Assembly (NCBI RefSeq): GCF_008710275.1
Contig: NZ_VYQE01000002.1
Span: 731,522 to 795,521 of the forward strand
Direction: 5' to 3'
DNA: 64,000 nt
DNA from: Histidinibacterium aquaticum
GTDB lineage: Bacteria > Pseudomonadota > Alphaproteobacteria > Rhodobacterales > Rhodobacteraceae
Part shown: piece after piece, positions 1-64,000 of the stretch
Numbering within the stretch: the first letter of the stretch is position 1
How the letters are laid out: every line of letters begins with the position of its first letter
Notes under the pieces: model-generated
What the model was told of the DNA's origin: nothing
Database searches by the model: none
The model's input: only the letters and a program-made list of their open reading frames with translations
Translations under genes and position numbers: made by a program

Positions 1-1
1 G

Positions 2-778
2 GTGGAAAGCCGCCTGCCCGAGCCGGTCGAGGATCCCGCCCCCCACCTGCCCGCCCTGACCGCCGCGCTCTGCGCCCGGCTCGAGGCGGCGGGCTTCGGC
101 GCCCGCCGGGTCGTTCTGACCGTCTACCGCACCGACGGCGCCGTGAGCCGGGTGGAGGTCGCCATGGCCCGCGCCAGCCGCGAGGCCGCCCATATCCTCC
201 GCCTCTTTGAAGGCAAGCTGGAGGGCATCGACCCGGGCTTCGGCTTCGACCAGATCGCCCTCGGCGCGACCGTGGCGGAAGAACTGCCGCGCGTGCAGGC
301 CCGGCTCGACGGGACCGGCGGCGAGGGCACCGAGATCGCCCGCCTGACCGACCGGCTCGCCGCGCGCCACGGGGGCCGCACCGTGAGCCGCCCCCGCCTG
401 CGCGAGAGCCACAAACCCGAACGGCGCGAGCTCTGGACAGCGGCCCTGGGTCCCGCCGGCCGCCCGGCGCGGCCCGCGGCCCAACCCAGGCCCCTGCGCC
501 TGCTGGAGCCGCCCGAGGAGGTGGCGGTCCTCTACGCCGTGCCCGAGGGACCGCCCGCCCAGTTCGTCTGGCGCCGCCGCACCCACCGGGTGATGCGCTA
601 CGCCGGCCCCGAACGGATCGCCCCCGAATGGTGGCGCGACCGCCCCGAGACCCGCCTGCGCGACTATTACCGGGTGGAGGACCAGGGCGGCCGGCGCATC
701 TGGCTCTACCGGGACGGGGTCCTCACCGACGGCTTCGGCCGCGATCCTAACTGGTTCATCCACGGGGTTCACGGATGA
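2..778 (+). CDS. imuB: DNA polymerase Y family protein ImuB, C-terminal part (5' end cut by window)
   Basis: This is the last 258 residues of an ImuB-type Y-family polymerase homologue; the polymerase core lies outside the window. ImuB is the catalytically inactive hub that, in the family, bridges ImuA, the beta clamp and DnaE2 during SOS mutagenesis. The visible part starts inside the little-finger region. It ends in the typical ImuB tail, where the RDYYRVED motif (about residue 223) is followed by an aromatic-rich WLYRDG segment (the DUF6504-like end). The identification is supported by dnaE2 downstream on the same strand. The usual close imuB-dnaE2 coupling is broken here by about 390 bp of repeat-bearing DNA. 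Confidence 0.85.
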   Translation: MESRLPEPVEDPAPHLPALTAALCARLEAAGFGARRVVLTVYRTDGAVSRVEVAMARASREAAHILRLFEGKLEGIDPGFGFDQIALGATVAEELPRVQARLDGTGGEGTEIARLTDRLAARHGGRTVSRPRLRESHKPERRELWTAALGPAGRPARPAAQPRPLRLLEPPEEVAVLYAVPEGPPAQFVWRRRTHRVMRYAGPERIAPEWWRDRPETRLRDYYRVEDQGGRRIWLYRDGVLTDGFGRDPNWFIHGVHG

Positions 779-850
779 GCAGAGCCCCCGAAAGGAGCGC
801 CTCCGGCGCGCTGGACAAGCCCGGGCCTCTCCTCACGGAGAGTCCCGGGC

Positions 851-928
851 GGCAGGGGGGCGCTGCCCCCCGTCCGCGCGGGACGCGCGGACTCCCCCCG
901 GGATATTTCCCCCCAGAAGAGGGGCGGA
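851..928 (+). repeat. Palindromic intergenic repeat, copy A (Rhodobacterales type)
   Basis: The copy begins with a G-run/C-run hairpin around a cgctgc centre (851-871). A perfect 8-bp stem follows (gtccgcgc 872-879 pairing with gcgcggac 885-892). It ends with a cccgggatattt core and ccagaaga (about 897-920). The same order (gggcgctgcccc, cccgggatatttt, cccagaagaa) appears in reverse complement at 1041-1095. I recall elements of this form as frequent downstream of genes in Rhodobacterales; that is from memory, not a search. Confidence 0.7.
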
Positions 929-1040
929 AACGGTCAGGCACCCCGGCCGCGCGAGGCGAACCGGGGTGCCGTCTCCTGGGGCGGTCATCGGCGTCCCCGC
1001 CTGTACCGCTCATCGAGGGTGCCCCGACAAGGTTAAGAAA

Positions 1041-1095
1041 GTCTTTCTTCTGGGCGAAAATATCCCGGGGTCCGGGGCAGCGCCCCGGCTGCGCG
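1041..1095 (-). repeat. Palindromic intergenic repeat, copy B (inverted)
   Basis: Read on the minus strand, this copy has ggggcgctgcccc, then ccccgggatatttt, then cgcccagaagaaagac. That is the same modular order as copy A at 851-928, without copy A's middle hairpin. The two copies lie head to head about 110 bp apart in the imuB-dnaE2 gap. An extra hairpin (cgccgcaggcg) follows at 1100-1112. Confidence 0.7.
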
Positions 1096-1165
1096 GGAAT
1101 CGCCGCAGGCGATCCCGGGCTGATCCTGCGTGCGCCGCAGGCGCACTCCGCATGGTGAGAGGCCC

Positions 1166-4100
1166 GTGCCCGAGACCGATCATCAGCATCCCAGGCGGCG
1201 GGTGCCCGAGGAGAGCGTTTCCGGCGCCAATCCCAGGGCGCCCTTCGTGGAGCTCGGCCTCGCCTCCTGCTTTTCCTTCCTGCGGGGGGCCTCGGATGCC
1301 GTAGACTTCGCGCTGGAAGCGCGCGAGCTGGGCTACGACGCGCTGGGGATCGCCGATCTCAACACCTTCGCCGGTGTCGTGCGGCTGCATACCGAGGCCA
1401 CCACCGCGCAGATCCGTCCCGTCATCGGCACCCGGCTCGCCCTCGTCACGGGCGAGGTCTTCCTCGCCTATCCCACCGACCGCGAGGCCTACGGCCGGCT
1501 CTCGCGGCTGATCTCCAAGGGTCGTCGCGAGGATCCGCAGGGCGGCTGGCAGGAGAAGGGGCTCTGCGAGATCACCCTCGAGGACCTGGCGCGCGAGAGC
1601 GAGGGCGTCGTGCTCATCGCCGTGCCGCCCGAGGACCTTGGCGCCTTCGCCCGGGCCCTGCCCCGGCTCGCGCGGCGACTGCCCGCCCTGGGTTACCTCG
1701 CCGCGGCCCACCTCTACCGCGGCGACGACCGGGCCCGGATCAACCGGCTCGACGCCCTGGCCGGCCGGCACGGGTTGCGGATCCTCGCGACCAACGACGT
1801 GCTCTACCACGCCCCCGACCGGCGACCGCTGCAGGACATCATGACCTGCATCCGGGAGAAGACTACGGTGGCGGAGGCCGGCTTCCTCCTGGAGAAGAAC
1901 GCCGAGCGGCATCTCAAGTCGCCGCAGGAGATGGTGCGGCTCTTCGACGAGTGGCCCCATGCCATCCAGGCCGCCCGCGCCGTGGCCGATGCCTGCCGCT
2001 TCTCGCTCACCGAGCTCGCCTACGAGTATCCGCGCGAGGTCATCCCGCTCGAGATGACGCCCCAGGCCCGGCTGGAAGAGCTCACCTGGGAGGGTGCCGC
2101 GCGGCGCTATCCCGACGGCGTGCCGGAAGAGACGCGGGCGGTGCTGGAGAAGGAGCTCGCGATGATCGGGCGGCTCGACATCGCCCGCTACTTCCTGACC
2201 ATCCACGACATCATCCGCTTCGCCCGCGACGAATGCGACCCGCCCATCCTCTGCCAGGGGCGCGGTTCGGCCGCCAATTCCGCGGTCTGCTACGTGCTGG
2301 GCATCACCGCCGTGGACCCTGCGCGGCACCAGCTGCTCTTCGAGCGCTTCATCTCGGAAGAGCGCAAGGAGCCGCCCGACATCGACGTCGACTTCGAACA
2401 CGAACGGCGCGAGGAGGTGATCCAGCACATCTACCAGAAGTACGGCCGTCACCGGGCCGGGCTCTGCGCCACGGTGATCCACTACCGGCCCCGCAGCGCG
2501 GTGCGCGAGGTGGGCAAGGTCATGGGCCTCTCGGAGGACGTGACCGGGGCGCTCGCCCGCACCGTCTGGGGCGCCTGGGGCAAGGAGGTCGGCGCCGAGC
2601 ATGTGGCCGAGGCGGGGCTCGATCTTTCCGATCCGGTGCTGCGCAAGACGATCATCCTCGCCCGCCAGCTCGTGGGCATGCCGCGGCATCTCAGCCAGCA
2701 CGTGGGGGGCTTCATCCTGACCGAGCGGCCGTTGACCGAGACCGTGCCCATCGGCAACGGCGCCATGCCCGACCGCTCCTTCATCGAGTGGGACAAGGAC
2801 GACATCGACGCGCTCGGCATCCTAAAGGTCGACATCCTCGCGCTGGGGATGCTCACCTGCATCCGCAAGGGCTTCGACCTGATCGCGGCGCACTACGGCC
2901 AGCGCTGGACCCTGGCCAGCGTTCCGCAGGAGGACCCCCGGGTCTACGACATGCTCTGCAAGGGTGACTCCGTGGGCGTCTTCCAGGTCGAGAGCCGGGC
3001 CCAGATGAACATGCTGCCCCGCCTGCGGCCGCGGCAGTTCTACGATCTGGTCATCGAGGTCGCCATCGTCCGGCCCGGGCCGATCCAGGGGGACATGGTG
3101 CATCCCTACCTGCGCCGGCGCTCGGGAGAGGAGCGGGTGGAGTATCCTTCGCCTGCGCCGCCGCACGATCCGCAGGAGCTCAAGTCGATCCTCGGCCGGA
3201 CCCTCGGCGTGCCGATCTTCCAGGAGCAGGCGATGAAGATCGCCATCGAGGCGGCGGAGTTTTCCCCGGCCGAGGCCAACGAGCTGCGCAAGGCCATGGC
3301 GACCTTCCGCTCGAAGGGCACCATCGGCCAGCTGGAGGACAAGATGGTCGGCCGCATGGTGCGCCGCGGCTACGAGGAGGACTTCGCCCGCCGCTGCTTC
3401 GACCAGATCAAGGGCTTCGGCGAATACGGCTTCCCCGAGAGCCACGCGGCGAGCTTCGCGCTGCTGGTCTACGTCTCGGCCTGGATGAAGTGCCACTACC
3501 CGGACGTCTTCTGCGCGGCGCTGCTGAACTCACAGCCAATGGGCTTCTACGCGCCGGCGCAGATCGTCCGGGACGCGCGGGAGCACGGGGTGACGGTGCG
3601 GCCGCCGGACGTGAATTTCTCGGACTGGGACTGCGGGCTGGAGCCCATGGCGATGGGCTACGGGGCCCTTCGCAAGACTATGCGGAGCGAAGCGCCCTCC
3701 GACGTCCGAAAGGCGCTTCCCTCCTCCGGCGCTCCGGCCGTGCCGCCTGCGGCAGGGGCCGTGCCCGACCGCCCCCCGCGGTCGGGCACGGCCCCCGGTC
3801 TTGAAGAGGCGTCCGGCGACACCACCCGGCTCCCGATGGAGCCGGAGGACGCCGGCACGCCTCCCTTTGCCGTCCGCCTCGGCCTGCGCCAGATCGGCGG
3901 GATGCGTGCGGAGATGGCCCGGCGTCTCTCCGAGGCGCGGGACGCCCCCTACCGCGACCTCAAGTCTTTGCAGGAGCGCGCGGGTCTGACCGCGCCGGTC
4001 ATCCGACGGCTGGCCGAGGCCGACGCCATGCGCTCGATGTTCCTCGACCGCCGCCAGGCGCTCTGGGAGGCCAGGGGCCTGCGCGACGCCCCCGACCTGC

Positions 4101-4687
4101 CGCTCTTCCGGCAGACCCGGGACGAGGGCGAGGAGCGGCAGGTGCCCCTGCCCGCCATGCCGGTCTGCGAGCAGGTGGTCGCCGACTACCAGACGCTGCG
4201 GCTCAGCCTGAAGGCCCATCCCATGGCCTTCCTGCGCAAGTCGCTCCACCGCCAGGGCTACCTGCACATGCGCGGGCTGGAGGACAGCCGTCCCTGGCAG
4301 CGGGTCAAGCTCGCCGGGCTGGTGCTGATCCGCCAGCGGCCGGGCAGCGCCAAGGGCGTCTGCTTCGTCACGCTGGAGGACGAGACCGGCGTCGCCAACC
4401 TGGTGATCTGGCCCAAGGTGCTGGAGCAGTACCGCAAGGTGGTCATGCAGTCGCGCCTGCTGGTGGTGCATGGATACGTCCAGCGCGACGTGGAGATCGT
4501 GCACGTCGTGGCCGAACGGCTGGAAGACCGGTCCGACGCCCTCCTCCGGCTCGCGCCCGAGGGTCTCTCTCCCGCCCTGTCCCGCGCCGACGAGGTGAAC
4601 CGCCCGGTGGAGGGCCGGGTTCGCGGGCCGTCCCACAGCCACCCCAGGGACGTGCGGATCATCCCCAAGAGCCGCGACTTCCACTGA
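1166..4687 (+). CDS. dnaE2: Error-prone DNA polymerase DnaE2 (ImuC)
   Basis: This is a C-family polymerase that performs translesion synthesis with ImuA/ImuB. The protein is 1173 residues from GTG 1166, which has GAGAGG just upstream; an in-frame GTG at 1130 is the alternative start. An N-terminal PHP domain starts with CFSFLRGAS. The catalytic aspartates lie in PDIDVDF (residues 404-410). The finger/thumb follows and an OB-fold near the C-terminus covers about 4290-4520. Unlike typical family members, it carries a low-complexity Pro/Ala/Ser-rich insertion of about 60 residues (nucleotides 3664-3855) just before the conserved LGLRQIGGM segment. That insertion is encoded by strong inverted repeats but keeps the frame open. 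Confidence 0.95.
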   Translation: MPETDHQHPRRRVPEESVSGANPRAPFVELGLASCFSFLRGASDAVDFALEARELGYDALGIADLNTFAGVVRLHTEATTAQIRPVIGTRLALVTGEVFLAYPTDREAYGRLSRLISKGRREDPQGGWQEKGLCEITLEDLARESEGVVLIAVPPEDLGAFARALPRLARRLPALGYLAAAHLYRGDDRARINRLDALAGRHGLRILATNDVLYHAPDRRPLQDIMTCIREKTTVAEAGFLLEKNAERHLKSPQEMVRLFDEWPHAIQAARAVADACRFSLTELAYEYPREVIPLEMTPQARLEELTWEGAARRYPDGVPEETRAVLEKELAMIGRLDIARYFLTIHDIIRFARDECDPPILCQGRGSAANSAVCYVLGITAVDPARHQLLFERFISEERKEPPDIDVDFEHERREEVIQHIYQKYGRHRAGLCATVIHYRPRSAVREVGKVMGLSEDVTGALARTVWGAWGKEVGAEHVAEAGLDLSDPVLRKTIILARQLVGMPRHLSQHVGGFILTERPLTETVPIGNGAMPDRSFIEWDKDDIDALGILKVDILALGMLTCIRKGFDLIAAHYGQRWTLASVPQEDPRVYDMLCKGDSVGVFQVESRAQMNMLPRLRPRQFYDLVIEVAIVRPGPIQGDMVHPYLRRRSGEERVEYPSPAPPHDPQELKSILGRTLGVPIFQEQAMKIAIEAAEFSPAEANELRKAMATFRSKGTIGQLEDKMVGRMVRRGYEEDFARRCFDQIKGFGEYGFPESHAASFALLVYVSAWMKCHYPDVFCAALLNSQPMGFYAPAQIVRDAREHGVTVRPPDVNFSDWDCGLEPMAMGYGALRKTMRSEAPSDVRKALPSSGAPAVPPAAGAVPDRPPRSGTAPGLEEASGDTTRLPMEPEDAGTPPFAVRLGLRQIGGMRAEMARRLSEARDAPYRDLKSLQERAGLTAPVIRRLAEADAMRSMFLDRRQALWEARGLRDAPDLPLFRQTRDEGEERQVPLPAMPVCEQVVADYQTLRLSLKAHPMAFLRKSLHRQGYLHMRGLEDSRPWQRVKLAGLVLIRQRPGSAKGVCFVTLEDETGVANLVIWPKVLEQYRKVVMQSRLLVVHGYVQRDVEIVHVVAERLEDRSDALLRLAPEGLSPALSRADEVNRPVEGRVRGPSHSHPRDVRIIPKSRDFH
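3689..3795 (+). repeat. Inverted repeats inside the dnaE2 coding sequence
   Basis: Two palindromes lie within the in-frame insertion of dnaE2. The stronger has perfect 18-bp arms, 3755-3772 and 3778-3795 (right arm gcggtcgggcacggcccc), around a five-C loop. The weaker pairs gaagcgcc (3689-3696) with ggcgcttc (3712-3719). The encoded residues are low complexity and lie where other DnaE2 proteins are continuous. This suggests that a mobile or palindromic repeat inserted without disrupting the frame. Confidence 0.75.
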
Positions 4688-4960
4688 CGGGCAGCCGCCA
4701 AGTGCGTCACGGCTCTTGATCTAAAGTGGACTTGAGAAACTACACCCGATTCCCGACGCACCAATGGAGATCGGAGCAATGTTGGGAACCTCATCGGGGA
4801 CCGCCCCCGGAACAGCGAACGCCCTGCGCCGCGACGGCTTCGGCTGGAGCCAGGACGGCGAGATACTGGTCCCGCTGCCCGCCGAGAGGTCGCCCTCCCT
4901 CGCCCGCCGAAAGTGGCGAGCGTTGAAGCGGCTAGTCGGAACGAACCCGACGGACGAGGC
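4688..4960. other. Intergenic region after dnaE2, at most a weak hypothetical ORF
   Basis: No gene is recognised here. A plus-strand frame opens at ATG 4779 behind a GGAG and runs to 5048, encoding 89 residues. Its last third is antisense to the 3' end of the oxidoreductase gene, and its product resembles nothing I know. It could be a real small protein or a degenerate remnant; I do not call it a gene. Confidence 0.35.
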
Positions 4961-5917
4961 CTACATCCGCACCACGACCTTCCCGGTCGCCGACCGGCTG
5001 CGCAGGAGGTCCAGCGCCTCTCCCGCCCGGTCGAGCGGGAGCACATGACTGACGTGCGGACGGAGCCGGCCCTCCGCGTACCACGCGAAACAGGTCTCCA
5101 GGCTCTCCCGGAGGACATCGGGCGCGAAGTCGAGATAGCCGCCCCAGTAGACCCCCGCGACCGAGACGTTCTTGACCAGCAGGTGGTTCGCCCGGATCTC
5201 CGGCACCGTCCCGCTCGCGAAACCGATCAGCAGGATCCGGGCTTCTGGTCGGCAGGCCGAGAGCGCGGCGCGGAAGAGCTCACCGCCCACGGCGTCATAG
5301 ACCACGTCCACGCCCTCGGCCTTCAGCCGGGATTTGATCTCGGGATCCTCGCTATCGAAGACCTCGGCCGCACCAGCAGCCCGCGCGACCTCCGCCTTGT
5401 CCGGACCGCGCGCCACCGCCAGCACCCGGGCGCCGAGCGCCGCGCCGATCTCCACCGCCGTCAGACCGACGCCCCCGGCCGCGCCGAGAACCAGCAGCGT
5501 CTCGCCCGCCGCGAGACGGCCCCGCCGGGTAAGCGCGAGGTGCGAGGTGCCGTAGGCGATCTGGAAGCCCGCCGCGACCTCGGACGGCATGTCGTCAGGC
5601 ACGGCCACGCAGCGGTCGGCCGGGAAAATCCCCGCCTCCGCCAGCCCGCCCTGCCCGGCATAGACCGCGACGCGTGTCCCGAGCCCCGGCACTTCGACGC
5701 CCGCGCCGAGCGCCTCCACCCGGCCGCAGAGCTCGAGGCCCAGGGTAAAGGGCACCTCGGGCGTGGCCTGATAGGTCCCGCGGGCGAGCAGGAGGTCCGC
5801 GTGATTGAGACCGCAGGCCTCTATGCGAAGACGAACCTCCCCGTGTTCGGGCTCGCCCGGCTCGACCTCGGCGAGCACCGGCGCCCCGTCATGGCTCAGA
5901 ACGCGGAGCGCCTTCAT
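4961..5917 (-). CDS. NADPH:quinone oxidoreductase family protein (MDR, zinc-independent)
   Basis: This is a 318-residue medium-chain reductase of the Qor-like branch. An N-terminal GroES-like domain (roughly 1-120, with CGLNHADLL near 35-43) is followed by a Rossmann domain with the dinucleotide loop GAAGGVG (145-151). The structural and catalytic zinc cysteines of alcohol dehydrogenases are absent, which fits quinone or enone reduction with NADPH. The C-terminus ends in the usual SATGKVVV-type strand, so the gene is complete. It is transcribed alone, towards dnaE2. The natural substrate cannot be told from sequence. Confidence 0.85.
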   Translation of the reverse strand: MKALRVLSHDGAPVLAEVEPGEPEHGEVRLRIEACGLNHADLLLARGTYQATPEVPFTLGLELCGRVEALGAGVEVPGLGTRVAVYAGQGGLAEAGIFPADRCVAVPDDMPSEVAAGFQIAYGTSHLALTRRGRLAAGETLLVLGAAGGVGLTAVEIGAALGARVLAVARGPDKAEVARAAGAAEVFDSEDPEIKSRLKAEGVDVVYDAVGGELFRAALSACRPEARILLIGFASGTVPEIRANHLLVKNVSVAGVYWGGYLDFAPDVLRESLETCFAWYAEGRLRPHVSHVLPLDRAGEALDLLRSRSATGKVVVRM

Positions 5918-6169
5918 CTCTGGGTTGGGTCGACGATTGACGCCCTCGGGCAGGAAAATACCGGCTCAGTTAACATTTGACGTAGGGTCTTCGGCACCTT
6001 GGCCATTTCGCCTGTCCTTTAGGTTAGGTGGCCCCGCACAACCGTTGCGTGTCTCGCCCCTCATACTGTTGGGTGTGCGATGAAACGAGGGATTAGAAAG
6101 CAATCTTCCGAATGCCGCCCCGATGGAACGGTCCGTGGAAGATTTGGTCAAGAGTCTTAGGAGCCACGC

Positions 6170-6535
6170 ATGAAACACCCGGTTGACGAATATGTCGGCA
6201 AGCGCATTCGCCATCGGCGCTGGATGACGGGAACCACCCAGCAGCAACTGGCCGACAAAGTCGGGATCAAGTTTCAGCAGATCCAGAAGTACGAAACCGG
6301 CATGAACCGCGTCAGCGCCTCCCGGCTCTGGGACATCGCGCACGCCATGGGCGTCTCGGTCTCCTTTTTCTTCGAGGGGCTGGACGGCGAGGTCGCTCCG
6401 AAGGAAGCCTCCACGCCCGGCGATCTGCTCAGCGACCGCGAGGCGCTTGAACTGCTCCGCTCCTACTACGCCATTCCCGAGAACCAGCGCCGCCAGCTCT
6501 TCGAACTGGCCCGGGTTCTTTCCGAGGCCGCCTGA
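6170..6535 (+). CDS. XRE-family helix-turn-helix regulator
   Basis: This 121-residue DNA-binding protein has a Cro/CI-type helix-turn-helix over about residues 8-65, including QQQLADKVGIKFQQIQKYE and the NRVSASRLW turn. A short C-terminal region rich in Glu and Leu follows, of the kind seen in small conserved XRE regulators of Rhodobacterales. AGGAG lies just upstream of ATG 6170. The next gene (phosphatase, GTG 6617) follows on the same strand after about 80 bp. The regulated genes are unknown; about 250 bp upstream carry no gene and could hold its promoter. Confidence 0.85.
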   Translation: MKHPVDEYVGKRIRHRRWMTGTTQQQLADKVGIKFQQIQKYETGMNRVSASRLWDIAHAMGVSVSFFFEGLDGEVAPKEASTPGDLLSDREALELLRSYYAIPENQRRQLFELARVLSEAA

Positions 6536-6616
6536 TCCGGGTTGACCGCTCCGCCCCGCGCGGGCTACCGGCGGCCTGAAGGGCCCCGGTCGCCCTTCCA
6601 GCAGGACGGAGCGGCG

Positions 6617-7438
6617 GTGCCAGGTCGACATTCACTCAGCGAAGACGACAGCGCCGCGGTCATTGCCGCGGCGCGCGCATGTGCGGAGGCCGCCAGGCCC
6701 CAGACGCTGCGCCATTTCCGCCGCACCGCCCTGACCACCGAGAACAAGGACGGCCAGGGGTTCGACCCGGTCACCGAGGCAGACCGCGCCGCCGAACTGG
6801 CGATGCGCGACGTGCTGGCGCGACTGCGGCCCGACGACGCCATCCTCGGCGAGGAATACGGCCGCAGCAGCGGGTCCAGCGGACTGACCTGGGTGCTCGA
6901 CCCCATCGACGGCACGCGTGGCTTCATCAGCGGGACGCCCACCTGGGGGGTCCTTATTGCCGCCTCCGACGCCCACGGCCCGCTTTTCGGCATCATTGAC
7001 CAGCCCTTCATCGGCGAGCGGTTCGAGGGCGGGCTCGGTCTCGCACGGTCCGAGGGCCCCGGGGGCGAGATCCCGCTCGGAACGCGCCCGACACGGACGC
7101 TCGCAGAGGCCACGCTCTTTACCACTTTCCCTGAGGTGGGCAGCGAGGCGGAAGCCCGCGCCTTCATGGCCGTCGCGAACCGCGCCCGCCTCACCCGCTA
7201 CGGTATGGACTGCTACGCCTACGCCCTGCTCGCGCTCGGGCAGGTCGACCTCGTGATCGAGGCCGGACTGCAGCCCTACGACATCCACGCGCCGATCGCC
7301 GTGGTCGAGGCGGCGGGCGGACTGGTGACGGACTGGACCGGCGGCCCGGCAGTGGACGGCGGTCGGGTTATCGCCGCCGCGAACCCGACGCTCCACGCCG
7401 AGGCGCTGGCCGTCCTCGGAGAGGCGCTTGGCGACTGA
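6617..7438 (+). CDS. hisN: Inositol monophosphatase family protein, probable histidinol-phosphatase
   Basis: This is a magnesium-dependent phosphatase of 273 residues. It shows GEE (78-80) and DPIDGTRGF (95-103), the metal and substrate motifs of the IMPase fold. The wording DPIDGTRGFISG with TPTWG after it is typical of the HisN branch, which dephosphorylates histidinol phosphate in histidine synthesis. An inositol or sugar phosphatase role is possible. GTG 6617 is preferred because GGAG lies about 8 bases upstream. The frame stays open back to TTG 6542, without a comparable site. Its stop overlaps the start of the next gene. Confidence 0.8.
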   Translation: MPGRHSLSEDDSAAVIAAARACAEAARPQTLRHFRRTALTTENKDGQGFDPVTEADRAAELAMRDVLARLRPDDAILGEEYGRSSGSSGLTWVLDPIDGTRGFISGTPTWGVLIAASDAHGPLFGIIDQPFIGERFEGGLGLARSEGPGGEIPLGTRPTRTLAEATLFTTFPEVGSEAEARAFMAVANRARLTRYGMDCYAYALLALGQVDLVIEAGLQPYDIHAPIAVVEAAGGLVTDWTGGPAVDGGRVIAAANPTLHAEALAVLGEALGD

Positions 7439-8774
7439 GCGACTGATCCGCGGCGGCTACGTCCTCACCATGGACGGGCCGGAGGGCGCGGAGCCCGAAG
7501 GCGTCATGGACATCCGCATCCGGGACGGGGAGATCGTCGAGCTTGGCGAGGCGCTCGAGCCCGGCGCGGCCCGGGTCGAGGATGCCACCGGCTGTGTCGT
7601 CACGCCGGGCCTCGTCAATACGCACCATCACCTCTTCCAGTCGCTGACCCGGGCCGTGCCCGGCGCGCAGGACGCGACGCTCTTCGAGTGGCTGCAGACG
7701 CTCTACCCGATCTGGGCGCGCTTCGGGCCGGAGGAGATTTTCACCTCGACCCAGCTCGGTCTTTGCGAACTCGCGCTCTCGGGCTGCAGCATGACCTCGG
7801 ACCACCTCTACCTCTATCCCAATGGCGCGCGGCTCGACGACAGCATCGCCGCCGCGGTGGAGGTCGGGCTGCGCTTCCATCCGACGCGGGGCGCCATGTC
7901 CATCGGCGAGAGCGCGGGCGGGCTGCCTCCGGACAGCCTTGTGGAGGATGAGCGCGCGATCCTGGAGGACTGCATCCGCGTGGTCGACGCCTTTCACGAC
8001 GCCTCGCCCGCCTCGATGCTGAGGGTGGGTATCGCCCCCTGCTCGCCCTTCTCGGTCAGCCGCGAACTGATGCGCGACGCGGCGCTGCTTGCACGCGACA
8101 AGGGCGTCATGTTGCACACGCACCTCGCGGAGAACGACGAGGACGTCGCCTATTCGCTGGAGACCTTCGGTTGCCGCCCCGGCGACTACGCCCGCGACCT
8201 GGGCTGGGTGGGCCCCGACGTCTGGCACGCGCATTGCGTGAAGCTGGACGAGACCGAGATCGACCTCTTTGCGGCGACGCGGACTGGCGTCGCCCACTGC
8301 CCCTGCTCGAATTGCCGCCTGGGCTCGGGCATCGCTCCGGTGCGGGCCATGCTGGACGCCGGCGTGCGCGTCGGGCTGGGCGTGGACGGCTCGGCCTCCA
8401 GCGACCAGGCCGACATGTTGGCCGAGGCGCGCATGGCGATGCTTCTGCAGCGGGTGAGTCGCGGCGCGGAGGCGATGTCATCGCGTGAAATTGTCCGCCT
8501 TGCGACCCGCATCGGCGCGGATGTGCTCGGGCGCGGAGGCGAATGCGGCCGGATTTCGCCGGGCTATCGCGCCGACATTGCGGTCTGGGACGTGGGCGGG
8601 CACGAGAGTGCCGGCAGCTGGGACCCGGCTGCCCTCGTTCTGGCCGGTCCCCGCCGTGTTCGCGACCTCTTTGTGGAGGGCCGCGCCGTCGTTTCCGAAT
8701 TCGAGATGGTTACCGTTCAACTCGCTCAAATCGTTTCCAATTCGAGAAAACTTGTCCGAACGCTTGCCTCCTGA
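7428..8774 (+). CDS. Amidohydrolase, 8-oxoguanine deaminase-like
   Basis: This is a 448-residue metal-dependent deaminase of the amidohydrolase superfamily. The metal-binding HxH lies in VNTHHHLFQS (residues 64-73). Further ligands are in LHTHLAEN and HCVKLDE, and the late catalytic Asp is in GLGVDGSASSD. This pattern, including FEWLQTLYPIW after the first motif, is that of 8-oxoguanine deaminase, which turns 8-oxoguanine into urate; a cytosine or hydroxyatrazine-type substrate is less likely. The start TTG 7428 overlaps the end of the phosphatase gene, suggesting translational coupling. Confidence 0.8.
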   Translation: MATERLIRGGYVLTMDGPEGAEPEGVMDIRIRDGEIVELGEALEPGAARVEDATGCVVTPGLVNTHHHLFQSLTRAVPGAQDATLFEWLQTLYPIWARFGPEEIFTSTQLGLCELALSGCSMTSDHLYLYPNGARLDDSIAAAVEVGLRFHPTRGAMSIGESAGGLPPDSLVEDERAILEDCIRVVDAFHDASPASMLRVGIAPCSPFSVSRELMRDAALLARDKGVMLHTHLAENDEDVAYSLETFGCRPGDYARDLGWVGPDVWHAHCVKLDETEIDLFAATRTGVAHCPCSNCRLGSGIAPVRAMLDAGVRVGLGVDGSASSDQADMLAEARMAMLLQRVSRGAEAMSSREIVRLATRIGADVLGRGGECGRISPGYRADIAVWDVGGHESAGSWDPAALVLAGPRRVRDLFVEGRAVVSEFEMVTVQLAQIVSNSRKLVRTLAS

Positions 8775-8848
8775 TTGGCCGAGGTCGGTCATCTTCTACT
8801 CATAAAGTCTCGGTCAAATCGGATCAGGAAAACACCTGGGAATACGTA

Positions 8849-9391
8849 ATGACTCTGTACAAGCTTACCGCGCTTCTCGCCCTCCCGCTTGTCGCCGCCT
8901 GTGGCGGTGGCAGCGGCTCCGGCGGCGGGTCCACGATCACGCCGCCCAGCGACATCGCCCAAGTGGCGGGCGACCAGATCGACCTGCCCGACCGGATCAC
9001 CAGCGTCGAGCGCACCGAGTTCGGCATGGTACTGAACGACGCCCGGACCGGCGGCCTGCGTGAAGTGCGGGCCGATCAGCGGCTCAACACCGCCGCCCAA
9101 GACTATACCGGCGAGATCGAGCGCAGCGGCCGCCGCATCATCGACGGCGACAACCTTCACGTCGGCACTGACGGCCGGACTGTCGGCGACCGGGTGACGG
9201 CCGCGGGCTACGACTTCGACTGGGTCGGCGAAAACATCGCCCAGGGCTACACCAACAGCGAAGACGTCGTGGACGCCTGGCTCGCGAGCAAGCAGGGCCA
9301 CCGCGAAGTCGTCCTTTCGCCGCGTGCCGAGGACTTCGGCATCGGTCGGACCGAAACGACCTGGGTGCTCATCATGGGCGCCGAGAACTGA
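8849..9391 (+). CDS. CAP-domain lipoprotein (SCP/PR1-like), first of a tandem pair
   Basis: This is a 180-residue secreted protein. A signal peptide ends in the lipobox LVAAC (Cys near residue 18), then a Gly/Ser-rich linker leads to a CAP domain with the family signatures GENIAQGY and the SKQGHREVVLSP region. It is therefore predicted to be a membrane-anchored periplasmic or surface lipoprotein. Bacterial CAP proteins have poorly defined roles. The longer upstream frame is ignored because ATG 8849 starts exactly at the signal peptide. A related CAP lipoprotein follows 115 bp downstream. Confidence 0.85.
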   Translation: MTLYKLTALLALPLVAACGGGSGSGGGSTITPPSDIAQVAGDQIDLPDRITSVERTEFGMVLNDARTGGLREVRADQRLNTAAQDYTGEIERSGRRIIDGDNLHVGTDGRTVGDRVTAAGYDFDWVGENIAQGYTNSEDVVDAWLASKQGHREVVLSPRAEDFGIGRTETTWVLIMGAEN

Positions 9392-9419
9392 GATCGGGCG
9401 AGCTTTCGCCGATCCTGCA

Positions 9420-9460
9420 ATGGCTCCCGCGCAGGTTGCTGCCGGCGGGAGCCACTTTCG
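9420..9460 (+). terminator. Hairpin after the first CAP gene
   Basis: Perfect 10-bp arms tggctcccgc (9421-9430) and gcgggagcca (9445-9454) enclose a 14-nt loop, followed by ctttcg. It lies 30 bp after the stop codon. A second, weaker stem gatcgg/ccgatc (9392-9414) precedes it. This is a likely terminator or mRNA-stabilising hairpin between the two CAP genes. Confidence 0.55.
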
Positions 9461-9506
9461 CATAAGGCGACTAGCCGCAAAGGTCGGGGTTTTCTAGGAG
9501 ACCGGT

Positions 9507-9968
9507 ATGCGCAGTATCCTTTCGCTTATCTCCGCGGCTCTCGTCGCCGGGTGCGCCGCGACCACCGACGCTCCGACCGCGACGCCGGCCCGGTCCGAAA
9601 CGCTCAGCACGAGCTCTTCCCCGACCCTTTCGGGCTACCGCAACGCGGCCGGGCTGCCCGCCCTGCGCTCCTCCCCCCGCCTCGCACGCGCGGCACAGGT
9701 GCAGGCCGACTACATGGCCCGGACGGGCCGGTTCAGTCACGCTGGCGCAGGCGGCAGCCGCGTCGCCTCCCGCGTCAGTGCCCAGAACTACTGCTATACG
9801 GCCGCCGCCGAGAACATCGCCTACGGCCAGCCGTCGGAGGCCCACGCCCTCACCGGCTGGATGAACTCGCCCAGCCACCGCCGGCACATCCTGAACCCCA
9901 TGTTCACCGAGGTCGGCCTCGGCAATAGGAACGGCTTCTGGGTCATGGTGCTCGGCCGGCCCTGCTGA
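9507..9968 (+). CDS. CAP-domain lipoprotein, second of the pair
   Basis: This is a 153-residue protein with a lipobox (LVAGC, Cys about residue 16) and a CAP domain carrying ENIAYGQ and the WMNSPSHRRHILNP motif, the best CAP signature in the pair. An AGGAG sits upstream of ATG 9507. It is predicted to be lipid-anchored outside the cytoplasmic membrane. It shares domain type and layout with the gene just upstream but differs clearly in sequence, so the pair is an old duplication or a functional pairing, not a recent copy. Confidence 0.85.
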   Translation: MRSILSLISAALVAGCAATTDAPTATPARSETLSTSSSPTLSGYRNAAGLPALRSSPRLARAAQVQADYMARTGRFSHAGAGGSRVASRVSAQNYCYTAAAENIAYGQPSEAHALTGWMNSPSHRRHILNPMFTEVGLGNRNGFWVMVLGRPC

Positions 9969-10032
9969 CGCGACCCCGCGCTTGCCGCGCCACCGGTGCG
10001 GCAATAGAACGGGCCAAAGCCTTGGGGGGCAA

Positions 10033-11160
10033 TTGGGCCGGTTCGACCGATATCTTCTGAGTCAGCTGCTGACGCTCTTCGGCTTCTTCAGTCTCGTGCT
10101 GATCCTGCTCTACTGGGTCAACCGGGCGGTCGTGCTGTTCGACGAGCTGGTGGGCGACGGTCAGACCCTGCTGGTCTTTCTCGAGTTCTCGGCGCTGTCC
10201 CTTCCGGGCATCATCCGTATCGTCATGCCGCTCGCGGCCTTCGTCGCGGCGCTCTACGTCACGAACCGGCTTGCGAGCGAGAGCGAGCTGGTGGTCGTTC
10301 AGGCCAGCGGATTCTCCCCCTACCGCATCGCCCGCCCGGTGGTCGTCTTCGGCCTGATCGTGACCGTTCTGACGGGCATCCTGACCCATATCCTCTATCC
10401 CGCCGCCTCCGAGGAACTCGCGGCGAGAGAAAGCGAGATCGCGCGCAACATCACGGCCCGCCTGCTGACGGAGGGCCAGTTCCTGACGCCAACCGACGGG
10501 CTAACCGTCTACATCCGCGACATCACCGAGTCCGGCGAGCTGCAGGACATCTTTCTCGCGGACAGCCGCGACGCCGACAGCCAGGTCATCTACACCGCCT
10601 CGAGCGCCTACCTCGTCCGCTCGGAGCGAGGCCCTCACCTCGTGATGATCGACGGGCTCGCCCAGACCCTGCGCACTTCGGACCAGAGGCTCTACACCAC
10701 CCGCTTCGAGGATTTCACCTACGACATCAGCCGTCTCATGCCCGCGGACACGACCCCCCGCCTCCGGGCGCGCTACCTGCCGAGCTGGGAACTCTGGCCG
10801 CCGACGCAGGAGGTTGCGGATGCCACCGGCGACACGATCGCGGAGCTGCGCGTGACATTTCATGACCGGATCAGCCAGTCGCTGATGGCGCTCACCGGCG
10901 CGGTCCTGGGGATGTCGGCGCTGCTCGTCGGGTCCTTCAGCCGGTTCGGGGTCTGGAAGCAGGTCGTCGTGGCGATCCTGCTCATCGTCTTCATCAACGC
11001 GATGGAGACGGTGGCCACGCAGGTGACGGAGAGCACGCCCGAACTCTGGCCCGTCTCCTACCTGCCGGCCGCCTCCGGGCTGCTGATCGGGTTCCTGCTG
11101 CTCACGCTCTCGGCCCATCCCGAATGGCTGAGGCGACGGCCCAGGGCGGCGCAGGCATGA
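10033..11160 (+). CDS. lptF: LPS export ABC transporter permease LptF
   Basis: This 375-residue inner-membrane subunit belongs to the LptB2FG complex that extracts lipopolysaccharide from the membrane. It has the YjgP/YjgQ layout: membrane helices near the N-terminus (FGFFSLVLILLYWVN, then the LPGIIRIVMPL segment), a central periplasmic beta-jellyroll, and three C-terminal helices (for example VVVAILLIVFINAME). TTG 10033 behind a G-run gives the family's usual start, GRFDRYL. It is the first gene of the lptF-lptG-lptD-surA-pdxA-rsmA operon and its end overlaps lptG. Confidence 0.93.
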   Translation: MGRFDRYLLSQLLTLFGFFSLVLILLYWVNRAVVLFDELVGDGQTLLVFLEFSALSLPGIIRIVMPLAAFVAALYVTNRLASESELVVVQASGFSPYRIARPVVVFGLIVTVLTGILTHILYPAASEELAARESEIARNITARLLTEGQFLTPTDGLTVYIRDITESGELQDIFLADSRDADSQVIYTASSAYLVRSERGPHLVMIDGLAQTLRTSDQRLYTTRFEDFTYDISRLMPADTTPRLRARYLPSWELWPPTQEVADATGDTIAELRVTFHDRISQSLMALTGAVLGMSALLVGSFSRFGVWKQVVVAILLIVFINAMETVATQVTESTPELWPVSYLPAASGLLIGFLLLTLSAHPEWLRRRPRAAQA

Positions 11161-12257
11161 TCCTGCATCGCTACTTCGCCCGGCGCTACGCGCGCAGCTT
11201 CCTCACGGTCACGGGGGTCTTCTTCGTTCTCGTGAGCCTCGCCGACATGATCGAGCAGGCGCGCGAACACGGCGACGAGGCCGGGGCCGGCTTTCGCGAC
11301 ATCCTCGCGCTGACGTTGCTGAATGCCCCACAGGCACTCTACGAACTGCTGCCTCTCCTGGTGATCCTCGCCACCATCGCCCTCTTCCTGGCGCTCGCCC
11401 GGTCCTCCGAGCTCGTGGTCTCGCGCGCGGCGGGCCGGTCCGCCCTGCATACTCTTGTCGCGCCGGTCGCCGTCATCTTCGCCATCGGCCTGCTCGCGCT
11501 GGCCATCCTGAACCCGCTCGCTGCCGCTACCTCCCGCGCCTACGAGGCGCGCGTGACCTCACTTGAGGACCGGGGCGCGAGCATCCTCGCGGTGGACGAG
11601 GGTGGCCTCTGGCTGCGCCAGGGCGGGCCCGACGGCCAGTCCGTGATCCGCGCCGAGCGCGCCAATCTCGACGGCACCCGGCTCTCCGGCGTGACCTTCC
11701 TGACCTTCACGGAGGAGGGCCGCCCGCTCCGCCGCATCGACGCCCTGCGCGCCGAACTGGGCGACGGCGCCTGGGAACTCACCGAGGCGAAGTCCTGGCC
11801 GCTGGGCCAGGCCGAGGTGCCGGAAGCCGAGGCCGAAGTCTCTCCCACCATGGAAATCCCCTCCACCCTCACCGCCGCACAGATCCGAGACAGCTTCGGT
11901 GAACCCGCGGCGATCCCGATCTGGGAGCTGCCGGGGTTCATCAACCGACTTCAGGCCGCCGGCTTTTCGGCTCGGCGGCACTCGGTCTACTTCCACACCC
12001 AGCTCGCGCTACCCGCCTTCCTGACCGCGATGCTCCTGATCGGCGCGGCCTTCACCCTGCGCCAGCACCGCGGCAGCCGGACCGGGGCCCTCGTCCTCGC
12101 GGCCATCTGCCTCAGCTTCGGGCTCTACTTCGTGCGCAACTTCGCACAAGTCCTTGGCGAGAGCGGTCAGATCCCGGTGCTCCTCGCCGCCTGGGCGCCG
12201 CCTCTTGCGGGGATCGCGCTCAGCCTCGCGATGCTGCTCCACACGGAGGACGGCTGA
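11157..12257 (+). CDS. lptG: LPS export ABC transporter permease LptG
   Basis: This is the partner of LptF (366 residues) with the same architecture of N-terminal helices, periplasmic jellyroll and three C-terminal helices. The start MILHRYFARRYARSF is typical of LptG. ATG 11157 overlaps the lptF stop in an ATGA, and its own stop overlaps the lptD start in TGATG, so the three proteins are probably translated in a coupled way. The LptB ATPase and LptC/LptA are not in this window. Confidence 0.93.
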   Translation: MILHRYFARRYARSFLTVTGVFFVLVSLADMIEQAREHGDEAGAGFRDILALTLLNAPQALYELLPLLVILATIALFLALARSSELVVSRAAGRSALHTLVAPVAVIFAIGLLALAILNPLAAATSRAYEARVTSLEDRGASILAVDEGGLWLRQGGPDGQSVIRAERANLDGTRLSGVTFLTFTEEGRPLRRIDALRAELGDGAWELTEAKSWPLGQAEVPEAEAEVSPTMEIPSTLTAAQIRDSFGEPAAIPIWELPGFINRLQAAGFSARRHSVYFHTQLALPAFLTAMLLIGAAFTLRQHRGSRTGALVLAAICLSFGLYFVRNFAQVLGESGQIPVLLAAWAPPLAGIALSLAMLLHTEDG

Positions 12258-14356
12258 TGCGCTGGCTATTACTGCTACTTCTCCTGCTTCCCGGCCTCGC
12301 CCGGGCCCAGGGCGCGGCCTCGCTCGTGGCCGACACGGTGACCGTCACGCCGGACAACCGCCTGGTTGCCGAGGGCAACGTCGAGGCCTTCTACGACGGC
12401 ACGAGGCTCTCGGCGACGCAGGTGGCCTATGACGAGGCGACCGACCGTCTCACCATCATCGGACCGATCTTCATCGAGACTCCCGAGGGCGACATCTTCA
12501 CCGCCAAACGGGCCGACCTTGACCCGCAACTGGAGAACGGCATCCTGCGTGGCGCCCGGCTGGTGCTCGACCGCCAGTTGCAGCTTGCCGCCAACCGGAT
12601 CGACCGGGTCGGCGGCCGCTACACCCAGCTCTACCGCACTTCCGCCACGGCCTGCCGGGTCTGTGGAGGCCGAGAGCCCCTCTGGGAACTCCGGGCCGAA
12701 CGCGTCGTGCTGGACGAGGTCGAGGACCAGCTCTGGTTCGAGAACACACAGCTGCGCATCGGTGGGCTGCCTGTGGCCTGGCTTCCGGTGGTGCGCCTGC
12801 CGGGACCGGGGGTCGAGCGGGCGACCGGTCTGCTGGTCCCCTCGATCCGCCAGACGGACCGCCTCGGCACCGGCATCCGCCTGCCCTACTTCGTCGTGCT
12901 CTCCCCCAGCCGGGACCTTACGCTCACCCCCTACCTCTCGCCGCAGACGCGGACGCTCGAGATCCTCTACCGGCAGGCCTACCTGCGCGGCGATCTCTCG
13001 GTCGAGGGCGCGATCACGCAGGACACGATCCGCGACAACAGCATCCGCTCCTATGTCTTCGCGGATGCCTCCTTCGCCTATCCCGGCAACTGGCGGCTCG
13101 AGGGTCAGCTTCGCAGCGTCTCGGACGAGGCCTACCTCGTGGATTACGACTATTCCGACCGTGACCGGCTCGACAGCTTCCTCGAGATCAGCCGGATCCG
13201 CGAAAACGACCGCCTGTCCTTCGGCCTGACCGTCGTCGAGAGCCTGCGCGCAGGCGACCGAAATGCCGAACTCCCCTCGATCCTGCCCGGGGCCTCCTAC
13301 TCTCGCGTCCTGCGCTATCCGGGCCTGCCCGGCCGCCTGACCGTGGGGGCGAGCGCCGACGCGGCCATCCGCGAATCGAATGAGCCCAGCGTTGGCCGGG
13401 ACACCGGACGGCTGAGCGGCCGTATCGCGTGGCAGGTGAACCGCGTCGTCGGACCGGGGCTGGTGACGGAGGCTGCCGTCGGCCTTCGCGCAGATGCCTA
13501 CCTGGTCGAGAACGATCCGGCATTCGACGGCACGATCACGCGAACCCTCCCCTATGCCCGGGCCGAGCTGCGCTGGCCGCTCCAGCGGACCGGCGCGACA
13601 GGCGTCGTACAGATCGTGGAGCCGGTCGTCGCGCTGGCCTGGTCCGACCTGCGCGGCGGACCCGTCCCCAACGAGGACAGCCAGGTCGTGGAACTCGACG
13701 AGGCCAACCTCCTCTCCTTCTCCCGCTTCCCGGGCGAGGACGCGCGGGAGACCGGCTGGCGGGCCGCGGGCGCGCTGCGCTACCAGCTGACCGCGCCCTC
13801 GGGCTTTGCGATGCGCGGGACGCTCGGCCGCCTCGTCCGTGAAGAGGCCGATCCCCGCTTCTCCGACGGGACCGGCCTGGAGGGAACGACCTCGGACTGG
13901 CTCCTGAGCTGGGGGCTGGACCTTCCCTCGGGCCTCACCCTCAACGGCCGGGGGCTCTTTGACGACGGCTTCGACTTCTCCCGCTCCGAGGCCCGCCTGG
14001 GATGGGACTCCGATCGCATCGACATCGCCGCCACCTACGTCCAGCTCGACGCGGCCCCCGACGAAGGCCGGCCCGACCCGGTGGCCGAATGGACGCTGGA
14101 TGCCGCCTACCGGGTAAACCAGGTCTGGACCGTCTCGGGAGAGGCCCGCTACGACCTTTCCGCCGACGAGCCCCAGTCGGGAGAGCTCGGGCTGGAGTAC
14201 CGCAACGAATGCGTGACGGTCGGTCTTTCGGTCTCGCGCCGCTTCACCTCGTCCACTACCCTTGAGCCGGAGACCGACTACGGGCTAAGCGTCGCATTCA
14301 ACGGCTTTTCCGTCGACGCCCCCGCAGGCCCCATTCGGCGCACATGCCGAAACTGA
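12257..14356 (+). CDS. lptD: LPS-assembly protein LptD
   Basis: This 699-residue outer-membrane beta-barrel receives LPS from the periplasmic bridge and inserts it into the outer leaflet with LptE. A signal peptide (leucine-rich, ending ARAQ) precedes an LptA-like OstA domain (about residues 25-130). The barrel domain follows with many amphipathic strands. Cysteines in ACRVC (around residue 133) and at the C-terminus (NEC and TCRN) could form the disulfides known to matter in LptD. SurA, encoded next, is the chaperone known to assist LptD folding. Confidence 0.93.
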   Translation: MRWLLLLLLLLPGLARAQGAASLVADTVTVTPDNRLVAEGNVEAFYDGTRLSATQVAYDEATDRLTIIGPIFIETPEGDIFTAKRADLDPQLENGILRGARLVLDRQLQLAANRIDRVGGRYTQLYRTSATACRVCGGREPLWELRAERVVLDEVEDQLWFENTQLRIGGLPVAWLPVVRLPGPGVERATGLLVPSIRQTDRLGTGIRLPYFVVLSPSRDLTLTPYLSPQTRTLEILYRQAYLRGDLSVEGAITQDTIRDNSIRSYVFADASFAYPGNWRLEGQLRSVSDEAYLVDYDYSDRDRLDSFLEISRIRENDRLSFGLTVVESLRAGDRNAELPSILPGASYSRVLRYPGLPGRLTVGASADAAIRESNEPSVGRDTGRLSGRIAWQVNRVVGPGLVTEAAVGLRADAYLVENDPAFDGTITRTLPYARAELRWPLQRTGATGVVQIVEPVVALAWSDLRGGPVPNEDSQVVELDEANLLSFSRFPGEDARETGWRAAGALRYQLTAPSGFAMRGTLGRLVREEADPRFSDGTGLEGTTSDWLLSWGLDLPSGLTLNGRGLFDDGFDFSRSEARLGWDSDRIDIAATYVQLDAAPDEGRPDPVAEWTLDAAYRVNQVWTVSGEARYDLSADEPQSGELGLEYRNECVTVGLSVSRRFTSSTTLEPETDYGLSVAFNGFSVDAPAGPIRRTCRN

Positions 14357-14375
14357 AGAGGACTGACCCCGCACC

Positions 14376-15587
14376 ATGACGCCGCTTCGCATTCTCGCCG
14401 CCTGCATCGCCCTCTGGACCCCGGCGCTTCCCGCGCTCGCCCAGTCGCAGTTCTCCCCGGTCATCACCGTCAACGGGGACGCGGTGACGGCCTATGAGCT
14501 GCAGCAGCGCATCCGGCTGCTGGAGCTCTTCGAGACGCCCGGCGATCTGCCCGAGCTGGCGCGCGAACAGCTGATAGAGGACCGGCTGAAGCTGCAGGAG
14601 CTGCGCCGCGCGGGCCTGCGCATCACCGAAGAGGCGCTGGCCGGCGAGCTCGAGAATTTCGCCGCGCGCACCGATCTGCCCTACGAGCAGTTCCTCGGCC
14701 TCCTTGCCCAGAACGGCATCGCCGAGGAGACCCTGCGCGACTTCGTCGAGGTCGGCGTGAGCTGGCGCGACTACATCCGTTCCCGCTACCAGAGCCAGGT
14801 CAACGTGACCGACCGCGACGTCGACTTCGCGGTCGCCGACCTCGGCGGGACCGGCTCGCAGATCGAGGTCCTGCTCTCCGAGATCATCATCCCGGCCCCG
14901 CCGCCGCGTGCGGCCGAGGCAAACGCCATCGCCGCGCGGATCTCGAACTACACCACCACCTCCGCCTTCGAGGCGGCGGCCCGGGAATACTCGGCCCTGC
15001 CCTCGCGGGAGCGCGGCGGGCGGCTCGACTGGGTGCCGATCGACAACTACCCCGCCCAGATCCGCCAGATCCTGCTCGACCTGACGCCCGGCGAAGTCAC
15101 GCAGCCGCTGCCGATCCAGAACGGCGTTGCGCTCTTCCAGCTCCGCGCCGTGCGCGAGGTGCGGGACACCGTGCCGCCCCCGGCCCTGATCGACTACGCG
15201 CTGCTCTACCTGCCCGGCGGCGGAACGGAGGCGGGTCTTGCCGAGGCCGCCCGCATTGATGCCCGGGTCGACACCTGCGACGACCTCTACGGGGTCGCCC
15301 GCGGCCTGCCCGAGGAGCAACTGGTCCGGGAAGAGCTTCCGCCCGCCCAGATTCCGCGGGACATCGCGCTCGAACTCGCCAAGCTCGACTTCAACGAGGC
15401 GAGCTATGCCCTGTCGCGCGGCGACACGCGCCTTTTCCTGATGCTCTGCAGCCGCACGCCCGAGGTCGAGGGCGGTCTCGACCGCGAGGCGGTCGCAAGC
15501 TCCCTGCGGTCCCAGCGGCTCTCCAGCTACGCCGACCGCCTCCTGGCCGAGCTTGAGGCCGCGGCTACGATCCGCGGCGCGCAATGA
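14376..15587 (+). CDS. surA: Peptidylprolyl isomerase / outer-membrane chaperone SurA
   Basis: This is a 403-residue periplasmic chaperone. A signal peptide ends near PALAQ (about residue 22). An N-terminal SurA chaperone domain follows with VNGDAVTAYELQQR. One parvulin PPIase domain (about 165-265) carries the LSEI and SRERGGRLDWVP segments, and a C-terminal helix completes the fold. One parvulin domain instead of the two in E. coli is usual in alphaproteobacteria. It lies between lptD and pdxA, and its stop overlaps the pdxA start by four bases. Confidence 0.9.
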   Translation: MTPLRILAACIALWTPALPALAQSQFSPVITVNGDAVTAYELQQRIRLLELFETPGDLPELAREQLIEDRLKLQELRRAGLRITEEALAGELENFAARTDLPYEQFLGLLAQNGIAEETLRDFVEVGVSWRDYIRSRYQSQVNVTDRDVDFAVADLGGTGSQIEVLLSEIIIPAPPPRAAEANAIAARISNYTTTSAFEAAAREYSALPSRERGGRLDWVPIDNYPAQIRQILLDLTPGEVTQPLPIQNGVALFQLRAVREVRDTVPPPALIDYALLYLPGGGTEAGLAEAARIDARVDTCDDLYGVARGLPEEQLVREELPPAQIPRDIALELAKLDFNEASYALSRGDTRLFLMLCSRTPEVEGGLDREAVASSLRSQRLSSYADRLLAELEAAATIRGAQ

Positions 15588-16549
15588 CCATCGCCCTCAC
15601 CTGCGGCGAGCCCGCGGGGATCGGGCCTGAACTCGCACCGCTGGCCTGGGCGATGCTCCGCGACGAGCTGACCTTCCTCTGGATCGGCGATCCGGGGCAC
15701 CTGCCGCCGGGCACGCTCTGGGAGGAGGCGACGCCGGAAACGGCCCCCGACATCATGCCCCGCGCCCTGCCCGTGCTGCCGCGCGACTTCGTCGTGCCAC
15801 GCAAGCCCGGCCAGCCGCAGGCCCTCCATGCGCCGCACGTTGTCGAGGCCATCGACGAGGGCGTGCATCTGGTCCGCTCGGGCCGCTGCTCGGCGCTTTG
15901 TACGCTGCCGATCCACAAGCAGGCCCTGATCGAGGGGGCGGGTTTCGCCTACCCCGGCCACACGGAGTACCTCGCTTCGCTGGCGGGCGCCGACCGCGCG
16001 GTGATGATGCTGGCCTGCCCGGAACTTCGCGTGGTCCCTGCCACCATCCATATCCCGCTGCACGAGGTCCCGGAGGCGCTGACCGCCCGGCTTCTGACGG
16101 ACACCATCCTGATCACGCACGCAGCGATGATCCGCGACTTCGGCGTGAGCCGCCCCCGCATCGCCGTGGCCGGACTCAACCCGCATGCCGGAGAAGGCGG
16201 CAAGATCGGCACCGAGGAAATCGAGCTGATCGCCCCCACGCTCGAGGCGCTGCGCGTCCAGGGGCTCGACATCGCGGGCCCGCTCTCCGCCGACACGATG
16301 TTCCACGCCGCCGCCCGCGCCCGGTACGACGTGGCGATCTGCGGCTACCACGACCAGGCGCTCATCCCGATCAAGACCATCGACTTCTCGGGCGGCGTGA
16401 ACGTCACGCTGGGCCTGCCCTTCATCCGCACCTCCCCCGACCACGGCACCGCCTTCGATATCGCGGGCACCGGTCAGGGCGACCCGACCTCGACCCTCGC
16501 CGCGCTGCGCATGGCGCGGGACATGGCGCAGGCCCGGACCGCGGCGTGA
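15584..16549 (+). CDS. pdxA: 4-hydroxythreonine-4-phosphate dehydrogenase PdxA
   Basis: This is the NAD-dependent enzyme of the DXP-dependent pyridoxal phosphate pathway (321 residues). It starts with the typical [11 protein letters not shown]. Metal-binding histidines are visible in [19 protein letters not shown] and [12 protein letters not shown]. Its linkage to surA and rsmA is an old proteobacterial gene order. The ATG overlaps the surA stop, and its own stop overlaps the rsmA start, so all are probably on one transcript. Confidence 0.95.
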
Positions 16550-17388
16550 GCGGCATCGACGAACTGCCGCCGCTGCGCGAGGTCATCGCCCGTCACGGCC
16601 TTTCCGCCCGCAAGGCGCTGGGGCAGAACTTCCTGCTCGACCTCAACCTGACCGCCAAGATCGCGCGACAGGCCGGCGACCTGACGCAGGCCGACGTCCT
16701 CGAAATCGGCCCCGGCCCGGGCGGCCTGACCCGCGGGCTCCTCGCCTCGGGCGCCCGCCATGTCGTCGCCGTGGAGAAAGACCCGCGCTGCCTCCCCGCG
16801 CTCCAGGAGATCGCCGAGGCCTATCCCGGCCGGCTCACGGTCCTGCAGGGCGACGCGCTGGAGGTGGACGCCTTCGCCCACCTCACGCCCCCGGTGAAGA
16901 TCGCGGCGAACCTGCCATACAACGTGGGCACGGAGCTGCTGATCCGCTGGCTCACGCCCGAGACTTGGCCTCCCCGCTGGCAGACGCTCACCCTCATGTT
17001 CCAGCGAGAGGTGGCGCAGCGCATCGTGGCCCGGCCCGGCGACAAGGCCTATGGACGTCTCGCGATCCTGTCGCAGTGGCGCGCTGACCCACGGATCGTC
17101 ATGGACCTGCCGCCCGGCGCCTTCACGCCGCCGCCCAAGGTCTCCTCCGCCGTGGTGCACATCGAGGCCCTGCCAGAGCCGCGCTACCCGGCCGACCCGG
17201 CGGTGCTGTCGCGCGTCGTCGCCGCGGCCTTCAACCAGCGCCGCAAGATGCTCCGGGCCTCCCTGCGCGGCCTTGCGCCGGATATCGAGGACCGGCTGCG
17301 CGAGGCGGGGATCGCCCCGACCGACCGGGCCGAGCAGATCGAGATCGAACGCTTCTGCGCCCTCGCCCGTCTCCTGCAGGCCTCCTGA
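16546..17388 (+). CDS. rsmA: 16S rRNA (adenine(1518)-N6/adenine(1519)-N6)-dimethyltransferase RsmA
   Basis: RsmA (KsgA) dimethylates two adjacent adenines in the 3' hairpin of 16S rRNA late in 30S assembly. The 280-residue protein shows KALGQNFL (24-30), the SAM-binding EIGPGPGG (53-60) and the catalytic NLPYN (122-126). GTG 16546 overlaps the pdxA stop and matches the family N-terminus; the same frame runs far upstream inside pdxA, but that part is out-of-frame pdxA. This is the last gene of the lpt operon, closed by a hairpin at 17397-17416. Confidence 0.95.
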
Positions 17389-17390
17389 AA

Positions 17391-17418
17391 CGAAAAGCGG
17401 CGCCCGAAGGCGCCGCCG
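17391..17418 (-). terminator. Hairpin terminator between rsmA and the DUF4167 gene
   Basis: Perfect 8-bp arms gcggcgcc (17397-17404) and ggcgccgc (17409-17416) enclose four bases. On the minus strand the loop is a stable UUCG tetraloop, followed by ttttcgtttc. It is therefore a good intrinsic terminator for the DUF4167 gene and may also stop rsmA transcription from the other side. Confidence 0.75.
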
Positions 17419-17438
17419 TCAAACCGATTGGCTGCGGA

Positions 17439-17999
17439 TCACTCCGCCGCGGCCTGGGTGTTATCCTGGCCACCATCGCCCTTGTTGTCCTGCCCGCCGT
17501 CATCCTTCTTGGACTCGTCGGGCTTCTTGCGGGAGCGCGAGCGGCGCGGCTTCGACGGCTGATCCTCGCCCTTCTGCTCGTTCTTCTGCTCGGGCGTCTC
17601 GACCAGCGTGCTGTCGTCCTTGCCGCCGTCGTTCGAGGACGGATCCGCGGCAGCCTCTTCCTGCGCCTTCAGACGCTCGGCCCGCTCGCGGTCCCGCTCC
17701 GCCTGGCGCTCGCGGTTCTGCTGTTCCTGCTGCTCGCGCTGCTTGTCGATCTCGCGCTGCGCCTCGGCCAGCATCCGGGTGTAGTGCTCGGCGTGCTGGG
17801 CATAGTTCTCGGCATCGACGTGATCGCCCGCCAGCGACGCATCCCGGTACAGCTGGTTGTACTTGTCGATGATCTGCTGAGGCGTGCCACGCACCTTGCC
17901 GTCGGGGCCGGAACTGTCGAACACGCGGTTGACGATATTGCCGCCGGACGGCCGGTTGCGGTTCTTGTTCCCGCGCGAGCGTGACTTGGATGATCTCAT
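17439..17999 (-). CDS. DUF4167 domain-containing protein
   Basis: This is a 186-residue basic, low-complexity protein. The N-terminal third (RSSKSRSRGNKNRNRPSG, then NRVFDSSGPDGKVRG and the AENYAQHAEHY helix) is the conserved DUF4167 domain of alphaproteobacteria. The rest is a long charged Glu/Arg/Gln helix followed by a Lys/Asp-rich tail (SRKKPDESKKDD). RNA binding is plausible from the Arg/Asn-rich start, but this is inference. It lies after prmC and prfA on the same strand, an arrangement I recall in related genomes. Confidence 0.85.
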   Translation of the reverse strand: MRSSKSRSRGNKNRNRPSGGNIVNRVFDSSGPDGKVRGTPQQIIDKYNQLYRDASLAGDHVDAENYAQHAEHYTRMLAEAQREIDKQREQQEQQNRERQAERDRERAERLKAQEEAAADPSSNDGGKDDSTLVETPEQKNEQKGEDQPSKPRRSRSRKKPDESKKDDGGQDNKGDGGQDNTQAAAE

Positions 18000-18208
18000 G
18001 AAAGGTCCGTTTCGCCTGTCTCTGGCTGTGATCGTCGCCGCCGCGGTCTCTTGCGGCTCACGTCATCCGTCAGGGTGATGTTTCGGCGACTGCTCGGGGA
18101 GGGCCAGCGCGGCCCGCGTCCCGTCTTATCTCTGACTAAACATGCGCTTCGGGCGCTTTCAAGTGCCTTTCAGGGGCGAAACGCGCATTTTCCTGTGCAC
18201 AGGGCAAT

Positions 18209-19090
18209 TTATGCGGCTCCCGCGACACGTTTCCCGACGACAACCCTGTCGCGGCCGTCGAGGTCCTGCACGATGCGAACTTCGCCGAGCCCCGCCTCCG
18301 CCATCATCGCCGCGACCTCAGCCCCCTGCGCCGCACCGATTTCTACCATCGCCCGCCCGCCGGGGGCGAGCCGCGCAGGCAATTCGGGAAGAATCTGGCG
18401 GTAAGCCTCGAGCCCGTCATCTCCGCCCACAAGCGCGCCCGGCGGCTCGTGGTCACGCACTTCCGGCTCGAGCCCGGACCAGTCGGCGCGGGTGATATAG
18501 GGCGGGTTCGAAACGATAAGGTCGAAGCCGCCGAAGCCCGGCTCCAGTGCCTTCTCAAGTGGCGTGAACCAGGAGCCCTTGAGCAGCACCGCCCGATCCT
18601 CGAGCCGCATCGCGTTGCGGTTCCACCAGGCCACCTCGAAGGCCGCGTCGGAAAGCTCGACACCGATGCCCCAGACCTCGTCGCGCCCCATCTCCGCCAT
18701 TTCCGCGAGCAGGGTCAGCAGGATGCACCCCGAGCCCGTGCCCAGATCGAGCACATGGCCGAAGGGCTCGGCCAGGGCCGCCTCGATCAGCGTCTCGGTC
18801 TCCGGCCTCGGGTCGAGGACGTCGGGCGTCACGATGAAACTGCGCCCGTAGAACTGCCGCCGCCCGGTGAGATGGGATACGGGCTCGCGCCTCAGCCGGC
18901 GGTCGACCAGCGCCCCGAAGGCCCGCTCGGTCTCCTCCTCGATGGGTTCGGCCAGCATCAGCGTCAGCCGGTCCGGCGGCACCCGCAGGACATGCGCCAG
19001 AAGCTTGCGCGCGTCGCGCCCGGGGTCCGGCAGACCGGCCGCGTCGAGGCGCTGCGTGGCGCGCGCCAGGACATCGCGCGCGGGTGTCAC
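18209..19090 (-). CDS. prmC: Release factor glutamine methyltransferase PrmC
   Basis: PrmC methylates the glutamine of the GGQ motif in release factors 1 and 2. The 293-residue protein has an N-terminal helical domain, PRPETE (94-99), the SAM-binding DLGTGSG (115-121) and the catalytic NPPY (195-198). It starts with GTG 19090, overlapping the prfA stop in GTGA, so it is translationally coupled to the gene for its own substrate. Confidence 0.95.
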
Positions 19091-20142
19091 CCCTCCATCT
19101 CCGCGAGCTGCCGGGCCTGGGTCTCCGAGATCAGCGCATCGATCGTCTCGTCGAGGTCGCCCCCGAGGATCTCGGACAGCTTGTAGAGCGTGAGCCCGAT
19201 CCGGTGGTCCGTCATCCGCCCCTGCGGGAAGTTGTAGGTCCGGATCCGTTCCGACCGGTCACCCGATCCCACTTGCGCCTTGCGCGCGGCCGAGCGTTCG
19301 TCCGAGGCCTTCTGCCGCTCCATGTCGAAGAGCCGCGTCTTGAGCACCTGCAGCGCGATCTCGCGGTTGCGGTGCTGGGACTTTTCCGAGGAGGTCACGA
19401 CGATCCCCGTGGGAATATGCGTGATGCGCACCGCGGAGTCGGTGGTGTTGACGTGCTGCCCACCCGCACCGCTCGCGCGCATCGTGTCGATCCGCAGGTC
19501 GTTGGGCGCGATCTCGATGTCCACGTCCTCGGCCTCTGGCAGCACCGCGACGGTCGCGGCGGAGGTATGGATGCGCCCGCCGGATTCCGTCTCGGGGACG
19601 CGCTGGACGCGGTGCACACCGGATTCGTACTTGAGCCGGGCGAAGACCCCCTCCCCGGCCACGCGCACGACGGCCTCCTTCACGCCGCCGATCTCGGTCG
19701 CCTGTTCCTCGAGGACCTCGAATTTCCAGCCCTTCCGCTCGGCGTAGCGCGCGTACATGCGCAGCAGGTCTCCGGCGAAGAGGGCCGCCTCCTCGCCGCC
19801 CGTGCCGGGCCTTATCTCGATGAGGGCGGGCCGCGCATCGGCGCTGTCCCTCGGCAGGAGGGCGACCCGCAGCGCCTGCTCCGCCTCCGGCAGTTCGTCC
19901 TTGACCCGCTCGAGCTCTTCCTCGGCCAGTTCGCGCATCTCGGGGTCCGAGAGCATCGCCTCGGCCTCGGCCCGCTCGGCCTCGAGCGCGCGCCAGGCCT
20001 CGATCCGTTCGACCACCGGTTTCAGTTCGGAGTACTCGCGGGCAAGCGCCACCATCTCGGCCCCCGGCGCCCCTTCGGCCATCTTGGCCTCGAGGAACTG
20101 GTAACGGGACGTGATCTGGGCGAGCGTATCGGAGGGGATCAT
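19087..20142 (-). CDS. prfA: Peptide chain release factor 1
   Basis: RF1 ends translation at UAA and UAG. In this 351-residue protein the stop-codon recognition tripeptide is PET (183-185, the PxT position). The peptidyl-tRNA hydrolysis motif is GGQ (227-229), inside [10 protein letters not shown]. It is followed by prmC, which modifies that Gln, and preceded by a DUF1499 gene on the same strand with a 12-bp gap. Confidence 0.96.
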
Positions 20143-20154
20143 CGCGGTGAGGTC

Positions 20155-20625
20155 TCAGGTTCCCGGACCGCGGTCAATGCTCTCGCGCAACCGAGCGAGC
20201 CAGTCCTCGGCCCGGGCCCGGTTCACCCCCATGTCGCCCTGCCCGAAACGCAGCCGGGCGAGGATGGCGATCTCCGTCCCCTCCTGCCCGGCATGCGCCG
20301 CGACTGTCGTGTAGTCGGGAAAGCCCATGATGCGCGAACGGGTCTCGTAGGTGATCCTTCCGGACTCCACGCTGCCTGCGAGCCGCTCCGTCCGCGGCGT
20401 GGCCAGCGCGATCTCGTCCAGCGCGGCGAGGACCTCCTCGGGGGATGCCTCGAAGACCGGCGGCGCGTCATCGCCGCCCGGCGCGATCTTCCAGCCGCCC
20501 TCACCGGGGGACGGCGTGGCGAAAGGGTCGGTATGCCAGCGCTCGGCATCGGTCGGCGCGAGGCGGACCCAGGCCATGAGCCCCGCCACGGCAAGCAGAA
20601 CGAGCGTGAGAAGAAGCCTGATCAT
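20155..20625 (-). CDS. DUF1499 domain-containing protein
   Basis: This is a 156-residue protein with one N-terminal membrane segment or signal anchor (LLLTLVLLAVAGLMAWV), followed by a DUF1499 domain. Visible family features are RLAGSVESGRITYETRSRIMG, FPDY and the Arg/Phe-rich SRLRFGQ-like strand. The function is unknown. It sits between the agmatinase-like gene (31 bp upstream) and prfA, all on the minus strand. Confidence 0.8.
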   Translation of the reverse strand: MIRLLLTLVLLAVAGLMAWVRLAPTDAERWHTDPFATPSPGEGGWKIAPGGDDAPPVFEASPEEVLAALDEIALATPRTERLAGSVESGRITYETRSRIMGFPDYTTVAAHAGQEGTEIAILARLRFGQGDMGVNRARAEDWLARLRESIDRGPGT

Positions 20626-20656
20626 GTCTATCCTTCAGATGGTTGCGACGCGTCGT

Positions 20657-21619
20657 TCAGGCGATCTCGGCCCGGGACCAGAGGGCGAGGCAGCAGAGCT
20701 CCAGCGCGACATGGGCCCCCGCGACCGCCGTGATGCCGCCTGAATCGTAGGGCGGAGAGACCTCCATGACATCCCCGCCCTTCAGATCGATCCCCGCAAG
20801 GTCCCGCAGAACGGCGGCCGCCTGCCACGAAGCCAACCCGCCCCAGACCGGCGTCCCGGTCCCGGGCGCGAAGGCCGGATCGAGCGCGTCGATGTCGAAG
20901 GTCAGGTAACAGGGTGCGCCGCCCACGACCTCCTTGATTTGCGCAGCCGCCCAATCCGCACTCCGCTCGTGGACCCGCCGCGCGTCGATCTGGTGCACCC
21001 CGAGCGTGTCCTCGCAAACCGTCCGGATCCCGATCTGCACCGACCGGGACGGCTCCACGAGACCAAGCTTCACCGCCTTGTACATGAAGGTGCCGTGGTC
21101 GATCCGGCCCATGTCGTCGTCCGCCCAGAGGTCGGAATGCGCGTCGAACTGGATCACCGACATCGGTCCGTACTTCGCCGCGAAGGCCTTGAGCAGCGGC
21201 AGCGTGACGAAGTGGTCGCCGCCCAGCGTCACGAGCGGCGCCCCGCCCGCGATCAGCCCCGCCGCATGCGCCTCGATCCGACCCGGTGTTTCGGGCACGT
21301 TGGCATAGTCGAAGGCCACGTCGCCCGCGTCCACGATCCGGAAATCGAGCGGCTGGAAGCCCCACCCGTGCGGCGGATCATAGGGCAGCAGCGCGGAGGC
21401 CTCCCGGATCGCCCGTGGCCCGAAGCGCGTGCCGGGCCGGTTCGTGACCGCCTGGTCGAAGGGCACACCGGTCACGACCAGGTCGGCCCCGGTCACGTCC
21501 TTCGTATAACGCCGCCGCAGGAAGGACGTCGCGCCGCCGAAGGTGTTCTCGTGCGCAGCGCCTTCACCCTTGCCGGTGAAGGCCAGATCGACCTGTGTCT
21601 TGGCATCTTCCAGCGCCAT
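20657..21619 (-). CDS. speB: Agmatinase / ureohydrolase family protein
   Basis: This 320-residue manganese ureohydrolase has metal ligands in GGDH (133-136), DAHSD (159-163) and DIDALDP (242-248). It matches the agmatinase subgroup, which yields putrescine and urea; guanidinobutyrase or guanidinopropionase activity cannot be excluded. ATG 21619 is chosen because the protein then begins at the ureohydrolase N-terminus. The frame runs on upstream opposite mazG, where it is not coding. mazG diverges 110 bp away. Confidence 0.85.
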   Translation of the reverse strand: MALEDAKTQVDLAFTGKGEGAAHENTFGGATSFLRRRYTKDVTGADLVVTGVPFDQAVTNRPGTRFGPRAIREASALLPYDPPHGWGFQPLDFRIVDAGDVAFDYANVPETPGRIEAHAAGLIAGGAPLVTLGGDHFVTLPLLKAFAAKYGPMSVIQFDAHSDLWADDDMGRIDHGTFMYKAVKLGLVEPSRSVQIGIRTVCEDTLGVHQIDARRVHERSADWAAAQIKEVVGGAPCYLTFDIDALDPAFAPGTGTPVWGGLASWQAAAVLRDLAGIDLKGGDVMEVSPPYDSGGITAVAGAHVALELCCLALWSRAEIA

Positions 21620-21730
21620 TCCGGCTCCTCTCACCCGTGCCGCGCCACTCTTTCCCGCCCGGCTCCCGGGCGCAACGCCCCACCCGAAGAACGCCATTGC
21701 GCCCGTCCGCCGGGGCGGTAGCCTCCGCCC

Positions 21731-22564
21731 ATGACCGACACCGCCTCCTCCGACGCCCTTGTCCACGACCCCAAGGGCGGCCTCCCCCGTCTCATCGAGA
21801 TCATGCGGCGCCTGCGCGACCCCGAGACAGGCTGCCCCTGGGACCTCGAGCAGGATTTCTCCACCATCGCGCCCTACACGATCGAGGAAGCCTACGAGGT
21901 TGCCGACGCCATCGACCGCGAAGCCTGGGGCGAGTTGCGCGGAGAACTCGGAGATCTCCTCTTTCAATCGGTCTTCCATGCCCAGATGGCCTCCGAGCGC
22001 GGGCTCTTCGACATCCATCAGGTCGCCGACACAATGTCGGACAAGATGGTCGCCCGGCATCCTCACGTATTCGGCGAGGAGAGCCGCGAGAAATCCGCCG
22101 AACAGCAGACCCGCGACTGGGAAGCCGTGAAGGCCGCCGAACGCGCCGCCCGCGACGAGACCCGAACGCTCGACGGCGTGGCGCTCGGACTGCCGGCCCT
22201 GCTGCGCGCGGTGAAGCTCCAGAAGCGCGCCGCGCGGGTGGGCTTCGACTGGCCCGAAACGGACCAGGTGCTCGACAAGGCCGCCGAGGAGATGCGCGAG
22301 CTGGTCGAGGCGCGCGACACCCTCGGTCCCGACGAGGTCGAGGAGGAAATGGGCGATCTCCTCTTTGTCATGGCGAACCTCGCGCGGCACCTCGGCGTGG
22401 AGCCGGAGGCGGCCCTGCGCCGGGCGAACGCGAAATTCACGCGTCGTTTCAACGCGGTGGAAGACGCTCTTGCCGCGAAAGGCCGCACCCCGCATCAAAG
22501 CGACCTCGCCGAAATGGATGCCCTCTGGGATGCCGCCAAGGCAGCCGAAAAGAAGTCCGACTAA
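21731..22564 (+). CDS. mazG: Nucleoside triphosphate pyrophosphohydrolase MazG
   Basis: This house-cleaning enzyme hydrolyses (d)NTPs to monophosphates plus pyrophosphate. The 277-residue protein has two MazG domains. The first carries GCPWD, EEAYEVADAI and ELGDLLFQ; the second carries EEMGDLLFVMANLARHL. It stands alone on the plus strand, divergent from the agmatinase gene. A compound hairpin follows its stop. Confidence 0.93.
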   Translation: MTDTASSDALVHDPKGGLPRLIEIMRRLRDPETGCPWDLEQDFSTIAPYTIEEAYEVADAIDREAWGELRGELGDLLFQSVFHAQMASERGLFDIHQVADTMSDKMVARHPHVFGEESREKSAEQQTRDWEAVKAAERAARDETRTLDGVALGLPALLRAVKLQKRAARVGFDWPETDQVLDKAAEEMRELVEARDTLGPDEVEEEMGDLLFVMANLARHLGVEPEAALRRANAKFTRRFNAVEDALAAKGRTPHQSDLAEMDALWDAAKAAEKKSD

Positions 22565-22606
22565 CTCTATCAAGTATTGACCCGAGCAAAACACTCGGGG
22601 ATAGAG
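22565..22606 (+). terminator. Compound inverted repeat between mazG and the iron-binding protein gene
   Basis: An outer pair, ctctat (22565-22570) and atagag (22601-22606), frames an inner pair, cccgag (22581-22586) and ctcggg (22594-22599), with a 7-nt loop. It starts directly after the mazG stop and lies about 35 bp before the next start codon. It lacks a T-tract. It could be a terminator for mazG or a leader structure or operator for the iron gene. Confidence 0.45.
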
Positions 22607-22640
22607 GCCCCCGACGAAAACCACGTTCGGGAGGATCCCA

Positions 22641-23645
22641 ATGACCCTGCGCACGACCCTGCTCGCCACCGCCGCCTCCGCCGTCGCGATGCCCGCGCTG
22701 GCCGAAGTGAACATCTACACCACCCGCCAGCCCGAGCTGATCCAGCCGGTGATGGAGGCCTTCACCGAGGAGACCGGTATCGAGGTCAACCTCGCCTACA
22801 TCGAGGAAGGCATCGTCGAGCGCCTCCAGGCCGAGAGCGAACGCTCCCCTGCCGACCTGGTGATGACCGTCGACATCGCCAACCTGAAGCAGATCGCCGA
22901 CGCGGGCGTGCTTCAGCCGGTCGAGAACGAGACGCTCATGGAAGCCGTTCCCGAGAGCCTGCGCTCGGACGAGAACCTCTGGTTCGGCCTGACGACCCGC
23001 GCCCGCATCGTCTACGCCTCGAAAGAGCGCGTCGAGGACGGCGAGGTGACCACCTACGAGGATCTCGCCTCCGACACCTGGGAAGGCCGCATCTGCACCC
23101 GCTCGGGCACCCACAACTACAACCTCGCCCTGCTCTCCGCCGTGATCGAGCACCACGGCGAGGAATACGCCCGCCAATGGGCGGCCGACGTGAAGGACAA
23201 CCTCGCCCGCCGTCCGCAGGGCAACGATCGCGCGCAGGTCCGCGCCATCTGGGCCGGTGAATGCGACATCAGCCTCGGGAACACCTACTACATGGGCCTG
23301 ATGCTCCGGAACGAAGAGCAGCAGGAGTGGGCCGACTCCGTGCGCATCGTCTTCCCCGAGTTCGAGGAGGGCGGCACGCACGTCAACATCTCAGGGGTCG
23401 GTCTCACCCAGTCCGCGCCGAACGAGGAAGAGGCGATCCAGCTGATGGAATACCTCGTCTCCCCCGGCGCGCAGGAGATCTATGCCGAGGTCAACAACGA
23501 GTACCCGGTACTCGAGAGCGCCGAGCCCTCCGATCTCGTGGCGAGCTGGGGCGAGTTCACGCCGGACGACGTGAACCTGGCCGATCTCGCCGACCACCGC
23601 GCCACCGCGCTGCGGATCATGGAAGAGGTCGACTTCGACGGCTGA
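22641..23645 (+). CDS. fbpA: Fe(3+) ABC transporter substrate-binding protein
   Basis: This 334-residue periplasmic binding protein has a signal peptide ending ALA (residues 1-21). The mature part opens with EVNIYTTRQPEL, as in FbpA/FutA proteins. The iron-coordinating tyrosine pair is visible in ISLGNTYYMG. GGGAGGATCCC just upstream gives a good ribosome binding site. No permease or ATPase gene is adjacent, so the membrane part must be encoded elsewhere. A strong terminator follows at 23664-23695. Confidence 0.88.
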   Translation: MTLRTTLLATAASAVAMPALAEVNIYTTRQPELIQPVMEAFTEETGIEVNLAYIEEGIVERLQAESERSPADLVMTVDIANLKQIADAGVLQPVENETLMEAVPESLRSDENLWFGLTTRARIVYASKERVEDGEVTTYEDLASDTWEGRICTRSGTHNYNLALLSAVIEHHGEEYARQWAADVKDNLARRPQGNDRAQVRAIWAGECDISLGNTYYMGLMLRNEEQQEWADSVRIVFPEFEEGGTHVNISGVGLTQSAPNEEEAIQLMEYLVSPGAQEIYAEVNNEYPVLESAEPSDLVASWGEFTPDDVNLADLADHRATALRIMEEVDFDG

Positions 23646-23663
23646 GGCCACAGGCAACCAGCA

Positions 23664-23695
23664 AGGGGGTGTCCGGAAACGGGCACCCCTTTTTC
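23664..23695 (+). terminator. Rho-independent terminator after fbpA
   Basis: ggggtgtcc (23666-23674) pairs with gggcacccc (23681-23689), with one G-U pair and a six-base loop, followed at once by ttttt. It lies 20 bp after the fbpA stop. This is a textbook intrinsic terminator. Confidence 0.88.
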
Positions 23696-23765
23696 GTTTC
23701 TGGTGCCGCTAGACCGGCTACTTGCGTTGTTGGAAGCGGCTCCGGCCCGGGTTATCTCGGCTCTC

Positions 23766-24737
23766 ATGCCAGACTGCATCCTCTTCGCCTATCCGCTCGA
23801 CGGCGACCCGCCGCGCCGCCTGACCGAATCCCACGAGATCGCGCAGGGCCTTGCCGCGCCGGAGCCGGTCTGGATCCACATGGCCTTCGACGATCCCGGC
23901 ACGGCGCCCTGGATCGAGGAGAACCTCGCCTATCTCCCCGAAGCCGCGCGCGAGGCGCTGCTCGCCGGCGAGACGCGGCCGCGCGCCAACGTGGTAGGCG
24001 ATGGCGTGCTGGTCATTCTCCGCGGGGTGAACCTCAATCCGGGGGCCGAGCCCGAGGACATGGTCTCGGTCCGGCTCTGGGTCGAGGACGGTCGCATCAT
24101 CTCGATCTCGCGCCGCCCGCTGGTGAGCATCTCGGAGCTGTCCGACGAGATCGCCGCGGGGCTCGGGCCGCGGCGGGCGGGAGATCTGCTCTGCGCCCTG
24201 ATCGACCGGATCAACGCGCGGATCGACGACTACCTCACCACGCTCGACGAAGAGGGGACTCGGCTCGAGGCCGAGGTCCTGCGCGAGCCCGACAAGACGC
24301 TGCGTGCCCGGGTGACCGATATGCGCGGAGAACTGGTCGACGTTCGCCGGTTCATGCTGCCGCAACGCGAGGCGGTCGGCCGCCTCTCCCGGGGCGGAGC
24401 CGCCGTGCTGACCGAGGAGGACACGGGGCGGCTCGGCGAGGATCACGACCGGCTCCAGCGCGCGGTCGAGGAAGCGGAATCACTGCGGGACCGGATGGTC
24501 GTCGTCTCCGACGAACTGACCACCGCGCTCTCGGACCGGTTGAACCGCAACCTCTACCTGCTCTCGATGATCTCCGCGATTTTCCTGCCCCTCGGCGTGT
24601 TGACCGGTCTCATGGGGATCAACCTCGCCGGGATGCCGGGCGCCGAGTGGCCGCCCGCCTTCTGGGTCTTTACCGGGCTGCTGGTGGTGATCGTGATCCT
24701 GCAGGTCGCCGTGCTGCGCGCCTTGAAATGGCTTTGA
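23766..24737 (+). CDS. zntB: CorA-family transporter, ZntB-like
   Basis: This is a 323-residue inner-membrane metal ion transporter. A long cytoplasmic alpha/beta domain and a coiled-coil stalk (rich in Arg, Glu, Asp) lead to two C-terminal membrane helices. The pore motif after helix one is GINLAG instead of the GMN of CorA magnesium channels. That variant and the overall length fit ZntB, a zinc transporter. ATG 23766 is preferred over the upstream GTG 23703 because CorA-type homology begins at MPDCILFAYPLDG. Confidence 0.85.
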   Translation: MPDCILFAYPLDGDPPRRLTESHEIAQGLAAPEPVWIHMAFDDPGTAPWIEENLAYLPEAAREALLAGETRPRANVVGDGVLVILRGVNLNPGAEPEDMVSVRLWVEDGRIISISRRPLVSISELSDEIAAGLGPRRAGDLLCALIDRINARIDDYLTTLDEEGTRLEAEVLREPDKTLRARVTDMRGELVDVRRFMLPQREAVGRLSRGGAAVLTEEDTGRLGEDHDRLQRAVEEAESLRDRMVVVSDELTTALSDRLNRNLYLLSMISAIFLPLGVLTGLMGINLAGMPGAEWPPAFWVFTGLLVVIVILQVAVLRALKWL

Positions 24738-24803
24738 CCGTCGGCGGACGCAGGCCGGGCTCAATCCCGGCCAAATACATTAAATTACAATGACTTAACT
24801 AAC

Positions 24804-24819
24804 CGTCCAATTTTGGACG
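24804..24819. terminator. Short palindrome between convergent zntB and ABC-F genes
   Basis: cgtccaa (24804-24810) and ttggacg (24813-24819) form an AT-cored palindrome. It is directly next to the stop codon of the minus-strand ABC-F gene, in an AT-rich spacer unlike the surroundings. As RNA it would form a 6-bp stem. It may serve as a shared terminator; the evidence is modest. Confidence 0.4.
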
Positions 24820-26649
24820 CTATGATGCCTCGGCCTTTTCCTCGAGCTCGAGCCACTCCTCCTCTGCCGCCGAAAGCCGGGCCTGCCGCTCCTCCAGCGC
24901 CTCGGTCGCCTTGCGGAACTTGACCGGTTCGCGGCTGAAGAGCTCTGGATCGGCCAGCAGGGCCTCCAGCTTGGAAATCTCCGCGCCGATCCGGTCGATC
25001 ACCCCGGGCAGCTCCTCCAGCCTGTGCCGCTCGGTGAAGCTCAGGCCGCCCTTCGCCGGTTTGGCGGGCGCGGGCTTCGCCGCCGGTTTCGCCGCGGGCT
25101 TGGCCGGCTCCTTCGCAGCCTTGCCTGTCGAGCCGGAGGCCTCCCCGCGCTGAGCCTGCATGTCGGTCCAGCCGCCGGCATAGATCGTCGTCCGCCCGTT
25201 CCCCTCCATCGCGACGGAGGTCGTGGCGACTCTGTCCAGGAAGTCCCGGTCGTGGCTCACGAGAAGCACGGTCCCGTCGTAGTCCCCCAGCAGGTCCTGC
25301 AGCAGGTCGAGCGTCTCGATGTCGAGATCGTTGGTCGGCTCGTCGAGCACCAGCAGGTTCGATTCCCGCGCCATGATCCGTGCGAGCAGCAGCCGCGCCC
25401 GCTCTCCGCCCGAGAGCGACCGGACCGGCGCCCGCGCCTGTGCCTCGTCGAAGAGGAAATCCTTGAGGTAGCCCACGACGTGCCTCGGGGTGCCACGGAC
25501 CATCACCTGGTCGGCCTGCCCGGAGACGCGCATCTCCGCGTCGCCCGTCAGGTTCTCCCAGAGGGAGGCCTCCGGATCGAGCTTCGCCCGTGCCTGGTCG
25601 AAGACCGCGATCTGCAGGTTGGTGCCGTGACGGACAGAACCCGCGTCCGGCTCCACCTCGCCCAGAAGCATCTTGATGAGGGTCGTCTTGCCGACGCCGT
25701 TCGGCCCCACGAAGGCGACCCGGTCCCCGCGCTGGACGGTCAGGTCGAAGCCCGAGACGATCGGCTTGCCCTCGTAGGTCTTGGCGAGCCCCTCGGCGAC
25801 GATGACCTTCTTGCCCGACTTCGGCCCCTCGTCGAGCGCCATGGCCGCCGCGCCCTGGCGCCGGATCATCGCGGCACGCTCGGCGCGGAGGTCCTGGAGC
25901 GCGCGAAGCCGGCCCTGGTTGCGCTTGCGCCGTGCGGAGATGCCCTCGACCGCCCAGCGACCCTCGGCCTTGATCCGGCGGTCCATCTTGTGGCGCTGCT
26001 GATCCTCTTCGTCCCAGAGCTTGTCGCGCCAGTCCTCGAAGGCCTCGAAACCCCGCTCCTGGCGGCGCACCTGTCCGCGGTCGATCCAGAGCGTCGCGCG
26101 AGTCAGGGCCCGGAGAAAGGCGCGGTCGTGCGAGATGACAATGAAGGCTGCGCGAGTCTGGCGTAGCTCTCGCTCAAGCCACTGCACCGCCTCGATATCG
26201 AGGTGGTTCGTGGGCTCGTCCAGAAGCATGAGGTCCGGGGCCTCGGCCATGAGCTTGGCGAGTGCGGCCCGCCGCCGCTCGCCGCCGGAGGCATGCTCGA
26301 CGGGACGCTCCGGGTCGAACTTCAGGCCCTCGGCCACCGCCTCCACGCGCCAGGCCTCGGAGGGGTCGAGCCCGCTGGCGGCATAGTCGCCCAGCGTCGC
26401 GCAGCCCTCCATGCCGGGCTCCTGCTCCATGTAGCCGACTGACGTCCCGGGCGAGGTCACGACTTCGCCGGTGTCGGGCTCCACGAGCCCGCCCATGACC
26501 CGCATGAGCGTCGACTTGCCCGAGCCGTTGCGGCCGACGAGCGCCACCCGGTCGCCGGGCTGCACCACGAGCGAGAGGTCTGTGAAGACGGGATTTCCCC
26601 CGAAAGTGAGGGAGAGATCCGTGAGCTGAAGGAGAGGAGGCGTGGCCAT
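24820..26649 (-). CDS. ABC-F family ATP-binding protein (Uup-like)
   Basis: This 609-residue soluble protein has two ABC cassettes and no membrane domain. Cassette one has Walker A GRNGSGKST and signature ASGGERRR; cassette two has GPNGVGKTT and LSGGERARLLL. Both keep DEPTNHLD/DEPTNDLD Walker B regions. The cassettes are joined by the charged ABC-F linker. The C-terminus carries an Ala/Pro/Lys-rich tether and a coiled coil, as in Uup. ABC-F proteins act at ribosomes or on nucleic acids rather than as transporters. Uup is the best match by layout. Confidence 0.9.
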   Translation of the reverse strand: MATPPLLQLTDLSLTFGGNPVFTDLSLVVQPGDRVALVGRNGSGKSTLMRVMGGLVEPDTGEVVTSPGTSVGYMEQEPGMEGCATLGDYAASGLDPSEAWRVEAVAEGLKFDPERPVEHASGGERRRAALAKLMAEAPDLMLLDEPTNHLDIEAVQWLERELRQTRAAFIVISHDRAFLRALTRATLWIDRGQVRRQERGFEAFEDWRDKLWDEEDQQRHKMDRRIKAEGRWAVEGISARRKRNQGRLRALQDLRAERAAMIRRQGAAAMALDEGPKSGKKVIVAEGLAKTYEGKPIVSGFDLTVQRGDRVAFVGPNGVGKTTLIKMLLGEVEPDAGSVRHGTNLQIAVFDQARAKLDPEASLWENLTGDAEMRVSGQADQVMVRGTPRHVVGYLKDFLFDEAQARAPVRSLSGGERARLLLARIMARESNLLVLDEPTNDLDIETLDLLQDLLGDYDGTVLLVSHDRDFLDRVATTSVAMEGNGRTTIYAGGWTDMQAQRGEASGSTGKAAKEPAKPAAKPAAKPAPAKPAKGGLSFTERHRLEELPGVIDRIGAEISKLEALLADPELFSREPVKFRKATEALEERQARLSAAEEEWLELEEKAEAS

Positions 26650-26708
26650 GCGCGCGACTTAGGCAATGGCGCGGGCCGCGGCAAGCCACGCGATCGATGC
26701 CGGCCGCC

Positions 26709-27953
26709 CTACCCCTCCGGCCCGGCGTAGGCCCCGGCCGTATCGGGGAACATCGCCTTGATGATCTTCATGTGGCTGATGTCGACCGTCGCATCCATGT
26801 GCAGGAAGATCGCGGCATCCCGGAAGAGCTTCTCGACGCCGTTCTCCAGCATCGCGCCGTGACCGCCGTGCAGCTCCAGCATGTGCTGGGCAACCTTCAT
26901 GATCTCTTCCGAAGCATAGACCTTGGCCATGTTGCAGAGGATGTCGGCATCAGCGTGCCGCTCGTCGACTGCCCTGGACGCCCGCTCGACGAGCGAGCGA
27001 ACCGCCTCGATGCGCGTCGCCATGTCGGCGAGCCGGATGGCGACGGCCTGGTGCTTGATGAGGATGCGGCCGCCCTGGACGTGCTGCTGCACGAAGTCGG
27101 AGGTCCGCTCGAAACAGGCGACGCCGACCCCGAGGTTCTTTGCCGCCTGGATGATCTTGCCGGCGCGGAAATACTTTCCGGCGCCCCCCATGGCGGCGTC
27201 TCTGACCAGCAGGTGTTTCGCCGGAAGGCGGCAGTCCTCGAGAAGCAGTTCCCCGTTGTTCATGAAACGGCAGCCGACGGTCTCGTTGCACTTGGTGATC
27301 GTCAGACCGGGCCAGTCGCGCGGAACGATGAAGCTTGAGGTGCCCTGCAGCATTCCCTTCGTGCGGTCGGTGTTGGCGTAGATGACGTAGAGGCTCGCGT
27401 CGTAGCCGTTCGAGATGTAATGCTTGCGTCCGTTCAGCACCCACTCGTCGCCGTCCTGCACCGCGGTCGTCTGCATCGCGGCCTCGGGGACATTGTAGGG
27501 CAGCCAGCGGTCGGACGCGCCGCGCGGCTCGGTCAGGGCGTGGGCCAGGAGGAACTGCGGGTCTGCGCGCAGGCGGGGGAACCACTCGTTGAGCATCTCT
27601 TTCGAGGCCAGCTCACGCAGCAGGATCGCGACTTTCCAGTTCTGCACCAGCTTGTCGGCCAGGCCCGAGTCGCCGCGGGCGACCTCCTCGGCGATCAGCG
27701 CGAAGGTGCGCACCTCGGTCTCCTCGTCGAGGTCGAACCCGCCGAACTCCTCGGGCACGCCGAGGGTCCGGACCCCGATCTCTTCGGCGCCCTCGAGAAT
27801 CGAGGCCGGCAGACGCTCGCCGGGGCTCATGTCCCATTCCTTGCGCCAGTTCTGCCGGATGAAGGGCGTCACGACGTCGTCGACGAAGGCCCTGCAGCTG
27901 TCGCGCATGAGACGCTGCTCTTCGGTCAACGACCCGTCGTCTGCGTAGATCAT
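26709..27953 (-). CDS. Acyl-CoA dehydrogenase family protein
   Basis: This FAD-dependent dehydrogenase has 414 residues. The N-terminal helical domain, the middle beta domain (HALTEPRGASDR, then VLNGRKHYISNG) and the C-terminal helical domain with QMLELHGGHGAM-like sequence (AQHMLELHGGHGAM) are all present. The substrate chain is unknown. ATG 27953 follows the marR stop by 20 bp on the same strand, so the two genes are probably cotranscribed and the enzyme is likely under control of that regulator. The last gene of the ABC-F block lies downstream after 59 bp. Confidence 0.9.
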   Translation of the reverse strand: MIYADDGSLTEEQRLMRDSCRAFVDDVVTPFIRQNWRKEWDMSPGERLPASILEGAEEIGVRTLGVPEEFGGFDLDEETEVRTFALIAEEVARGDSGLADKLVQNWKVAILLRELASKEMLNEWFPRLRADPQFLLAHALTEPRGASDRWLPYNVPEAAMQTTAVQDGDEWVLNGRKHYISNGYDASLYVIYANTDRTKGMLQGTSSFIVPRDWPGLTITKCNETVGCRFMNNGELLLEDCRLPAKHLLVRDAAMGGAGKYFRAGKIIQAAKNLGVGVACFERTSDFVQQHVQGGRILIKHQAVAIRLADMATRIEAVRSLVERASRAVDERHADADILCNMAKVYASEEIMKVAQHMLELHGGHGAMLENGVEKLFRDAAIFLHMDATVDISHMKIIKAMFPDTAGAYAGPEG

Positions 27954-27973
27954 GTGTATCCTCCCAGTGTCGG

Positions 27974-28507
27974 TCAGCGGGGTCCCTGGTCCGCCGACCC
28001 GTTTTCGGTCTCGATCATCGAAAGTGCCGCCGTGAGCAGGCGGTCCAGGTCTTCGAGCTGCTCCTCCCCGAGCGGTTCGAGTACCTCGTGCAGGTGCGAA
28101 ACGTGGGCCGCGATGGCGGCATCGGCCTTTTCCAGCCCGGCTTCGGTCAGCTGGACAGAAACGGCGCGGCGGTCGTCCGGGTCGGGCGCCCGTTCGACCA
28201 GGCCGAGCTTCTCGACCCGGTCGATGCGGTTGGTGACGGCGCCGGAGGTCAGCAACGATTCGCGGATGATGCTGCTGGGCCGCATGCGGTAGGGCGCGCC
28301 CTGCCGACGCAGCGTGACGATCAGGCTGAAGGCCTCCCAGCTCAGCCCCTCCTCGTCCAGCCAGGCCTTGGTGCGCTGGGATAGCGCCCCGGAAAGCCTC
28401 AGGATCCGGGCGAAGACGCCGATCGGTCCGGCGTCGAAGTCGGGCCGCTCGCGCCGCCATTCGCGCACGATGTGGCTCACTGAATCTTCGGTGGTCGGGT
28501 CTGTCAC
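27974..28507 (-). CDS. MarR-family transcriptional regulator
   Basis: This 177-residue winged-helix regulator has the wing and recognition region around ESLLTSGAVTNRIDRVEKLGLV and the DDRRAVSVQLTEAG strand, both classical MarR motifs. GTG 28507 is chosen because GAGG lies about 7 bases upstream; the frame could also start at 28519. It leads the acyl-CoA dehydrogenase gene. It is divergent from a Rid-family gene, with a perfect palindrome in the promoter that is its probable operator (28527-28546). Confidence 0.9.
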   Translation of the reverse strand: MTDPTTEDSVSHIVREWRRERPDFDAGPIGVFARILRLSGALSQRTKAWLDEEGLSWEAFSLIVTLRRQGAPYRMRPSSIIRESLLTSGAVTNRIDRVEKLGLVERAPDPDDRRAVSVQLTEAGLEKADAAIAAHVSHLHEVLEPLGEEQLEDLDRLLTAALSMIETENGSADQGPR

Positions 28508-28526
28508 TCGGAACCTCAATCTTGAT

Positions 28527-28546
28527 TATCTTGACATTAAGATAAA
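28527..28546. promoter_or_regulatory. Probable MarR operator in a divergent promoter
   Basis: ttatctt (28527-28533) and aagataa (28540-28546) are perfect 7-bp arms around a 6-bp centre. The 20-bp palindrome is AT-rich in a GC-rich genome. It lies 20 bp upstream of the marR start and 44 bp upstream of the Rid gene start. Size and placement are as expected for a MarR dimer site controlling both directions. Binding by this MarR is inferred. Confidence 0.7.
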
Positions 28547-28589
28547 CGCCCCTCTAACGTCCAGTCAGAGGACATGAAGGGGAGGAGAG

Positions 28590-28979
28590 ATGGACCGCAG
28601 CTATGTCAAGGGCGACTGGCAGCAGGGACGCGCATTCTCCCCTGCCGTTGTAACCACGGGCGCCCAGAAAATCATATGGCTGGCCGGCCATGGCGCCCCG
28701 CGTGCCGACGATGGTACCCCCCTGAAGGGCGACTTCGAGGCTCAGTGCCGACAATGCTTCCTCAACCTCGAGCGCACGCTCGAACGGGCCGGCGGCACGC
28801 TGCGCGATATCGTGACAATGACCGTTTTCGTCACCGACGTCCGCTACACGACGCCAATGACCGAGATCCGGACCGAGATCTTCGGCGACGATTTCCCGGC
28901 AAGCGCCGCGATCACGGTGACCGGCTTCGCCGATCCGCTCATGCTGATCGAAATCCAGGGGATTGCCGTGGTCGAGTGA
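28590..28979 (+). CDS. Rid (YjgF/YER057c/UK114) family protein, lacking the catalytic arginine
   Basis: This 129-residue trimer-forming fold protein is of the Rid superfamily. It has TLERAGGTLRDIVTMTVFVTDV in the middle and the EIQGIAVVE end typical of the family. The position equal to RidA Arg105, needed to bind the enamine/imine carboxylate, is Ser105 here (FPASAAITV against the usual FPARS). It is therefore probably not a canonical 2-aminoacrylate deaminase. It starts a divergent unit opposite marR and is followed by an orphan periplasmic binding protein. Confidence 0.85.
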   Translation: MDRSYVKGDWQQGRAFSPAVVTTGAQKIIWLAGHGAPRADDGTPLKGDFEAQCRQCFLNLERTLERAGGTLRDIVTMTVFVTDVRYTTPMTEIRTEIFGDDFPASAAITVTGFADPLMLIEIQGIAVVE

Positions 28980-29044
28980 GACCCGTCCCGGCGGCCCCGC
29001 CATCGCCCGAGAGGAGTGCGGGCGGCAACAGAGAGGGAATGCTC

Positions 29045-30073
29045 ATGTCGACCCCATACGGACTGGCAGCCGCTGCGCTGCTCGCCGCCGCGGCCCCCGC
29101 CGCCGCGCAGGACATCACCACGCTGAAGATCCTGACGCCCGTTCCGCGCACCGCGTCCTGGTACCCGGTGCTGGCCGGCGAGGCTCTCGGCTACTTCGAG
29201 GAGGCCGGCATCGAGCTGGAACTCGTGCCGGGCGGTGATCTTCCCGCGACCTCGTTCCTCGACAACGGCACGGTGGACATAGCCAGCCTCGACGCGCCAC
29301 AGGTCGTGCAGGCCCAGGCGCGCGGCCTGGACATCGACGTGGTCTACGAGGTCATGCACGGCGCCGTCGAAGGCATCTACATCCTGGAGGACAGCGAAGC
29401 GCAGAGCGTCGCGGACCTCGAAGGCACGACCGTCGGGATCGTCGGCGAGAGCGACCGCGCCCTGCTCGTCACCGCCCTGGACATCGGCGGCGTGCCGCTC
29501 GACTCGGTCGAGATCGTCGTCCTGGGCGAAAGCGCCCCGCTCCTTGCCAACTCCCTCGACGGAGGTCAGGTGGCGGCCATCGTGGGCGGACCCTCGGACC
29601 TCGTTTCGCTCCGGTCGCAGGACCTGGCAATCCGCAACATCCTGCCGGACGAGATCGGCGACCTGCCCGCCAACTCCTTCGCCATGGACGCCGAGCGCAT
29701 CGAGGAGCTGCGCCCCATGATGGAGGGCTTCTTCGAGGCCTGGGCCAAGAGCGTCTATGCCGCCGAGGCCGACCCCGAGGCCGTCGCCGCGATGGCCAAG
29801 GAAGCGGTCCCGGCCGACTGGGTTCGCGAGGAGCTCGGCACCCTGCTCCTCGACCTGGGCATGTCGCTGCACGTTCCGGATAACGGGATCTACGGCGAGC
29901 TCCGCAGCGACGTCTGGACCAATCTCCAGGAAGACCTGATGGCCGCGGGCGAGATCGAGGAGATGGTCGACAACGAGAGCTTCCTCAACGACGACTTCAT
30001 CGAAGCCGCCAACAGCTTCGACAAGGAGGAAGTCCAGGCCGACATCGAAGCCTGGCGCGCCGAGCACATGTAG
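29045..30073 (+). CDS. ABC transporter substrate-binding protein, NMT1/SsuA-like
   Basis: This 342-residue periplasmic protein has a signal peptide (ending AAAQ) and the NMT1/THI5-like fold of binding proteins for sulfonates, taurine, thiamine precursors or aromatic acids. The mature start (LKILTPVPRTASWYPVLAGEA is the region; GYFEEAGIELELV follows) fits this group. GAGAGG lies about 8 bases before ATG 29045. Another ATG at 29039 is too close to it. No permease or ATPase gene follows. It probably shares a transcript with the Rid gene and possibly ligand logic with the MarR regulator. Confidence 0.85.
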   Translation: MSTPYGLAAAALLAAAAPAAAQDITTLKILTPVPRTASWYPVLAGEALGYFEEAGIELELVPGGDLPATSFLDNGTVDIASLDAPQVVQAQARGLDIDVVYEVMHGAVEGIYILEDSEAQSVADLEGTTVGIVGESDRALLVTALDIGGVPLDSVEIVVLGESAPLLANSLDGGQVAAIVGGPSDLVSLRSQDLAIRNILPDEIGDLPANSFAMDAERIEELRPMMEGFFEAWAKSVYAAEADPEAVAAMAKEAVPADWVREELGTLLLDLGMSLHVPDNGIYGELRSDVWTNLQEDLMAAGEIEEMVDNESFLNDDFIEAANSFDKEEVQADIEAWRAEHM

Positions 30074-30097
30074 CGCCCCTGCCCGGGCGCGTGCGGG

Positions 30098-30132
30098 AAC
30101 GCGGTCTCTCGTCGAGGGGCCGCGTTTTCGCG
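30098..30132 (+). terminator. Rho-independent terminator after the NMT1-like gene
   Basis: aacgcgg (30098-30104) pairs with ccgcgtt (30120-30126), extended inwards by tctct/agggg with G-U pairs, and is followed by ttttcg. It lies 25 bp after the stop codon and separates this unit from the ThuA gene. Confidence 0.75.
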
Positions 30133-30263
30133 TTTCAGAGCCATCCCAATGGATTATTCAGACCGGATAAAACCGGCTTTGACAGCCTCCCTTTCCGCGT
30201 CTCTGCTGACCGCGAGACCTGCCGCTCCCGCCGGACCGGCACGATCAGTTTCAGGGAGGAACC

Positions 30264-30965
30264 ATGAAGGCAGCGCTGTTCGTCGGCGGCTGGGAAGGAC
30301 ACCGGCCGACCGACTTTTCCGACTGGTGCCGTGACCTGCTTACAGCCGAGGGGGTGGAGGTCGTCGTGCACGACACTCTCGAGCCGCTGGCCAGCCCAGA
30401 GGAGATGCGGGACGTGGACGTGATCGTGCCGATCTGGTCCTCGGCGCGCTCGTCTCACCAGCCCGAGTTCGGCAACATGACGAAGGAGCAGGAGGACGGG
30501 CTGCTGGAGCTCGTGGGTTCCGGCTGCGGCATCGCCGGGTGGCACGGCCACATGGGCGATGCCTTCCGCGACCACCCGACCTACCACTTCATGATCGGGG
30601 GACAGTTCGTGGGGCACCCGCCCGGCTGGCCCGACAACCCAATCCCCTCCGACGACTTCGTCGACTACGACGTGACGATCACCAAGCCGGATCATCCGCT
30701 CGTCGAGGGCATCGGCAGCTTCCGCCTCAAGTCCGAGCAGTACTACATGCTGGTCGACCCGTCGAACGAGGTCCTGGCCACCACCACCTTCTCGGGCGAG
30801 CACCTCTGGTGGATCGAGGGCACGGTGATTCCCGTCGTCTGGACCCGCCGCTGGGACAAGGGCCGTGTCTTCTACTGTTCGATCGGCCACACGGTCGAGG
30901 ACCTTCAGGTACCCCAGGTGACCGAGATCATCCGCCGCGGAATCCTCTGGGCCGGGGGCCGCTAG
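30264..30965 (+). CDS. ThuA domain-containing protein (trehalose utilisation-like)
   Basis: This 233-residue protein has the ThuA fold, a relative of class I glutamine amidotransferases. Visible features are VGGWEGHRPTDFSD at the start, the GCGIAGWHGHMGDAFRD loop in the middle, and the late VIPVVWTRRWDKGRVFYCSIGH segment typical of ThuA. ThuA proteins are linked to trehalose or other disaccharide oxidation. GGGAGG precedes ATG 30264. The next genes, 314 bp downstream, form a LacI-operator-bearing ABC importer, so a carbohydrate role is likely. Confidence 0.85.
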   Translation: MKAALFVGGWEGHRPTDFSDWCRDLLTAEGVEVVVHDTLEPLASPEEMRDVDVIVPIWSSARSSHQPEFGNMTKEQEDGLLELVGSGCGIAGWHGHMGDAFRDHPTYHFMIGGQFVGHPPGWPDNPIPSDDFVDYDVTITKPDHPLVEGIGSFRLKSEQYYMLVDPSNEVLATTTFSGEHLWWIEGTVIPVVWTRRWDKGRVFYCSIGHTVEDLQVPQVTEIIRRGILWAGGR

Positions 30966-31034
30966 ACGTCCGCCAGAACCGCTCTGCACGAGGAAACGAA
31001 GGTCTTCGCTGGTCAGTCGACGAAGCGAGCGCCG

Positions 31035-31048
31035 TGCAAACGTGTGCA
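31035..31048. promoter_or_regulatory. LacI-type operator, upstream copy (imperfect)
   Basis: tgcaaacgtgtgca is a near-palindrome centred on CG, with one mismatched base pair. It matches the aaacgtttlike form of LacI/GalR-family operators and resembles the perfect site centred 99 bp downstream. Confidence 0.55.
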
Positions 31049-31134
31049 TAGATTTGCGTCGGCTCGCGAAGCCGTGAAGGACTTTCCTAGGGCGCGGTTG
31101 ACAGGGCCCGGCGATTTGTTCCAGCCTTCTCTAT

Positions 31135-31146
31135 GCAAACGTTTGC
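31135..31146. promoter_or_regulatory. LacI-type operator, downstream copy (perfect palindrome)
   Basis: gcaaacgtttgc is a perfect 12-bp palindrome with the CG centre typical of LacI/GalR-family operators. It lies 32 bp after a TTGACA hexamer, where a bound repressor would block transcription start. With the second site 99 bp upstream, a looped repressor complex is possible. No lacI gene is in the window. Confidence 0.7.
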
Positions 31147-31279
31147 TCGCCGACTGCCGAATTTCGGCGGGGATCGGGCGACCGTTTGAGAGGATGCCGC
31201 AGGGAGAGGAGGCCCGGCGGGATCCGGTACCAAGGGGGCCGCAAGTTCGTGCGCCGCCCCCGCCAACGGGAGGAAACGA

Positions 31280-32929
31280 ATGACAACCTACAGATCCAGG
31301 ATCTCGCTGTCGGTGAGCGCTCTGGCCCTCGCCGCGATGATGCCGGCAGGCCTTGCGGCCCAGGAGCGGCAGACCATCGTCCACGGCGCCGACGAGGAAC
31401 CGGCGACGCTCGACCCCGCGGCGGTCGAACCGGGCGAAGGCGGCGAATCCATCATCTTTCACGTCTACGAGCGCCTGCTGACGGTCGGGCCCGACTCGCC
31501 AGAGCTGATGCCCTCGCTCGCCACCGAGGTGCCGAGCCTCGAAAACGGTCTCATCTCCGAGGACGGACTGACCTACACCTTCCCGCTCCGCGAGGGCGTG
31601 ACCTTCCACGACGGCACCGAGTTCACCGCGGACGACGTGAAGTATTCCTGGGACCGCGTGATGGAGCTGAACCTGCCCGGCTCCGCGGCCGATATCCTCG
31701 CCGACAAGATCGCCGAGACCCGGGTGGTCGACGACTACACCTTCGAGGTAACACTGAACGAGGTCGACGCGAGCTTCCTCTATTCGTCGGTCCTGCCGAT
31801 GACCGCCTCCATCGTCAGCCAGGACGCCGTCGAGGCCAACGGCGGCATCGAGGCCGCCGACGAGTATCTCTCCGGCGAAATGGTCGGAACGGGCCCCTAC
31901 ACTTTCGGCACCTGGAACCGGACCGAGAACCTCTCGCTCGAGGTGAACGAGGATTACTGGGGCGAGATGGCGAACGACAACGTCCGCCTGGAACTCGGCG
32001 TCGATCCGGACGTGCGCGTGCTGGGCCTGCGGGCCGGCGAGTTCGACACCATCGAAACCGACCCGACCTACGTGCCGGACTTCGGCGATGCGGAGGGCGT
32101 GAACGTCTACTCCGAGGGTCTTCTGCTGGAGCCGCTGCATATCGGCTTCAACATGAACGTGCCGGAGGGCAACCTGCCCGAGGGCGACACGATCCCGACG
32201 GATTTCTTCACCGACGTCCGCATCCGCCAGGCCTTCAACCACGCGTTCAACTACTCGGCGTTCCTGAACGGCGCCCTCGGCGGCTTCGGCGAGGTGAACC
32301 CGCACTACGTGCCCATCGGCGTCTTCGGCTATGACCCCGAGGCCCCCGTCTACAACGAGCAGAACCTCGAGGAGGCCGAACGTCTCTTCAAGGAGGCCGG
32401 CGTCTGGGACGAGGGCTTCACGGTGACCGTGGTGGTCGAGAGCGGCTCGCTCTTCGAGATCCAGTGCCTGATCCTGAAGGACAGCATCGAGGCGATGAAT
32501 CCCGACATGCGGATCAACGTGCTGGGCGTGGCCGAGGCGGTCTTCGACGAGGCGCTCGCGACCTCGCCGGTGAACTACGCCATGTGGGCCAAGAACGGCG
32601 ACCCGGCGGCCGATCCCATCGACTACCTGCTGACCTACGCCCACCCCGACGGGGAATGGGGCGAGGCGCACGGCTTCCGCCAGGGCTACGAGAACCCCGA
32701 CGAGATCGCCTCGATGATCGAGGAAGCCGCGGTGGAACTCGACCGCGAGCGGCGCGCCGAAATCATCGGCGAGCTGCAGCGCGTTCTCTACGAGGACCCG
32801 ATGTGGATCATCGGCGCCCAGGAAGGCGCGGTGACGGCCTATCGCGACCGCATCGACGGCATGGTGATCCAGCCGCTCTGGCCGCGTCCGTCGATCAACT
32901 TCGCGATCCTCGACAAGACGTCCGAGTGA
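31280..32929 (+). CDS. ABC transporter substrate-binding protein, peptide/opine (SBP_bac_5) family
   Basis: This is a 549-residue periplasmic solute-binding protein of the DppA/OppA type. The signal peptide ends near GLAAQ (about residue 28). The mature start QTIVHGADEEPATLDPA and the EDGLTYTFPLREGVTFHDGTEF segment are typical of family 5. It heads an operon with two permeases and two ATPases. The family moves peptides, opines or oligosaccharides; the nearby uronate genes and LacI-type operators make a carbohydrate ligand likely, by inference. A hairpin follows the stop. Confidence 0.9.
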   Translation: MTTYRSRISLSVSALALAAMMPAGLAAQERQTIVHGADEEPATLDPAAVEPGEGGESIIFHVYERLLTVGPDSPELMPSLATEVPSLENGLISEDGLTYTFPLREGVTFHDGTEFTADDVKYSWDRVMELNLPGSAADILADKIAETRVVDDYTFEVTLNEVDASFLYSSVLPMTASIVSQDAVEANGGIEAADEYLSGEMVGTGPYTFGTWNRTENLSLEVNEDYWGEMANDNVRLELGVDPDVRVLGLRAGEFDTIETDPTYVPDFGDAEGVNVYSEGLLLEPLHIGFNMNVPEGNLPEGDTIPTDFFTDVRIRQAFNHAFNYSAFLNGALGGFGEVNPHYVPIGVFGYDPEAPVYNEQNLEEAERLFKEAGVWDEGFTVTVVVESGSLFEIQCLILKDSIEAMNPDMRINVLGVAEAVFDEALATSPVNYAMWAKNGDPAADPIDYLLTYAHPDGEWGEAHGFRQGYENPDEIASMIEEAAVELDRERRAEIIGELQRVLYEDPMWIIGAQEGAVTAYRDRIDGMVIQPLWPRPSINFAILDKTSE

Positions 32930-32936
32930 CGTCTCC

Positions 32937-32966
32937 GGGGGACGGCTGCCTCCCCGGCCGTCCCCC
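32937..32966 (+). terminator. Intercistronic hairpin between binding-protein and permease genes
   Basis: Perfect 9-bp arms gggggacgg (32937-32945) and ccgtccccc (32958-32966) with a 12-nt loop lie 7 bp after the binding-protein stop. There is no T-tract and the operon continues. The likely role is 3'-end protection or partial termination that keeps the binding protein more abundant than the membrane subunits. Confidence 0.6.
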
Positions 32967-33014
32967 GCCCTGACCTGCCCCCCGCACGCACGCCCGACCG
33001 CTTCCGGAGGAGCC

Positions 33015-34028
33015 ATGCAGCTTCGCGATTACATCATTCGACGACTTATCATCCTGCCGTTCCTCGTGTTCGGCGTTTCGGTCGTCGTCTTCACCCTGAC
33101 GCGGATCGGTGGCTCGCCCATCGGCGTCTATCTCAGCCACGAGATGTCGGCCGCGGAGGTGCAGCAGCTCGAAGAGCGCTTTCACCTGAACGAGCCACTC
33201 TACGTCCAGTACTTCTACTGGGCACGCGGCGCCCTGCAGGGGGACTTCGGCTATTCCGGCGTGGCCTCGGCCCCGGTCAGCCAGGTCTTCTGGCCCAAGC
33301 TGGCGGCCACTCTCGAGCTTTCGGTGGTCTCCGCCGCGGTGGCCGTTATGCTGGGGCTCTGGCTCGGCGTCTTCGCGGGTGTCCGCCGCAACAGGTGGCA
33401 GGACCACGTGACCCGCGTCGTCGCAGTATCGGGGGCCTCGCTTCCCCTCTTTTGGTTCGGGATCGTCTTGCTCATCATCTTTTGGGCCAACCTCGGCTGG
33501 TTCCCGGTCGGGCGCAGCGACGCCGACATCTGGGCCTCCATGCCCCACCCGACCGGCCTCTACATGCTCGACTCGATACTGGCAGGCAGCTGGCGAGGGT
33601 TCGTGGATGCCGTCTGGCACCTGATCCTGCCGGCGATCACGCTGGGCTTCGGTGCGGTCGCGATCATCACCCGGATGATGCGCTCGGCGCTCGTGGAGGA
33701 GCTCCAGCAGGAATACGTCGACGCCGCGCGGGCCAAGGGCCTGCCGGAGCGCCTCGTGCTGAACCGCCATGCCCGCCGCAACGCCCTGGTGCCAACGGTC
33801 ACGGTGATCGGCCTGACCATCGCCTTCCTGATGCAGGGCGCCATCGCGGCCGAGATCATCTTCCGCTGGCCCGGCCTCGGGCGCTGGATGGCCTCCGCCG
33901 TCGTCCGCGGCGACCAGGCGACGATCATGACCTACGTGCTCTTCACCTCGGTCCTGTTCCTCTTCGCCAACCTCGTCGTCGACATCATCTACGCCAAGCT
34001 CGACCCGCGCGTCCGGCTGGGAGACTGA
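33015..34028 (+). CDS. ABC transporter permease, DppB/OppB type
   Basis: This 337-residue inner-membrane permease has six predicted helices. The N-terminal YIIRRLIILPFLVFGVSVVVF and the ATPase-docking EAA loop (EYVDAARAKGLPERLVLNRHA) are classical for DppB. It pairs with the DppC-type permease four bases downstream. GGAGGAG precedes ATG 33015. Confidence 0.93.
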   Translation: MQLRDYIIRRLIILPFLVFGVSVVVFTLTRIGGSPIGVYLSHEMSAAEVQQLEERFHLNEPLYVQYFYWARGALQGDFGYSGVASAPVSQVFWPKLAATLELSVVSAAVAVMLGLWLGVFAGVRRNRWQDHVTRVVAVSGASLPLFWFGIVLLIIFWANLGWFPVGRSDADIWASMPHPTGLYMLDSILAGSWRGFVDAVWHLILPAITLGFGAVAIITRMMRSALVEELQQEYVDAARAKGLPERLVLNRHARRNALVPTVTVIGLTIAFLMQGAIAAEIIFRWPGLGRWMASAVVRGDQATIMTYVLFTSVLFLFANLVVDIIYAKLDPRVRLGD

Positions 34029-34032
34029 CCAA

Positions 34033-34965
34033 ATGACCCAGATCGACACCCCCGCCAAACCGCTCGACCCGCTGCGGCACGACACGGCCTTCACGGTCCG
34101 CCTGCGCCGCTACCGCGAGATCTCGGGCACCATCCTGTCGAACCCCACCACCGTGATCGGGCTGTTCTTCATCATCGCGCTGCTCTGCATGGCGATCTTC
34201 GCCCCGCTGCTCGCGCCGCCGAACGTGCCCGATCCCTACCAGATGCCCCGAGACTGGGGCGCCGTGCGGAGCCCGCCGGGCACGCCCGGCCACCCGCTTG
34301 GCACGACCAACCAGGGCGGCGACGTCCTCTACGGCGTGATCTGGGGCAGCCGGACCTCGCTGCAGCTCTCGCTGATCGTGGTCTCGGTGACGGTGGTCAT
34401 CGGCGTCTGCATCGGCAGCCTCGCCGGTCTCGTCGGCGGCTGGCTGGACGAGGCGCTGATGCGCGTGGTCGACATCTTCCTGTCGATCCCCGAGCTGATC
34501 TTCGCCCTCGCCGTGGCAGCCATCCTCGGCCCGAGCTTCACCAACATCATCCTGTCGCTCTGTATCGTCTTCTGGGTGAAATACGCCCGGATCATGCGGG
34601 CGCAGATCATCCTGATCCGGCAGGCCGACTACGTGCAGGCCGCCCGGGTGATCGGGGATACGCGGTTCAACATCTTCCGCCGCGACATCCTGCCCAACGC
34701 GATCACGCCGATCGCGGTGCAGGCGACGCTCGACATGGGCAACATCGTCCTGGTGGGCGCGACGCTCTCCTTCATCGGTCTCAGCGAAAGCGGGATCGCC
34801 GAGTGGGGCGTGCTCGTCTCCGAAGGCCAGGCCGGCATCGCCTCGGGCCGCTGGTGGGCCTCCACCTTCCCGGGCCTGATGATCTTCATCTGGGCCCTTG
34901 CCTTCAACCTCGTGGGCGACGGCCTGCGCGACGCCCTCGATCCGAAGACGGAGGACAAGCGATGA
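34033..34965 (+). CDS. ABC transporter permease, DppC/OppC type
   Basis: This 310-residue permease has the DppC layout: a cytoplasmic N-terminus, a first helix (IGLFFIIALLCMAIFAPLL), then the conserved HPLGTTNQGGDVLYGVIWGSRTS segment and the EAA loop with YVQAARVIGD. Its stop overlaps the start of the first ATPase gene (ATGA), so the operon is tightly coupled. Confidence 0.93.
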   Translation: MTQIDTPAKPLDPLRHDTAFTVRLRRYREISGTILSNPTTVIGLFFIIALLCMAIFAPLLAPPNVPDPYQMPRDWGAVRSPPGTPGHPLGTTNQGGDVLYGVIWGSRTSLQLSLIVVSVTVVIGVCIGSLAGLVGGWLDEALMRVVDIFLSIPELIFALAVAAILGPSFTNIILSLCIVFWVKYARIMRAQIILIRQADYVQAARVIGDTRFNIFRRDILPNAITPIAVQATLDMGNIVLVGATLSFIGLSESGIAEWGVLVSEGQAGIASGRWWASTFPGLMIFIWALAFNLVGDGLRDALDPKTEDKR

Positions 34966-36212
34966 ACGCCATGAACACGGTGACCCCCGCCCCCCGGATC
35001 GCGGAGGTGAAGGGGCTCAAGGTCCACTTCCAGTCCAAGCAGGGTCGCGTCCACGCGGTCGACGGCGTCGACTTCGACATCCGCGACGGCGAGATGCTGG
35101 GCCTCGTGGGCGAGACGGGATGCGGCAAGTCGGTCACCGGCCGCTGCTTCCTGGACCTCGTCCCGCAGCCGCCCGCCGATATCGCGGGAGGCCGGGTGCT
35201 CTTCCGGCCCAGGGGCGGCAAGGCCTGCCCCGACTGCTCCGGCAAGGGCTGCGAGACCTGCGGCGGGACGGGGGCCGAGACACTCGACCTGCTGAACATC
35301 CCCGCCAAGAAGATGCGCCAGATCCGCGGCGAGAAGATCGCGATGATCTTCCAGGACCCGGGCAAGGCGCTGAACCCGACGCTGACCATTGGGGCGCAGC
35401 TCTCCGAAGTCTTCCTGCAGCACAAGAGCCACGAACTGCTGGAGGCCGCTGGCGTGGGTGAAGGCGACCGCGGCTGGGTCGCGGGGTCTCTCCGGCGGCA
35501 GGCCAACCAGCGGGAGGGCAGCTTCGATCGCTGGGCCCGGCGCTTTCCGCCCCTCAAGGGGCCGTCGCGGCGCCTGCAGAAGGCCCTCGACGAGAAGGTG
35601 GCCGCGGCACTGGCGGAGACGCAGATCCCCAACCCGCGCCGGGTGATGACCAGCTATCCGCACGAGCTTTCGGGCGGGATGCGGCAGCGGGTGATGATCG
35701 CCCAGTCGCTCGCCTGCGACCCGGACCTGATCATCGCGGATGAGCCCACGACCGCGCTCGACGTGACGATCCAGGCGCGGATCCTCGATCTCATCAAGAT
35801 GCTGCAGGCCAAGCGCCGGACGAGCGTGCTCTACATCAGCCACGACCTCTCGCTGGTGCGGAAGGTCTGCGACCGCGTCGCGGTGATGTACGCCGGGCGG
35901 ATCGCCGAGGTCGGCACGGTCTCGCAGGTCTTCACCGATCCGCGGCACCCCTACACGCAGGGCCTGCTCAACGCAGTGCCGCGCGCCGGAACCCGCCGGG
36001 GCCACCTGGCCTCCATTCCCGGCACGGTGCCCGAACTCGTGGACCCGCCACCGGCCTGCCGCTTCGTCGACCGCTGCCCCAAGGCCATGGCCCAGTGCCG
36101 CGGCGCCGACCCGCAGCTTCTGCCCGTGACCGAGGGCCATGACGTGGCCTGCTTCCTCGAGCACCCGCGCGAGGACACGGCCCCCGAGACGCCCCGACTG
36201 GAGACGGCATGA
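34962..36212 (+). CDS. ABC transporter ATP-binding protein, DppD-like, with a CxxC zinc-finger-like insertion
   Basis: This 416-residue ATPase has Walker A GETGCGKS (50-57), Q-loop [12 protein letters not shown], signature LSGGMRQR and Walker [13 protein letters not shown]. Between Walker A and the Q-loop sits [16 protein letters not shown] (89-104), two consecutive CxxCxGxG motifs like the zinc centres of DnaJ. A second insertion (about 155-215, rich in Arg and Lys) separates the Q-loop from the signature. The C-terminus has the oligopeptide-ABC domain with CRFVDRCP. The extra parts make it longer than standard DppD (about 330 residues). Confidence 0.9.
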
Positions 36213-37492
36213 TGACCATGCAGAACCCCATGACCGAGATCGCCACGTCGAAGAAGGCGGGCGACACCCTGCTAAGCGTGCGCAACCTCAAGAAGCACTT
36301 TCCGATCAAGGACGGCGTGCTGCAGAGCACCGTCGGCCACGTCAAGGCGGTGGACGACGTGAGCTTCGACATCCGCCGGGGCGAGACCGTGGGTCTCGTC
36401 GGCGAGTCCGGCTGCGGCAAGACCACCCTCTCGCAATGTGTCGCCGGGCTCATGGAGCCGACGAGCGGCGAGGTCCTGTTCGACACGGGGCGCGGAGGAA
36501 CGCTGGGCCCCGAGGACCGGATCGACCGGATGTCGGGCAAGCAGAAGGCGAAGTACCGGCGCAACGTGCAGATGGTCTTCCAGGACAACTTCGCCTCGCT
36601 CAACCCGCGCAACCTGGTCGTCGATATCGTCGGTCGTCCCCTGCGGGTGCACGGCGAGGCCTCTGGCGGGCTCCTGACGGAGCGTGTCGTCGAGCTGCTG
36701 GAGCAGGTGGGCCTCGGCCGCCAGCACCTATACCGCTACCCGCACCAGTTCTCGGGCGGTCAGCGGCAGCGTATCTCCATCGCCCGGGCCCTGGCGCTCG
36801 ACCCGGACCTGATCGTCCTGGACGAGCCCACGAGTGCGCTCGACGTGTCGGTGCAGGCGCAGATCCTGAACCTGCTGGGCGACCTGCAGCAGCAGCGGCA
36901 CCTGGCCTATCTCTTCGTGACCCACGACCTCTCGGTCGTGCGGCACATGGCCGACCGGACGGTGACCATGTACCTCGGGCGAGTGGTCGAACACGGGCCG
37001 ACCGAGACGATCTTCCGCGACGCGCAGCATCCCTACACCAAGGCGCTGCTGGCGGCGAAGCCGGACCTCGACGACGACCCCGACGCGCCCATCGCGACGC
37101 TGGAGGGCACGATCCCCGACCCGGCACGGCCACCCAAGGCCTGCCGCTTCCACACCCGCTGCCCGGTGGCGACGCCGGACTGCGGCTGGGAGGTGGACGA
37201 CATCGTGCGCCTGCTCGAAAGCGACGACACGCTCTTCGAGCGGCTCTCCGGCGTCAGCCGGAAGAGCGAGCTCGAGGCCGAACTCGCCTTCGAGACCGAG
37301 GAGGCCGCCTGCAAGCTCTGGGAGGTTCTGCGGTCCGACCGGGTGCCGGAAGCCATGCGCGAGGCAACCGAGATCCTCGACGTGAAGGGCTCCAAGCTGA
37401 ACGTGCGCTTCCGCGACAGCGACGAGATCGGATTGCGTGCCCTGGGTTCGGGCCACGAGGCGGCTTGTGTCCACGCGGGACGCCTGAGCTGA
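36209..37492 (+). CDS. ABC transporter ATP-binding protein, DppF/OppF-like
   Basis: This 427-residue ATPase pairs with the upstream one. It has Walker [11 protein letters not shown]-loop [13 protein letters not shown], signature FSGGQRQR and Walker [13 protein letters not shown], then the oligopeptide-ABC C-terminal region with CRFHTRCP. About 90 further residues follow, including [14 protein letters not shown] near the end, which is longer than usual. ATG 36209 overlaps the stop of the previous gene. This is the last gene of the ABC operon; a strong hairpin follows. Confidence 0.92.
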
Positions 37493-37500
37493 ACCGAAAC

Positions 37501-37526
37501 GGCTCCAGCCCCCGTTGGCTGGAGCC
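37501..37526. terminator. Terminator hairpin between the ABC operon and the uronate operon
   Basis: Perfect 10-bp arms ggctccagcc (37501-37510) and ggctggagcc (37517-37526) with a 6-nt loop lie 8 bp after the last ABC gene and 33 bp from the uxaA stop on the other strand. The position between convergent operons suits a bidirectional terminator. Confidence 0.75.
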
Positions 37527-37558
37527 GCCAAGCTGGCGTTCCTCCGGCGGGGGGTCGG

Positions 37559-39082
37559 CTACATCACCGCGCCGATCTGCCAGGGCACGAACTCGTAGTC
37601 GCCGAGCCCGAGATCCTCGCTCTTGGTGCGCCGGCCGGACGCGGTCTCCACGATGGCCTCGAGGATCTCGGCGCCCTTGTCGTCCAGCGAGACACCGCCA
37701 CTGACGATGTCTCCGCAGTTGATGTCCATGTCGTCGGGCATGGCGGCGAAGAGGCGGTCGTTCGTGGCCACCTTGATCGTCGGGGCGGGCTTCGAGCCGA
37801 AGGCGGAGCCCCGTCCGGTGGTGAAGACGACCACCTGAGCGCCGCCCGCGATCTGGCCGGTCACCGAGACCGGATCGTAGCCGGGCGTATCCATGAAAAC
37901 GAAGCCCGGCGTCTTCACCTTCTCGCCGTAGGCCAAGACGTCGCGCAGCGGGGTCGAGCCGCCCTTCGCGGCGGCGCCGAGGGATTTTTCGAGGATCGTG
38001 GTCAAGCCTCCGGCCTTGTTGCCAGGACTCGGATTGTTGTCCATCGAGCCACCGTTCATCTCGGTGTATCGCTCCCACCACCGGATACGTTCGATCAGCC
38101 GCTCCGCGACCTGCGGGCTTTCCGCCCGTCGCAGAAGCAGTTGCTCGGCGCCGTAGATCTCCGGCGTCTCGGCGAGCATCGCGGTCCCGCCGAGGCCGAC
38201 GAGGAGATCGGCTGCGCGTCCCAACGCGGGGTTCGCCGTAATCCCGGAATATCCATCCGAGCCGCCGCACTGCAGCGCCACCGTCAGCGCCGAGAGCGGC
38301 TGCGGGGTCCGCCGCGCCTTGTCGACCTCTGGGAGCAGCGCCCGCACCTCCTCCACGATCCGCGCGACCGTCGCATGGGTGCCGCCCGTGTCCTGGATCG
38401 TCAGTCCGTGAAAGCGCTCCTTCCCGGTGCCCTCGAACATCTGGCGCATCCGGGCGATCTGCATGACCTCGCATCCTAGCCCGACGAAGATCGCCGCACC
38501 CACGTTCGGGTGTGTGGCGTGGCCCCAGAGAACGCGCTGCAGGTTTTCCCAACCCGGCCCCTCGGACGCCATGCCGCAACCCGTTCCGTGGGCGAAGGCA
38601 ACGACTCCGTCGACGTTCGGATAGTCGGCGAGCATGCCGGACCGCGTGATCTCGTCGGCTGCCTGCCGGATGACGGTGGCGGAGCAGTTCACCGTGGCGC
38701 AGAGCGCGATCATGTTCCGGGTGCCGACGCGACCGTCCTCGCGGGCATAGCCCTCGAAGGTTCTTGGCGGGAGGTCGGGGATGGCGGCGCGCGCCGCCTC
38801 GAGGTCCGCCCCGATCGCGTAGTCCTGGTCGTGCGCGCCGATCGCGCAGTTGTGGCTGTGAACGTGCGCACCCTCCGGGACCTCCTCGGTGGCATAGCCG
38901 ATCACCTGCCCGAACTTCCGGATCGGCGCCCCCCGGGCAATCGTCCGGCGTGCCACCTTGTGGCCGGGCTGGACCGGCGCGGCGAGCGGCGTGCCTCGCC
39001 CGAGCGGTCGATCTCCCTCGGCGGCCTTGGTCGTCAGGATCGCCACGTCGTCGGCGTCATCGAGAACAATGGGCTCGCTCAT
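37559..39082 (-). CDS. uxaA: Altronate dehydratase UxaA
   Basis: This iron-dependent dehydratase of 507 residues converts D-altronate to 2-keto-3-deoxygluconate. It has the N-terminal SAF-like region (GAHVHSHNC, about 72-80) and the main UxaA/GarD domain with GTRNMIAL, HGTGCGM and CGGSDGYSGITANPA. Galactarate dehydratase is a relative; the uronate context favours UxaA. It is the last gene of the minus-strand operon and its start overlaps uxuA. No tagaturonate reductase (uxaB) is nearby, see findings. Confidence 0.9.
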   Translation of the reverse strand: MSEPIVLDDADDVAILTTKAAEGDRPLGRGTPLAAPVQPGHKVARRTIARGAPIRKFGQVIGYATEEVPEGAHVHSHNCAIGAHDQDYAIGADLEAARAAIPDLPPRTFEGYAREDGRVGTRNMIALCATVNCSATVIRQAADEITRSGMLADYPNVDGVVAFAHGTGCGMASEGPGWENLQRVLWGHATHPNVGAAIFVGLGCEVMQIARMRQMFEGTGKERFHGLTIQDTGGTHATVARIVEEVRALLPEVDKARRTPQPLSALTVALQCGGSDGYSGITANPALGRAADLLVGLGGTAMLAETPEIYGAEQLLLRRAESPQVAERLIERIRWWERYTEMNGGSMDNNPSPGNKAGGLTTILEKSLGAAAKGGSTPLRDVLAYGEKVKTPGFVFMDTPGYDPVSVTGQIAGGAQVVVFTTGRGSAFGSKPAPTIKVATNDRLFAAMPDDMDINCGDIVSGGVSLDDKGAEILEAIVETASGRRTKSEDLGLGDYEFVPWQIGAVM

Positions 39083-40263
39083 GTCTCCCTCCGATGGGAC
39101 AAACCCGCGATCACGCCGCGAAGTTCGGCCAGTCCGCGCATCCTCCCGATCAGAGGATAGCCCGGGTGCGTGTCACGCCCAACGTCGGCGAGGAGAGCAT
39201 GTCCGTGATCCGCACGGAAGGGGATCGAAGCATCTTTGCGCCCCGTCTCCCGACGGCGGGCCTCCTCGTCGAGAAGGGCGGCGATGACGCCGGGCATGTC
39301 GGTATCGCCCTCGAGATGCGCCGCCTCCTGGAACGAGCCGTCGGCCTCTTTCGCCACGTTGCGCAGGTGCGCGAAATGGATGCGGTCCGCGAAGCGGGCC
39401 GCGATTGCGGGCGGATCGTTCCGGGGGTGGGCCCCGAGCGAGCCGGTGCAGAGGGTCAGCCCGTTGGCGCGTTCCGGACGCATGTCCAAAATGGCGGCGA
39501 TATCGCTCTCGGTCGATACGACTCTCGGGAGGCCCAGCAAGGGGCGCGGCGGGTCGTCCGGATGCACGCAGAGACGGACGCCGAGTTCCTCTGCCGTCGG
39601 CACGACTTCGTCGAGGAAGCGTTGGAAGGCGGCACGCAGATCGTCGGCGGTCACGCCCTGCCAGGGGGCCAGAGCTTCCCGGAGCCCCTCGATATCGTAG
39701 CGCGCATAGGCCCCCGGGAGACCGGCCATGATCGCGCTCAACAGTCGGTGCTGTTCAGCCTCGTCGGCCTTCTCCGCCAACGCGTCGGCCTCGGCGAGGA
39801 CTGCAGGCGCGTAGTCGCTGCCGGTGTCCCGACGCAGCATGTGGCATTCGAAGAAGGCCATCTCGACTTCGGAGAACCGCAAGGCGTGCCCGCCAGGCTC
39901 CAGTGGCGCGTCGAGCCGGGTGCGGGTCCAGTCGAGCAACGGCATGAAGTTGTAGCAGACCGTGCGGACGCCCTCCGCCGCGACGTTGGCGAGCGACTGC
40001 CGATAATTGGCGAAGAGCGGGGCAAGGTCCCCCTGCCCGCGCTTGATCTCCTCATGCACCGGCAGGCTCTCGACGACGTCCCAGGTCAGACCGCCGGGGG
40101 CGGCCCGGATGGCGCGGCAGCGCTCGGCAATCGCCTCCCGCGACCAGACCTCGCCATAGGGAATATCGTGAAGCGCGGTGACGATCCCGCGCGCGCCCGT
40201 CTGCGCGATTTCGCCGAGGGTGATGTCGTCCGGCGGACCGAACCAGCGCCAGGTTTCCTTCAT
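39079..40263 (-). CDS. uxuA: Mannonate dehydratase UxuA
   Basis: This 394-residue enzyme dehydrates D-mannonate to 2-keto-3-deoxygluconate. It begins KETWRWFGPPDDITLGEI, typical of UxuA, a TIM-barrel metal enzyme. The middle CVHPDDPP and late FRADHGHAL segments contain metal-binding residues of the family. It overlaps uxuB upstream and uxaA downstream by four bases each, so the three are translated together. Confidence 0.95.
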   Translation of the reverse strand: MKETWRWFGPPDDITLGEIAQTGARGIVTALHDIPYGEVWSREAIAERCRAIRAAPGGLTWDVVESLPVHEEIKRGQGDLAPLFANYRQSLANVAAEGVRTVCYNFMPLLDWTRTRLDAPLEPGGHALRFSEVEMAFFECHMLRRDTGSDYAPAVLAEADALAEKADEAEQHRLLSAIMAGLPGAYARYDIEGLREALAPWQGVTADDLRAAFQRFLDEVVPTAEELGVRLCVHPDDPPRPLLGLPRVVSTESDIAAILDMRPERANGLTLCTGSLGAHPRNDPPAIAARFADRIHFAHLRNVAKEADGSFQEAAHLEGDTDMPGVIAALLDEEARRRETGRKDASIPFRADHGHALLADVGRDTHPGYPLIGRMRGLAELRGVIAGLSHRRET

Positions 40264-41708
40264 GCGACGTAGGCCTCGACCGCCCGCTGTGCGCCCTTTT
40301 CCTGAAGGGTCTCGTAGGCATCGACGACCGCCTCCCGAAAGGCCGCGTCACCTGCGAGATCGATGCCGAAGATCTCGCGGAATCCGAGAAGAGCGTCGAC
40401 CTTGTCCGCCGCGGACTCAGCACCGTCGGAGGCGCACTTCAGCCGGTCGGCCATGGGGTCTCTCACGTCGATGGGTTGGCCCCGCTCGTCCATGCCGCCC
40501 ACGTATCGCATCCAGGCCGCGACCGCGAGGCAGAGCCCGGCGGGGACCCTCCCCGCCGAACGCGCGTCCCGGACCGTGCCCAGGATCCGCTGGGGGAGCT
40601 TCTGACTGCCGTCCATCGCGATCTGCCAGGTCAGATGCCTGATCTGCGGGTTGCGGTACCGCTCCATCAGCGCCGCCGTGTAACGCGCGAGGTCCTCACC
40701 CTCGGGCTGAGGCACCGTCGGGACGATTTCCTCGGCCCAGAGTTTCTCGCAAAGACGGGCGAAGGGCGGATCGGCGACCGCGTCCGCGATCGTTTCGTGG
40801 CGCGCGAGATAACCTAGATAGGCGAGCGTGGAATGCGTCCCGTTGAGGCACCGGAGCTTCATGGTCTCGTGCGCTTCGACATCGCGCACCATCTGCGCGC
40901 CGGCGGCGGCCCAGTCCGGACGCCCAGCGACGAAGCGGTCCTCGATGACCCACTGCTTGAAAGGTTCGTGCTGCACGCACGCCGGGTCGCGGTAACCCTC
41001 TGTCTCTTCCAGCCGCGCGACGACATCCTCGGTCGTCGCAGGGGTGATCCGGTCGACCATGGTGGCCGGAAAGGGAACCTCGCGCTCGATCCAGTCGGCA
41101 AGTTCCTCGTCGCGGAGCCGTGCCATGGCGATCACCACGCGACGTGCGAGGTGGCCGTTGGAAGGAAGGTTGTCGCAGGAAAGCACGGTGAACGGCCCCT
41201 GCCCGGTCGCCCTTCGCCGCGCCAGCGCCTCGACGAGGAAGCCCAGGGCGGACCTAGGAGAGTCCGGCTCTGCGAGGTCGTGGAGAATATCCGGATGCTC
41301 GGGATCGAGTTCCCCGCTCGACGGGAAGTGGCAGTAGCCTTTCTCCGTGATCGTCAGCGAGACGATCCGGGTCGACGGGTCGGTCATTCGGTCGAGAACC
41401 GCCCCGGGGTCTTCGGGTGCGACGAGAACCTCCACGATCGAGCCGATGACCCGGGCTCGCGGCCCTTCGGGCATCAGGGAGATCGACGTATAGGCCCCGC
41501 CCTGCGGCTCCAGCTGATCCCGGGCGGTCGCGCTGCGCAGGCTGACCGCCACGATGCCCCAGTCGCCGCCGGAGGCCGCCATGGCATCCTCGGTATAGAC
41601 GGCGTTGAATGCGCGGAAGAAGGCCCCCGGCCCGAGGTGGACGATACCGGGCGCCGGTGCAGGGCCGCGGCGTGACAGTCTCGGACTATCGGGCAAGCCA
41701 GCCTCCAT
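40260..41708 (-). CDS. uxuB: Mannitol dehydrogenase family protein, probable fructuronate reductase UxuB
   Basis: This 482-residue NAD-dependent polyol dehydrogenase-family enzyme has the N-terminal IVHLGPGAFFRAF nucleotide-binding loop and the DRITPATT and LRCLNGTHS motifs. By position beside uxuA and uxaC it should reduce fructuronate to mannonate. The family also includes mannitol and tagaturonate reductases, so it might also serve the galacturonate branch. ATG 41708 overlaps the kduD stop region by 23 bases. Confidence 0.88.
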   Translation of the reverse strand: MEAGLPDSPRLSRRGPAPAPGIVHLGPGAFFRAFNAVYTEDAMAASGGDWGIVAVSLRSATARDQLEPQGGAYTSISLMPEGPRARVIGSIVEVLVAPEDPGAVLDRMTDPSTRIVSLTITEKGYCHFPSSGELDPEHPDILHDLAEPDSPRSALGFLVEALARRRATGQGPFTVLSCDNLPSNGHLARRVVIAMARLRDEELADWIEREVPFPATMVDRITPATTEDVVARLEETEGYRDPACVQHEPFKQWVIEDRFVAGRPDWAAAGAQMVRDVEAHETMKLRCLNGTHSTLAYLGYLARHETIADAVADPPFARLCEKLWAEEIVPTVPQPEGEDLARYTAALMERYRNPQIRHLTWQIAMDGSQKLPQRILGTVRDARSAGRVPAGLCLAVAAWMRYVGGMDERGQPIDVRDPMADRLKCASDGAESAADKVDALLGFREIFGIDLAGDAAFREAVVDAYETLQEKGAQRAVEAYVA

Positions 41709-42432
41709 CCACGTTCAGGATCGCACCGGTGACGTAGCCCGCCGCGGCCGTGCAGAGGAATGCGACGGCGCCGCCGATATCCTCGGGGTCGCCCCAGCGG
41801 CCGGCGGGAATGCGCCCGAGGATCTCGGCGGATCGCTTGGGGTCGTTGCGCAGCGCCTCCGTGTTGTTGGTGGCGATGTAGCCCGGGGCAACGGCGTTCA
41901 CGGTGATCCCCTGCCCGGCCCACTCGTTCGCCAGCACCTTGGTCAGACCGGCTACGCCATGCTTGGATGCCGTATAGCCAGGCACGCGGATGCCGCCCTG
42001 AAAGCTCAACAGCGAAGCGATGTTCACGATCGTGCCCCCGGTGCCGCGCGCGATGGCCGCTTTCGCGAAGGCTTGGGAAAGCAGGAAGACCGCCTTGAGA
42101 TTGACGTCCATGACGTCGTCCCAATCGGCCTCGGTGTAGTCGACCGAGTCCTCGCGGCGGATGATCCCGGCATTGTTCACGAGGATGTCGAGCGGGCCCG
42201 CCTCGGCGAGCCGCGCCGCCGCCGCGACGGGGTCGGAGAGATCGAGTGTCATCGCCTCGGCCCTGCCGCCCGCGGCCTCGATGGCTGCGACCGTCTCGGC
42301 GCAGGAGGAGCGCCCCGCGGCCACGACATGCGCGCCACGCTCCGCAAGGCTCTCGGCAATGGCCCGGCCGATCCCGGTATTGGCCCCGGTGACGAGGGCG
42401 CGCCTGCCGTCGATGCGGAACCGGTCGCTCAT
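41686..42432 (-). CDS. kduD: SDR oxidoreductase, 2-dehydro-3-deoxy-D-gluconate 5-dehydrogenase KduD
   Basis: This short-chain dehydrogenase of 248 residues has the coenzyme loop TGANTGIGR, NNAGI, the catalytic Tyr-Lys in YTASK and Ser in IASLLS. The NTEALRNDP segment is characteristic of KduD. It reduces 2,5-diketo-3-deoxygluconate to 2-keto-3-deoxygluconate, the step after KduI. It overlaps kduI by four bases. Confidence 0.93.
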   Translation of the reverse strand: MSDRFRIDGRRALVTGANTGIGRAIAESLAERGAHVVAAGRSSCAETVAAIEAAGGRAEAMTLDLSDPVAAAARLAEAGPLDILVNNAGIIRREDSVDYTEADWDDVMDVNLKAVFLLSQAFAKAAIARGTGGTIVNIASLLSFQGGIRVPGYTASKHGVAGLTKVLANEWAGQGITVNAVAPGYIATNNTEALRNDPKRSAEILGRIPAGRWGDPEDIGGAVAFLCTAAAGYVTGAILNVDGGWLAR

Positions 42433-43253
42433 CTGAGATCCTCCATGGGCACCATGTCCATGTCGGTGAAGTCGACATTGTCGCCGGCCATCGCCCAGCA
42501 GAAGGTGTAGGAGCCTGTGCCAGCGCCGGAATGGATCGACCAGGGCGGGGAGATCACTGCCTCCTCGTTCGACATGACGATGTGCCGGGTCTCGTGCGGC
42601 TGCCCCATGAAATGGAAGACCCGCGTGTCGCCCATGTCGAAATAGAGGTAGGCCTCCATCCGGCGGTCGTGCAGGTGAGCGGGCATCGTGTTCCAGAGCG
42701 AGCCCTCGGCGAACTGCGTGTAGCCCATCAGCAGCTGGCAGCTCTCGGCGACTTCGGGGTGCAGGAATTGCATGATGACGCGTTCGTTCGCCGCCTCGCG
42801 GGTCCCGAGCTCCACCCTGCGTGCCTCCTCCTTGGTGATCAACCGGGAGGGACAACTGCGATGTGCCGGAGCGGAAAGGATGTAGAAGCGGCCCTTGCCG
42901 GAAAAGGTCACGGCGCCGGAGCCCAGGCCGAGATAAAGGACTTCGCCCTTGTCGACCTGGTGGGTCTTCCCGTCCGCGGTGACGGTTCCGCTCTCGCCGA
43001 TATTGAGAATGCCCATTTCCCGCCGGTCAAGGATCGAGGCGGTCCCCGTCTGCGGCACCTCGTCCAGCGTGAGGTCCTTGCCGTCGGGGACCGCGCTGCC
43101 GAGGATCAGGCGGTCGTAGTGCGAGTAGACCAGCTTCACCTTTCCTTTCTCGAAGAGCCCCGAGACGTGGAACTGGTCGCGCAGGCCCTGGGTATCGAGC
43201 GTCTTGGTCGTCGCGGGATCGATGGCGTAGCGGGTTTCGGCGTCTGTCGTCAT
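42429..43253 (-). CDS. kduI: 5-dehydro-4-deoxy-D-glucuronate isomerase KduI
   Basis: This 274-residue cupin-fold zinc isomerase converts 5-keto-4-deoxyuronate to 2,5-diketo-3-deoxygluconate. The N-terminus (IDPATTKTLDTQGLRDQF) and the zinc site MPAHLHDRRMEAYLYF are family hallmarks, with another ligand in PPWSIHSGAGT. ATG 43253 follows the kdgF stop by 8 bp. KduI indicates use of unsaturated uronates released by polysaccharide lyases. Confidence 0.95.
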   Translation of the reverse strand: MTTDAETRYAIDPATTKTLDTQGLRDQFHVSGLFEKGKVKLVYSHYDRLILGSAVPDGKDLTLDEVPQTGTASILDRREMGILNIGESGTVTADGKTHQVDKGEVLYLGLGSGAVTFSGKGRFYILSAPAHRSCPSRLITKEEARRVELGTREAANERVIMQFLHPEVAESCQLLMGYTQFAEGSLWNTMPAHLHDRRMEAYLYFDMGDTRVFHFMGQPHETRHIVMSNEEAVISPPWSIHSGAGTGSYTFCWAMAGDNVDFTDMDMVPMEDLR

Positions 43254-43261
43254 GGGACCTC

Positions 43262-43573
43262 TCAGAGAAAATCGTCGCGTCTGGGGGCGAAGGTGTCGAT
43301 CAGGCGGCCGGGCTCGAAGCACCTGCAGCCATGCTCGACGTCGCCGGGGATGACAAAGCTGTCGCCCGCACCGACTTCGAAGGAGTCGCCGCCGACCGTG
43401 AACCGGAAGCGGCCGCTCTCGACGAAGGTCGCCTGAACATGCGGATGGCTGTGCGGCGCGCCCTCGGCCCCCGCCTCGAAGGTGAAGGCGACGACCATCA
43501 TTTCCGGCGCCTCGGACAGGACCTGCCGGGTCACGCCCGGCGCCGGTGTGACGGGGGGGTAGCTCTTCAGCAT
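43262..43573 (-). CDS. kdgF: Cupin protein KdgF, unsaturated uronate ketonisation
   Basis: This single-cupin protein has 103 residues with metal-ligand histidines in HSHPHVQATFVESGRFRF and the PGDVEHGC turn. Length, motif order and position directly before kduI match KdgF, which turns 4,5-unsaturated galacturonate or similar monomers into linear ketonised sugars. ATG 43573 has GAGGCG upstream; a longer frame reaching into dctM is rejected. It follows the dctM stop by 7 bp. Confidence 0.85.
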   Translation of the reverse strand: MLKSYPPVTPAPGVTRQVLSEAPEMMVVAFTFEAGAEGAPHSHPHVQATFVESGRFRFTVGGDSFEVGAGDSFVIPGDVEHGCRCFEPGRLIDTFAPRRDDFL

Positions 43574-43580
43574 CTTCGCC

Positions 43581-44861
43581 TCATCGAAACAGTCCCGGCA
43601 GCCAGAGCGACAGCGCGGGCACGTAGGTGACAAGCATGAGCGTTGCGACGGCCGCGCCGTAGAACGGCCAGATCGTCCGGATCGCGGTGCCCACCGAGAG
43701 CCGGCCCACTGCGCAGCCGACGAACAGGACCGCGCCCACCGGCGGCGTGCACAGGCCGATCCCGAGGTTCAGGATCAGGATGATCCCGAAGTGGACCGGG
43801 TCGACGCCGTAGGCGGTCGCGACGGGCAGGAAGATCGGCGTGGTGATGACGATGAGCGGGCTCATGTCCATGAAGGTGCCGAGCAGCAGCAGCACCAGGT
43901 TGAGCATGAGCAGGATGATGATCGGGTTCTCGGAGACCCCCTTCATCGCCTCGACGAGTTCCGCGGGGACGCGCAGGTAGGCCAGGAGCCAGCCGAAGGC
44001 CGCTGCCGAGCCGATCACCAGGAGGACCATGGAGGCGGTGCGCACCGCGCCGAGTGTCGCGGCCACGAACTCGGACCAGGGCAGCGAGCGGTATACGAGG
44101 ATCGTCACGAGGATCGCGTAGACCACCGCGATGCAGGAGCTCTCGGAGGCGGTGAAGACACCCGAACGCACACCGCCAAAGATGATCGCGACCAGGATCA
44201 GGCCCGGGGTGGCGCTGATGAGAAGGCCGACGACGGCCCGGCCGCCGGGAAAGCGCTCGGTCTCGTAACCGCGGTGCCGCGCGACGAACCAGGCCACGAC
44301 CATCAGCGAGATCGCGAGGATCAGACCGGGCAGGATGCCGGCCGTGAAGAGGTCTGCGATCGAGATGCGTCCTCCGGCCGAGATCGAGTAGATGATGAGG
44401 TTGTGCGAAGGCGGCAGCATGAGCGCGATAATCGAGGAGACCACCGTGATGTTCACCGCGTAGTCCCGCCCGTAGCCGCGTTCCTCCATCTGCGGGATCA
44501 TCAGCCCGCCGATGGCCGAGGCATCCGCCGCCGCCGACCCGGAGATGCCGCCGAAGAGCACGGAGGCGGTGATATTCACCTGCCCAAGTCCGCCCCTGAG
44601 GTGGCCTACCGCGGCTCCGGCCAGCGCAACCAGCCGTCGGGCGATATCCCCCCGCACCATCAGCTCGCCCGCGTAGATGAAGAACGGGATCGCCATCAGC
44701 GCGAAGACGGAGATGCCAGAATTCAGCCGCTGGAAGACGACCACCGGCGGCAGGCCGATATAGGCGATCGTCGCGAAGGACGAGACGCCCAGGCAGAAGG
44801 CGACCGGCGTGCCGATGAGAAGAAGCACCGCGAAGGTGCCGAAGAGAACCCAGAGTTCCAA
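43581..44861 (-). CDS. dctM: TRAP transporter large permease DctM
   Basis: This 426-residue membrane subunit has about 12 helices and the DctM-like features GVSSFATIAYIGLPP and SGSAAADASAIGGLMIPQM. It couples sodium flow to uptake of an organic acid delivered by the periplasmic protein. It is next to dctQ, with a short gap, and to uronate catabolic genes, so the solute is likely a hexuronate or unsaturated uronate. Confidence 0.93.
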   Translation of the reverse strand: MELWVLFGTFAVLLLIGTPVAFCLGVSSFATIAYIGLPPVVVFQRLNSGISVFALMAIPFFIYAGELMVRGDIARRLVALAGAAVGHLRGGLGQVNITASVLFGGISGSAAADASAIGGLMIPQMEERGYGRDYAVNITVVSSIIALMLPPSHNLIIYSISAGGRISIADLFTAGILPGLILAISLMVVAWFVARHRGYETERFPGGRAVVGLLISATPGLILVAIIFGGVRSGVFTASESSCIAVVYAILVTILVYRSLPWSEFVAATLGAVRTASMVLLVIGSAAAFGWLLAYLRVPAELVEAMKGVSENPIIILLMLNLVLLLLGTFMDMSPLIVITTPIFLPVATAYGVDPVHFGIILILNLGIGLCTPPVGAVLFVGCAVGRLSVGTAIRTIWPFYGAAVATLMLVTYVPALSLWLPGLFR

Positions 44862-44864
44862 AGC

Positions 44865-45389
44865 TCAGTCCCCGTCCATGCCCTGTTCGCCGAAGCGCGC
44901 GGTGTGCAGGCCGACCACGCGGCGCAAGAGCCGCTCGACCGAAAAGAGGGTCATCAGGACGCCTCCGGTGACCAGCGCGAAGAAGGACACTGCGCCGGAG
45001 ATGCCGAGGTTGGGGATCGTGGTGTCCCAGGCGTTCGCGGCGAGGACCGTGCCGTAGTAGATCATGCCGCAGGCGAAGGCGATTACGACGAGGTCCGAGA
45101 CCGAGTGGAGCACCGATTTCGCCTTCGGACCCAGCAGGTAGAGCAGGACGTCGAAGCTCAGGTGATTGCCCTCCCGGATGCCGACCGCGGCACCCAGCAG
45201 GATGAAGAAGCCCATGAGCAGGACCGAGCTGGTCTCGGTCCAGGTCGGCGTGTCGTTCAGCACGAAGCGGCCCCAGACCTGCCAGGCGATGAAGGCGGTC
45301 ATCAGAACGAGACCGGTCCCCGCCAGCCAGAGCGAGACAAGACTGACGATGCGGAGCACCGCCGAGAGATTTCGGACGAAGGACTGCAC
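44865..45389 (-). CDS. dctQ: TRAP transporter small permease DctQ
   Basis: This 174-residue subunit has four predicted helices, including the GFFILLGAAVGIREGNHLSFDVL segment, typical of DctQ proteins. It starts with GTG 45389 and ends three bases before dctM. It pairs with DctM in the membrane. Confidence 0.9.
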   Translation of the reverse strand: MQSFVRNLSAVLRIVSLVSLWLAGTGLVLMTAFIAWQVWGRFVLNDTPTWTETSSVLLMGFFILLGAAVGIREGNHLSFDVLLYLLGPKAKSVLHSVSDLVVIAFACGMIYYGTVLAANAWDTTIPNLGISGAVSFFALVTGGVLMTLFSVERLLRRVVGLHTARFGEQGMDGD

Positions 45390-45414
45390 GTTTGCCTGCC
45401 TTTGGACTTGTGGA

Positions 45415-45440
45415 GGCGGCCGCCCTCGCGGACGGCCGCC
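45415..45440 (-). terminator. Intercistronic hairpin between dctP and dctQ
   Basis: ggcggccg (45415-45422) and cggccgcc (45433-45440) are perfect arms with a 10-nt loop, in the 66-bp gap after the dctP stop. There is no T-tract. The hairpin probably stabilises dctP mRNA or limits readthrough so that binding protein exceeds membrane protein. Confidence 0.6.
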
Positions 45441-45455
45441 AAGGTCAGGTTGCGA

Positions 45456-46442
45456 TCACTCGACGGCGCGGATGCGGTCGACGAGCTCGCGCAGGGCGTC
45501 GGACGTCACGTGCGTCTCGTAGACCGGGTCCATCGCTTCGATGAACGGGGTCTTGTCGATCTCGCGCACGATCTGCACGCCGGCGTCCTCGATGATCTGC
45601 TCGGAGGCGGCCTCGCGCTCGGCCCAGAGCTCGCGCATGACCGGAACGCTGTCCTGAGCCGCCTGCCGGACCATCTCCTGGTCCTCGGCCGAGAGCTGGT
45701 CCCAGGACTGCTTCGACATCACGAGGACCTCGGGCACGATCAGGTGCTGGTCGAGCGTGTAGTAGGGTGCGACCTCGTAGTGACCGGAGCTCTCGAAGGA
45801 GGGCCAGTTGTTCTCGGCCCCGTCGATGACGCCGGTCTGGATCGAGGAATAGACCTCGCCGTAGGGCATGGGCGTGGCGTTGCCGCCGAGGGCGTCGACC
45901 ATGTCCACAAAGACGTCCGACTGCATGACACGGAACTTCATGCCCTCGAGATCGTCGATGCTCTCGATCGGCTTCTGGCTGTTGTAGAAGCTGCGCGACC
46001 CGGAGTCGTAGTAGGCCAGGCCCACGAGATCGTGGTTCTGGAATTCGTCGAGGATCTCCTGCCCGATCTCGCCGTCGACCACCTGGTGCATGTGCTCGGT
46101 GGAGCGGAAGATGTAGGGCAGCGAGAAGACCTTGGTCTCCTCGATGATGTTGTTGAACGGCCCGAGGCTCACGCGGTTCATGTCGATCACGCCGAGCTGC
46201 GTCTGCTCGATCGTGTCCTTCTCCTCGCCCAGCTGGGCGGAATGGAAGACCTCGACGCAGATGCGCCCGTCGGAGCGTTCCTGCAGCAGTTCCCCCATGT
46301 GCTTGACCGCTTCGACGGTCGGATAGCCGTCGGGGTGGGTATCCGACGACCGGAAGGTCACTTCGCAGTCCTGCGCCGCCGCGGCGCCCGCGAAGGCCAC
46401 GCTGGCGAGCAGCGCTCCAATCAAGGTTTTCGTCATTTTCAT
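45456..46442 (-). CDS. dctP: TRAP transporter solute-binding protein DctP
   Basis: This 328-residue periplasmic protein has a signal peptide (ending AAAQ, about residue 24), then the DctP domain. The conserved sugar-acid-binding Arg region is in [12 protein letters not shown], followed by [25 protein letters not shown], a family signature. GGAGGAG lies upstream. It sits 25 bp after uxaC in the same operon, pointing to uronates as ligand. Confidence 0.93.
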
Positions 46443-46467
46443 CTCTCTCCTCCCTGAGATGGATGGC

Positions 46468-47877
46468 TCAGAGGCCGTAGGCCTCCTTGGCGAGCCGATA
46501 GGTGAGGTCGTGAGCGACCTCGTAGGCCTCGCTCTCCCTCAGTCTCCCTGTCCTGACGAGCGTCGCGAGGTAGGCGCAGTCCGACCGCCGCGCGACGTCG
46601 TGGCGCGCGGGGATCGAGCAGAAGGCCCGGGTGTCGTCGTTGAACCCGGCCGTGTTATAGAAACCGCAGGTTTCGGTCGTGGCCTCCCGGAACCGCTTGA
46701 TCCCCTCGTAGCTGTCGAAGAACCACCAGGGCGGACCCAGCTTCAACGCGGGAAAGGCCCCGGCGAGCGGGGCGAGTTCGCGGCCGTAGACCGTCTCGTC
46801 CAGCGTGAAGAGGATGACGGTCAGGTCCGGTTCCATCCCGACGGCGTCGAGCAGCGGCTTGAGCGCTCCGACATAGTCCGTGCGCATCGGGATATCGAAA
46901 CCCTTGTCGCGGCCATGGGCGGCGAAGACGGGGCCGGAGTGATTCCGCCAGGACCCAGCATGGATCTGGAGCGTGAGTCCGTCGTCGAGACTCATCCGCG
47001 CCATCTCGGTCAACATGTGCCCGCGAAAGGCATCCGCCTCCTCGGAGGTGCAATCCCCGGAAAGCGCCTTGGCGAAGAGTTCGGCCGCGGCCTCCTGCGG
47101 GAGGTCCTCGGTTCGGGCAGTCGGGTGGCCGTGATCGGAGGCCGTGGCGCCGCCCACCTCCTTGAAGTAAGCGCGGCGCTTGCGATGGGCGGCGAGGTAG
47201 CCGTCCCAGGTCGTCGCATCCTCGCCGGTGATCTCGCCGAATCGCACCACGTTGTCCGCAAAGCCCTCGAACTCCGGATCAACCACGGAGTCGGGCCGAT
47301 AGGTGGTGACGATGCGGCCGGCCCACCCGCTGTCGCGGATCGCCTTGTGGTGCGCGAGATCGTCGAGAGCGCTTTCGGTGGTGGCGAGGACTTCGACGCC
47401 GAAACGCTCGAAGAGGGCCCGGGGACGGAAATCGTCCTGCCCGAGCTTCGCGTCGATGTGCTCGTAGTATTCGTCGGCGTTCGCGGCCGACAGCGGCTCA
47501 TACAGCCCGAAGACATGCTCGAACGAATGGTCGAGCCACATCCCGGAGGGCGTGCCGCGGAACAGGTGACAGTTGGATGCGAAGGTCCGCCAGATCTTGC
47601 GCGGATCGGTCTCCGTCTCTCCCCCGTCCGCGCGGGGGACACCGAGGTCCGTCATGGCGATGCCCTGGCTGACCAGCATCCGGAAAACGTAGTGATCCGG
47701 CACGACGAAGAGCTCGGCGGGGTTCGGAAAGCGGTCGTTCTCCGCGAACCAGCGCGGGTCGCAATGGCCATGCGGGCTGATGATCGGCAGATCCGCCACG
47801 CTCCGGTAGAGCGACCGCGCGAGGTCCCGCGTTTCGCGCTCCATCGGAAAGAGTCTGTCCGGATCTGTCAGCGGCAT
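46468..47877 (-). CDS. uxaC: Glucuronate isomerase UxaC
   Basis: UxaC isomerises glucuronate to fructuronate and galacturonate to tagaturonate. The protein has 469 residues, close to the 470 of E. coli. The metal site is in [12 protein letters not shown], and [18 protein letters not shown] marks the middle. ATG 47877 has GGGGAGGGG upstream; the frame could begin at GTG 47901. It is the first gene of the ten-gene minus-strand operon and diverges from the GntR gene. Confidence 0.93.
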
Positions 47878-47901
47878 CGGCCCCTCCCCTGGCGGCGTCA
47901 C

Positions 47902-47990
47902 TGATGCTCTAATATGCTAGTAAGTCTGTTGTGTCAAAGCCCGTCTCCGGGTACATCCTGAAATCAAGCAAAAGCCAGACAGGCAGACAG
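47902..47990. promoter_or_regulatory. Divergent promoter region between uxaC and gntR, with candidate operator
   Basis: The spacer is locally AT-rich. ctaatatgctag (47909-47920) is an imperfect palindrome (8 of 12 positions symmetric) near the uxaC start. Its size suits a GntR/FCD operator. It also contains a -10-like taatat. Assignment to the adjacent regulator is by position only. Confidence 0.45.
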
Positions 47991-48692
47991 ATGACGGACC
48001 TTGCCATCGAGCCGATCCGCTCCGGATCTCCTCCCACCACGACCGATCAGGTGTTCGACACGCTCTATGCCGCCGTCGTCTCGCTCCGGCTTTCCCCCGG
48101 CTCGAAGGTCTCGGAGGCCGAGATCGCGAAGCAGCTCGATGTCTCGCGCCAGCCGGTGCGTGACGCCTTCTTCCGGTTGTCGAACCTCGGGTTCCTCTCC
48201 ATCCGACCGCAGCGCGCCACGCTGATCACCAAGATATCGGCGCAGGCGGTCTTCGACGCGGCCTTCGTACGAACCGCGATCGAAGTCGAATGCACCCGCC
48301 TCGCCGTGGAACGCCGGAGCCCGGCGGACGTGGCGCGACTACGCGCCCATCTCGACGACCAGACGAAGGCGATCGAGACCTCCGATCCACGGGCCTTTCA
48401 CGGATTGGACGAGGACTTTCACCTCACCCTCTGCCGGATCGCCGGCCACGAACACGCCTGGCACCTCGTCCTCGACCACAAGGCGCACATGGACCGTGTC
48501 CGGTTCCTGACGCTTTCCGCCGACCGGCAGCGCGAGGTCCTTCAAGAGCACACGGCGCTCGTGGACGCCATCGAGGCCGGCGATTCCGACCACTCAGAGA
48601 CGCTGCTGCGGGCGCATCTCGGCACGATCCGGACCGACCTGCCGAAGGTTCAAGCCGCATACCCCGACTACTTCCAGGACGACGCTCTGTGA
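47991..48692 (+). CDS. GntR-family regulator with FCD domain
   Basis: This 233-residue regulator has an N-terminal winged helix (TTDQVFDTLYAAVVSLRLSPG, then EAEIAKQLDVSRQPVRDAF) and a C-terminal FCD ligand-binding domain with the metal histidines in DEDFHLTLCRIAGH and DHKAHMDRVR. UxuR, ExuR and KdgR-type regulators belong to this group. ATG 47991 is chosen over an upstream frame extension. It overlaps kdgK by four bases and diverges from the uronate operon, so it is probably that operon's repressor. Confidence 0.9.
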   Translation: MTDLAIEPIRSGSPPTTTDQVFDTLYAAVVSLRLSPGSKVSEAEIAKQLDVSRQPVRDAFFRLSNLGFLSIRPQRATLITKISAQAVFDAAFVRTAIEVECTRLAVERRSPADVARLRAHLDDQTKAIETSDPRAFHGLDEDFHLTLCRIAGHEHAWHLVLDHKAHMDRVRFLTLSADRQREVLQEHTALVDAIEAGDSDHSETLLRAHLGTIRTDLPKVQAAYPDYFQDDAL

Positions 48693-49576
48693 ACCGACTG
48701 CTCTGCATCGGCGAATGCATGATCGAGTTCGCCCCCGCCGAAGGCGGCCTGTTCGCCAAGGGCTACGCGGGCGACACCTTCAACACAGCCTGGTACGCGG
48801 CGCGAACGGGCGGTGAGACTGTCGACGTCTCCTATCTGACGGCTGTCGGTGACGACCCGGTCTCCGACTCCATGCTGGACTTCATGAGCACCTCGGGTGT
48901 CCGGCCGATCGCGGCCCGGCGCGCAGGTGGGACAGTCGGCCTCTATCTGATTTCGCTAAGGGACGGCGAGCGGAGCTTTTCCTATTGGCGCAGCGCCTCC
49001 GCCGCGCGCACGCTGGCGGATGATCTCGAGGCCCTGCCCGACCTCGCCCCCGGCGATATCGCCTACTTCTCCGGGATCACGCTCGCGATCCTGCCGCCCG
49101 GGAGCCGCGCCCGGCTCCTTTCCGTTTTGGCCGCGGCGCGTGCCAAGGGAATACGCGTCGCCTTCGACCCCAACCTCAGGCCCCGACTCTGGCCTGACAC
49201 CGAGACGATGTGCACCGCCATCGCCGAGGGCGCGCGCGTCGCCGACATCGCCCTGCCCTCCTTCGAGGACGAAGCCGACCATTTCGGCGACGGCTCTCCG
49301 GAGGCGACCGCCGAGCGCTATGCCCGGGCCGGGGCGAGCGTCGTGGCGGTCAAGAACGGTCCGGGCGACATGCTGCTGCGCGAGGGCACCCGGACCTCGA
49401 CGCTGCAGCCGACGGCGGTGTCCGAGGTCGTCGACACGACGGCCGCGGGGGACAGCTTCAACGCCGCGTTTCTCGTGGGCCTCCTCAACGGCGAGCAGGC
49501 CGCGGAAGCGGCCGACGCAGGAGCCCGTCTCGCCGCCCGCGTCATCGGCGCGCGGGGCGCACTGGTCGAGCTCTGA
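48689..49576 (+). CDS. kdgK: PfkB carbohydrate kinase, 2-dehydro-3-deoxygluconokinase KdgK
   Basis: This 295-residue ribokinase-family enzyme has the N-terminal GECMIEFAP and the catalytic/anion-hole motif DTTAAGDSFNAAF. It phosphorylates 2-keto-3-deoxygluconate to KDPG, the joint product of both uronate branches. GTG 48689 overlaps the gntR stop in GTGA. The KDPG aldolase needed next is not in the window. Confidence 0.9.
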   Translation: MNRLLCIGECMIEFAPAEGGLFAKGYAGDTFNTAWYAARTGGETVDVSYLTAVGDDPVSDSMLDFMSTSGVRPIAARRAGGTVGLYLISLRDGERSFSYWRSASAARTLADDLEALPDLAPGDIAYFSGITLAILPPGSRARLLSVLAAARAKGIRVAFDPNLRPRLWPDTETMCTAIAEGARVADIALPSFEDEADHFGDGSPEATAERYARAGASVVAVKNGPGDMLLREGTRTSTLQPTAVSEVVDTTAAGDSFNAAFLVGLLNGEQAAEAADAGARLAARVIGARGALVEL

Positions 49577-49603
49577 CGGACCTCGACAGGGGCCGGCTTG
49601 TTC

Positions 49604-49617
49604 CTGATCTAGGTCAA
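49604..49617. promoter_or_regulatory. Candidate FNR/FnrL-type box upstream of ppsA
   Basis: ctgatctaggtcaa matches the TTGAT-N4-ATCAA consensus with two mismatches, one per half. It lies 55 bp before the ppsA start, a spacing suitable for an activator. This is weaker than the box at 54357. Confidence 0.4.
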
Positions 49618-49671
49618 CGACAGGACTGGCCGGGAGCTTAGCCTCCCCCTCGATCCAAGAGGGAGACTCCG

Positions 49672-52047
49672 ATGTCGGACAACGTGATCTGGTTCGAAGA
49701 CCTGAAGCGCGGCGATGTTGCCAGCGTGGGCGGGAAGAATTCATCGCTGGGCGAGATGGTCAGCACCCTGGCCGACAAGGGGATCGCCGTTCCCACCGGC
49801 TTTGCCACCACGGCGGACGCCTACCGGGCCTTCATCGCCGCGAACGATCTGGAGACCCGCATCGCCGAGACGATGAAGTCGCTCGACGCCCACGACATCA
49901 CGCTCGCGGAGGCGGGCAAGCGCGTGCGCGAGATGATCACCGAGGGCCGCTGGCCGCAGGACCTGCTCGACGACATCAAGTCGGCCTATGCGGAGATGGA
50001 TCGCCGGACCGGCCGGACCGACAGCTCGGTGGCCGTCCGGTCGTCCGCGACGGCCGAAGACCTCCCTGACGCCAGCTTCGCCGGCCAGCAGGAGACCTTC
50101 TTGAACGTGGAGGGACCCCGCGCCCTGCTCGCGGCCTGCAAGCGGTGCTACGCTTCGCTCTTTACCGACCGGGCGATCTCTTACCGCGAGGCCAAGGGCT
50201 TCGACCACATGGCGGTGGCGCTCTCTGTGGGCGTGCAGCAGATGGTGCGCTCCGACATCGGCGGATCGGGCGTGATGTTCTCGCTCGACACCGAATCCGG
50301 CTTCGACAAGGTCGTCCTGATCAACGCGGCCTGGGGCCTGGGCGAGAACGTCGTGCAGGGCGCGGTCACGCCGGACGAATACATGGTCTACAAGCCCTTC
50401 CTCGATCGCGACGGCCTGTCGCCGATCGTCGAACGCGCACTCGGCGCCAAGGAAATCAAGATGATCTACGCCTCGGGCGGAGAGGCCACGAAGAACGTGA
50501 AGACCTCGAAAGCCGAGCGCGGCCGCTTCGTGCTGTCGGAAGAGGAAATCTGCGATCTCGCGCGCATGGCCGTCACCATCGAGGATCACTACGGCTGTCC
50601 GATGGACATGGAATGGGCGCGCGACGGGGAGAGCGGCAAGCTCTACATCGTCCAGGCCCGCCCCGAGACCGTGCAGTCCCGCGCCGAGGCCGGCAAGATC
50701 ATGAGCTACCGGATCGGCAAGACCGGCAAGCGGCTGCTCACCGGCCTATCGGTCGGCGGCGCGGTGGTCGCGGGCAAGGTCTGCCTGATCGAACACGCCT
50801 CCGACATCGACCGCTTCGTGGACGGCGCTGTTCTCGTCACCGGGACGACCGACCCCGACTGGGTGCCGATCATGAAGCGCGCCTCGGCCATCGTCACGGA
50901 CCACGGCGGCAGGACGTCCCACGCCGCCATCGTCAGCCGCGAGCTCGGCCTGCCCGCAATCGTCGGCACGGGCGAGGCGACGCACCTGCTCCACGACGAC
51001 CAGGAGATCACGGTCTCCTGCTGCGAAGGCGAGGAAGGCTACGTCTACGAGGGCACGGCGGAGTACGAGGCCGAGGAGATCGACCCGGGCGAGATCCCGG
51101 AGACCCGCACCGGCGTGATGTTCAACATGGCCAACCCCGCCGCGGCCTCGCGCTGGTGGCGGATGCCGGCGGATGGCGTCGGGCTGGCCCGCATGGAATT
51201 CGTGGTCAACAACGCGATCAAGGTCCACCCACTCGCGCTCACCCGTTTCGACGAGGTCGAGGACGAGGCGGCGCGCGAGGAGATCGAGCGCCTGACGCGC
51301 GGCTACGAGACCAAGCCTGACTACTTCGTCGAAACGCTCTCGCTGGGTCTCGCCCGGATCGCCGCCGTGCACTATCCGAACCCGGTCATCGTGCGGATGT
51401 CGGATTTCAAGACGAACGAATACGCCGCTCTCCTCGGCGGCGCTCAGTTCGAGCCGAAGGAAGAGAACCCGATGATCGGCTGGCGCGGCGCCTCGCGCTA
51501 CTACTCCGAGGCCTACCGCGACGGTTTCGCCTTGGAATGCCGCGCGATCAAGGACCTGCGCGAGAGGAAGGGCTTCGACAACGTCGTGATGATGATCCCC
51601 TTCTGCCGGTCGCCGGAGGAGGCGGACAAGGTCCTGCAGGTCATGGATGAGAACGGCCTGAAGCGCGGCGAGAACGGCCTGAAGGTCTACGTCATGTGCG
51701 AGGTACCGACGAACGTGATCCTTGCCGAGGAGTTCGCCAAGCGTTTCGACGGCTTCTCCATCGGCTCCAACGACCTGACGCAGCTCACCCTCGGGGTCGA
51801 CCGGGACAACGAACAGCTCTCGCATGTCTTCCGCGAGCGTGACCCGGCCGTCCAGTGGATGATCCGGGAGGTGATCCAGCGGGCTCACGCCGCCGGGGCC
51901 AAGGTCGGGTTCTGCGGCCAGGCACCCTCGAACGACCCGGACTTCGCCCGGCTCCTGGTCGATTATGGCATCGATACGATCTCGGTCACACCGGATGCCT
52001 TCAGAGACGTGAAGCGGAACGTGGCAGACGCCGAGAGCGGCAAGTAA
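49672..52047 (+). CDS. ppsA: Phosphoenolpyruvate synthase
   Basis: This 791-residue enzyme makes PEP from pyruvate and ATP in gluconeogenesis. The N-terminal ATP-grasp part contains GGKNSSLGEM and RSSATAEDLPDASFAGQ. The swivelling domain has the phosphohistidine in TDHGGRTSHAAIVSR. The PEP-binding barrel ends with GSNDLTQLTLGVDRD and GFCGQAPS. The role fits growth on acids whose catabolism gives pyruvate, such as the KDPG from the uronate genes next door. Confidence 0.95.
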   Translation: MSDNVIWFEDLKRGDVASVGGKNSSLGEMVSTLADKGIAVPTGFATTADAYRAFIAANDLETRIAETMKSLDAHDITLAEAGKRVREMITEGRWPQDLLDDIKSAYAEMDRRTGRTDSSVAVRSSATAEDLPDASFAGQQETFLNVEGPRALLAACKRCYASLFTDRAISYREAKGFDHMAVALSVGVQQMVRSDIGGSGVMFSLDTESGFDKVVLINAAWGLGENVVQGAVTPDEYMVYKPFLDRDGLSPIVERALGAKEIKMIYASGGEATKNVKTSKAERGRFVLSEEEICDLARMAVTIEDHYGCPMDMEWARDGESGKLYIVQARPETVQSRAEAGKIMSYRIGKTGKRLLTGLSVGGAVVAGKVCLIEHASDIDRFVDGAVLVTGTTDPDWVPIMKRASAIVTDHGGRTSHAAIVSRELGLPAIVGTGEATHLLHDDQEITVSCCEGEEGYVYEGTAEYEAEEIDPGEIPETRTGVMFNMANPAAASRWWRMPADGVGLARMEFVVNNAIKVHPLALTRFDEVEDEAAREEIERLTRGYETKPDYFVETLSLGLARIAAVHYPNPVIVRMSDFKTNEYAALLGGAQFEPKEENPMIGWRGASRYYSEAYRDGFALECRAIKDLRERKGFDNVVMMIPFCRSPEEADKVLQVMDENGLKRGENGLKVYVMCEVPTNVILAEEFAKRFDGFSIGSNDLTQLTLGVDRDNEQLSHVFRERDPAVQWMIREVIQRAHAAGAKVGFCGQAPSNDPDFARLLVDYGIDTISVTPDAFRDVKRNVADAESGK

Positions 52048-52054
52048 CCCGGAT

Positions 52055-52088
52055 CCGCCCGCCGCGCGCTAGGCCGCGCGGCGGGCGG
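52055..52088. terminator. Bidirectional terminator between ppsA and the antiporter gene
   Basis: Perfect 14-bp arms ccgcccgccgcgcg (52055-52068) and cgcgcggcgggcgg (52075-52088) enclose a 6-nt loop. The antiporter stop codon lies in the loop, so one arm encodes that protein's last residues (AARRAA). It is shared by the convergent genes. Confidence 0.75.
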
Positions 52089-53226
52089 CCAGGACCGTGA
52101 TCCAGGGACCGGCAATCTCGAACAGCACAGTGCTCGCGACGGCGATCGTCAGGATCGTCTCCGCGTAGACGGGAAAGGCCTCGCCCGCGACGAGCGCCAT
52201 GCCGATGGCGATCCCCGCCTGCGGCAAGAGCGCCGGGCCGTACCAATGCGCCTCGCGCTTCGGCACACCGCAGAGACGCGCCCCGATCCACCCCCCGGCC
52301 CAGCGGCCCAGGATGCGAAGGACGACGTAGGCCACGCCGGTCAGGCCTGCCGCGCCGAGGGCCGAGGGATCGAAGCTCGCCCCGGCGAGGATGAAGAACA
52401 GGATGATGAAGGGCCACTCGATGTGCTCGATCTCGTGGAAGGCGCGCGTATGGTGCTCCGCGAGGCTCGCCACGATGGCCCCCGCCGTCATCGCGGCAAG
52501 CAGGTAGGAGACATTCATCCAGAGCGCGAGACCGGCGGTGAGGAAGACGAGCCCCAGCGCCTCGATCCGCAGCGGATCGCCGTCGCTCAACCGGCCCGTC
52601 AGGTAGGCGGCCGGCAGACCGATGCCAGCCCCCAGCGCCAGGGCGCCGCCGATCTCCCACAGGGCTTCCGCGACGACGCCCTCCTCGGTGGTATGCCCCC
52701 CGAAAGCGAGAGCGAGGGCCATGAGAACGCCGAAGGTGATGATGCCCCAGGCATCGTCGACAGCCACGATCCCCCTAAGCCGATCCGTGAACGGCCCCTG
52801 CGCCCCGCCCTGCCGGAGCGCGTCGTCGGTCGCCGCAGGGTCGGTCGCGGTCGCGATACCACCCAGGAGCAGGGCAACCGCCAGCGGAACGCCGAGCGCG
52901 AGCAGGCCCAGCGTGATCGCCAGGACCGTCGCCAGGACGACCCCGAGCGAAATGCCGAGGATCGGCCCGCCGTTCGCCCGCAGCGTCTCGGGGGTCAGGC
53001 TGCCGCCCAGCAGAAAGGCCACCATGGTCAGGGCGGCGACAGAGAGCGGCTCGTAGAGACCGGTGACCTCTTCCGGGAGGATGTCGAACCCGGTCTGTCC
53101 CACCGCCATCCCGCAGATGAGCAGGATGGTCACGCGCGGCAGCTGCGTCCGCCGACCGACATAATCGGCCACGAGCCCGGCGAAGAACAGACCGCCGAGC
53201 CCGACGAGCAATGGTGCGAGCGTCAC
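52069..53226 (-). CDS. Cation:proton antiporter (CPA family)
   Basis: This 385-residue membrane protein has about 11-12 helices of the Na+/H+ exchanger fold. Family features are the TDPAATDDAL segment in the first repeat and the VDDAWGIITFG segment with the acidic pair in the ion-binding helix. It follows the pentaheme cytochrome gene by 3 bp, so the two form one operon, divergent from the Na+-NQR operon. A sodium/proton exchange function would close a sodium cycle with NQR. Confidence 0.88.
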   Translation of the reverse strand: MTLAPLLVGLGGLFFAGLVADYVGRRTQLPRVTILLICGMAVGQTGFDILPEEVTGLYEPLSVAALTMVAFLLGGSLTPETLRANGGPILGISLGVVLATVLAITLGLLALGVPLAVALLLGGIATATDPAATDDALRQGGAQGPFTDRLRGIVAVDDAWGIITFGVLMALALAFGGHTTEEGVVAEALWEIGGALALGAGIGLPAAYLTGRLSDGDPLRIEALGLVFLTAGLALWMNVSYLLAAMTAGAIVASLAEHHTRAFHEIEHIEWPFIILFFILAGASFDPSALGAAGLTGVAYVVLRILGRWAGGWIGARLCGVPKREAHWYGPALLPQAGIAIGMALVAGEAFPVYAETILTIAVASTVLFEIAGPWITVLAARRAA

Positions 53227-53229
53227 TGG

Positions 53230-54297
53230 TTACGGCCGGGCAATCTCGGGGACGGGGCGTCCGCTGGCCGTCGCGAGATCGACGATCGAGTCGTGCAGCG
53301 CCTGCAGCGTGTAGTGCGGGTTGTGCGCGTAGCCGCCCGGGTCCTTCGTGACGAACTGGAAGTTGTAGGCGGCTGCCAGTAGCCGCGGCGTCCAGGCGCC
53401 ATAGGCGTTCGGGAAGACCGCCTCGTCGTCCCCGATCGTTCCGTCGGCGTTCGTGTCTGTGAAGAAGTATGGATAGGCGTCTGCGTAGCCGATGGGTGCT
53501 CCGGCCACGCCCTCGGCGTAGGCCATGATCTCCGCCTCCAGCATCTCGCGCAGGCTGGCGATCTCTGCGGCAATGCCCTCGGAGGTGTCGCCGTCGCCGT
53601 CATAGTCCCGGGCGTCGACGCTGAGCCGGATGTCTCGTGGCTCGCTACCCTCGTGACAGGTTGCGCAGCTCTCGGCCGCGATCTCGAGCGTGTGCGGGTC
53701 GTGACAGGCAATGCAGGTGTCCGCCCCGTCGACGTGATCGAAGCGGCCGACGTATTCACGGCCCATGTACTCGTAGAGCCCCTTCACCTCGGTCCCGAAA
53801 TTGGTCGCGGCCGCCGCGGCGTAGTGCGGGTTCTGAAAGGCGAGTTCGGCGCTCGGCGCGTCAGGATCGAGGTCGCCGAACCGCTCGACGAGCGCCGGCC
53901 CAGAGGACCGGCCCTGGTGGCAGGTCATGCAGGTGGCCGAATTGGCGAGCGGCGGTACCGAGATGCCCGAGGGAAAGGTGATCTGCGAGATGCCCTCTAC
54001 CCCCGGTGTATGGCAGGTGTCGCAGTCCACCACCCCACCGGGCTCGATCGAGGCGTCGACGCTTCCGGCCGCGGACCCGTCGAGTCCATGAAAGTCCCGG
54101 AAGCCGGCGCCGGAGTGGCAGACCGCGCACTCTGCCGGGATCTCGCCTTCCCCGTTCCAATGAGCAAAGGCCTCCGCCGCCGCGTCGGCATGCGCGGATC
54201 GAACCCAGTCCTGCACGATCTGCTCTGCATCGGTCTGGGCCGCCCCCGGCGACGCGAGGATGGCAAGAAGAGTAAATGCGGCTCCGGTGCGGATCAT
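53230..54297 (-). CDS. Periplasmic multiheme cytochrome c (five CxxCH motifs)
   Basis: This 355-residue exported protein has a signal peptide ending about GAAQ (residue 21). It has five heme c sites: CAVCH (57-61), CDTCH (92-96), CMTCH (123-127), CIACH (195-199) and CATCH (211-215). Two acidic loops look like calcium sites: DYDGDGDTSEG and DTNADGTIGDDE. I do not recognise a named family. The haem number and periplasmic site suggest electron transfer to or from a reductase. AGGGAG precedes ATG 54297, and a FnrL-type box lies about 60-73 bp upstream. Confidence 0.85.
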   Translation of the reverse strand: MIRTGAAFTLLAILASPGAAQTDAEQIVQDWVRSAHADAAAEAFAHWNGEGEIPAECAVCHSGAGFRDFHGLDGSAAGSVDASIEPGGVVDCDTCHTPGVEGISQITFPSGISVPPLANSATCMTCHQGRSSGPALVERFGDLDPDAPSAELAFQNPHYAAAAATNFGTEVKGLYEYMGREYVGRFDHVDGADTCIACHDPHTLEIAAESCATCHEGSEPRDIRLSVDARDYDGDGDTSEGIAAEIASLREMLEAEIMAYAEGVAGAPIGYADAYPYFFTDTNADGTIGDDEAVFPNAYGAWTPRLLAAAYNFQFVTKDPGGYAHNPHYTLQALHDSIVDLATASGRPVPEIARP

Positions 54298-54356
54298 GTC
54301 GGGCTCCCTGTCGAGTGGCGGACCCGTCGACTTTGCCTGACCCAGCGAAAGCCACT

Positions 54357-54370
54357 TTGATTCACGTCAA
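54357..54370. promoter_or_regulatory. FnrL-type box in the divergent cytochrome/nqr promoter
   Basis: ttgattcacgtcaa matches TTGAT-N4-ATCAA with one mismatch. Its centre is about 66 bp from the cytochrome start, so activation from near -41.5 would give a leader of about 25 nt. On the nqr side the box lies directly before the first possible start codon, so it would overlap the nqr promoter or act as a repressor there. Confidence 0.65.
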
Positions 54371-54385
54371 TGTAGAGTCGGCCGG

Positions 54386-55663
54386 ATGACGGTGTGGTGG
54401 CCCCGGGAAGCAATGGGGACCGACTCGACCGTGTTCAACATGACCGGCTACGACCTCCGCGCGCTCGGCGCGCCGCCCGGCGACGGCCGGCCATGTCGGC
54501 CGCCGACCCGCGTGGGGCTGGTGGGATCGGATTACCCCGGCCTTCGGCTGAAGCCGTGTGTCGAGGCGGGAGACCGCGTGCGGATCGGCGATCCCGTCCT
54601 CAGGGACGGCAGAACCGAGGATCTCGTGATAACCGCGCCGGTCTCGGGGGTCGTCGAGGAAATCGCGATCGGGGCGCGCCGCAGCGTGCGCCTCGCGGTC
54701 ATCCGGATCGAGGGAGAGGTCCGCAGGACGTTCGATCCGGCCGGGGCACAGGACGAGGACGGACTTCGCACGCTGATGCGTGAGTCCGGGCTCTGGTCCG
54801 CCCTTCTGCGGCGTCCCTTCGGCCGTGTGCCCGTGCCGGACGAGCGTCCGGCGGCCATCCTCGTTCCGGCGATGACGACCGAGCCCGGCGCCGCCGATCC
54901 GCGCCCGGCCATCGAGGGGGCCCGCGAGGATTTTCATCGGGGTCTTACCGCGCTCACCCGGCTGACCGACGGCCTGGTCCACGTGGCCCAGGCACCGGGG
55001 TCGCAGCTTTCACCGGCCCACGAGCGGATCCGACCCGCCGTGTTCCGCGGCGGGCATCCGGTCGGCCTTCCCGGCCTGCAGATAGAGCGGCTCTGCCCGC
55101 CGAGCCTCGATCGTCCCGTCTGGCAGATCGGTCACCTCGATGTCATCGACCTGGGCCGCCTCCTGGCCGACGGCAGTCCGCCGAAAGGGCTACGGCAGGT
55201 CGCCCTTGGCGGGGAGAAAGCCTCTGACGCCCGGGTCGTGGCCCTGCCCCCTGGCGCGGACCTCGAGGAACTCGCACTGACCGAAAGCGAGCCCGGCCCG
55301 CACAGGTGTCTTTCCGGGTCGCCGCTCTCGGGCACGGAGAGCCGCTTCCTCCGCCGGAGGCACCTGCAGGCCTCGTTCGTGGTGCGCTCCGATCGCCCTG
55401 CCCCGCCTCGCCATGTATTCGGCCCGGCCAAGGTCCCGGCGCTCGTGCCCCATGCCGCCCTATCGCGGGCGCTGGGACGCGACCTGCCCGCCATCCCCCT
55501 CCTACGCGCCCTCAGTGTGGGCGACACGGAGACGGCCGCGAGCCTCGGGGCGCTGAGCCTGTTGGAAGAAGACATGGCCCTCGCCACCTATCTCTCGGGC
55601 GCGACGGAGGATTTCGGCGCCTGCCTCCGCCGGATCCTCGACAAGCTGGAAACGGGATCATGA
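54386..55663 (+). CDS. nqrA: Na+-translocating NADH:quinone reductase subunit A
   Basis: NqrA is the quinone-binding subunit. It has 425 residues here; V. cholerae NqrA has about 446. The family segments RVGLVGSDYPGLRLKP and APVSGVVEEIAIGARRSV (barrel-sandwich, biotinyl-lipoyl-like) are clear, and the middle VHVAQAPGSQL and HPVGLPGLQIE regions match too. The start is uncertain. ATG 54386 has weak upstream pairing, while ATG 54440 gives the family-like N-terminus MTGYDLRALGAPPG. It is the first gene of a tightly overlapping operon with nqrB-F, apbE and nqrM. Confidence 0.88.
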   Translation: MTVWWPREAMGTDSTVFNMTGYDLRALGAPPGDGRPCRPPTRVGLVGSDYPGLRLKPCVEAGDRVRIGDPVLRDGRTEDLVITAPVSGVVEEIAIGARRSVRLAVIRIEGEVRRTFDPAGAQDEDGLRTLMRESGLWSALLRRPFGRVPVPDERPAAILVPAMTTEPGAADPRPAIEGAREDFHRGLTALTRLTDGLVHVAQAPGSQLSPAHERIRPAVFRGGHPVGLPGLQIERLCPPSLDRPVWQIGHLDVIDLGRLLADGSPPKGLRQVALGGEKASDARVVALPPGADLEELALTESEPGPHRCLSGSPLSGTESRFLRRRHLQASFVVRSDRPAPPRHVFGPAKVPALVPHAALSRALGRDLPAIPLLRALSVGDTETAASLGALSLLEEDMALATYLSGATEDFGACLRRILDKLETGS

Positions 55664-56445
55664 GGCGCGGACTCTGGACCCGGGAACTGGTGGGCTGGAT
55701 CCTCGCCGCCGCCCTGCTGCCTGTCGCCGCCACGGTGCTCGCCGTCGATGGCGGTCCGGCGGCGATCCGGATGGGCGCGGCCTTCGTGACGGCGGCGTTC
55801 TGGGCGGGGCTCTTCCGGGCCATCCACGGCGTCCCGCTCTCTCCCACGCCGCTGGTCCTCGCGGTCTCGGTGGCCCTGCTGGCCCCGCTGGGCCTCACCG
55901 CGCTTCAAATCGCGCTCGGGGTGAGCTTCGGGATCGTGCTGGCCGAACTCGTCTTCGGCGGTTGGGGCCGGAATATCATCGGAGCCCCCGCCGTCGCGCT
56001 CGCGCTGCTCTACCTGTCACATCCCGGCGCAGCGCCTCCGGCATCTGAGACGGCGGTCGCGCTGGCCGGCTGGTGCGCGGCGCTCCTGTTGTTGGCCACG
56101 GGCGTTCTGTCCATGTCGGTTCTTTTGTCGGGTGCCGTCGGGGTGGCCCTGGTCACCGTGTCTCTCGGCCTGCCACTGTCCCCGCTTCCCATCGCGGGCG
56201 GCGTCGTCTTCGCGGCCGTCTTCCTGCTGGGCGACCCGGTCGCCGCCCCGACGTCCGTCCCTGCCCGGATCGTCTACGGTGCGATCGCCGGATCGCTGGC
56301 GGCCCTGCTCGCCGGACCGACAGGTCTCATGGGCGCCGGCCCTCCGCTCGTCTTTGCCGTCCTCTTGGCCCAGGTCTTTGCCCCGGCCTTCGATCACGCC
56401 GCCTTGTCCCTGAACCGTCTTGCAAGGGAGCGCCGCCGTGCCTGA
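55660..56445 (+). CDS. nqrB: Na+-NQR subunit B, short and divergent
   Basis: This 261-residue membrane protein compares with about 410 in V. cholerae NqrB. Alignment by eye shows HGVPLSPTPLVLAVSVALLAP and VFGGWGRNIIGAPA matching the conserved core. The C-terminal GDPVAAPTSVPAR and FAPAFDHAALSLNRLARER match the end. The N-terminal helices and the region with the FMN-binding Ser-Gly-Ala-Thr are reduced; no SGAT-type motif is present, the nearest being SETA. ATG 55660 overlaps nqrA. The shortened form is the oddest part of the operon. Confidence 0.8.
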   Translation: MRRGLWTRELVGWILAAALLPVAATVLAVDGGPAAIRMGAAFVTAAFWAGLFRAIHGVPLSPTPLVLAVSVALLAPLGLTALQIALGVSFGIVLAELVFGGWGRNIIGAPAVALALLYLSHPGAAPPASETAVALAGWCAALLLLATGVLSMSVLLSGAVGVALVTVSLGLPLSPLPIAGGVVFAAVFLLGDPVAAPTSVPARIVYGAIAGSLAALLAGPTGLMGAGPPLVFAVLLAQVFAPAFDHAALSLNRLARERRRA

Positions 56446-57235
56446 CCTCAATCCGATCACTGCCTGGCGGAGAATGCTCGCCGCCCCGAACGACAGCCGC
56501 GGGAAGATGCTGGCCATGGCGTTCCTGGTCTCCGCAGCCTCGGCCCTTGCCGTCTCCAGCGCGGCGGTGCTCCTCGGTCCCCGGCTCGACTCGAACCGGG
56601 CGGCCGAGCGGCAGGCCCGTCTCGAGGCGCTCCTCGCCGACCTGCCGGCGCTCGCCGACCTTCTCGCCGAGACCGGGGCCGACGGGCTCGACATCGTCGT
56701 GGCCGACCTGGAGACCGGTACCCGCGCCGACGTCGATCCATCGGCCTTCGACCCGGAGGCTCTCGACGAGGAGCAGATCAGCGCCCTGCCGCCCGAGGAG
56801 GACATCGCGGGCATCGGGACGCGGCCCGACCTCGCGCAATTCTACGTCGCGCGTGACGGCTCCGACATCGCGGCCGTCATCCTCCCGGTCTACGGCCAGG
56901 GCTACCAGTCGGTCATCCGGGGCTACCTCGCGCTCGAGGGCGACCTGAACACCGTCGCGGGCCTCACGATCACCGAACAGGGCGAGACGCCGGGCCTCGG
57001 CGCAAACATCGAAAGTCCCTCATGGCAGGCCCAATGGCCGGGCACACAGCTCCTGGGTCCGGATGGCGAGATCCGCGTCGCGGTCGTCCGGGGGGGAGCG
57101 CAAAACGAGTACGAAGTCGACGCGATCACCGGCGCGACGCGGACCTCTAACGGCGTGCAGAACATGGTCCGCTTCTGGATCGGTCCCGAGGGCTTCGGGC
57201 CCGTTCTCGACGCGCTTGGCGAGGGACGGCTATGA
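56438..57235 (+). CDS. nqrC: Na+-NQR subunit C
   Basis: This 265-residue subunit has one N-terminal membrane helix and a periplasmic FMN-binding domain. The flavinylation motif is intact: TGAT (231-234) within DAITGATRTSNGV, where Thr234 would carry FMN, added by ApbE. GTG 56438 has GGGAG upstream. It overlaps the nqrB end and the nqrD start. Confidence 0.92.
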   Translation: MPDLNPITAWRRMLAAPNDSRGKMLAMAFLVSAASALAVSSAAVLLGPRLDSNRAAERQARLEALLADLPALADLLAETGADGLDIVVADLETGTRADVDPSAFDPEALDEEQISALPPEEDIAGIGTRPDLAQFYVARDGSDIAAVILPVYGQGYQSVIRGYLALEGDLNTVAGLTITEQGETPGLGANIESPSWQAQWPGTQLLGPDGEIRVAVVRGGAQNEYEVDAITGATRTSNGVQNMVRFWIGPEGFGPVLDALGEGRL

Positions 57236-57885
57236 CGAGCTCTCTCTCGCATATCACCGGGCCGATCCTGCGCGATAACCCCGTCACCGTGCAGATCCTG
57301 GGTATCTGCTCGGCCCTCGCGGTGACGACCTCGATGACCACCGCGGCGACCATGTGCGTGGCCCTGACCGGCGTGCTCGTCGCGGCCTCCGGAGTGATCT
57401 CGCTCATCCGGAGGCACATCCCCGGACAGATCCGGCTGATCCTGCAGATCACGATCATCGCCGCGCTGGTGATCGTCGCGGACCTCCTGTTGCAGGCCTA
57501 CGCCTTCGCGATCAGCGAAAGGTTGTCCATCTTCGTTTCTCTGATCGTGACGAACTGTATCGTCCTGGGCCGGGCCGAAGCCTTCGCCATGTCGCACCCG
57601 CCGTTCCCCTCGATGCTCGATGCGCTCGGAAACGGGCTCGGCTATTCTGCCGTTCTCCTGATCGTGGCCTTCGCGCGGGAGCTCTTCGGCCAGGGCACGC
57701 TCTTCGGCGCGACGGTCTTCCAGACGGTCACGGATGGTGGATGGTACGAGCCCTGGAGCTTCATGCTGCTCGCTCCCTCGGCCTTCGTTCTGCTGGGACT
57801 GCTCGTCTGGGCGATCAGGGCCTGGCAGACGGCGCAGGCCGAGCCGGACCCGACCCCGGTCCGCGCCGAAGGAGAGACCCCATGA
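57232..57885 (+). CDS. nqrD: Na+-NQR subunit D
   Basis: This 217-residue membrane subunit has six predicted helices. Two cysteines that ligate an intramembrane iron in the known structure are kept, in [11 protein letters not shown] and [15 protein letters not shown]. It overlaps nqrC and nqrE by four bases each. Confidence 0.93.
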
Positions 57886-58481
57886 CCGAGCTTTTCCTTC
57901 GCGCCGTCTTCGCGGACAATCTGATCCTCTCGTTCTTCCTGGGCGTCTGCACATTCCTCGCGGTGTCCAAGCGGGTCGAGACCGCCGTCGGACTCGGGCT
58001 GGCGATCACGGCGATCCTCACGGTTACCGTCCCGGTGAACCAGCTGATCTTCACGCACCTGCTCAAGCCCGGCGCGTGGGACTGGCTCGGCGCCGACATC
58101 GACCTGACGTTCCTGCGGCTCATCGCCTTCATCGGCGTCATCGCGGCGATGGTGCAGGTCCTGGAAATGACACTCGACCGCTTCGTGCCCCGGCTCTACG
58201 CGGCGCTCGGCATCTACCTCCCGCTCATTACCGTGAACTGCGCGATCCTCGGCGGCAGCCTCTTCATGGCGGAGCGGAGCTACGACTTCACCGAGTCCAT
58301 CGTCTTCGGCTTCGGCAGCGGCGTCGGCTGGGCGCTCGCCATCATCGCGCTCGCTGCGATCCGCGAGCGGCTGGCCTACGCGGACGTTCCCGCCGGCCTG
58401 CGCGGGCTGGGGATCACCTTCATCGTCACGGGCCTCATGTCCATGGGGTTCACGGCCTTCGGGAGCATCGCCGGACAATGA
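57882..58481 (+). CDS. nqrE: Na+-NQR subunit E
   Basis: This 199-residue membrane subunit pairs with NqrD in a pseudo-symmetric unit. The equivalent cysteines are in [16 protein letters not shown] and [17 protein letters not shown]. The length is nearly identical to V. cholerae NqrE (198). It overlaps nqrD and nqrF. Confidence 0.94.
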
Positions 58482-59689
58482 TCGAGATCTTCCTTGCCAC
58501 CCTCCTGATGGTCGTGCTGATCCTTGCCCTAGCCCTCATCGTGCTTACCGCTCGGAACGTGCTGCAGCCAGCGCGCCCGGTGACCGTCCGCGTGAACGGC
58601 CGAACCGAGATCGAGGGCGTGACCGGCCAGAAGCTGCTCGACTTCCTCAAGGTCGGCGGCATCCCCATGCCGTCGGGCTGCGCGGGCGCCGGGACATGCG
58701 GGCTCTGCCGCGCCGAGGTCGAGGGGGCGGGCCCGCCGCTGCCGACGGAGACGAGCCTGCTGGGGCGTGCGGCGATCGCGGAGGGCGAGCGGCTGACCTG
58801 CCAGGTCATGGTACGCGGCCCCCTCTCTGTCCGGGTGCCCGAGGACATACTCTCGGCTGAGACCTTCGAGTGCGAGGTCGTCTCGAACCGCGCGCTTGCG
58901 CCCCTGATCAAGGAGCTCGTCCTGAAGGTGCCCGAGACCACCTCCTTCAACTTCACCGCGGGCGAATTCGCGCAGTTGACGGCGCCGGCCTACACTCTGG
59001 ATTTCGCGGAAATCGACGCCGGCGACCATGCCGCGGCCTGGGAGAAACGGGGGCTGCGCAAGCTCTCCGCGCGAAGCGGAGAAACGGTGACCCGCGCCTA
59101 CTCCATCGCGAACCGCCCGGAGGACGAGGGGCTGCTCGTCTTCAACATCCGCCTGGCCCTGCCGCCGCCGCACCGGCCGGAGCTGCCTCCCGGCGTGGTG
59201 TCCAGCTATCTCTTCGGACTCGAACAGGGCGACAGGCTGGAGGTCGCCGGACCTTACGGCACCTTCCGCGTCCGGGACAGCGACCGCGAGATCGTTCTCA
59301 TCGGCGGCGGTGTCGGAATGGCGCCCCTCCGGGCCATCGCGCACGACCAGCTCTCACGGAATCCGGAACGTCGCCTTTCCTACTGGTATGGCGCCCGGAG
59401 CCTTGAAGATCTCTTCTACGACGAGGAGTTCAGGGCGCTCGACAAGGCTCACGACACCTTCTCCTGGACGGTCGCCCTCTCCGATCCGGCACCCGACGAC
59501 AAGTGGACCGGAGAGACCGGCTTCATCCACGAGGTCGTTCTCGAGAAATACCTGTCGACCCATCCGGCACCCGAGAACTGCGACTACTACCTCTGCGGCC
59601 CGCCCCTGATGATGCGCGCCGTCACCGCCATGCTCGACGACCTCGGCGTCGAACCTGAAACCGTCTTCTTCGATGACTTCGCGAGTTGA
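58478..59689 (+). CDS. nqrF: Na+-NQR subunit F (NADH dehydrogenase, FAD and 2Fe-2S)
   Basis: This 403-residue entry subunit oxidises NADH. It has an N-terminal membrane helix and a 2Fe-2S ferredoxin domain with Cys68, Cys74, Cys77 and Cys108, the same spacing as in known NqrF. A ferredoxin reductase domain follows with [11 protein letters not shown] (FAD) and [13 protein letters not shown] (NADH). The C-terminus ends in FDDFAS. It is translationally coupled to nqrE. Confidence 0.95.
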
Positions 59690-59693
59690 GATC

Positions 59694-60644
59694 ATGTCGA
59701 TGAACCGCCGCCGCTTCCTGATGCTCACCGCCGCCGCCCTGGCGCCCCTGCCCGCATTGGCCGGCACGACGGTTATGGGCGGGCACGCCTTCGGGTCCTA
59801 CTGGCGTGCCCTCGTTCCGGAGAATGCCGGAGAGGAGCGCGTTCAGGCACTCATCGCGGGCGTGATCGCGAAGACGGATCGCCTAATGTCGCCCTGGCGG
59901 GCAGACAGCGAAATCACCCGGTTCAATCACGCGGGATCCGGGCGCGTCAGCCTCTCGCCGGAGACGCACTCTGTCCTCCAGGCCTCCCTCTCCGTCGCCC
60001 GACGAACGCGCGGGGCGTTCGACCCCACGGTGGGACCCCTCGTCGCGCGCTACGGGTTCGGCCCGGTGCGCGAGGGCCAGGCGGGACGCTGGGAGGATCT
60101 GGAGCCGCTGGCAGCCGAAGGCGTGAAGACGCGCTCCGACCTGACGCTCGACCTCTGCGGCATCGCGAAGGGGCACGCTCTCGACAACATGGTCGCGGCG
60201 CTGGACGCCGGCGGCCTGACCGATTTCGTGATCGAACTGGGAGGAGAGGTCGCGGCGCGGGGCCGTCATCCCGATGGACGGCCCTGGCAGGTCGCCGTCG
60301 ACGGCGGGGGCGGTCCCTCCCTCATCGTCGCACCGGGAGAACTCGCCCTCGCCACCTCCGGCCTCGGCGAGCAGGGCTACGAGATCGGCGGCCGCCGCAT
60401 CGGCCATATCATCGATCCCGCGCAGGGACGGCCGGCCGAGGACAGCCTGCGCGCGGTCACGGTGCTCTGCCCGACAGCAACCGAGGCGGACGGCCTCGCA
60501 ACGGCGTTCTTCGCCATGGGCCGGGCCCGGGCGACCGAGCTTGCCCTCCGCGAAGGCATCCCGGCAATCTTCTCGCTGCCCGGAGGAGGTGTCGAGACGA
60601 CCGGCGGCGCGGAGGACTTCGTCATCGGGGAGACTCCGGCATGA
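59694..60644 (+). CDS. apbE: FAD:protein FMN transferase ApbE
   Basis: ApbE attaches FMN to threonine in NqrB/NqrC-type proteins. The 316-residue protein has an export signal (MNRRRFLMLTAAALAPLPA, a twin-Arg-like start), then MGGHAFGSYWRALV, LCGIAKGHALD and GEVAARGRHPDG motifs. The late GHIIDPAQGRPA resembles the metal/FAD site HIIDP of the family. Start ATG 59694 or 59700. Its placement after nqrF matches the substrate. Confidence 0.93.
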   Translation: MSMNRRRFLMLTAAALAPLPALAGTTVMGGHAFGSYWRALVPENAGEERVQALIAGVIAKTDRLMSPWRADSEITRFNHAGSGRVSLSPETHSVLQASLSVARRTRGAFDPTVGPLVARYGFGPVREGQAGRWEDLEPLAAEGVKTRSDLTLDLCGIAKGHALDNMVAALDAGGLTDFVIELGGEVAARGRHPDGRPWQVAVDGGGGPSLIVAPGELALATSGLGEQGYEIGGRRIGHIIDPAQGRPAEDSLRAVTVLCPTATEADGLATAFFAMGRARATELALREGIPAIFSLPGGGVETTGGAEDFVIGETPA

Positions 60645-60796
60645 TCGGGACTCTTGTCGCCACGCTCACCATCTTCGCGCTCGCCGTCGGGGGGCTCGCC
60701 CTCGGCGGTCTCAAGGGCCGGCCAGCGCTTCGCGGCAGCTGCGGCGGCGTCTCCTGCGAAGCCTGCGAGACCTGCCCCAAGAGACGCACCCAATGA
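60641..60796 (+). CDS. nqrM: Small cysteine-rich protein, probable Na+-NQR maturation factor NqrM
   Basis: This 51-residue protein has one membrane helix (about residues 4-23) and Cys34, Cys39, Cys42 and Cys45 in GSCGGVSCEACETC. NqrM proteins are small, have one helix and four cysteines, and deliver iron for the NqrD/NqrE centre. The placement directly after apbE in an nqr operon and the Cys pattern support this, although it is shorter than usual. ATG 60641 overlaps the apbE stop in ATGA, and its stop overlaps the next start in the same way. Confidence 0.8.
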   Translation: MIGTLVATLTIFALAVGGLALGGLKGRPALRGSCGGVSCEACETCPKRRTQ

Positions 60797-61194
60797 GATA
60801 TCGCCCGAGCATCGACCGCTACATGACGCGCGAGCCGGTGACCCTCTCGCCGGAAATGGAGCTGACCCGCGCGACGGGTCTTTTCGTCTCGCGCGGCATC
60901 TCGGGCGCCCCGGTGACAGACGATGCCGGCCGCATCCTCGGCATGCTCACGGTGAAGGACTGCTTCCGCGCCATCCTTCACGCGAGCTATCATCAGGACC
61001 TCGGCGGCACAGTCTCCGACTACATGACAGCCCCGGTCGAGACGCTCGAGGCCGACCTCGACATCGTGGCGGCGGCGCGCCGCTTCATGGATCAGCCCTA
61101 CCGGCGCTTCCCGGTCATGTCCGAAGGACGGCTCGTCGGGATCCTCACCCGCAAGGACCTGCTGAAGGGGCTCCACGACGAGTTCTCGGAGTAG
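60793..61194 (+). CDS. CBS-domain pair protein
   Basis: This 133-residue protein consists of two CBS domains. The first covers about 10-60 (MTREPVTLSPEMELTRAT, GAPVTDDAGRILGMLTVKD); the second covers about 75-128 (MTAPVETLEADLDI, RFPVMSEGRLVGILTRKDL). Such pairs bind adenine nucleotides or SAM and regulate partners. It is translationally coupled to nqrM as the last gene of the nqr operon, so it may sense energy state for the sodium pump; that is inference. Confidence 0.9.
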   Translation: MRYRPSIDRYMTREPVTLSPEMELTRATGLFVSRGISGAPVTDDAGRILGMLTVKDCFRAILHASYHQDLGGTVSDYMTAPVETLEADLDIVAAARRFMDQPYRRFPVMSEGRLVGILTRKDLLKGLHDEFSE

Positions 61195-61206
61195 ACGGGC
61201 TCGCGC

Positions 61207-62985
61207 TCACCGGACCATCTGCCGCGTCAGCCGATCCGCCAGCCGGACCGACAGCGCGGTGATCATCAGGGTCGGGTTCGCGTGGCCGCTGGTCGGGAAG
61301 ACAGAGGCGCCCGCGACGAAGAGGTTGCAGACACCGTGCACCTGGCAGTCCGCATCGACCACCCCGAGCCGCGGATCCGCTGACATGCGCGTCGTCCCGG
61401 AGGCATGTGCCATGTCGATGATCGTGGCCTCGTCGAGCCGGTTCTCCACGACCCATGGTTCAAGGTGCGGCACGGGGAGACCGGACCGCCCGAAGGTCTC
61501 CGTCATCAGCGTTCCGACCCGGGCGAGCGTACGACGCTCCAGTTCGCCCACCACCCATCGGGCGAGTGGGAGCGGGACCCCGTGGCGATCGGTGCTGTGG
61601 GAGAGCGTGATCCGGTTCTCCGGCTCGGGGACCTGCTCGGACACGACCTGGATGTCGAGGCCCGTCAGCTTGTGCGGCACTCCCCCGGTCAGGTACTCCT
61701 CCGCCGCCACGTCCGGCCGAAACCGGACCACCTGATCGATGGCGAAGCGCGACAGGCGCCGGGGCATGTAGCGCGACTGGAGCGCGAGCCGCCCGAGTCC
61801 GCGCGCGACCAGACCGGGTGAACGCAGGATCGCCCGCGCGTCGTCGTTGAGGCTTTCGCTCCGCCGCGAGAGCAACCGCTTGGCGGCGTCCCAGGGATCG
61901 TCCTCCGCGCGCTCGCCGGGCATGAAACCGGCACAGTTCAGCAGTCCCTCCGCCTCCTGTACGGCAGCGGTCGGTGCAAGACCTCGCATGTACATCGTGA
62001 CCCCGGTCGGGGTCCTGAGACCGAAGAACCCGAAGAGCTCGGCCATGCGCTGGATGTCCGTCCCGGAGAATCCGCCGACGACGGCGCAGGGATGATCCAT
62101 GAGATGGCGCCCGACCACGTCGTACCCGTTGCCGAGGCCCGCCGGATGTGCCGGGCTCCGGGAGGCGAGCAGCAGCCTCGCGTTCTCGATGGCGCTGGCA
62201 GCCAGGACGACGGTGCGGGCGCTCACTCTTCTCCGGCGCCCGTCCCGGGCGGCCACTTCGACGCCCTCGACCCGGCTGCCGTCTTCGGATGCGGTGATCG
62301 CTGTGACCGTGGCCCCGGTCAGGATCCGGCAGGGCACCGGCGCATCGTTCAGGAACTCGCGGCCGGCGTTGAGGATCGTCATCGGGTCGATCCGGGAGCG
62401 GGCGAACTGCCAGAAGAAGGATCGGAAGCTAGCCTCGTCCGGACGAGGCACCGGGCAGTCGCGGCCCATTTTTCCCCAGAGCGCGTCGTCGTAGCAGTTG
62501 GGTCCGAGATTCAGGACCCCGGCGGCCCGGTCGAGCGCATCGTCCAGATCGGCCCTCGCGATCGGCCAACCGCTGTTCGCGACCCACGGGCGCGTGCGGA
62601 AGTCGATGTCGTCGAAGGCGGCCGACTTCCCGGCCCAGGCCGCCGTCGAGCCGCCGATCCCGCGACAGCGCACGCCGTATTGCTGGTGGGACGCCTCCCA
62701 GAACTCCGTCAGCGCGGAATGGTACTCCGCGCGACGGGCGACTTCCGCCTCGGTCCACGTGTCGTCCGAGATCTCGACGCCGTTGAGCTCTTCCGCGTCG
62801 CGTGTCTCCTCTATGTCGCCGCTTTCGAGAATGACGATGTCGAGCTTTCTCCCGTCCAGCCCGCGCGCCACCGTAAGGCCCGCGGGCCCGGCGCCAACGA
62901 TGAGGACATCGCAGTCCAGCTTGTCCTCCGCTCCGAGGGTCGAGAGATCGATGACCCGGACCCCGGCGTCGCCGATCCCGTTCAC
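61207..62985 (-). CDS. GMC family oxidoreductase
   Basis: This 592-residue flavoenzyme has an N-terminal FAD loop (IVGAGPAGLTVARG) and RGIGGSTAAWAGKS next. The C-terminal segment with HASGTTRM and PTSGHANPTLMI is the GMC_oxred_C signature region. The substrate is probably an alcohol or sugar. GTG 62985 is chosen for the GGAGGG upstream; a longer frame overlaps the glycosyltransferase gene out of frame. It follows that gene by 41 bp on the same strand. Confidence 0.85.
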   Translation of the reverse strand: MNGIGDAGVRVIDLSTLGAEDKLDCDVLIVGAGPAGLTVARGLDGRKLDIVILESGDIEETRDAEELNGVEISDDTWTEAEVARRAEYHSALTEFWEASHQQYGVRCRGIGGSTAAWAGKSAAFDDIDFRTRPWVANSGWPIARADLDDALDRAAGVLNLGPNCYDDALWGKMGRDCPVPRPDEASFRSFFWQFARSRIDPMTILNAGREFLNDAPVPCRILTGATVTAITASEDGSRVEGVEVAARDGRRRRVSARTVVLAASAIENARLLLASRSPAHPAGLGNGYDVVGRHLMDHPCAVVGGFSGTDIQRMAELFGFFGLRTPTGVTMYMRGLAPTAAVQEAEGLLNCAGFMPGERAEDDPWDAAKRLLSRRSESLNDDARAILRSPGLVARGLGRLALQSRYMPRRLSRFAIDQVVRFRPDVAAEEYLTGGVPHKLTGLDIQVVSEQVPEPENRITLSHSTDRHGVPLPLARWVVGELERRTLARVGTLMTETFGRSGLPVPHLEPWVVENRLDEATIIDMAHASGTTRMSADPRLGVVDADCQVHGVCNLFVAGASVFPTSGHANPTLMITALSVRLADRLTRQMVR

Positions 62986-63026
62986 CGCACGACCCTCCGG
63001 GAAGGGCCCCCGATCGAGCCGCGACA

Positions 63027-63872
63027 CTAGGGCTCTCCCATATGGTCCTGCCGGATCTGCTCGAACCCTAGGGCCGTGCGGCGGAACCGTGCGTCCGCCC
63101 CGGTTAGCGCGAGATTGGCCCGGAGCTTGCGGAGCTTTCGGGCGACGCGATGGGCCAGCAGCCGCGCCCGCCCAGACGCAGTGAATTCGGAATCCGGACC
63201 TATTGAATTTGAACTGGGCGAAAACCGCTCGATGACGGGGAACGGGAACAGGGCGTAGATCGGCAAGCCGGTCTTCCAGAACTCGTCGAAGGCGAGGTCC
63301 ACCGAGGTTGCTATCCGCCGGCAGGCCCGCGCGATCCGGCGCGCGCCCTCCCGGGAGAGGATGTAAGCCTGCAGGCCGGACGGGCTCGATCGGTACCGGA
63401 TGATCGACCGGTTGAAGAGATAGCTGAGCTGCACCGAGGGGGCCGCGTACATCCCGAACAGCCGGAGGTAGTGGAGCCCCCTGTCGGCACAGAAGTCGAG
63501 GACCGGCGCCAGAGGCAGAGCCGTGTCGAGGATCACATCGTCCTCGAAAACCAGCAGGTAGTCGCTGTCGCTCTTCTCGAGGAAGTCCGTCACCACGGTG
63601 TAGTGGCTCGACCATATCGCGAGTTCCGGCTCGGACAGAGGTCTGCCGAAAGTGCTCTCGACGAAGTTCGCGTCGTATTCGAGCTCGGGATGACGCAGCT
63701 CGGTGTGGGCATCGAAAAAGGACCAGTCGGACTTGATATCCTTGAACTGCTCCGCGATCTTGCCGCGTCGCTCCGTCGAGGTGGCGAGACTGATGACGAC
63801 GACGTCCAGGTTTGCGGCCCTCGTTGCCTGGGTCACGGCATCGCCCTGGTCACCGGTCCGGCCGTCGAGCAT
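63027..63872 (-). CDS. Glycosyltransferase family 25-type protein
   Basis: This 281-residue protein matches the LPS/LOS glycosyltransferase group 25. The start (VVVISLATSTERRGKI) and the acidic VFEDDVIL motif (about residues 107-114) are typical, and SSPSGLQAYILSREGARRI follows. It probably adds a sugar to LPS or a capsule-like polymer. GGGAG precedes ATG 63872. Confidence 0.85.
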   Translation of the reverse strand: MLDGRTGDQGDAVTQATRAANLDVVVISLATSTERRGKIAEQFKDIKSDWSFFDAHTELRHPELEYDANFVESTFGRPLSEPELAIWSSHYTVVTDFLEKSDSDYLLVFEDDVILDTALPLAPVLDFCADRGLHYLRLFGMYAAPSVQLSYLFNRSIIRYRSSPSGLQAYILSREGARRIARACRRIATSVDLAFDEFWKTGLPIYALFPFPVIERFSPSSNSIGPDSEFTASGRARLLAHRVARKLRKLRANLALTGADARFRRTALGFEQIRQDHMGEP

Positions 63873-63878
63873 CTCCCG

Positions 63879-64000
63879 TCACTCCGCGGCGAGTGGCCGG
63901 GGCGCCGGAACCCGGGTCGACAGCGCGTTCTTCAGGACGGACCTGCGCATCCGCATGACGGGCATGGGGAACTGCGCGCCGAGCGCCACCCGGCAGGTCC
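63879..64000 (-). CDS. C-terminal fragment of an unidentified minus-strand gene (cut by window)
   Basis: A frame open from the window edge ends in TGA at 63879-63881, six bases before the glycosyltransferase start. The visible 39 residues include RVALGAQFPMPVMRM and RRSVLKNALSTRVPAPRP and end LAAE. The GGGAG for the next gene follows this stop directly, as expected in an operon. The product is not recognised; the short length makes it tentative. Confidence 0.45.
   Translation of the reverse strand, partial: TCRVALGAQFPMPVMRMRRSVLKNALSTRVPAPRPLAAE

Follow-up and report, generated by a model that had tools for sequence, protein, structure and literature searches.

Why does a gene for an error-prone DNA polymerase carry a dense set of hairpins inside its reading frame, and where did these hairpins come from? 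The question is raised by dnaE2 of the marine bacterium Histidinibacterium aquaticum, located near the beginning of a 64,000-nucleotide stretch of DNA analysed here as a whole (hereafter the window). DnaE2 is thought to act together with ImuA/ImuB.

An in-frame insertion in DnaE2

The dnaE2 reading frame is open from position 1130 to position 4687 of the + strand. According to the N-terminal consensus of relatives, the GTG codon at 1166 is the likely start. The product contains the Pfam domains PHP, DNA_pol3_alpha, DNA_pol3_finger, HHH_6 and OB, and is 65-82% identical to 38 relatives. The gene was identified as dnaE2 from these DnaE-type domains and from its high identity to DnaE2 genes, annotated or aligned; its plasmid relatives carry the annotation error-prone DNA polymerase. 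DnaE-type polymerases were also the top fold matches of the predicted structure.

The original prediction was that about 60 extra residues interrupt the protein ahead of the LGLRQIGGM motif. This was borne out by the alignments. The excess amounts to 63 residues in the multiple alignment and to 67-68 residues as compared to a 13-residue state. The additional stretch lies between LEPMAMGY and FAVRLGLRQIGGM, and the frame stays open across its whole length. The linker is 81 residues long in the window, as compared to 13, 13, 13 and 44 residues in four congeners (G001-G004). Because the congener linkers are that short, the extra residues are, as read from the alignments, an insertion. Indeed, the protein match to all four congeners stops at query positions 87-100 and restarts at positions 154-156; three of them have a bare loop and the fourth a loop of intermediate length, so that the insert of the window is missing in all four.

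The heptamer TGGAGCC occurs at 3639-3645 and again at 3837-3843, 198 bp apart, and removal of this interval would leave a protein reading DCGLEPEDAGTPPFA. A target-site duplication is not claimed because a 7-mer match is unremarkable, according to a rough estimate, and because locus L177 also has the MGY residues after LEP, which places the break later.

Table 1. Coordinates, in the window, of dnaE2, its predicted disordered loop, the inserted stretch and the hairpins.
Feature	Position	Strand	Evidence
dnaE2, error-prone DNA polymerase III alpha homologue	1166..4687	+	Pfam domains, relatives' identity
Predicted disordered loop, residues 836-904 of the 1148-residue frame, between strands 830-833 and 907-910	3653..3859	+	AlphaFold pLDDT <50
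Inserted stretch, 67 codons, between LEPMAMGY and FAVRLGLRQ	3662..3862	+	absent in congeners; codon statistics
Imperfect hairpin, 18-nt arms, 83% paired, loop of 5	3684..3724	.	inverted-repeat search, RNA fold
Weak hairpin	3727-3740		RNA fold
Small hairpin TGCCGC-CT-GCGGCA, immediately 5' of the 18-bp palindrome	3741..3754	.	sequence, RNA fold
Perfect 18-bp palindrome, loop of 5; core resembling the Rhodobacteraceae nested palindrome (model R1)	3755..3795	.	31.7 bits
Hairpin enclosing a perfect 8-bp pair	3808..3853	.	inverted-repeat search, RNA fold

The insert is rich in hairpins and looks non-coding

Two inverted repeats had been predicted within the insert, and both are present. The larger, with its five-base loop, is paired at 18 of 18 positions (3755-3772 / 3778-3795). 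The second, of 8 bp (3827-3834 / 3839-3846), was found in the sequence as well as in the fold. In total, four weaker hairpins accompany the 18-bp palindrome (Table 1). The insert RNA folds at -132.3 kcal/mol (z -7.65), a value equalled by none of 200 shuffles; dnaE2 flanks of equal length fold at z -2.10 before the insert and 0.09 after it. No stem of 12 or more was found in five mononucleotide shuffles of the window. In 400 kb sampled from the same genome, a single further perfect stem exceeded 12 bp, and the window itself contains one more, of 14 bp, at 52055. The stem of the 400-kb sample belongs to an AT-rich palindrome of 18 bp whose loop measures 5 nt (L276, 9930-9970, G000:C1). An Rfam scan of positions 3400-4100 (E <= 1) returned one sub-threshold match, outside the palindrome.

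At the level of codons, the insert stands apart from its gene. GC contents at the three codon positions are 0.78/0.70/0.82 in the insert, 0.71/0.45/0.93 upstream and 0.77/0.45/0.95 downstream, and the codon score of the insert is lower than that of every one of 105 windows taken from the rest of dnaE2. Codon statistics of the insert look non-coding, unlike those of old coding sequence. In the AlphaFold model, obtained on 39 sequences (mean pLDDT 73.4, pTM 0.64), the predicted disordered loop sits ahead of the HhH domain, and the two strands that border it would form a hairpin with an exposed turn.

The same loop has received insertions many times

Among 112 distinct DnaE2 linkers, window included, 46 have at least 18 residues (up to 105) and 60 have 12-13 residues; this set is a non-random sample of loci fetched by similarity, the first of each identical linker being kept. 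By eye, the long linkers are mostly unrelated to each other, with a few Paracoccus-type and Erythrobacter-type ones alike. When Rhodobacterales were sampled evenly, 7 of 105 DnaE2 loci had at least 18 residues and the others 12-15. This sample comprised 106 loci, the greater part of the places listed; 93 were parsed, 12 of the other 13 were read by eye (all short) and L245 was left unread. Broken down by taxonomic order, the rows with long linkers number 28 of 36 for Sphingomonadales, 5 of 26 for named Rhodobacterales and one of two for Hyphomicrobiales, with 13 of 117 among unnamed rows. On a FastTree phylogeny of the 181 DnaE2 sequences left after removal of rows shorter than 300 residues, identical cores and unparsed linkers, the short and long states change at least 18 times, or 15 times if long is set at 30 residues or more; these changes were counted without separating gains from losses and without a shuffled-label control. 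In 12 plasmid DnaE2 regions from other groups, hand-picked from 60 of 710 records, 11 loops were short and one, of Sinorhizobium, was longer.

The position of length variation was then read from 76 aligned DnaE2 sequences (75 of 80 fetched loci plus the window). Inserts of at least 8 residues occur in many sequences at only three places: after residue 166 (34 sequences), after residue 838, the loop of the window (30 sequences), and after residue 1159 (26 sequences). Four more sequences have an insert two residues before the 838 site. The site after residue 166 (about 1645 in the window, which has no insert there) likewise receives insertions recurrently, for the most part in Sphingomonadales, and several of its inserts are repeat-like by eye, for example PGLDPGSRSS. 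The site after residue 1159 was rejected as a repeat site; by eye it mostly holds lineage-conserved sequence and not repeats.

Several loop inserts have dispersed copies. At E <= 1e-5, 8 of the 12 other inserts tested match elsewhere in their own genomes. All six sphingomonad-type inserts do so: L108 matches 33 other places, L111 17, L121 and L125 about five each, L106 three and L118 one short one. Two of the six rhodobacterial inserts, those of congener G003 (a GTAG-type repeat) and of L149, also have dispersed copies. For the inserts of L063, L101, L156 and L177, no copy beyond themselves was seen at E <= 1e-3 among the matches listed, which extend to about E 0.005. Thus, judging by these copies, the DnaE2 loop inserts often appear to be mobile repeats.

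DnaE1, the replicative paralogue and the only gene compared with DnaE2 for loop inserts, behaves differently at the matching loop. None of the 25 parsed DnaE1 loci from genomes having DnaE2 loop inserts shows an insert of at least 8 residues there, the largest excess being 6 residues; at other places DnaE1 length varies more mildly, by up to 22 residues. These 25 are from 26 loci, L347 being unparsed; L358 ends just past the loop, and G590 gave no DnaE1 match. Recurrent use of the DnaE2 loop by unrelated sequences argues that the segment before the HhH domain is a permissive, recurrently used insertion site.

The core of the insert resembles a Rhodobacteraceae nested palindrome

The insert had been taken for a palindromic repeat element. 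Judged by whether other copies exist, this claim fails in its strict form. Searched by blastn against its own genome, the insert has no second copy (best other place E 0.2), and the exact palindrome has no other copy in 394 genomes of the family, its own included. A plasmid, phage or viral source was also rejected, neither insert nor palindrome having a match in the collections of viral contigs, plasmids and phages searched. What stands is an in-frame, hairpin-dense and non-coding-like insert that relatives lack, and the looser reading of its palindrome as a diverged member of a family with relatives in the same genome. The suggestion that such hairpins could affect mRNA or mutation rate received no support from these results.

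When the 192-nt insert was compared by blastn to 198 family genomes, its own included, seven others matched (best E 1.2e-6, per genome), and all of these matches lie at the palindrome core or close around it. The core CCCGACCGCCCCC...GCGGTCGGG is common to the window palindrome and to the Rhodobacteraceae nested palindrome. A pattern made of the core arms was found at 36 places in 31 of 295 genomes, and a reversed control pattern at 31 places in 29 of 295. Since the control is about as frequent, bare core arms are no commoner than a control, and only a common interior marks the family. Such an interior, 46-48 nt long and not part of the query, is shared by 21 of the 36 places, which make up the nested-palindrome family; 14 places look unrelated and one is the window, this comparison covering the core-arm matches, with the control-pattern matches left out.

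A covariance model, R1, was built from 15 copies of the nested palindrome. The outer arms of the model, CCCGACCGC / GCGGTCGGG, are present in the window, a circular observation as the arms had been taken from the window. The interior hairpin of the model (GGGCGGG..GCTT..CCC) is absent from the window palindrome, where 24 nt are missing; other short forms of the nested palindrome exist (L311, L315). The family ends GGGCAGC / GCTGCCC are also absent and are replaced by GGGGCCGT / ACGGCCCC, paired but different. With model R1, the window palindrome obtained 31.7 bits (E 0.0086) and was the top match in 464 kb of its own genome; it was not among the matches listed from a whole-genome run in which 150 of 9834 candidates were scored. 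Relatives of the model occur in the same genome, full-length at C1:225713 (E 3.8e-7) and weaker at C5:135092 (E 0.02). Members were also found in congeners G003 and G002, and none in a search of G001 and G004. When random hairpins of the same composition were aligned to the family, 0 of 3000 aligned as well as the window palindrome; this test and the count of core-arm places are partly circular. The family link is itself partly circular, since it was a query taken from the window that led to the family. Considering these points together, the window palindrome is probably a shortened and diverged member of the Rhodobacteraceae nested-palindrome family. Searched against the other DnaE2 loop inserts (31 loci), model R1 gave one weak match, in L087 (E 0.079), outside the gene match.

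The surroundings of 17 family loci were compared. Five (L304, L306, L313, L324, L327) have common neighbours; in L327, one of these genes is cysteinyl-tRNA synthetase-like and the other citramalate-synthase-like. The remaining 12 showed mutual matches only for the pair L319 and L322 and, weakly, for L305 and L328. As five genomes hold the palindrome between the same two genes, some members of the family may represent an ancient intergenic element that has been conserved. An Rfam scan of eight family loci returned nothing but tRNAs, in L328.

GTAG repeats were rejected as the source of the window insert, though the same genome has them: L196 (G000:C4) contains, at 353-440 and 5434-5520, GTAG-type repeat pairs about 48 bp apart, of the kind found inside dnaE2 of congener G003. 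Between the open reading frame ending at 778 and dnaE2, the window contains two inverted copies of AAATATCCCGGGG near GGGCAGCGCCC (858-908 and 1058-1085). The insert in the dnaE2 loop of Jannaschia aquimarina (L149) includes a similar repeat.

Origin and retention of the insert

We consider it rather likely that hairpin-rich non-coding DNA, with a shortened family palindrome at its centre, entered a permissive DnaE2 loop and was tolerated. In this lineage, dnaE2 would have acquired about 200 bp of such DNA where the chain turns from one short strand to the next, directly before the HhH domain. The shortened member of the Rhodobacteraceae family would form the centre of the inserted DNA; the core palindrome would descend from that family, and the other hairpins would have arrived with it. 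Retention of the insert would be due to a length divisible by three, to the lack of a stop in frame and to the tolerance of the loop for disordered additions. Tolerance, and not benefit, would account for its retention. In Rhodobacterales and Sphingomonadales, the same loop has many times been the entry point of unrelated sequences, often of repeat elements.

The palindrome could instead be unrelated to any repeat family, and reflect a chance or template-switch inverted duplication in a loop grown by ordinary indels. Exact copies are indeed absent elsewhere, the family ends are missing from the window, the control pattern is as frequent as the core arms and four of the six rhodobacterial loop inserts are likewise without copies. 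However, the core is identical to that of copies sharing an interior that was never queried, and no random hairpin was equally similar to the family. Moreover, the small hairpin directly 5' of the large one apparently (by eye) also exists in several family copies. An unrelated palindrome is thus unlikely in our judgement, without being far-fetched.

In a further reading, retention of the inserts would be more than neutral. The loop would then be a landing site for unrelated palindromic repeats, spanning lineages, and the repeat-derived disordered tails at the HhH-side face would alter the work of the polymerase with ImuB or the sliding clamp. We regard such non-neutral retention as improbable; if true, mobile palindromes would repeatedly retune inducible mutagenesis. 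That the insert is a functional, lineage-specific protein segment under selection, for example a mutasome contact, appears quite improbable. Its reading frame is intact, and it lies beside the HhH region of a polymerase thought to work with ImuA/ImuB; yet it is predicted to be disordered, its codon statistics look non-coding, other lineages mostly have unrelated sequences there by eye, and among the congeners three of four have the bare loop and the fourth a different insert. A role of the hairpins in regulating dnaE2 mRNA, by attenuation, decay or ribosome pausing, would be in line with the very strong fold. We hold it for very improbable, as the long loop is missing in most relatives and no T-run follows the palindrome; the absence of a T-run downstream of the stem also led us to reject an intrinsic terminator. 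Finally, palindromes are error-prone and the insert is known in the species from one strain and one assembly, but an assembly or sequencing artefact is scarcely credible for about 200 nt in frame with flanks conserved on both sides, in a genome 99.99% complete, when many other genomes have similar insertions at the same loop.

With tolerated entry of a family palindrome as the favoured explanation, non-coding palindromic DNA would become protein at one permissive DnaE2 loop, many times, while DnaE1 of 25 genomes is clean there. The loop inserts offer a natural series in which one may ask if the elements alter DnaE2 activity or are simply tolerated. They also limit any functional reading of DnaE2 length variation.

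Comparison with known systems

Rickettsia palindromic elements (RPE), reportedly described by Ogata et al. in 2000 and 2002, are said to be stretches of palindromic DNA, about 150 bp long, that lie within genes and are translated in frame. The review PMC10969869 presents them as the classic case of translated palindromes. Compared by description only, RPE and the window insert have in common an in-frame insertion in an ORF that is absent from orthologues. RPE families are repeated within each genome, whereas the window insert is single-copy by blastn.

The GTAG and CGTC REPs are closer in setting. The study of Di Nocera et al. 2013 (PMC3733652) lists DnaE2 among the proteins with intragenic REPs; like the window insert, these are short, in-frame palindromic repeats in replication and repair genes. 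By our own reading, the dnaE2 insert of congener G003 contains a GTAG-type repeat with many copies in its genome. According to Table 1 of PMC3733652, GTAG REPs have a terminal GTAG tag and a 5-13-bp stem, and CGTC REPs a CGTC tag and an 8-9-bp stem. The window palindrome differs from the former by its 18-bp stem and by the lack of GTAG at its ends, and from the latter by the lack of a CGTC tag and by its longer stem.

PMC3919608 describes DnaE2 as strongly variable in length, also in its core, in contrast to DnaE1 and PolC. The heterogeneity resembles that seen here, but the available part of that source names no site or repeat element. In the literature covered, mainly open-access and without the 2013 supplementary table of positions, we found no report of one DnaE2 loop common to two orders as a landing site. 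Palindromic repeats inside DnaE2 have been known since 2013; what deserves to be followed up is the recurrence at one loop. According to PMC3733652, REPs in genes of the same category occupy different sites, recB apart, whereas a single DnaE2 loop is repeatedly used here. The dnaE2 insertion is of an ordinary kind; what is unusual, locally, is its place.
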